Of a stretch of 21,169 nucleotides of DNA, positions 1 to 21,169 are shown piece by piece (the stretch's first letter is position 1; the number at the start of each line of letters is the position of its first letter). Below the pieces are notes generated by a model. It made no database searches. It saw only the letters and a list, made by a program, of their open reading frames with translations, and was not told the DNA's origin. The DNA is from a virus. The stretch is from positions 1 to 21,169 of the IMG/VR virus record IMGVR_UViG_3300034407_000391. One strand, given 5' to 3'. Position numbers and translations under genes: made by a program.

Positions 1-1407
1 GTGGAAAGCCCGAACACGGCTTACGTCAACATGGAGCCGCATTGGCTGCTGATTGAAGCACTTTTGCAAGGCACTTATGGCATTAGAAAAGGGCACCGAA
101 AATATCTGCCGCAAGAACCAAGAGAACTTGACGAGGCTTATGACAACAGGCTAATGCGTTCAACGCTTGCGCCTTATTACGTCAGGCTCGAGCGGATGCT
201 GGCGGGCATGTTGACCCGCAAGCCTGTGCGGCTTGAAGACGTTAGTGATGTTGTCACTGAGCAGCTTTTTGACGTTGACCTTCAGGGCAACGATCTGAAT
301 GTTTGGACCTACGAAACTGCACGCAAGTGCATTCGGTATGGGCACGTCGGCGTTCTTGTTGATGCTCCAAAGGCAGGCGACAACGGCAGGCCGTATTGGA
401 CGCAGTACACGCCTCGCGACATCTTGGGCTGGCGGTCTGAGGTTAAAGACGGCAAGCAGCAGCTGACCCAGCTGCGGCTGATGGAAACCATCACCGTGCC
501 TGATGGTTTGTACGGCGAGAAGCAAGTGCAGCAGGTGCGGGTGCTTACCCCTGGTGCGTTTGAGATCCACCAGAAGGACAAGAAAGGCGACTTTGTGCTG
601 ATTGATGAGGGCAGCACCAGCCTTAGCGAGATTCCGTTTGCTGTTGCTTATTCCAACCGCGTCAATGTTCTTGAGTCGCGGCCACCGTTGGCAGACATCG
701 CTGAGCTAAACCTCAAGGCTTATCAAGTGCAATCTGACCTTGATAACCAGCTGCACATCAGCGCCGTCCCGATGTTGGCGATCTTCGGGTTCCCGCAGTC
801 AGCAGAGGAGATCAGCGCAGGCCCTGGCGAAGCGATGGCGCTGCCTGAAGGTGCCTCGGCTCAATACATCGAGCCATCCGGCAACAGCTACAGCGCACAG
901 TTCCAGCGACTGGAGCAGATCGCTAATCAGATCAATGAGCTGGGTCTTGCTGCTGTGTTGGGCCAGAAACTCAGCGCAGAGACCGCAGAGGCCAAGCGAA
1001 TCGACCGCAGCCAGGGCGACAGCACCATGATGGTTATTGCTCAGCAGATGCAAGACCTAATCGACAACTGCCTGGGCTTTCACGCGCAGTACATGCAGCA
1101 GGCGCAAGTTGGCAGCAGCTTTGTCAATCGCGACTTCTTAGGCGACCGCCTTGAACCGCAGGAGATCCAAGCATTGCTGCAGCTTTACACCGCAGGCACG
1201 ATCACACAGGAAACCCTGCTTAAGCAGCTTTCGATTGGCGAGGTTCTTGGCGACGACTTCGACGTTGAGCAGGAGCTAGACGCAACGCAGTCCGGCGGTT
1301 TGATCGAGATGCAGCAGCCTGAAGCTGCACCGCCTGAAGCAGAAGAGGCCACAATGCCAGAAGCGGAGCCGGAGGTTGAGGATGGGGTGGATGAGCAGGC
1401 TGCATAA
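1..1407 (+). CDS. Portal protein, DUF4055 type (5' end at or beyond the window edge)
   Basis: Portal proteins form the dodecameric ring at one capsid vertex that nucleates head assembly, docks the terminase and conducts DNA. The 468 residues match the DUF4055 portal-like family pattern as I know it: an early PHW-LLxxLLxG segment, a YLPxEP motif near residue 37, then a region where Tyr/Arg-rich helices precede a GMLTRKPVR segment. The C-terminal 40 residues are Glu/Pro/Ala-rich and probably disordered. The reading frame is open from base 1 with GTG; a second candidate start is ATG at 31. Family members usually have only a few residues before the PHW motif, so the gene is nearly or fully complete. 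The next gene overlaps its end and a minor head protein follows, as expected for a portal. Family assignment is from memory of sequence pattern, not a search. Confidence 0.85.
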   Translation: MESPNTAYVNMEPHWLLIEALLQGTYGIRKGHRKYLPQEPRELDEAYDNRLMRSTLAPYYVRLERMLAGMLTRKPVRLEDVSDVVTEQLFDVDLQGNDLNVWTYETARKCIRYGHVGVLVDAPKAGDNGRPYWTQYTPRDILGWRSEVKDGKQQLTQLRLMETITVPDGLYGEKQVQQVRVLTPGAFEIHQKDKKGDFVLIDEGSTSLSEIPFAVAYSNRVNVLESRPPLADIAELNLKAYQVQSDLDNQLHISAVPMLAIFGFPQSAEEISAGPGEAMALPEGASAQYIEPSGNSYSAQFQRLEQIANQINELGLAAVLGQKLSAETAEAKRIDRSQGDSTMMVIAQQMQDLIDNCLGFHAQYMQQAQVGSSFVNRDFLGDRLEPQEIQALLQLYTAGTITQETLLKQLSIGEVLGDDFDVEQELDATQSGGLIEMQQPEAAPPEAEEATMPEAEPEVEDGVDEQAA

Positions 1408-1660
1408 GCCGAACCCGAACAGAAAGCAGCTGCTGTTCTTCACCAAGGATCAGCTCAAAGACAATTACTTTGCGGTCATTCGGATTACTTGGTTTGCTGC
1501 CGGTCAGATCTGTGCAGTCAATGAGGCGGTTGTGTATCAGGACGATTTAGAGGCAGTCGCTGAGTTCTCAGGGATCGTCGGTGAAGCTTTGCGGGGTGGC
1601 GCTGATGTTTCGATCGTCTGCATTGCCAGCTCTGCGGATGTTGGTTTGGAGCCAGCATGA
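1382..1660 (+). CDS. Small protein of unknown function between portal and minor head protein
   Basis: This 92-residue protein is not recognised. It starts with ATG at 1382, seven bases after a GGAGG at 1370-1374 that lies inside the portal gene, so the two genes overlap by 26 nt in different frames; a TTG at 1376 and ATG at 1391 are the alternatives. The first 25 residues are basic, followed by a hydrophobic and aromatic stretch (FAVIRITWFAAG) and an acidic mid-section. Its stop codon overlaps the start of the minor head gene (ATGA at 1657-1660), so the three are probably translationally coupled. A head-assembly accessory role is inferred only from position. Confidence 0.7.
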   Translation: MGWMSRLHKPNPNRKQLLFFTKDQLKDNYFAVIRITWFAAGQICAVNEAVVYQDDLEAVAEFSGIVGEALRGGADVSIVCIASSADVGLEPA

Positions 1661-2844
1661 GCGAGCCTGAAGCCTTTTACCGACAGGCGATTGACCTGAA
1701 CCGATATAGCAATCACGTCGCGTTGAATGTGATGCGGGCGTACAACGACATCGTGATTGATGCGTTGCAGAAGCTTGATGATGTTGGCTCGTTGAACCCA
1801 AGAGAAGCGGCACGGCTGAACGCTTTGTTGGCCCAGGTGCGCGAGAGCCTTGAGACGTGGGCGGGCGACAGCTCGATTTATGCGGTGCAGGAGTTAAACG
1901 GCTTGGCACGGCTGCAGGCTGACTTCATCTCAGGGCAGATCAAAGATGTAGTGAAGCCAAGTTTGGCTAGCACCATTCGCACGGTTGAGATCACCCCAGA
2001 TTTTGCGCGGTCTGTTGTCTTGGCTGATCCGACAGACATCAGCGCGGCTGTGCTGCAGCCAAGCCTTGAACGGCAGATTCGCGGACAAGCCCCTGGCCTT
2101 GTCACGTTGGACGCTGGCAAAGGTGCTGCTCTTGTTCTTCCAAACGGCAAAACGCTTGGCACTGGATTCAGGCAGCTGGCCCAATCTTCCGCCGATAAGT
2201 TCCGCGTCACCGTTCAGAACGGGATGCTGACGGGGGAGAACATGCGGGACATGGTGAAGAGACTGCGTGGAAAGTTACGCCTAGCCGATCAGGCAAACAT
2301 CGCCGCAACGATTGCCAAGGGTGGCGAGCTGACGACGTTGGCTGATTCGCAGATCCGGGCATTGATCCGCACCTCTGTGACGCAGATGACGAACACCGTC
2401 AATCAGCAGATGTATATCGCCAACCAAGACGTGATTGATTCCTACCGCTACCGAGCTGTGTTGGATCTGCAGACCACGCCGATCTGCCAATCCCTTGACG
2501 GCAAGGTGTTCAAGTTTGGTAAGGGACCGCAACCGCCGCAGCATTTTGGTTGTCGGTCAACCATTGTGTTCATCACAAAGACTGAAGCAGAAGGTGATTT
2601 CAGGGAGCGAACGCAGCGTGCGGCGCTTGGCGGCCTTGTCCCGTCTGACATGACCTATCCGCAATGGATTGCTACACGTTCAGCCGCAGACCAAGCGAAA
2701 GCCTTGGGCGGCGAAGGTAAGGCCAAACTGTTCCGCAGCCTGCTCAAAGAAGAGTCACCACAGAAAGCCCTGGCCAAATTCGTCAGCAAGGATGGATCGG
2801 AAGTAACTTTGAAACAGCTGCAAGCAAAGTACGGTGCCTCTTAA
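1657..2844 (+). CDS. Minor head / head morphogenesis protein, Mu gpF - SPP1 gp7 family
   Basis: Proteins of this family associate with the portal inside the head and affect assembly and DNA ejection. The 395-residue product carries the family's hallmark: a Cys at 277 followed by LDGKVF, then a proline-rich stretch ending in PPQHFGCRS, giving C277, H296, C299 and R300, which look like a small metal-binding or structural site. The preceding segment (IRTSVTQMTN near residue 237, then RYRAVLD) also follows the family order. The first 110 residues are predicted helical. It sits immediately after the portal and an overlapping small gene, the standard place for this family. The length is in the normal range for a stand-alone head protein without a fused toxin or peptidase domain. 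Confidence 0.88.
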   Translation: MSEPEAFYRQAIDLNRYSNHVALNVMRAYNDIVIDALQKLDDVGSLNPREAARLNALLAQVRESLETWAGDSSIYAVQELNGLARLQADFISGQIKDVVKPSLASTIRTVEITPDFARSVVLADPTDISAAVLQPSLERQIRGQAPGLVTLDAGKGAALVLPNGKTLGTGFRQLAQSSADKFRVTVQNGMLTGENMRDMVKRLRGKLRLADQANIAATIAKGGELTTLADSQIRALIRTSVTQMTNTVNQQMYIANQDVIDSYRYRAVLDLQTTPICQSLDGKVFKFGKGPQPPQHFGCRSTIVFITKTEAEGDFRERTQRAALGGLVPSDMTYPQWIATRSAADQAKALGGEGKAKLFRSLLKEESPQKALAKFVSKDGSEVTLKQLQAKYGAS

Positions 2845-2965
2845 GCGCGGCAGCAGCAAGCAAATCATCTCGGAGAACATCCGCAGGTTGATGCGTGAAG
2901 GCAAAAGCCGCACGCAGGCGGCAGCGATTGCATTTAAGGAAGCTAGAAAACGGCGGAAGCGTTAA
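2834..2965 (+). CDS. 43-aa basic microprotein, DUF6496-like
   Basis: A short gene starting at GTG 2834 and overlapping the minor head gene by 11 nt. The product begins VPLKRGSSKQIISENIRRLM and ends in a run of Arg/Lys; I count 15 Lys+Arg against 3 Glu in 43 residues. The KKGSSK-x-IS-x-NI opening and the GKSxTQAxAIA turn-helix resemble the small DUF6496 family of phages and bacteria. It is the first of seven consecutive basic small proteins. No function is established; nucleic-acid or capsid-interior binding is a guess from charge. The identity of pattern with a known small family makes chance unlikely. Confidence 0.72.
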   Translation: MPLKRGSSKQIISENIRRLMREGKSRTQAAAIAFKEARKRRKR

Positions 2966-2993
2966 TCTTTTGTTGTACCTGCCAGGTGATTCG

Positions 2994-3104
2994 ATGGCAC
3001 TTCACAGCAAGTTCAAGTTGAAGGCTCAGGGCGAAGAGGCCAAGCCCAAGGCGACGGCTAAGAAAAAGCCCGCTAAAAAGGAAGCACCTTCGGAGGCTGA
3101 GTGA
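2994..3104 (+). CDS. 36-aa Lys/Ala/Glu-rich microprotein
   Basis: The start is ATG 2994, chosen because AGGTGA at 2984-2989 lies four bases upstream; an earlier in-frame start at 2895 would run inside the previous gene and gives a compositionally different N-terminus. The product starts MALHSKFKLKAQGEEAKPKA and continues with two KK(K)-A/P repeats and an acidic end, resembling a histone-H1-type tail. I count ten Lys against five Glu. The stop overlaps the next start (TGATG at 3102-3106). It is probably disordered. No family is recognised. Confidence 0.6.
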   Translation: MALHSKFKLKAQGEEAKPKATAKKKPAKKEAPSEAE

Positions 3105-3169
3105 TGCCTGGTCATTACGGAATGGGTAAGCCCAAGAAAAAGAAGAAGAAGGGCGGCAAGAAAAAGTAA
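3104..3169 (+). CDS. 21-aa poly-lysine microprotein
   Basis: A 22-codon frame, starting with ATG overlapping the previous stop and ending with TAA that overlaps the next ATG (TAATG, 3167-3171). The peptide opens MPGHYGMGKP and is then almost entirely Lys with a Gly-Gly break: ten Lys and no acidic residue. A GGAGG at about 3091-3095 precedes the start by about eight bases. Tiny proteins of this kind (short Met-Pro-Gly/Tyr opening, Lys tail) are familiar in marine phage structural clusters. The perfect start/stop coupling on both sides and the good ribosome site are the main support; length alone would not be enough. Confidence 0.6.
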   Translation: MPGHYGMGKPKKKKKKGGKKK

Positions 3170-3408
3170 TGGCACGAAAGCAGCGGCGCGTTCCGAAGGA
3201 CAAGGCCACCGGCCTGCCTAAGAAGTACCTGTCAGGTGCGAAGAACCGCGCTGCCAAGGCCCGTGAGATCAAGCGAACTGCCGATGCCTACAAGGCTGGG
3301 GAGTTCATCGACATCAAAGCTGTTTCCGCATCGAGGACCAAGCAAGGTGGCACCAAAAAGAAAACCACTAAGCGCCGCAACAAAAAAGTCTCTAAAAGAA
3401 AAGGCTGA
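3169..3408 (+). CDS. 79-aa basic protein of a recurrent marine-phage family
   Basis: The product opens MARKQRRVPKDKATGLPKKY and continues with an AREIKRTADAYK helix, a FIDIKAVSASR segment and a Lys/Arg/Thr-rich tail. The VPKDKxTGLPKKYLSG and EIKRTxxAYKxG patterns recur in small proteins of marine virus genomes; no function is known to me. It begins in a TAATG overlap with the preceding microprotein. Its last 62 nt overlap the next gene in another frame, and the basic tail is encoded there. The charge and the central helix suggest nucleic-acid or capsid binding, which is inference only. Confidence 0.75.
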   Translation: MARKQRRVPKDKATGLPKKYLSGAKNRAAKAREIKRTADAYKAGEFIDIKAVSASRTKQGGTKKKTTKRRNKKVSKRKG

Positions 3409-3598
3409 GAAGTCCCGCTTCTTTTACGGCGAGCTGGCTGAGGTCTATCGCAAGGGCCAAGGTGCTTACCTGTCCAGCGGATCGCGGAACGTGCCGATGC
3501 CAGCTTGGGCCATGGGCAGAGTCAACGCCTACATGAAAGGCGGCAAGGCGCGGACGGCTGATGCTGCGATCTATGCCCGCTACAACAAAAAGCGATGA
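3347..3598 (+). CDS. 83-aa basic protein, DUF5824-like
   Basis: I place the start at GTG 3347 because GAGGA at 3333-3337 lies nine bases upstream and the resulting N-terminus (MAPKRKPLSAATKKSLKEKA) is a natural-looking basic helix; the frame is open back to 3236, but that extension is Pro/Ser/Arg-rich and antisense in character. The body contains a YGELAEVYRKGQGAYLSSG segment, a PMPAWAMGRVNAYMKGGKART segment and a Lys-Arg end, close to the DUF5824 pattern (GxLxxVYxRGxxA...QWAxARVNSF..GG). It overlaps the upstream gene by 62 nt and the downstream gene by 4 nt. Function unknown. Confidence 0.72.
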   Translation: MAPKRKPLSAATKKSLKEKAEKSRFFYGELAEVYRKGQGAYLSSGSRNVPMPAWAMGRVNAYMKGGKARTADAAIYARYNKKR

Positions 3599-3750
3599 AG
3601 CTGACGATCCGCCAAAAGAATGCCTTGAAGCGGCACCAAGAGGCGCATGGTCACACCAAGGCGCACATGGATTTCATGAAGCGCAAGATGCGTGAAGGTA
3701 TGAGCTTTACCAAGGCTCACCGTTTGGCTATGAGCAGGAAAGGCAAATGA
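3595..3750 (+). CDS. 51-aa Lys/His-rich microprotein
   Basis: Starts at ATG 3595 in an ATGA overlap with the previous stop and ends in another ATGA overlap at 3747-3750. The peptide opens MKLTIRQKNALKRHQEAHGH, continues with a TKAHMDFMKRKM segment, then REGMSFTKAH and a basic end. This is a recurrent small phage protein type (LTxRQKxxLKRHxxHHTxKHMxxMxxxMxxGxxFTxAH). His and Met are enriched along with Lys/Arg, so metal or nucleic-acid contact is possible. It shares a MREGxSxT motif with the product of 2834-2965. Function unknown. Confidence 0.75.
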   Translation: MKLTIRQKNALKRHQEAHGHTKAHMDFMKRKMREGMSFTKAHRLAMSRKGK

Positions 3751-4028
3751 GCATCAAACGCGGTGGCCATACGTTTCCGGGCTTTGATAAGCCCATCCGC
3801 ACGCCGAACCATCCGAGCGGCAAGTCTCACGCTGTTGTCGTTAAAGACGGCGATAAACCGAAGCTCATTCGGTTCGGGCAACAGGGCGCTAAGACGAAAC
3901 GTCCGCGCAAGGGTGAGAGTGCTGCTGACAAGGCTAAACGTGCGTCATTCAAGGCACGCCACGCAAAAAATATCGCGAAGGGGAAGACATCTGCCGCATA
4001 TTGGGCAGACAAAGTAAAGTGGTCGTGA
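3747..4028 (+). CDS. 93-aa basic protein with RHAKNIAKGKTSAAYWA motif
   Basis: The product opens MSIKRGGHTFPGFDKPIRTP, has a central KLIRFGQQGAKTKRP segment and a C-terminal FKARHAKNIAKGKTSAAYWA motif followed by KVKWS. That C-terminal block and the LIRFGQQG block are a conserved pair in small proteins of many phages, often next to structural genes; the function is not known to me. It is the last and longest of the seven basic proteins and lies 21 nt before the scaffold gene. The His, Trp and Arg of the C-terminal block could bind nucleic acid, but this is not shown. Confidence 0.8.
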   Translation: MSIKRGGHTFPGFDKPIRTPNHPSGKSHAVVVKDGDKPKLIRFGQQGAKTKRPRKGESAADKAKRASFKARHAKNIAKGKTSAAYWADKVKWS

Positions 4029-4049
4029 AAACAACCTTACGGGTTATTC

Positions 4050-4730
4050 ATGTCTGAAGAGCAAAACCAGGAGATTACGTCTCCCGCAGCTCCAAACAAT
4101 TCTGAGCTTGATGCACTGAAGAGCAGCATCCAGGCGTTAGAGAAAAAGAACTTTGAGCTAATTGGCAAGCTCAAAAGCGCAAAAACAATTCCCGACGGCG
4201 TTGATGTTCAGGAGTTGCTTGAGTTCAAGCGGTCTGTTGAGCAGAACAAACTTGAATCAGAAGGCAAGTACACCGAGGCTCGTCAGGCTCTTGAGCAGCA
4301 GTTCCGCGAGGCTGCTGAAGCCAAGGACAAGCGGATTGCTGAGCTTGAAGCACGAGTCCGCGAGCTTGAGCTGATTGCACCTGCGAACACAGCATTGGCG
4401 GATGTTGTGCATGATCCGAGCATCGTATTCAAGGCAGACCTGTTAAAGCCGGATCAAATAGAGCGCGAAGCTGACGGCACGGTTGTTGTTGTCAATGGCT
4501 ACGAGCGCAAGCCGATTGGCGAATGGGCTAAAACCCTGCCGAGCTACATGCAAAAAGCTCCCAAGCCTGTGGGGAGTGGAGCACCGTCAGGGCGCAGCGC
4601 AGGTGGCGACATTCCGCCGGGCACAAAGAATCCTTTTGCCAAAGAGTCCTACAACCTCACAGAACAGTCCCGGCTTTATCGCACAGATCGGGATATGTAC
4701 GAAAGGTTGAAAGCTGCTGCGAGCCGTTAA
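4050..4730 (+). CDS. Capsid scaffolding protein
   Basis: Scaffolding proteins guide coat subunits into the procapsid shell and then leave or are degraded. The 226-residue product fits by design and place. Residues 18-45 and 55-110 have heptad-like Leu/Ala and Glu/Lys patterning (a coiled coil ending in ELEARVRELEL), residues 140-165 form a short mixed region (VVVVNGYERKPIGEW), residues 170-200 are Gly/Ser/Pro-rich, and the last 20 are a basic helix (LYRTDRDMYERLKAAASR) of the sort that binds coat. It stands directly before the major capsid gene. No protease motif is visible, so scaffold removal without a fused protease is likely. Sequence divergence in this class is high; the call rests on architecture and order. 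Confidence 0.82.
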   Translation: MSEEQNQEITSPAAPNNSELDALKSSIQALEKKNFELIGKLKSAKTIPDGVDVQELLEFKRSVEQNKLESEGKYTEARQALEQQFREAAEAKDKRIAELEARVRELELIAPANTALADVVHDPSIVFKADLLKPDQIEREADGTVVVVNGYERKPIGEWAKTLPSYMQKAPKPVGSGAPSGRSAGGDIPPGTKNPFAKESYNLTEQSRLYRTDRDMYERLKAAASR

Positions 4731-4736
4731 TATGAT
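4707..4736 (+). promoter_or_regulatory. Candidate sigma70-type promoter for the major capsid gene
   Basis: TTGAAA at 4707-4712 and TATGAT at 4731-4736 each match the bacterial consensus in five of six positions and are 18 bp apart, close to the optimum of 17. The site lies at the very end of the scaffold gene, with a predicted transcript start near 4743 and a leader of about 65 nt before the capsid start. Extra transcription of the most abundant virion protein would make sense. No comparison with a phage-specific late motif was possible. Confidence 0.42.
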
Positions 4737-4796
4737 CAACAAGGCAAAGCTACGCAGAGCCAATCGGGTTACGCCCACACCGTAAACATCTTTTTT

Positions 4797-4801
4797 GAGG
4801 A
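4797..4801 (+). promoter_or_regulatory. Ribosome binding site of the major capsid gene
   Basis: GAGGA at 4797-4801 lies six bases before ATG 4808, after a T-run. It fixes the capsid start and is one of the better sites in the window. Confidence 0.7.
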
Positions 4802-4807
4802 TCTGTC

Positions 4808-5830
4808 ATGGCGACTCTTCGCTCTGACATCATCATCCCCGAGGTATTTACGCCTTACGTCATTGAGCAAACCACTCAGCGTGATGCCTTCCTGGCTAGC
4901 GGTGTGGTGCAGCCAATGGCTGAGCTAAATGCTGCCGAGGATGGTGGTGACTTCGTTCAAGTGCCTTTCTATAAGGCCAACCTGTCAGGCGATTTTGAGC
5001 GTCTGACGGATAGCTCATCCCTGACCCCAGGCAAAATCACCGCAGACAAGCAGGTTGCTGCTGTTCTGCACCGTGGCCGTGCCTTTGAGTCTCGTGATCT
5101 GGCTGCCCTGGCTGCCGGTTCTGACCCGATGGCTGCCATCGGCAACAAGATTGCTGACTACATCGCCAACCAACGCCAAAAGGATCTTCTGTCCTGCCTG
5201 GCCGGTATCTTCGGCGCTGTTGGTGACACCAGCTCCGCATCTTTCGCAGCTCTGGCTGTCGATGGCGCGTCTGGTGACACCCCTACGCAACTGACTGCCC
5301 GTCAGATTGTTGAAGGTCAGTCCCTGCTGGGCGACCAAGGCGACAAGCTGGCTGCCATCGTCGTTCACCCCAAGGTGTACTACGACCTGAAAGAGCGTCG
5401 TGCTCTGGACATGATCTACGACGACGCAGGTCAGCCTGATACTGGCGCAACTCAAGGCTCACTGGCTGGCGCCTTTGGTCCTGTTGCTGTTCCCACCTTC
5501 ATGGGAATGCGCGTGATCGTGTCTGCTGATGTGCAGACCGCTGGATCCGGTGCCACCACCGAATACGCCAGCTACATGTTCACCCAAGGTGCCGTTGGCT
5601 CCGGTGAACAGCTCGGACTTCAGACCGAGACCGACCGTGACATCCTCGCCAAGAGCGATGCCATGTCGATTGATCTGCACTACGTGTATCACCCGATCGG
5701 TTCTTCGTTCTCCACGTCAACTTCCAACCCCACGCGGGCACAACTGGAAACCGTGGGCAACTGGACCAAGGTGTACGAAACCAACAACATTGGCATCGTG
5801 CGGATTACCACCACCAGCGCACTGGATTGA
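4808..5830 (+). CDS. Major capsid protein, Gp13-like (HK97-fold)
   Basis: The shell subunit of the head. The 340 residues follow the Gp13-like major capsid family: an opening DIIIPEVFTPYVIEQTTQRD, a VQVPFYKANLSGDFERLTD segment, then SSLTPGKITADKQVAAVLHR with a following GRAFESRDLAALAAGSDPM, and later a KVYYDLKERRALDMIYDDAG segment and a Gly/Ala-rich FMGMRVIVSAD strand. These correspond in order to N-arm, P-domain strands and spine helix of HK97-like folds. The N-terminus shows no obvious pro-domain, consistent with a separate scaffold just upstream. It has a good ribosome site and probably its own promoter. The next gene follows after 14 nt with a very strong ribosome site, suggesting that both products are abundant. 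Confidence 0.9.
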   Translation: MATLRSDIIIPEVFTPYVIEQTTQRDAFLASGVVQPMAELNAAEDGGDFVQVPFYKANLSGDFERLTDSSSLTPGKITADKQVAAVLHRGRAFESRDLAALAAGSDPMAAIGNKIADYIANQRQKDLLSCLAGIFGAVGDTSSASFAALAVDGASGDTPTQLTARQIVEGQSLLGDQGDKLAAIVVHPKVYYDLKERRALDMIYDDAGQPDTGATQGSLAGAFGPVAVPTFMGMRVIVSADVQTAGSGATTEYASYMFTQGAVGSGEQLGLQTETDRDILAKSDAMSIDLHYVYHPIGSSFSTSTSNPTRAQLETVGNWTKVYETNNIGIVRITTTSALD

Positions 5831-5844
5831 GGAGGTAACTAACC

Positions 5845-6210
5845 ATGGCATCCATTTTTGAGGCAACGGCTGGCAATCTTGTCGGCCCCGCTACTGGCGG
5901 CACTGTCACCCAGGCCACCAGCAAAGCCACTGCCGTGACTCTCAACGCTGAGTCCGGTCAGATCACCCTTGACGATGCTGCACTTGCAGCAGCCGCTGAG
6001 GTTTCTTTCACTGTCAACAACGACAAGATCGCTGCCACTGACGTGGTGGTGTGCAACCACGGTTCTGCTGGAACCGCTGGTTCTTACCTTGTGCAGGCCA
6101 ACTCGATTGCTGCCGGATCTTTCAAGATCACTGTGGCAAACCTTTCGACTGGCTCACTTGGTGAGGCAATCGTTGTCAACTTCGTGGCTCTGAAGGGCGC
6201 TAGCTCCTGA
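5845..6210 (+). CDS. Small beta-rich head protein, possible capsid decoration protein
   Basis: The 121-residue product is Ala/Thr/Val/Gly-rich with few charged residues and reads as beta strands throughout: VTQATSKATAVTLNAESGQI, then AALAAAAEVSFTVNNDKIAA and a VVVCNHGSAGTAGSYLV block. This VTQxTSKxTxVTLN...ITxxxAxLAAxxxVSFT pattern recurs in marine phage genomes directly after or near the capsid gene and in fibre proteins. A strong GAGGAGGT Shine-Dalgarno at 5829-5836, eight bases before the ATG, implies high expression. Together these suggest a decoration or surface protein. A fibre-type role cannot be excluded. Confidence 0.7.
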   Translation: MASIFEATAGNLVGPATGGTVTQATSKATAVTLNAESGQITLDDAALAAAAEVSFTVNNDKIAATDVVVCNHGSAGTAGSYLVQANSIAAGSFKITVANLSTGSLGEAIVVNFVALKGASS

Positions 6211-6377
6211 TGGGTCTATTCGCTTTTAAGCGAATGCGGGAACGTGAGGCTGCTGCGAAAGCGGTGGCCTCTACCCCCAAACGCAAGACTTCTACTGTGA
6301 CGCCCGATGGCAGTAACAATCGACGCAACAGCGGGCGGCGCAAACGCCAACAGCTACATAACTCTGGCCCAAGCTGA
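6210..6377 (+). CDS. 55-aa basic protein overlapping the connector gene
   Basis: The ATG at 6210 overlaps the previous TGA by one base, and the frame ends at TGA 6375-6377, so it shares 71 nt with the connector gene in another frame. The peptide opens MGLFAFKRMREREAAAKAVA and then becomes Ser/Thr/Lys and Arg/Asn/Gln-rich. A GAAGGG at 6192-6197 lies 12 bases upstream, rather far. The amphipathic basic opening looks like a real protein; the tail within the overlap may be under double constraint. Function unknown; it fills the 96-base space that would otherwise be empty before the connector gene. Confidence 0.55.
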   Translation: MGLFAFKRMREREAAAKAVASTPKRKTSTVTPDGSNNRRNSGRRKRQQLHNSGPS

Positions 6378-6867
6378 CGCCTACGTTGAGGCGATGATCA
6401 GCAGCACGGATGTCAACAAATGGGCCAGCGGCAACACTGACAGCCGTAACCGAGCGTTAGCAGCAGCAACGCAACGCTTGGACCGTGAAAGATTTCTAGG
6501 CGCACGCGCTACTGATACGCAAGCATTGCAATGGCCGCGTACTGGCGTGCGAAAGCCCGATACCTACGTCAACACGTACGCCACTGGCTTTCCTTTCCGC
6601 ATCTCTGAGGATTACTTCACCGACGAGGAGATCCCAGATCAAATCAAGCGGGCGCAGATTGAGCTTGCTGTCTACCTGCACAACAACACGGACGGCATCA
6701 GCCTCAGCGGCTTGAACGATTACAAGAGCGTCAGCATTGGCAGCATCAGCGTCACGCCTGACAAGGCTGGTGCTGTTGGTGCTGACCATGTTCCGCCGAT
6801 GTTTGAAAGGTACTTGACGGGTCTTAGAATTAGTGGACCAGGCAACATTGCTATTAAACGGAGCTGA
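6307..6867 (+). CDS. Head-tail connector / adaptor protein, DnaT_2-like
   Basis: Adaptor proteins bind under the portal and join it to the neck. The 186-residue product has the DnaT-like (DnaT_2) phage family order: an opening ANSYITLAQADAYVEA, an AAATQRLDRERFLGARATD segment, a QALQWPRTGV motif, then IPDQIKRAQIELAVYL and a short C-terminal tail. Family members with this ALxWPRTGV motif occupy the gp6/adaptor position in phage genomes; the DnaT name reflects distant similarity and not a replication role. The gene lies between capsid and neck genes, as expected. Its ATG lacks a clear Shine-Dalgarno and is embedded in the upstream 55-aa gene, so coupling is likely. Confidence 0.8.
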   Translation: MAVTIDATAGGANANSYITLAQADAYVEAMISSTDVNKWASGNTDSRNRALAAATQRLDRERFLGARATDTQALQWPRTGVRKPDTYVNTYATGFPFRISEDYFTDEEIPDQIKRAQIELAVYLHNNTDGISLSGLNDYKSVSIGSISVTPDKAGAVGADHVPPMFERYLTGLRISGPGNIAIKRS

Positions 6868-6869
6868 TC

Positions 6870-7100
6870 ATGTACGGAGACCTGAAAGGCGGCTTCGAGT
6901 TCATCTCAGACACAGCTGAGCACACTGGCCGGTTTTGCTTGGTTTACTTCAAAGAAGACACGGTGATCAGTGCAATCACTGTGCAGAACGCAACCGGCAA
7001 TAGTTTGGCTGGTGAGACTTTTGTCGCTGACACCAAGATTTCAGGCATTGTCACGAGCATCACGCTGACCAGCGGGGCCTGCCTTGCTTATCGGGTCTGA
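6870..7100 (+). CDS. 76-aa small structural protein of unknown function
   Basis: A compact beta-rich protein opening MYGDLKGGFEFISDTAEHTG, with a VYFKEDTVISAITVQNATGN region and an ending SGIVTSITLTSGACLAYRV. The GGFE...HTGRF start and TSITLTSGxxxAYxx end form a pattern seen in small marine phage proteins next to head or neck genes. A GGAG five bases before ATG 6870 (6861-6864) supports this start. The stop overlaps the next start by one base (TGATG). A role as a spike or decoration protein is possible but not shown. Confidence 0.68.
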   Translation: MYGDLKGGFEFISDTAEHTGRFCLVYFKEDTVISAITVQNATGNSLAGETFVADTKISGIVTSITLTSGACLAYRV

Positions 7101-7456
7101 TGGCACTTGCTGACTCGCTGGGCAAGGTTGCAACCAACGTGCTTAAGGCGTTGGGTGCCGACGTGACGATCCGTTATGTCACCAGCGGGGCCTACAACAC
7201 GACGACCGGCCTAAGCGGTGAAACCGTAAGCGATGTCAACGTCAAAGGCGTTGTTGAAGGGGTTTCAAAGTCTGAGGTGAATGGGCTGATTCAAGCGCAA
7301 GATAAGCGTTTGATTGTTTCGGCTGAAGAGGTAGGAACAGCACCTGGGACTAAGGACCGAGTCGTGATCCTCTCTGTTGTGTATCAAATTATTTCAGTTA
7401 ATACGATTGAGCAGGACAACACGGCGATCACTTACGAACTGATTCTGAGGGGCTAA
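7100..7456 (+). CDS. Head-tail joining (neck / head-closure) protein
   Basis: Neck proteins close the portal channel after packaging and give the tail its docking surface. The 118-residue product has the small beta-barrel pattern of the SPP1 gp16/lambda FII class: an N-terminal helix (SLGKVATNVLKALGADVTIR), a strand pair with VKGVVEGVSKSEVNG, then DKRLIVSAEEVGTAPGTKDR and a closing YELILRG strand. The order adaptor, neck, gp10-like, terminator, tube is standard in long-tailed phages and strongly supports the call. Start and stop overlap both neighbours by one base, so translation is probably coupled. Confidence 0.75.
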   Translation: MALADSLGKVATNVLKALGADVTIRYVTSGAYNTTTGLSGETVSDVNVKGVVEGVSKSEVNGLIQAQDKRLIVSAEEVGTAPGTKDRVVILSVVYQIISVNTIEQDNTAITYELILRG

Positions 7457-7833
7457 TGGCTAAGCGTCAGATACAGATTCTTCAGATCGGCGAGTATTGC
7501 GAAGGGAAGGTGCAAGAGCTTGTCAAGGAATCAGGCGTGATGCTGCGGAACCGGCTTGTTGAGTTGAGCCCTGTGGGTGAAGTCAACGGCGGAACGTTTA
7601 AGTCAAATTGGCAACCGCCTGTCTATGTAGACAAGGGCCTAACCGCCAGGATCATCAACAACACTCAGAATTACGGCGAGGCCATCACGTTTGGCGAGAG
7701 CCTGCCGCCGTCTTGGCAGGGCAGGTTCCGTTCACGGTATGGCTTGCCTAAAGGCTGGCCCACCTTGCTTGCCGGAAAAGACGTGAGAAACGCGATTCCT
7801 AGCATGTGGAACAGGATTGCTAGAAAGCCATGA
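7456..7833 (+). CDS. Tail-completion protein, HK97 gp10-like
   Basis: The 125-residue product shows the gp10-like layout: an N-terminal helix ending in VMLRNRLVELSPVGEVNGGT, a FKSNWQPPV strand, RIINNTQNYGEAITFGES, and a basic C-terminus. The SPV-x-x-G-x-F/FKxxW plus INNTxxYGxxIxFG pattern is the family signature. Proteins of this type sit between neck and tail terminator and are needed to finish the head-to-tail joint. The C-terminal region (GRFRSRYGLPKGWPTLLAGK) is Arg/Trp-rich and may contact DNA or the tube. The gene begins at a TAATG overlap and ends in a 4-nt ATGA overlap. Confidence 0.78.
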   Translation: MAKRQIQILQIGEYCEGKVQELVKESGVMLRNRLVELSPVGEVNGGTFKSNWQPPVYVDKGLTARIINNTQNYGEAITFGESLPPSWQGRFRSRYGLPKGWPTLLAGKDVRNAIPSMWNRIARKP

Positions 7834-8249
7834 GCAGCACATACAACGACATCAGAACTGCCATTGAGGCGCGTATCGCCACAGAGATGGCAGGCTCGCC
7901 GTCATATCAGGTGAGCTATGAGAACGTGCCGTTTACGCCCCCCAATAATTCCACTTGGATTAAGGTTCAAATCCGCTTCGGCGCAAACAATTACGGGACA
8001 TTGCTTGGCCCCACTACTGGTAGCAACATCCAGTCAGGCATTGTCGTTATCGGCATTTTCAGCCCTATCGGTGTTGGCACTGGAGATAACTTCACGTTGG
8101 CCGAACGGCTGAAAGATCTGTTTGACCGAAAAACCGTAAGCCAGATTATTTTTGACGCAGCGGATGGCCCGGCAATCATTGAGGCTGCTGCACCTGAATC
8201 CTTTTTTCAGACAGAGCTAGCCATAACATTCAATGCCTTCGTACAATGA
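7830..8249 (+). CDS. Tail terminator protein
   Basis: Tail terminators form a ring that caps the growing tube and docks on the neck. The 139-residue product has the gpU/DUF4128-like order: helix 1 (STYNDIRTAIEARIATEM), a VSYENVPFTPPNNSTWIKVQ strand-loop-strand, a NIQSGIVVIGIFSPIGVGTG strand and an AERLKDLFDRKT helix, then a FFQTELAITFNAFVQ closing strand. The VPFxPPxxxTWxKV pattern is characteristic. It starts within a 4-nt overlap with the gp10-like gene and is followed 26 nt later by the tube gene. Confidence 0.8.
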   Translation: MSSTYNDIRTAIEARIATEMAGSPSYQVSYENVPFTPPNNSTWIKVQIRFGANNYGTLLGPTTGSNIQSGIVVIGIFSPIGVGTGDNFTLAERLKDLFDRKTVSQIIFDAADGPAIIEAAAPESFFQTELAITFNAFVQ

Positions 8250-8275
8250 GCTGAGCCAACTACCGTACAAACGTT

Positions 8276-9019
8276 ATGGCAACCACTCTGTCCGGTACGT
8301 CCGGCGCCCTTTATTACAAGCCTGCGGGCACTGACAGCACGTTCACTGCATCGAACGTGACCAATGCTGACAATGAAATCAATGTCGGCACATTCCTCAA
8401 CTTCAAAGTCAACGACAAGGTTGTCTTTGGTGCTGGCACTGGCGGTACCCTGCCTGCCGGTCTCACTGCGGGCACTGATGTATTCATCTTGACCTACACC
8501 GCTTCAACCGGTGTAGCCACGTTCTCGGCGACTGCAGGCGGCTCTGAGCTTGCTTTGACTGACGATGGCACTGATGGCACCACGCCATTCACCATTAAAT
8601 ACAGCGAGTTCCAAGCGGTTGGAGCTGTTCGTGAGTGGGCTTTTGAGATCACTCGCGATGAAATTGACGTGACGACGATCGGCCAAACCCTTGGTCAAAA
8701 CGCACCGTTTAAGACCTACATCACCGGCTTTGCTGATGGTGAAGGTTCCGCCACCATCTACACCACTGACGACGACACCACCATTGCATCCCGCTTGGTG
8801 GAAGACGTGATTCAGCGGATTCAAACAGGTGTGCAGTTCAAGCTGTATATCGATCGCGTGGTCTCTTCTGGTTCTGTAGATGACACCGCAAGCCGTTCCA
8901 TCACCATGGAAGCCGTGTTGACTTCTGCCAGCTATTCCGTCAACCCGGACGACGCTCAGCAAATTGAGGTTGCATTCCGTCCGTCTGCTGTTCCTACCTT
9001 CGACCTCAGCAAGACCTGA
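8276..9019 (+). CDS. Major tail tube protein with an inserted beta domain
   Basis: The tube protein stacks into hexameric rings around the tape measure. The C-terminal part (residues 109-247) is typical: EFQAVGAVREWAFEITRDEI, DVTTIGQTLGQNAPFKTYIT, a GEGSATIYTTDD strand and a LTSASYSVNPDDAQQIEVAF end. The first 18 residues supply the usual N-terminal strand. Residues of about 19-108 look inserted, with FLNFKVNDKVVF, TLPAGLTAGTDVFIL and STGVATFSATAGGSELALTD, a Gly/Thr-rich beta module also met in phage fibres. With it the protein is 247 aa rather than the usual 150-200. No Shine-Dalgarno is visible before ATG 8276. A strong terminator follows. Confidence 0.83.
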   Translation: MATTLSGTSGALYYKPAGTDSTFTASNVTNADNEINVGTFLNFKVNDKVVFGAGTGGTLPAGLTAGTDVFILTYTASTGVATFSATAGGSELALTDDGTDGTTPFTIKYSEFQAVGAVREWAFEITRDEIDVTTIGQTLGQNAPFKTYITGFADGEGSATIYTTDDDTTIASRLVEDVIQRIQTGVQFKLYIDRVVSSGSVDDTASRSITMEAVLTSASYSVNPDDAQQIEVAFRPSAVPTFDLSKT

Positions 9020-9041
9020 TTGCTTGTTGTTGGTTTGTTTG

Positions 9042-9067
9042 CCCCCGGCTTGCGCTGGGGGTTTTTT
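9042..9067 (+). terminator. Rho-independent terminator after the tail tube gene
   Basis: CCCCCGGC (9042-9049) pairs with GCTGGGGG (9054-9061) across a TTGC loop, giving an eight-pair stem with one G-T, followed by six T. It lies 23 nt after the tube stop and before the chaperone gene, so it can separate high-level head/tube transcription from the tail-tip genes. Confidence 0.88.
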
Positions 9068-9102
9068 CATGAGTAGTATCTGTTTACTGTTTTCAGGTTT
9101 TT

Positions 9103-9456
9103 ATGTCTTCCAGTGCAAGCGGACGCGCACTTGATCGCCTCAAGAAAGCCGCAAATCTGACGCCAGTGAAGCGCATTGTTGTCCTAAGCAATGGAGATGA
9201 GTTTGAATTTTGGTCAACGCCATTAACGATGGCAGAGCGTGAGCGTGCGCAAAAGCAAGCCAATTCAGATGATGCCAATCAGTATGCCCTGCAACTTCTC
9301 GTCAACAAAGCGACTGATGAGAATGGTCAGCGCATGTTCAAGGCTGGCGAACTTGCTGAACTTAAAAACGATGTCCGAGACGAAGACTTGCAAGGTTTAA
9401 TGGTTGCTTTGGTTACTGGTGAGGGCAACGTCACTGAGGAAGAGGCAAAAAACTAA
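9103..9456 (+). CDS. Tail assembly chaperone, gpG-like
   Basis: Tail assembly chaperones hold the tape measure and recruit tube subunits; they are absent from the finished virion. The 117-residue product starts after an AGG six bases upstream. It opens with MSSSASGRALDRLKKAANLT, then has a beta segment (VKRIVVLSNGDEFEFWSTPL) and helices (TMAERERAQKQANSDDANQY onward), ending with a Glu-rich tail. Position between tube and tape-measure genes is diagnostic, as is the slippery heptamer at 9447-9453 just before its stop, which gives a longer gpGT-like product. The length is close to that of other gpG-type proteins. Weak match to any named family. Confidence 0.82.
   Translation: MSSSASGRALDRLKKAANLTPVKRIVVLSNGDEFEFWSTPLTMAERERAQKQANSDDANQYALQLLVNKATDENGQRMFKAGELAELKNDVRDEDLQGLMVALVTGEGNVTEEEAKN
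9447..9453 (+). promoter_or_regulatory. Programmed -1 ribosomal frameshift site (A AAA AAC)
   Basis: The last sense codons are GCA AAA AAC followed by TAA, which is a perfect X-XXY-YYZ heptamer in the correct frame. Slipping back by one base avoids the stop and continues through an open frame to TAG 9636-9638. A GAGGA at 9436-9440, six bases upstream, could act as the internal Shine-Dalgarno-like stimulator described for dnaX. I see no clear stimulatory hairpin downstream. Confidence 0.85.
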
Positions 9457-9638
9457 GCAAGCTCTTCAAGGATGACTGGTCTTTAAGGGTTCAGATGCGT
9501 GTGGCCCGTGAACTGGGTTACACGCTCTCTGAGCTTTCAAGCAAGATGTCTCGTGAAGAGCTGCAGCTTTGGTGCCTGCTGTTTGAGGTGGAAGCTGAGG
9601 AGCAGCAGGAGATGCGCCGGAAAGCTAAGCGACGGTAG
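9453..9638 (+). CDS. gpT-like extension of the tail assembly chaperone (read by -1 frameshift)
   Basis: After slippage the ribosome reads CTA at 9453 onward, adding 61 residues and producing a fusion of about 178 residues. The extension begins LSKLFKDDW, continues LRVQMRVARELGYTLSEL, and then shows SSKMSREELQLWCLLFEVEA followed by a Glu/Gln and Lys/Arg-rich end. The LGxxxxEL-x-MSxxELxxWxxxFE pattern is typical of gpT-type domains and of small helical tail-chaperone extensions. Independent starting from ATG 9495 is possible but lacks a good ribosome site. The fusion is thought to bind both tape measure and tube protein. Known mainly from lambda gpG/gpGT. Confidence 0.83.
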   Translation, partial: LSKLFKDDWSLRVQMRVARELGYTLSELSSKMSREELQLWCLLFEVEAEEQQEMRRKAKRR

Positions 9639-9664
9639 ACTTAGCTGAAGTCGGCGAAAATCTT

Positions 9665-11974
9665 GTGGCGGGTCAGGTTGTCGTTGAACTTACCGCGCAG
9701 GACAAGGTTTCAGGAGTCCTGGATAGGATCAGCGGTTCAAGTAAAAAGCTGAATCAAAGCATTAAAGGCGCGACAGACAAAGCAGGTAGAGGCTTTAATA
9801 ATTTGAGGGGTCAAGCCACAAAGCTGCAAAGTGTTCTTGTTTCGCTTGGGGCAGCTGCTGCTGTCAAAGGCTTCGCGCAGGCTGGTATTGAAGCTGATCG
9901 CACTGCAAAGCGGCTCAAGTTTTTAGGGGATCAATTTGGCGAAACCGGTAGGCTGCAAGAGATAGCGAACAAGAGCGCCGAAAAGTTTGCGATCGGTCAG
10001 ACGGAGGCAGAAAAAGCTGTGTCTGATCTCTATGGACGCCTTCGACCTATGGAGATCGGTTTGGATGATGTGGCGACCGTGTTTGAAGGTGTAAACGTAG
10101 CGGCAAAGCAGATGTCTTTGTCTACTGCGGACACTGAGGGCGTAATGCTCCAGTTAAGCCAGGCGCTTGGCTCTGGAAAGCTGCAGGGTGATGAATTTAG
10201 AAGCGTGATGGAGCGATTGCCGAAGATCGGTCAAGCGGTCGCAAAGTCGATGGGCGTGCAAGTAAGTGAGCTGAAATCGCTAAGTTCTGCTGGCGCAATA
10301 ACGACTCAGGAGATTATTAAAGCCCTGCGAAACGTCAGGAAAGAAGGTTTCCCCCCGCCAGACTCCGTTATGGCCTTCAATAAGGCAATAAGTGATCTTT
10401 CTACCGCGATCGGTCAAAGGCTGACGCCAGTTATAGGTCCAGTCCTTGATGTCATTACTGGTTTAGTCAATAAGTTCTTGAGCTTGCCTGAGCCTGTTCA
10501 GGCAGCCGCTATTGCATTCGCAGGCATTGGCACTGCTTTTGCTGTTATTGCACCGTTGCTGCCCGTAATTGTTGCTGGCGTTGCGGCGATTGTCACAACA
10601 CTGACCGGACCAGTAGGAATTATCGCTGCAATCGGTGGTGCAGCTGCTGCTTTCTTGACAATGAAGGGCAAAGCAGAGGAGGCAAAAGAACCTGTGGCTC
10701 AAGTCAGTAAGGAGACTGACAAGCTTAAGACTGCAACTGAAGCGGCCGCTCGCGCAAAACAAGACTTCATCGATAGAAGCAAATCAGCCGTCAAAAGCAT
10801 TGAAGCGGAACAACAACAAATTAAAGCTGCGGAGCAGGCGTTTGACAATGCTTTAAAGATCACTGATGCTCGATTGCAAGCGGAAGCGCAAATCAACGAT
10901 TTGCAAATCAAAGGGTTGGACATTGCGTATGAAAACGCAAGTACAGCGGAGAAACGCTTGAGTATTGCTAGGCAAATATTCCAACAAGAAATTGACGGCG
11001 CGCAAATTGCTTATGAGCAAACCTTAAACAGCATTAAGGCTGAACAGACACGTCTCGAGCTCCGCAGACAGGCGGCAGAGCTTGAAGCAAGGATGATTAA
11101 AGCTAAGGGTGAATTGGCCGCAGCAGAAGCAGACAGCGCGGAAAAAGCGGCGCTGATTATGGAAAAAACAAAAGTAGCCGTAGAGATTCAGCGTCAAAAC
11201 GTTCAGCTAATAGATGGGCAAATTAGGGCGCAGGCACAAATCGCTGAACAGCAAAAGCGAGGTGCCGATGCTCAATTTAAGGCGGCAGTACAGACAGCAG
11301 AGCAAAATCTAAAGCAGAAGCTTGTTAGCGATGAAATTGGCATGAGCGAAAAGAATGCAAATGCTTTGGCCGGGCGTATGGGGGATTCTGTGAGAAACTC
11401 CAATTCACTTGCTAGCGTCACCGGCCAAGTCTCTAGTAATGCTTCATCCGCAGCAGGCAATTTCATACGAGTTGCCACTGAGGCTGACAAGGCTGCTAAT
11501 GCTATTGCCCGTGCCGCTGCGGCACAAAGATCTTTGAACGCTGCAAGAGCGGCAAGAGCGCAGCAAACCACAACTACAACCACAGAGACTGTTCAGCAGG
11601 CCGCAGGCGGTTACAACCTTGGATCGTTCAAAGCCTTTGCCCGTGGCGGCGTCGTCAAAGGGCCAACCCTTGGCCTTATCGGTGAGGGCGGCGAGCCTGA
11701 ATACATCATTCCGCAGAGTAAAGCGGCTGGCTTTGCCGCTAACTTCCTTTCGGGCAAGCGCGGCGCAGGTGCCATTCCAGGCTTTGCAGAAGGCGGCATG
11801 GCCGTTCCATCAACGGCAAGCGTGAGCATTCAAACAGGGCCAGTGACCCAAATGGATGGGCAGAACTTTGTCACGACTGCAGATCTAGGTGCTGCTGTTG
11901 AGGCGGGTGTTCTTCAAACATTAGATATACTTCGCCGTGATCAAATGGTTCGCTCAGGGGTAGGGGTCAGCTGA
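9665..11974 (+). CDS. Tail tape measure protein
   Basis: The tape measure fixes tail length and passes through the tube during DNA ejection. The 769-residue product starts with GTG 9665, the only reasonable start in the frame after the upstream TAA at 9626, with a weak ribosome site. Residues of about 75-225 match the tape-measure N-terminal domain (ADRTAKRLKFLGDQF, EAEKAVSDLYGRLRPMEIGL, SQALGSGKLQGDEFRSVMER, GAITTQEIIKAL). Residues 278-332 are hydrophobic, with two or three possible membrane segments. Residues 340-570 are Ala/Glu/Gln/Lys coiled coil. Residues of about 640-740 are Gly-rich and include GSFKAFARGGVVKGPTLGLI and GEGGEPEYIIPQSKA. At roughly 0.15 nm per residue the tail would be about 115 nm, a rule of thumb. 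Confidence 0.93.
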   Translation: MAGQVVVELTAQDKVSGVLDRISGSSKKLNQSIKGATDKAGRGFNNLRGQATKLQSVLVSLGAAAAVKGFAQAGIEADRTAKRLKFLGDQFGETGRLQEIANKSAEKFAIGQTEAEKAVSDLYGRLRPMEIGLDDVATVFEGVNVAAKQMSLSTADTEGVMLQLSQALGSGKLQGDEFRSVMERLPKIGQAVAKSMGVQVSELKSLSSAGAITTQEIIKALRNVRKEGFPPPDSVMAFNKAISDLSTAIGQRLTPVIGPVLDVITGLVNKFLSLPEPVQAAAIAFAGIGTAFAVIAPLLPVIVAGVAAIVTTLTGPVGIIAAIGGAAAAFLTMKGKAEEAKEPVAQVSKETDKLKTATEAAARAKQDFIDRSKSAVKSIEAEQQQIKAAEQAFDNALKITDARLQAEAQINDLQIKGLDIAYENASTAEKRLSIARQIFQQEIDGAQIAYEQTLNSIKAEQTRLELRRQAAELEARMIKAKGELAAAEADSAEKAALIMEKTKVAVEIQRQNVQLIDGQIRAQAQIAEQQKRGADAQFKAAVQTAEQNLKQKLVSDEIGMSEKNANALAGRMGDSVRNSNSLASVTGQVSSNASSAAGNFIRVATEADKAANAIARAAAAQRSLNAARAARAQQTTTTTTETVQQAAGGYNLGSFKAFARGGVVKGPTLGLIGEGGEPEYIIPQSKAAGFAANFLSGKRGAGAIPGFAEGGMAVPSTASVSIQTGPVTQMDGQNFVTTADLGAAVEAGVLQTLDILRRDQMVRSGVGVS

Positions 11975-12483
11975 TGGCTAACTACGACATTCTTTGTTTT
12001 TTGGAATACTATGGCGACCGTTCAAATGTTTTAAGCGGTTCAAACAGAAATCCAACCTACCAGTGGCAAAATTTTTACCAAAGTGTTCAACAGCTTGGGG
12101 CTGCTGATAGCAACGCACAAGGCGATTACAAGTATCTTGCTTTTGATGTTGAGGGGTTTGGTTCTAGTGAAGCGGCTTCTGTGACTGATCTGTCTGTTGA
12201 GTTAGCCGCGACAGCAGAAATCATTGACATCACTGACACTGCAATGTCGGCTGACAATCTGGTGATTGCTAGCCTTTATGTGCAAAATGCAGGCAGTGAC
12301 GCTTTTGATCCTTCAAGCGCACAGCTAATTAGCCGCTACATCGGAAGCATTGAGTCAGCTTCTGTGACTGAGCAGACTGTTTCATGGACTGTCAATCCTG
12401 CAATGGACAAGGCAAACCCGCAAGTTCCCAATCGCAAAATTTCTGCGAATATGGTGGACAAGAATGGCAAGCAGTATGTCTGA
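11974..12483 (+). CDS. Minor tail protein, DUF1833/gpL-like
   Basis: This protein follows the tape measure, in the place of the distal tail or DUF1833-type minor tail proteins. The 169 residues start MANYDILCFLEYYG, then a TDLSVELAATAEIIDI stretch and a C-terminal strand pair: LISRYIGSIESASVTEQTVS followed by WTVNPAMDKANPQVPNRKIS. The repeating I/RxxGxIxxAxxT...V.W.xNPxxDKxxPxVPxRxxS pattern is like gpL/DUF1833 members that contact the tape-measure end. ATG overlaps the tape-measure stop (TGATG). The N-terminus is aromatic and unlike the family, so assignment is moderate. Confidence 0.62.
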   Translation: MANYDILCFLEYYGDRSNVLSGSNRNPTYQWQNFYQSVQQLGAADSNAQGDYKYLAFDVEGFGSSEAASVTDLSVELAATAEIIDITDTAMSADNLVIASLYVQNAGSDAFDPSSAQLISRYIGSIESASVTEQTVSWTVNPAMDKANPQVPNRKISANMVDKNGKQYV

Positions 12484-12703
12484 CCTTTTGGTTTTGCGGG
12501 GAGTGTCAGTACAATGCCAAGACGGTGTGAGTAGAGAGTCTTGCTCAGTTGTGTTGCGTAGCTCTGAATATGTGTTTTTGGATGCGGAAGGCTCGGTTCT
12601 TGATGGCGATCGCAGAGTCGTTGAGATTACAGCCTGCAGGGTTCTGATGTCTCCTGAACGGCTTAGTATGCTTGTGGCAAAGCACGGTCCTGTTTTGAGC
12701 TGA
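12464..12703 (+). CDS. 79-aa protein of unknown function in the tail-tip operon
   Basis: The product opens MASSMSDLLVLRGVSVQCQD and has a VSRESCSVVLRSSEYVFLDA stretch and a C-terminal helix (LMSPERLSMLVAKHGPV). Two starts are possible: ATG 12464, with GGTGG six bases upstream and a 20-nt overlap, or ATG 12476 with an 8-nt overlap but no ribosome site. I prefer 12464. It has three Cys residues and a small beta-sheet-like pattern. Neighbours (minor tail and hub genes) suggest a tail-tip accessory role, comparable in position to lambda K/I-type genes, but no Mov34 or NlpC motif is present. Confidence 0.6.
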   Translation: MASSMSDLLVLRGVSVQCQDGVSRESCSVVLRSSEYVFLDAEGSVLDGDRRVVEITACRVLMSPERLSMLVAKHGPVLS

Positions 12704-14799
12704 TGGGATTTTCAAGAAAGGACTATAAAAAGGCAGTACGTTCACAGAAGAGGGCTGTTGCCAGGGCACTGCGCAAGAGCAGGATTGAAAATAAAGATCG
12801 CAAGAAAGCGCAGCAAAAGAAATCTGAACCTGCAAATGCACAAAAACGCAGCGACGAAGCGATCAGCACAACAAAACAAGCACGTAAGACTGGTTCGACT
12901 GGTCAAGAGCAGTCAGTCGCAACACCTGGGGACATCGTTCCGATTGTGTTTGGCAAGCGTGGGCCGCAGGCTTCGCAAGACAACAATGTGGTGGGCGGAG
13001 TTTGGCTACAGCCCGACAAAATCAAACAGGCTTCTTATAACTTCACGGGGATCTTTTTGTATGCGATAAGCCAAGGCGAAATTGTCTCAACGCCCAGCGC
13101 CCCGACAACATATATAGGTGATCTGTCATTAACGGCCCGTGGTGGAACCATTCCAACGCTGACTAATTATTACAGTTCAGTCTCTACGATGTCGTCTGCG
13201 CCAAATGTTTGCCCGATCACTAGCGGCAAAATTTTCTGTGACCCTGATACTGTAAGTTTTATCAATCACGTGCAGACAAAAAGCGGATACAAGAATTATC
13301 TACCTGATCACTACAATCTTTATTACAACGAATTTGAGCTAACTATTGGCTCAGGAGATACAACAAACACAACGTTTGAGATTCCCGGCACGACATTAAG
13401 GGTTTGGGAGGTTCAAACGGGAGATGACAGAACAAGCAATTATTGGACTGCTGTAGGTTTAACACCAGCAACGACAACTTTTTTGGTAAATAATGAGCTA
13501 ACCGATGACGACCCGCCTGAGGATACGGGACGCGCAGTTGGCACTATTTTTAATTTCTACAACATTGCCATCGGGCAGTATGAGGCGCCAACCAAGGATG
13601 ATGCAAACCCTGCATTTAGAGCCTATTACACGGCTTTCGGTTCATCTGCAGAAGATGAGCCGGTCGCGTTTGAATATGGCGCAGGCACTGTAAACACACA
13701 GACTGATTCGTCTGAGGCTGCTACCGATGACACGCTTGGCGGTTGTGTCACTGAAGTGCATCTATCGGCCGTAGCAGATCCAAGCAACTTTGATTCAAGC
13801 TACGACTTTACAGATTACGCGGACATCACTTTTTTAGAGATTCAAGGCAATATCTACGACGAAAGCAATGCGTTAGAGGGGCAATACAACACCACAACAC
13901 GCCAGCTTTCCGTTCTGATTGAAGAGGGCGTCAAAGTGCCTTTGTATAGTTCTGGCAGTCCAGGTTCAACTGGCTCCAGCCATCAGTTTGTTGACTTGGC
14001 GATGTATCTGTTTGTTATCAACAAGCGGCTCATTGCGGGGACCACAGCTGACATTGCGTCACCAGTTGACACGTCTAACCTTCAATCACTGGCAACATTT
14101 AACGCCAATTTTGGACTGTTTTTCAATGGAATCATTGAACAGAGCGTAAACATCATTGATTTCATATCAACGATGTCACCGTACTTTTTCATGTCTTTTG
14201 TCACGGAAAATGGCAGATATGCTTTCAAGCCAATTCTTCCGCTGAGTGGTGACAACATCGACACAGGTGCGCTCAGTCCGACCAAGACATTTACAGATTC
14301 AGATATTATTCCGGGAAGTTTTGAAAAAGATTATGTCGAGGCAGAAGAGCGCAAGGATGTTCAAGTTTCTATAGTTTTTCGCGAAACCAAAAAGTTCCGT
14401 GTTGGCCTGCAGAAATCAACGCAGATTAGATATTCAGACGTTGATGCTGACGTAAGAATGATTCAGTACGACATGACTGACTGCTGCGTTACCGGCAAGC
14501 ATGCCAGGAATTTTGCAAAGTTGCAGCTCGCGACTAGAAGGCATTCGACTCATTCAATCTCCTTTGACACCCCGCTGCTAACGAGCAGCCTTTCCATCAA
14601 CGACATCATCAAGGTTCAGCGTGTTCGCAAAAACAATGTCGGAGATGACCGGACAGAGTCTGATCACTACCAGGTGACTTCAATAGGCCATGGATCGGAT
14701 GGCATCACGACGATTGCGGCCATGCACTTTCCATTAAATGGCTCTAATGTTTCAAAGATTAGCGATGATGTTGTGAACGGGAGTTTTGATTTTATCTAA
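12703..14799 (+). CDS. Tail hub / tail-tip protein (gpJ-like position)
   Basis: The 698-residue product has a very basic N-terminus (residues 1-60, rich in Lys, Arg and Gln), then the phage hub motif GDIVPIVFGKR near residue 76 with a following GVWLQPDKI. A central region carries long Thr/Ser/Asn-rich strands, and residues of about 480-560 contain FISTMSPYFFMSFVTENGRY, then FTDSDIIPGSF, EKDYVEAEERKDVQVSIVFR and FRVGLQKSTQIRYSDVD, a set of motifs recurrent in tail hubs of marine phages. The ending (KVQRVRKNNVG...YQVTSIGHGSDGITTIAAM) is also hub-like. It begins in a TGATG overlap and ends in TAATG. Hub proteins trigger ejection and anchor fibres. Confidence 0.72.
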   Translation: MGFSRKDYKKAVRSQKRAVARALRKSRIENKDRKKAQQKKSEPANAQKRSDEAISTTKQARKTGSTGQEQSVATPGDIVPIVFGKRGPQASQDNNVVGGVWLQPDKIKQASYNFTGIFLYAISQGEIVSTPSAPTTYIGDLSLTARGGTIPTLTNYYSSVSTMSSAPNVCPITSGKIFCDPDTVSFINHVQTKSGYKNYLPDHYNLYYNEFELTIGSGDTTNTTFEIPGTTLRVWEVQTGDDRTSNYWTAVGLTPATTTFLVNNELTDDDPPEDTGRAVGTIFNFYNIAIGQYEAPTKDDANPAFRAYYTAFGSSAEDEPVAFEYGAGTVNTQTDSSEAATDDTLGGCVTEVHLSAVADPSNFDSSYDFTDYADITFLEIQGNIYDESNALEGQYNTTTRQLSVLIEEGVKVPLYSSGSPGSTGSSHQFVDLAMYLFVINKRLIAGTTADIASPVDTSNLQSLATFNANFGLFFNGIIEQSVNIIDFISTMSPYFFMSFVTENGRYAFKPILPLSGDNIDTGALSPTKTFTDSDIIPGSFEKDYVEAEERKDVQVSIVFRETKKFRVGLQKSTQIRYSDVDADVRMIQYDMTDCCVTGKHARNFAKLQLATRRHSTHSISFDTPLLTSSLSINDIIKVQRVRKNNVGDDRTESDHYQVTSIGHGSDGITTIAAMHFPLNGSNVSKISDDVVNGSFDFI

Positions 14800-15176
14800 T
14801 GGCTACCTTTCCCTCTATCACTCCCAACGCCCGGTCTTTTGCCTTGGGTGACTTCCCAGGCACACGCCACGAAGGTGTATCTGGAGTTGGAGTCAGCTTT
14901 CTTTTTAATAGCAGTGACCTTGTCAATCAAGTCTTAAGCTTGACCTACGTGGCAATCACTGAGGCGCAGCAAAAGTTGATCACGGATCATTTTGTTGGAC
15001 AAGAAAGTGGTTTAATACCGTTTGATCTGCCTAGCGAGATTTGGGCAGGTTATTCAGCAGTGCCGGTTAGCTCTTCAAATTATCAGTGGCGCTACGCAGA
15101 ATCTCTGCAGGTTGAGCCAGGGGGGATTACGGGCCGTTTCAACATTACCGTGCAGTTGGTCGCTGTTCCTACTTAA
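14799..15176 (+). CDS. Small distal tail protein, gpM-like (paralogue 1)
   Basis: The 125-residue product opens MATFPSITPNARSFALGDFP and follows the lambda gpM-type plan: a strand with a conserved FPSI, a G-F block, a Leu-rich strand (VLSLTYVAITEAQQ), an FxxQESGLIPFDLPSEIW segment and a WRYAES strand, ending in VQLVAVPT. It is a paralogue of the next gene. It lies directly after the hub with a one-base overlap. Such proteins form part of the tail-tip ring, and the pairing with a second copy may reflect two different binding surfaces. Only the overall pattern, not an alignment, supports gpM similarity. Confidence 0.62.
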   Translation: MATFPSITPNARSFALGDFPGTRHEGVSGVGVSFLFNSSDLVNQVLSLTYVAITEAQQKLITDHFVGQESGLIPFDLPSEIWAGYSAVPVSSSNYQWRYAESLQVEPGGITGRFNITVQLVAVPT

Positions 15177-15178
15177 CA

Positions 15179-15685
15179 ATGGCAAGCATTTTCCCCTCAA
15201 TCTCGCCAAGCGTCCGTGTTTACTCAAGCGGCAGCTTTGCAATAGTCAACCGCTCTAGCTCTGACGGTTCCTACAACGCTTTTCGCAGAGGCAGTCGCCA
15301 GGTGGGGCAAGCCCTACAGCTCAAGTTTTCACACTTGACTGAAGAGAAGATGGATTTAATACGTTTGCACTATCTAGACAGAAAAGGCACTTTTGATTTT
15401 TTCATCGCTTCCCCTGCTTTGTGGGGCGATTACAGCACTGATCCGCCAGTCCCCTTGCTGGGAAACACCGTATGGCGTTTTGCCGATGCGCCAGTTATTC
15501 AAGACGTTTCTTTTGACCGTTTTGACGTATCGGTCAACCTAGTAAGTCACGCTGTTCTGCAAGGCGATCTCCTCAGCATTGGGGTGCAGGCTCCAGACTC
15601 AGGGGCTACAGACGCCGATTACATCTATGATGGCGGTCAGGCTTCGACGACCCACGCATACAACGTTGACGCTGGTGCATCATGA
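15179..15685 (+). CDS. Distal tail protein, gpM-like (paralogue 2, with C-terminal extension)
   Basis: Residues 1-125 follow the same plan as the preceding gene: MASIFPSISPSVRVYSSGSF, a Leu-rich strand (LQLKFSHLTEEKMDLIRLHY), a FDFFIASPALWGDYS segment, a VWRFADAPVIQDVSFDRFDV strand. Both share the FPSIxPxxR opening, the helix-like T/E segment, the PxxWxxYS motif and the WRxA strand. An additional tail of about 43 residues (DLLSIGVQAPDSGATDADY onward) is acidic and aromatic, and could anchor the next fibre protein. The gene starts two nt after the first copy stops and overlaps the next gene by four. Likely a tandem duplication that has diverged. Confidence 0.62.
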   Translation: MASIFPSISPSVRVYSSGSFAIVNRSSSDGSYNAFRRGSRQVGQALQLKFSHLTEEKMDLIRLHYLDRKGTFDFFIASPALWGDYSTDPPVPLLGNTVWRFADAPVIQDVSFDRFDVSVNLVSHAVLQGDLLSIGVQAPDSGATDADYIYDGGQASTTHAYNVDAGAS

Positions 15686-16914
15686 CCATTCAACTCAGCA
15701 CATTGATGCAACAGCGGCGCGATACCGCCGCCAACTGGACAAGCAACAACCCGACCCTGAAGGACGGAGAAATCGGATATGAAAAAGACACAGGATATTT
15801 GAAGGTTGGCGACGGATCGACTGCATGGACTTCGCTTGATTACATCGACGGCACAAAGGTCAGCGCATATCCACTGGCAACGGCTGATATTGCGGATGAC
15901 GCCATAACAGCGGCAAAGCTGGCAGACACGGCTGTTACTGCGGGTTCTTACACAACCGCAGACATCACGATTGATGCGCAGGGCCGCATTACTGCAGCAT
16001 CTTCAGGCTCGATTTCAGCTGATGAGATTGCTGATGGCTCGATTACTTCCGCCAAGCTTGAAGACAACATCACCATCACCGGAAACCTTACTGTCAACGG
16101 CACAACAACGACAGTCAACAGCACAACACTGACTGTTGACGATAAAAACATCGAGCTGGGCAGTGTTGCCACTCCGACTGATGTTACGGCAGACGGCGGG
16201 GGCATCACACTTAAGGGCGCTACGGATCACACCATTGTTTGGACTAACAGTACTGACAGCTGGGACTTTTCCGAACACGTCAACATTGCAAGCGGCAAAG
16301 AGTTCCGCATTGCAGGGACAAAAGTTCTCGACGCGACCAGCTTGGGCAGTGCCGTCGTCACTTCAAGTCTGACCAGTGTTGGCACGATTGCGACTGGCGT
16401 TTGGAATGGCACCCCGATTGCAACTGCTTACATCGCAGACGATGCGGTAACTGCGGACAAGTTGGCAGATACGGGTGTGACAGGCACCAGTTATGGATCA
16501 GCATCGCAGGTTCCCACTTTCACTGTTGATGCACAAGGTCGCTTGACTGCTGCGGCAGATGTTGCCGTTGCTGTAGGCGCATCGGCAATTACAAGCGGGA
16601 CGCTTGCGGTTGACCGTGGTGGCACTGGAACGGGCACTTATGTGGACGGCCAACTGCTGATTGGCAACAGCACAGGCAACACCCTGACAAAAGCCACGCT
16701 GACAGGCGGCACCGGAATCTCGATCACCAACGGTGGCGGCAGCATCAGCATTGCAAGCTCCGGCGCGACTGGCCCTGTTCTTGAGAACTTGCAGGCGATC
16801 AGTACGAATTACACATTGACCAGCAACTACAATGCTATTAGTGCTGGCCCTGTCGCTATAGACACGGGCGTAACCGTTACCGTCCCATCCGGGGCACTCT
16901 GGGCAATCGTCTGA
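15682..16914 (+). CDS. Tail fibre protein with Mtd-like N-terminal domain
   Basis: The 410-residue product begins with a repeat-type anchoring domain, MTIQLSTLMQQRRDTAANWT, followed by LKDGEIGYEKDTGYLKVGDG and STAWTSL; this LxxRRDTAANW...GExGYxxDTGxxKxGDGxTxW pattern matches the phage Mtd/hyaluronidase-like N-terminal domain. The body is low in charge and rich in Thr, Ala, Ser and Gly. It holds two copies of an ADDAxTAxKLADTxVT...DAQGRxTAA repeat (residues 70-106 and 251-291) and a 63-residue module (134-196) shared with the next gene. The C-terminus (VDRGGTGTGTYVDGQLLIGN then GGTGISITNGGGSISI) is typical of tail fibres. No catalytic motif. ATG 15682 lies in a 4-nt overlap. Confidence 0.8.
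   Translation: MTIQLSTLMQQRRDTAANWTSNNPTLKDGEIGYEKDTGYLKVGDGSTAWTSLDYIDGTKVSAYPLATADIADDAITAAKLADTAVTAGSYTTADITIDAQGRITAASSGSISADEIADGSITSAKLEDNITITGNLTVNGTTTTVNSTTLTVDDKNIELGSVATPTDVTADGGGITLKGATDHTIVWTNSTDSWDFSEHVNIASGKEFRIAGTKVLDATSLGSAVVTSSLTSVGTIATGVWNGTPIATAYIADDAVTADKLADTGVTGTSYGSASQVPTFTVDAQGRLTAAADVAVAVGASAITSGTLAVDRGGTGTGTYVDGQLLIGNSTGNTLTKATLTGGTGISITNGGGSISIASSGATGPVLENLQAISTNYTLTSNYNAISAGPVAIDTGVTVTVPSGALWAIV
15889..15999 (+). repeat. Fibre internal repeat, copy A
   Basis: Encodes residues 70-106 of the first fibre, with the pattern ADDAITAAKLADT then DAQGRITAA. Copy B lies at 16432-16554. Protein similarity is clear but the bases have drifted at wobble positions. Confidence 0.7.
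16081..16269 (+). repeat. 63-residue fibre module, copy 1
   Basis: Encodes residues 134-196 of the first fibre, from GNLTVNGTTTTVNSTTLTVD to the WDF segment. By eye, 51 of 63 residues match the module at 17044-17232, but many third codon positions differ. Confidence 0.8.
16432..16554 (+). repeat. Fibre internal repeat, copy B
   Basis: Encodes residues 251-291 of the first fibre (ADDAVTADKLADT then DAQGRLTAA); counterpart of 15889-15999, four residues longer in the middle. Confidence 0.7.
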
Positions 16915-16917
16915 ACC

Positions 16918-17784
16918 ATGGCCTTCGGAACACTCAAAGTCGATCAAATCACGACCAGCACCAAAACGGTGACAGTCGATGATTTAACTGAGAGCGCCCT
17001 TCCGCTAGCAGGCGGAACAATCTCAGGGAACCTTACGGTCAGCGGCAACCTGACGGTTGATGGCACGACCACAACGGTCAACAGCTCGACTTTGAGTGTT
17101 GACGACAAGAACATTGAGATTGGCAGCGTTGCCACCCCTTCAGACACGACCGCAGACGGCGGCGGCATCACCCTCAAAGGTGCTACTGACAAAACGCTTA
17201 CCTGGGTCAACTCAACCGATTGCTGGACGTTCAACCAGTCGCTGGATTTAACGGCAGGCTCAGCATCAGCCCCGGCGTTGATTTTTAACGGTGACGTAAA
17301 CACCGGAATCTTTCAGTCGGCTGCTGATGAACTTGCGATCGCAACAGGTGGCACTGAGCGTTTCAAGGTCACGTCAAACGGCGGCATTCACTTCAATAAT
17401 GCCGAACTGATTGAAAAGGCCAACGTCACGGCTGGCAAGCTGAGCGATAACACGGATATTGACCTTGCCGATGGCATGGTTCATTTGTTCACGACAGCTG
17501 AAACAACGACCAGCACGCCGAACATCAGGGTTGATTCTTCAACATCTTTGAACTCGGTGATGGCAGTTGGTGAAGCTATTTCTGTCAGCATTATTGTCAC
17601 GGCTGCTGCGGCGGGTTACTCAGCACAACTCACGATTGATGGCGCAGCAGTGACTGAGAATTGGATCGGCGGATCAGCTCCAAGTGAAGGCGGGTCGAGC
17701 GGGGTTGATATTTACACCTACACAATTATCAAGACGGCATCGGCAACCTTTACTGTCGTCGCCAATCTTTCTAAAACTAGCTGA
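16918..17784 (+). CDS. Second tail fibre protein
   Basis: The 288-residue product opens MAFGTLKVDQITTSTKTVTV, a leader often seen in marine phage fibres. Residues 43-105 repeat the module of the upstream fibre (GNLTVDGTTTTVNSSTLSVD through the WTF segment). A LIFNGDVNTGIFQSAADELA plus TGGTERFKVTSNGGIHFNN block follows, typical of phage fibre and tail-spike shafts. The C-terminal half (GMVHLFTTAETTTSTPNIRV, MAVGEAISVSIIVTAAAAGY, WIGGSAPSEGGSSGVDIYTY, ASATFTVVANLSKTS) is a conserved marine phage domain, probably the receptor-facing or trimerising head. It starts three nt after the previous stop and lacks the Mtd-like anchor, so it may attach through the first fibre. Confidence 0.77.
   Translation: MAFGTLKVDQITTSTKTVTVDDLTESALPLAGGTISGNLTVSGNLTVDGTTTTVNSSTLSVDDKNIEIGSVATPSDTTADGGGITLKGATDKTLTWVNSTDCWTFNQSLDLTAGSASAPALIFNGDVNTGIFQSAADELAIATGGTERFKVTSNGGIHFNNAELIEKANVTAGKLSDNTDIDLADGMVHLFTTAETTTSTPNIRVDSSTSLNSVMAVGEAISVSIIVTAAAAGYSAQLTIDGAAVTENWIGGSAPSEGGSSGVDIYTYTIIKTASATFTVVANLSKTS
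17044..17232 (+). repeat. 63-residue fibre module, copy 2
   Basis: Encodes residues 43-105 of the second fibre; partner of 16081-16269. The substitutions I see are mostly conservative (Asn/Asp, Thr/Ser, Leu/Ile). Confidence 0.8.
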
Positions 17785-17794
17785 GGTCTGACTC

Positions 17795-18727
17795 ATGCTT
17801 AGGGAGTTTTTCAAAAAGGAAAGGCCGCTTCTTGGAATGGCTGGCTTTGGCGGCGGCATCGCTAGCAGGCTTGTTGGTGGTGTCGCTGGAAGCGTGTCTG
17901 GGGGCAATGTTGACGGATTAGAACCTGGCAACGGCTACAAATATCACACGTTCACTTCGCCGGGGACGTTGGTGGTTGTTGGCGATTTCACCATGGAAGT
18001 TCTCATGGTTGCCGGTGGCGGTACTGGTGGATCTGATGGCGGCGCAGGGGGAACTGGCGGTGGCGGCGGCGGTGGATTGTTGTTTGGCTCGCTTGATCTA
18101 ACAACCGGGTCTTATCCGATCAATGTTGGTGCTACGACGGCAGACACTGCAGGCACTCAAGGCAATCCCACAACAGGTTTCGGCGCTACTGCCAATGGCG
18201 GTGGATATGGCGGAGAGGTCGAAGGAGATGGAAACGATGGGGGTTCAGGCGGCGGTGGATCTGCCGGTGGTTCTGTTGGAGCCGGTGGGGATCCAACTCA
18301 AAACCCTCAGCCGTTGCCGTATGGAACGCTGACAGGATTTGGCGGTGCTGGCTCTTCTGGAATTAGTCCACCGGCCAGGATCGGTGGTGGCGGTGGTGGC
18401 GCAGGTGGTGATGCACCACCGCAGCCTGGGACTGCAGTCCCCAGTGGTCCTGGCAAGCAATATCCAAACTTCACGGGACCACTTATTGGGGTTCCCGCGC
18501 TAGCGCCGCTTAGTGGATATTACGCCGGTGGCGGCGGTGGCGGCAGAACTGGCTTAGGCAGCCCTGACGGGTCTGGCGGAGCTGGCAGCCCCGATACCAG
18601 TACAAATGGTTCAGATGGTGTGACAAATAGCGGCGGCGGTGGTGGCGGCGCTTCCAGGTATCCAAGCAATGGCACACACGGTGGAACTGGCGCCTCCGGC
18701 ATCGTTGTTGTGCGTTATGCGGTGTAA
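17795..18727 (+). CDS. Glycine-rich adhesin / receptor-binding tail protein
   Basis: The 310-residue product has a short N-terminal segment (MLREFFKKERPLLGMAGFGG) that could be a tail-attachment peptide, then a beta strand region (YKYHTFTSPGTLVVVGDFTM, EVLMVAGGG) and a long run of glycine-rich motifs (several stretches of five to seven consecutive Gly, many GGxGG) ending in a strict strand GASGIVVVRYAV. The YxFTSPGTxxV...VAGGG...GGGG...GxSGIVVVRY order is a well known phage glycine-rich receptor-binding type, predicted to form polyglycine-II sheets like the phage S16 adhesin. It has the third position among the fibres and is followed by the oxygenases. The loops between Gly runs are likely specificity determinants. 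Confidence 0.8.
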   Translation: MLREFFKKERPLLGMAGFGGGIASRLVGGVAGSVSGGNVDGLEPGNGYKYHTFTSPGTLVVVGDFTMEVLMVAGGGTGGSDGGAGGTGGGGGGGLLFGSLDLTTGSYPINVGATTADTAGTQGNPTTGFGATANGGGYGGEVEGDGNDGGSGGGGSAGGSVGAGGDPTQNPQPLPYGTLTGFGGAGSSGISPPARIGGGGGGAGGDAPPQPGTAVPSGPGKQYPNFTGPLIGVPALAPLSGYYAGGGGGGRTGLGSPDGSGGAGSPDTSTNGSDGVTNSGGGGGGASRYPSNGTHGGTGASGIVVVRYAV

Positions 18728-18730
18728 TTC

Positions 18731-18759
18731 TGGGAAGGATTGCACGCTTGGCATACAAT
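18731..18759 (+). promoter_or_regulatory. Weak candidate promoter before the oxygenases
   Basis: TACAAT at 18754-18759 matches the -10 consensus in five of six; a poor -35 (TGGGAA, three of six) lies 17 bp upstream at 18731-18736. The 55-base gap between adhesin and oxygenase is one of the wider plus-strand gaps, so a promoter here is plausible but not convincing. Confidence 0.28.
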
Positions 18760-18765
18760 AGGGCT

Positions 18766-18778
18766 GAATAAGTTATTC
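18766..18778. promoter_or_regulatory. Perfect palindrome GAATAA-G-TTATTC upstream of the first oxygenase
   Basis: GAATAA (18766-18771) is mirrored by TTATTC (18773-18778) around one G, ending four bases before ATG 18783. It could be an operator just downstream of the candidate -10 or a small mRNA structure; nothing shows a bound protein. No T-run follows, so it is not a terminator. Confidence 0.4.
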
Positions 18779-18782
18779 CTAC

Positions 18783-19403
18783 ATGGCATTTCAGTCGGTC
18801 TGGTACTTTAGCGACCTGCCTGAAGAGATAGTCAGCATCATCGAGAAAGATCTGTCTAAAAGTTTTGGTGACAAGATGGCAGATTCAAAGCTTTATGGAG
18901 ATGCGCTGAACAAAGAGAAGCGTGACTCGCAAAACGCATGGATCCCTACAACACATTGGGTCAGCGGGTTTTTGTGGCATTACATCCAACGCGCAAACCG
19001 TGAAAACTTCCTATATGACCTGAGGTGTATCGACGGCGAATCGATTCAATACACTCGTTATGGAGAAGGGCAATTTTATGGATGGCACAACGACGCAGGG
19101 CTTGCCAATCAATACAAGCCGGTCTCTATTGGAAACCGCGTCGGAGGGCTTGGGCAAGACTTTTTGAATGAAAGCATTGAGATGGTCAGAAAGCTTTCGT
19201 TTGTGGTTCAGTTGTCTGACGCAGAGGATTATGAGGGCGGAAACCTGCAGCTGCTAGACGAGGCTGGTAAAGCGTATATTGCACCAAGAAAACGTGGCAC
19301 TGTGATCTTGTTTGATTCAAGAACGCAACATCGCGTGCAGAAGGTCAAGAAAGGCGTCCGCAAATCGCTTGTGGGCTGGACTGTGGGACCGCGCTGGAAG
19401 TGA
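18783..19403 (+). CDS. 2OG-Fe(II) oxygenase, prolyl-hydroxylase-like
   Basis: These enzymes use 2-oxoglutarate, O2 and Fe(II) to hydroxylate proteins, nucleic acids or small molecules. The 206-residue product has the whole active site: QYTRYGEGQFYGWHNDAG gives H102-x-D104, a KLSFVVQLSDAEDYEGGNLQ strand pair follows (EGGxLxL), then GTVILFDSRTQHRVQKVKKG gives distal H183, and R193 ten residues later is the 2-oxoglutarate anchor. This order (YGxGxxYxxHxD...LSxxVxLxDxxxYxGGxL...GxxxxFxSxxxHxVxxVxxGxRxSLxxW) matches the PKHD-type/Fe2OG family common in cyanophages. Length is normal. No Shine-Dalgarno is visible. The substrate is unknown. The overlap of its stop with the next gene's GTG suggests the two enzymes are co-translated. 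Confidence 0.9.
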   Translation: MAFQSVWYFSDLPEEIVSIIEKDLSKSFGDKMADSKLYGDALNKEKRDSQNAWIPTTHWVSGFLWHYIQRANRENFLYDLRCIDGESIQYTRYGEGQFYGWHNDAGLANQYKPVSIGNRVGGLGQDFLNESIEMVRKLSFVVQLSDAEDYEGGNLQLLDEAGKAYIAPRKRGTVILFDSRTQHRVQKVKKGVRKSLVGWTVGPRWK

Positions 19404-19405
19404 AC

Positions 19406-20035
19406 ATGCAGAAACTACCGGCATCAACACAAAACCGGAACTTTGAAAGAGACGGCTTTTTGTTAGCAAGAGGGCTCTGGGACCCAGCGGAGCTAAAGGA
19501 TTCGATCCCTGAAAAATCAGGCCAATACAACTACGGGGACGGGAAGTCTAAAAACTTCACTTTCAACCCTGAAGAGAACCAAGTCAACGGTTCGGCGTCA
19601 CGCTATTGGCACCCCAAATACCGCCAGATCCACACCGGAATCAGGCAGGAGATTGAGAAGCGCATCGGGCGCAAACTTTTCAACACTTACTACTACGACC
19701 GCTTTTATTTTCCAGGTCAAGAACTTGCAAAGCATGTAGACCGTGATGCGTGTGAAATATCAGTCACTGTTCATGTCAGCACCAACCTGAAAGGGGCTGA
19801 TGCTGATTGGCCGATTTGTATTGAATCGCCTGACGGGCGAGAGCATAAGGTATCGCTCAAGCCTGGGGATGGCTTGATTTACAAGGGTTGCCATCAAAAT
19901 CACTGGCGCGAAAAAATGCCAGGGCCAACGGGCTGGCGTGCCTTTGGGCGTCGTCTCTATTATCACCAGATCTTTTTTCACTATTGCTTACAAGACGGCT
20001 ACCGGGCACATTGCGCCTGGGATCGCGCCCGATAG
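19406..20035 (+). CDS. Second 2OG-Fe(II) oxygenase-like protein
   Basis: ATG 19406 is preferred because GGAAG lies five bases upstream; a GTG at 19400 overlapping the preceding stop is the alternative. Counting from the ATG the 209-residue product has a QELAKHVDRDACEISVTVHV segment with H110-x-D112, then a WPICIESPDGREHKVSLKPG strand region and GDGLIYKGCHQNHWRE with distal H166 (HWRE). This HxDRxACEISxT...WPI...LxPGDxxxYxGxxxxHWR order matches a distinct cyanobacterial and cyanophage dioxygenase group, different from the upstream enzyme. A basic 2-oxoglutarate anchor after H166 is not certain. The C-terminus (YYHQIFFHYCLQDGYRAHC) is His/Tyr/Cys-rich. Function and substrate unknown. Confidence 0.8.
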   Translation: MQKLPASTQNRNFERDGFLLARGLWDPAELKDSIPEKSGQYNYGDGKSKNFTFNPEENQVNGSASRYWHPKYRQIHTGIRQEIEKRIGRKLFNTYYYDRFYFPGQELAKHVDRDACEISVTVHVSTNLKGADADWPICIESPDGREHKVSLKPGDGLIYKGCHQNHWREKMPGPTGWRAFGRRLYYHQIFFHYCLQDGYRAHCAWDRAR

Positions 20036-20037
20036 GG

Positions 20038-20054
20038 TTAGGGCTTGAGCCTAA
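20038..20054. other. Small imperfect hairpin after the second oxygenase
   Basis: TTAGG-G-C and GCCTAA pair around TTGA with one bulged G. No T-run follows, so it is not a terminator. If the alternative TTG start at 20045 of the next gene were used, it would sit in the loop. Chance occurrence cannot be excluded. Confidence 0.22.
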
Positions 20055-20065
20055 GCACTGGCCTA

Positions 20066-20257
20066 ATGCAACGACCTGATCCGATGATTGCCTCCAAGCC
20101 GGGGGCGTCTGATGTGCAAGCAATGGCCGCAAGAGCCATGTGGCTGGAGGAGTTGTTCTTCCTTGATGGCCGTGACATGGTGAGCCACCCGCAACATGGT
20201 CTTTTTACTGGATTGGCTCTTAAATATCAGAGCTTGGAGTCAACTGACGGTTACTGA
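20066..20257 (+). CDS. 63-aa small protein of unknown function
   Basis: The product opens MQRPDPMIASKPGASDVQAM, followed by an amphipathic helix (AARAMWLEELFFLDGRDMVS) and a HPQHGLFTGLALKYQSL tail. Neither start has a good ribosome site; ATG 20066 gives a natural opening, while TTG 20045 would add seven residues. The stop overlaps the next ATG (TGATG at 20255-20259). The regular helix pattern and coupling to a recognised small gene suggest it is real. No function is recognised. Confidence 0.6.
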   Translation: MQRPDPMIASKPGASDVQAMAARAMWLEELFFLDGRDMVSHPQHGLFTGLALKYQSLESTDGY

Positions 20258-20382
20258 TGGCGAAGTCATTGAATGGGCAGAATTTTGTCCCTAGTAAGCC
20301 AAAGCGCACAAAACAGGGGAATGGAACACATTCAAAGCCGTCACATGGCCGCAAGAAGTATCGTGGACAGGGAAAACGTTAA
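20257..20382 (+). CDS. 41-aa basic microprotein of cyanophage type
   Basis: The peptide opens MAKSLNGQNFVPSKPKRTKQ and continues GNGTHSKPSHGRKKYRGQGK, ending in Arg. The KSLNGQNFVPSKPKRTxQGxGxHSKPxHGRKKxRGQGK pattern is, as I remember, a conserved tiny protein of marine cyanophages. It is almost free of acidic residues, likely disordered and likely to bind nucleic acid. The ATG overlaps the previous TGA by one base. Despite its size, the coupling and the recurrent pattern make it a credible gene. Confidence 0.68.
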   Translation: MAKSLNGQNFVPSKPKRTKQGNGTHSKPSHGRKKYRGQGKR

Positions 20383-20393
20383 TCCTCTTTCCA

Positions 20394-20756
20394 ATGATCA
20401 AAACTCTCATTGCGAGTGGTGTCGCCGTTTCAGCAGCTGCGCTGGCATCTCCTGCTCTCGCAGACGTTTATGTGAACCCTGAGTTCAACGGTGGTTCCTA
20501 CGGCGACGACTATCTGGGTGGGACGCTCAACCTTGACGTGGGCTATGAAACCTCTGCAGGTGCTTACTCCTTTTATATCCAGGGAGGGCCTGCGCTTGTC
20601 ATGCCAAACGGCGCTGACAACGAAGTTGAGTTTGCTGGCAAGTTCGGTGGTTCTGTCGCTGTCAGCGAAAAAGCCTCTGTTTATGGAGAGCTGAGCGGCA
20701 TGACTGGCGATGAGCTGTCTATTGGCTCAAAGCTTGGCATTAAGTACAGTTTCTGA
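20394..20756 (+). CDS. Secreted beta-barrel (porin-like) protein
   Basis: Residues 1-23 are a textbook signal peptide (basic MIK, hydrophobic IASGVAVSAAALAS, then PALA|D with cleavage after A23). The mature 97 residues alternate aromatic/hydrophobic and polar residues as outer-membrane beta strands (DVYVNPEFNGGSYGDDYLGG, TLNLDVGYETSAGAYSFYIQ, KFGGSVAVSEKASVYGELSG) and end in LGIKYSF with the C-terminal Phe expected for BAM-dependent barrels. The length suits a small barrel of about eight strands. Related proteins occur in cyanophage genomes; their role (envelope remodelling, superinfection exclusion or host-like porin) is not settled. No strong ribosome site. A terminator follows. Confidence 0.78.
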   Translation: MIKTLIASGVAVSAAALASPALADVYVNPEFNGGSYGDDYLGGTLNLDVGYETSAGAYSFYIQGGPALVMPNGADNEVEFAGKFGGSVAVSEKASVYGELSGMTGDELSIGSKLGIKYSF

Positions 20757-20785
20757 TTAAGCTAAAGCTGCAGAGACGCACATAT

Positions 20786-20820
20786 CCCTTCCTGGTCTCA
20801 CACAGCAGGAGGGGTTTTTT
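20786..20820 (+). terminator. Rho-independent terminator after the porin-like gene
   Basis: CCCTTCCTG (20786-20794) pairs with CAGGAGGGG (20806-20814), nine pairs with one T-G, around an 11-nt loop, followed by six T (20815-20820). The 3' arm contains AGGAGG, which is also the only Shine-Dalgarno-like sequence before the next gene, 12 nt from its ATG. Confidence 0.85.
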
Positions 20821-20826
20821 CTTGCC

Positions 20827-21057
20827 ATGCAAAAGCTTTTTAATGTGATGTCTGTTTCCGCTTTCTTTATGAGCGGGGCATTGGTTGGTGGGTCGGTGAT
20901 GCTTTACACCCGGATCCCCTCGCTGACGAAGTATTACATGAGCGAGCTAACGCTAGAAATGACCAAGCTGGTCACAAACATGATGCCAGCTCAGCTTGAT
21001 CAAGCGATGCCGGAACTGCCGACAAAGACTGGCCTGCCGATCAAATCACCATTTTGA
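20827..21057 (+). CDS. 76-aa single-pass membrane protein
   Basis: Residues 5-27 form one hydrophobic segment (FNVMSVSAFFMSGALVGGSV then MLY) after a short basic N-terminus, suggesting a signal anchor with the rest outside or in the periplasm. The remainder is an amphipathic helix rich in Met, Leu and Thr (MSELTLEMTKLVTNMMPAQL) and a Pro/Lys tail. It could be a small lysis accessory or envelope protein, but no holin or spanin signature is visible. Its start lies just after the terminator. The last 17 nt overlap, tail to tail, the end of the minus-strand gene. Confidence 0.68.
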   Translation: MQKLFNVMSVSAFFMSGALVGGSVMLYTRIPSLTKYYMSELTLEMTKLVTNMMPAQLDQAMPELPTKTGLPIKSPF

Positions 21058-21169
21058 CGTTGGCGGTTGGATCCTCGTCATGAGCTTCTGGTCCGAAACC
21101 TTCCGCCTTGATCCGTTCAGCAAAGTTCGTTTCTGGCGCGGGTGCTTCTGGTTCCTGGTCAAACGACGC
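21041..21169 (-). CDS. C-terminal part of a minus-strand gene (runs off the right edge)
   Basis: The minus strand is open from the right edge to a TGA at 21043-21041, encoding 42 residues: a Pro/Glu/Ala linker (QEPEAPAPETNFAERIK) followed by AEGFGPEAHDEDPTANVKMV and Ile. The acidic, proline-rich linker and compact end look like a real protein terminus. The opposite strand also has an open frame, starting MSFWSETFRLDPFSK, but its later Trp/Cys/Phe-rich composition reads as a shadow. The gene converges on the preceding membrane protein and marks the end of the plus-strand run. Function cannot be judged. Confidence 0.6.
   Translation of the reverse strand, partial: ASFDQEPEAPAPETNFAERIKAEGFGPEAHDEDPTANVKMVI

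Follow-up and report, generated by a model that had tools for sequence, protein, structure and literature searches.

The tail tube gene and its neighbours

The window (the whole stretch of viral DNA analysed, 21,169 nucleotides) carries a series of tail genes on the plus strand, among them a gene for a tail tube protein into which a small beta domain appears to have been inserted. The features considered here are listed below, with the evidence for each in parentheses.

7830–8249, + strand: tail terminator protein (PF13554, E 5.3e-12; phrog_179, E 6.2e-22)
8276–9019, + strand: tail tube (major tail) protein, 247 aa (gene order, family matches, fold match)
8276–8329, + strand: residues 1–18 of the tube protein, N-terminus and first tube strand, the strand being 10–15 (model; alignment to module-less tubes)
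8330–8599, + strand: residues 19–108, inserted FCCH-like beta domain, its last strand reaching 109 (evidence given below)
8600–9016, + strand: residues 109–247, remaining tube fold, with second strand 113–125, a loop, helix 168–180 and further strands (model, fold search, alignment)
9103–9456, + strand: tail assembly chaperone, short form (phrog_20784, E 1.7e-36; phrog_344, E 2.7e-4)
9665–11974, + strand: tape measure protein, 769 aa (open reading frame; position; partial match to the tape-measure region of S-2L and KBS-S-2A)

The order of these genes, running from terminator through tube and chaperone to the tape measure protein, which sets tail length, places the product of 8276–9019 where the tail tube of a siphophage is usually found, and the order around the tube gene is the same in KBS-S-2A, MED4-184 and S-2L. 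The PHROG family phrog_1407, annotated as major tail protein, was matched by 30 of the 35 members of the tube family (best E 1.7e-8) and phrog_158 by 4 of them. The window's own tube sequence matched neither at E<=0.5, its absence from the phrog_1407 matches being a matter of too much divergence, and scans of the single window protein and of the insert against Pfam and PHROG gave weak, scattered matches only. A sequence search of the PDB with the core profile returned LAGLIDADG look-alikes and other chance matches and no tail protein. We rejected a LAGLIDADG identity for the tube, the profile and PDB matches depending on the look-alike GFADGEGS; this resemblance to the endonuclease motif (GFADGEGS and its flanks) lies at positions 8728–8775. 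The assignment of the product of 8276–9019 as a siphophage tail tube subunit is strongly supported.

A beta domain between the first and second tube strands

The earlier note had claimed that a beta domain splits the tube fold behind its first strand, and placed this domain at residues 19–108 (8330–8599); LPAGLTAGT and STGVATFSATAGGS are both present there, and the insertion is borne out by alignment to tubes without the module, by the model of the full-length protein and by the independent fold of the insert. The tubes of three Prochlorococcus/Synechococcus phages, MED4-184 and MED4-117 (139 aa) and S-H1 (138 aa), lead from the first strand straight into the ..W.. strand. They align with the window protein before residue ~18 and after ~109, with nothing aligned between (local identity ~26%, tblastn E 2e-3). 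Because these module-less tubes are so distant (25–26% identity), gain and loss of the insert are indistinguishable.

The AlphaFold2 model of the full-length protein had a mean pLDDT of 67.7, with residues 31–90 at ~77–91 and the core weaker, at 31–65 in places and below 50 over residues 128–154. When the model was compared with solved structures, the top rows were tail tubes and Hcp, at Z ~8–10 over ~95–124 residues (for example 8qhs, Z 9.9 over 122 residues, and R4C 8gtb, Z 8.8 over 111 residues with 24% identity). The tail tube matches span residues 7..247, yet mostly ~110–124 residues are aligned. Modelled alone, the insert gave a pLDDT of 89.6 and a pTM of 0.80.

The weakness of the full-length model in its core could be taken to favour a reading without any insertion, in which the tube fold is unusual and residues 19–108 form some of its core strands. 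The structure prediction of the 247-residue protein did not yield a tube fold requiring these residues as core, and such a reading is opposed by the homologues that lack the module, by the limited number of residues that the tube matches align across their span, by the predicted independent folding of the insert and by its exchange as a unit, described below. We consider it very improbable and largely refuted. What the models predict, an independently folding small beta domain between tube strands 1 and 2, is strongly supported.

Fold and sequence character of the insert

The fold of the insert was searched against PDB chains re-aligned by VIA-align, for which a Z of 8 serves as the line of caution. 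The best match was to ubiquitin E1, at a domain that we take to be the one named FCCH (Uba1 ~181–260), with a Z of 7.5 over 76 residues at 2.6 Å. Further matches were to residues 256–340 of the phi92 endosialidase (Z 7.1), to residues 104–179 of the Mystique tail tube (Z 6.7), and to residues 16–97 of the T1 (9l0f_G) and FCWL1 (9jlf) tail tubes (Z 6.4; for T1 over 79 residues at 2.8 Å). With all of these values (6.4–7.5) below 8, each match alone is weak and a common arrangement is possible. The fold match nevertheless gains meaning because three tail tubes are listed, two of which carry the domain at the window's insertion point. Identity to the E1 FCCH domain is 8–10% in the best rows, and the likeness does not imply a functional link.

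In Pfam searches with 15 inserts, there was no match to E1_FCCH at E<=1 and no convincing match to a glycan-binding family, and a search for Ig-like families (Big_1, Big_2, FN3) gave just Big_9, in 1 of the 15 (E 0.015). Ig-like sequence families were likewise missing from 35 full-length tube proteins, nor is an Ig domain conspicuous among the VIA-align matches listed for the insert, though such a fold is conceivable. Foldseek found nothing in the PDB at E<=1e-3, and the insert profile had no credible match among PDB sequences; the insert was not found as a known sequence family. By tblastn with the insert alone, KBS-S-2A was the sole match in 50,697 phage records. Among the predicted viral proteins of BFVD, 22 match the insert fold at E<=1e-3; most are uncharacterised, but they include the S-TIM5 cyanophage tail fibre as well as baseplate wedge proteins, in keeping with the fibre-like character that had been ascribed to the module from its letters. 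The conserved columns of the insert hold G, T, P, D and a few aromatics, and as judged from the alignment they look like a fold core rather than a common binding site.

Comparison with other decorated tail tubes

Decorated siphophage tubes are known already, and the window provides a further example with an insertion point of the T1 type. The sandwich of T1 gp41 is described as residues 2–15, 95–113 and 135–218, with an extra domain at 16–94 that its authors call Ig-like (PMC11945409). This domain of ~80 residues follows the first tube strand, like residues 19–108 of the window protein, and lies between the same strands, so that a location which the earlier note did not recognise has in fact been known since 2025. 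In a search with gp41, 1,096 records matched it. There is no clear sequence similarity between the two inserts. None was found between the window insert and the single T1 sequence, and hhalign of window-type against T1 insert profiles gave a score of 20.5 (maximum 14.6 in 50 column shuffles) at a probability of 10%, the matching 25 columns being in register; the full-length profiles of window-type and T1 tubes matched weakly over the same 23 columns. The comparison suggests placing the T1-type insert, although it has been called Ig-like, in an FCCH-like class that predicted phage fibres share.

Surface domains, described as Ig-like or beta-sandwich, have also been reported on the tubes of YSD1/Chi (domain 2), JBD30, lambda, T5 and Douge (PMC8718954, PMC7385642, PMC13033339, PMC11445458). 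Their attachment differs from that of the window insert: YSD1 domain 2 is placed between alpha1 and beta4 (PMC8718954), the JBD30 decoration domain (residues 88–175) has another attachment point, and the Ig domains of lambda, T5 and Douge are C-terminal.

Relatives among aquatic phages

The tube of cyanophage KBS-S-2A (Synechococcus WH7803) has the architecture of the window protein and is 55% identical to it over 252 columns, although its insert has a longer loop. Within the phage collection searched, KBS-S-2A is the nearest isolate with such an insert. The major tail protein of S-2L also shares this architecture (~32% identical, with a diverged insert), and the S-2L head genes are unrelated or very distant to those of the window. 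The head-to-neck genes of MED4-184 and S-H1 are mostly 41–79% identical to the window's, with one neck gene at 25–28%, but the tubes of these phages and of MED4-117 (138–139 aa, without insert) are ~25% identical in the core, and in MED4-184 and S-H1 the chaperone and tape measure are replaced as well as the tube. With a tube core at ~25% against head genes at mostly 41–79%, it follows that the whole tail module was replaced.

Tube, chaperone and tape measure thus behave as a replaceable block when positions 8276–11974 of the window are compared with the corresponding loci (L294, L002 and L292). S-H1 and MED4-184 share the head genes of the window and not the block, whereas S-2L shares the block and hardly any of the head genes.

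Retention of the insert and selection upon it

A scan with the tube core only, which cannot favour any insert type, still found an insert. Of 83 core-bearing open reading frames examined, those of L389, L202 and L179 among them, the full insert is present in 81 and the other two are cut by contig ends; no close relative without insert was seen in this set. All 302 open reading frames with a match to the insert also carry the tube core, within loci that were fetched with tube queries, plus the window.

The median dN/dS was 0.14 for the insert and 0.067 for the core (449 pairs). The window was part of just three pairs that passed the filter, and for these the values were similar, 0.089 for the insert and 0.101 for the core. 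Positive selection was not seen, dN/dS exceeding 1 in none of the 449 pairs. At the level of the coding sequences these data show the insert to be under purifying selection.

Exchange of the insert between tube cores

Core and insert identities were compared among 175 distinct full-length relatives and the window, after fragments and open reading frames below 240 aa had been dropped. The tubes of L202 and L179 have a core identity of 0.90 to many relatives with an insert identity of 0.3, while L033 and L064 are 0.74 identical in the core and 0.97 in the insert. Pairwise DNA identity shifts, downward or upward, at the edges of the insert or close to them. Between L202 and the window, for example, it is 0.87 over residues 1–20, ~0.4–0.5 over 21–110, and 0.77–0.93 from 111 onward.

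We scanned for recombination with 60,000 randomly drawn triples, which are not independent of one another. The exact test was applied to 14,910, the other 45,090 having too few informative sites or failing the size filter, and 316 of those tested were significant; in a smaller, earlier scan it was 21 of 2,500 exact tests. The internal breakpoints are concentrated at the two edges of the insert, with 297 of 578 in residue bins 10–29 and 100–119, which hold ~17% of the informative sites; without the triples that contain L202 or L179, 155 of 398 breakpoints lie in these bins. The window itself can be read as a mosaic with a core like L006 and residues 31–116 like L005 (p 2.7e-14 for a triple picked post hoc). 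The signal was weaker in three further triples that were also picked post hoc (p 0.07, 6e-5 and 0.01), and ranking all pairs as best candidate parents of the window was uninformative (p 0.14–1).

Separate DNA trees of core and insert were built from 74 representatives of 188 distinct proteins. A second type of insert, class B, which was defined after the sequences had been seen, is found in 7 of the 74. On the core tree its distribution requires six changes, each of which is forced by starred branches, and on the insert tree it requires one; an AU test rejected a single class B clade on the core tree (p-AU 2e-83). Taken together, these sequence comparisons show that whole inserts have been exchanged among tube cores. 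In open-licence literature, covered as titles and the starts of abstracts, we found no description of an FCCH-like tail-tube insert or of its exchange. It is the unit exchange that is the new part of the result and worth following; the architecture itself is not new.

Possible roles of the insert

Tail tubes are usually taken for passive conduits, and there is debate about what their surface domains are for. The repetition of the module along the tail that the earlier note foresaw follows from the tube fold. Tail tubes are reported to have six subunits per ring (PMC8718954), and by analogy with the tube family six copies of the insert per ring would project from the outer tube surface. A tape measure of 769 aa would by arithmetic give a tail of ~115 nm with ~28 rings, and hence ~170 inserts per virion. 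The FCCH-like insert, as a peripheral decoration, may then form weak, multivalent contacts with the envelope of the host as the phage adsorbs; recombination between the conserved flanking strands would shuffle versions of it among phages with tube assembly undisturbed. We regard the chances of this proposal as evenly balanced.

Swapping of the insert between differing tubes hints at a target that changes, for instance the surface of the host cell. Precedents for such a target exist: a tube-borne domain of mycobacteriophage Douge is reported to bind host glycans (PMC13033339), and a tube extension of a lactococcal 936 phage to bind the host (PMC6669499), whereas for the tube domains of T5 and YSD1 host binding is described as a proposal (PMC8718954). 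The bench precedents involve Ig-like or CBM domains, which do not have the fold of the window insert. Adhesion is further opposed by the want of a convincing glycan-binding family among the Pfam matches, by conservation like that of a fold core and by a dN/dS below 1.

The main rival to adhesion is a ring-stabilising latch, in which the insert would pack on the neighbouring subunit and brace the sheathless tube as YSD1 domain 2 does. That domain is reported to wrap around neighbouring subunits, with 950 square angstroms buried by each (PMC7385642), but it is attached at a different point. The beta1-beta2 loop used by the window insert is, in lambda, a long loop that contacts the neighbour's Ig domain, the C-terminal domain of gpV (PMC8718954), and the retention of the insert in all uncut close relatives would also suit a latch. 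A tightly co-adapted interface does not, however, predict exchange of whole inserts between cores that are ~70–90% identical, nor does a bracing role sit well with the occurrence of module-less tubes in related phages. We think a latch, which could be both conserved and swappable, somewhat unlikely. Less probable still is a tolerated decoration of little function, the loop accepting small surface domains that phages gain and swap. The dN/dS of the insert, about twice that of the core, would fit this, as would the reported viability of SPP1 without its tube-borne FN3 domain (PMC8718954); a value of 0.14 is nonetheless strongly purifying, and an insert-less close relative did not occur among the 83 open reading frames. 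Because the insert is always kept, is under purifying selection and is swapped whole, outward peripheral contact fits better than a tight brace.

A broader version of the adhesion proposal can be put forward tentatively, as a minority possibility. This group of aquatic siphophages may hold a pool of two or more classes of interchangeable tail-surface domains, from which recombination at the flanking strands would re-dress the whole tail (~170 copies) and retune adsorption to a new host envelope with the tube untouched. A surface domain that is always kept and repeatedly exchanged supplies natural variants, in which similar cores carry different domains, and adhesion and stabilisation can therefore be tested against each other directly.

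Further observations on the tail modules

One class B tube, at locus L389 (5001–5723), is encoded on a contig of 12 kb that had been assigned to a gammaproteobacterial MAG. It was the one locus found in a scan of genome contigs and is probably a phage contig within the MAG bin, the scan giving no evidence of host. S-H1 (L294) has tandem open reading frames at 4001–4417 and 4420–4842, of 138 and 140 aa, both of which resemble short tail tubes. The linear record of MED4-117 has tube and chaperone annotated at both ends (L003, 2935–3736; L293, 3592–4306), and these copies reflect either assembly end redundancy or a true duplication.

In the window, a slippery heptamer, A AAA AAC, lies at 9447–9453, with the chaperone stop directly after it in the slippery frame. 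Such a heptamer alone is no rarer than chance within the window. A -1 slip at this point would add 61 residues, up to a stop at 9636–9638, and the arrangement looks, from its sequence, like the usual programmed frameshift of G/GT chaperones. The chaperone of KBS-S-2A has a similar extension after an identical heptamer.
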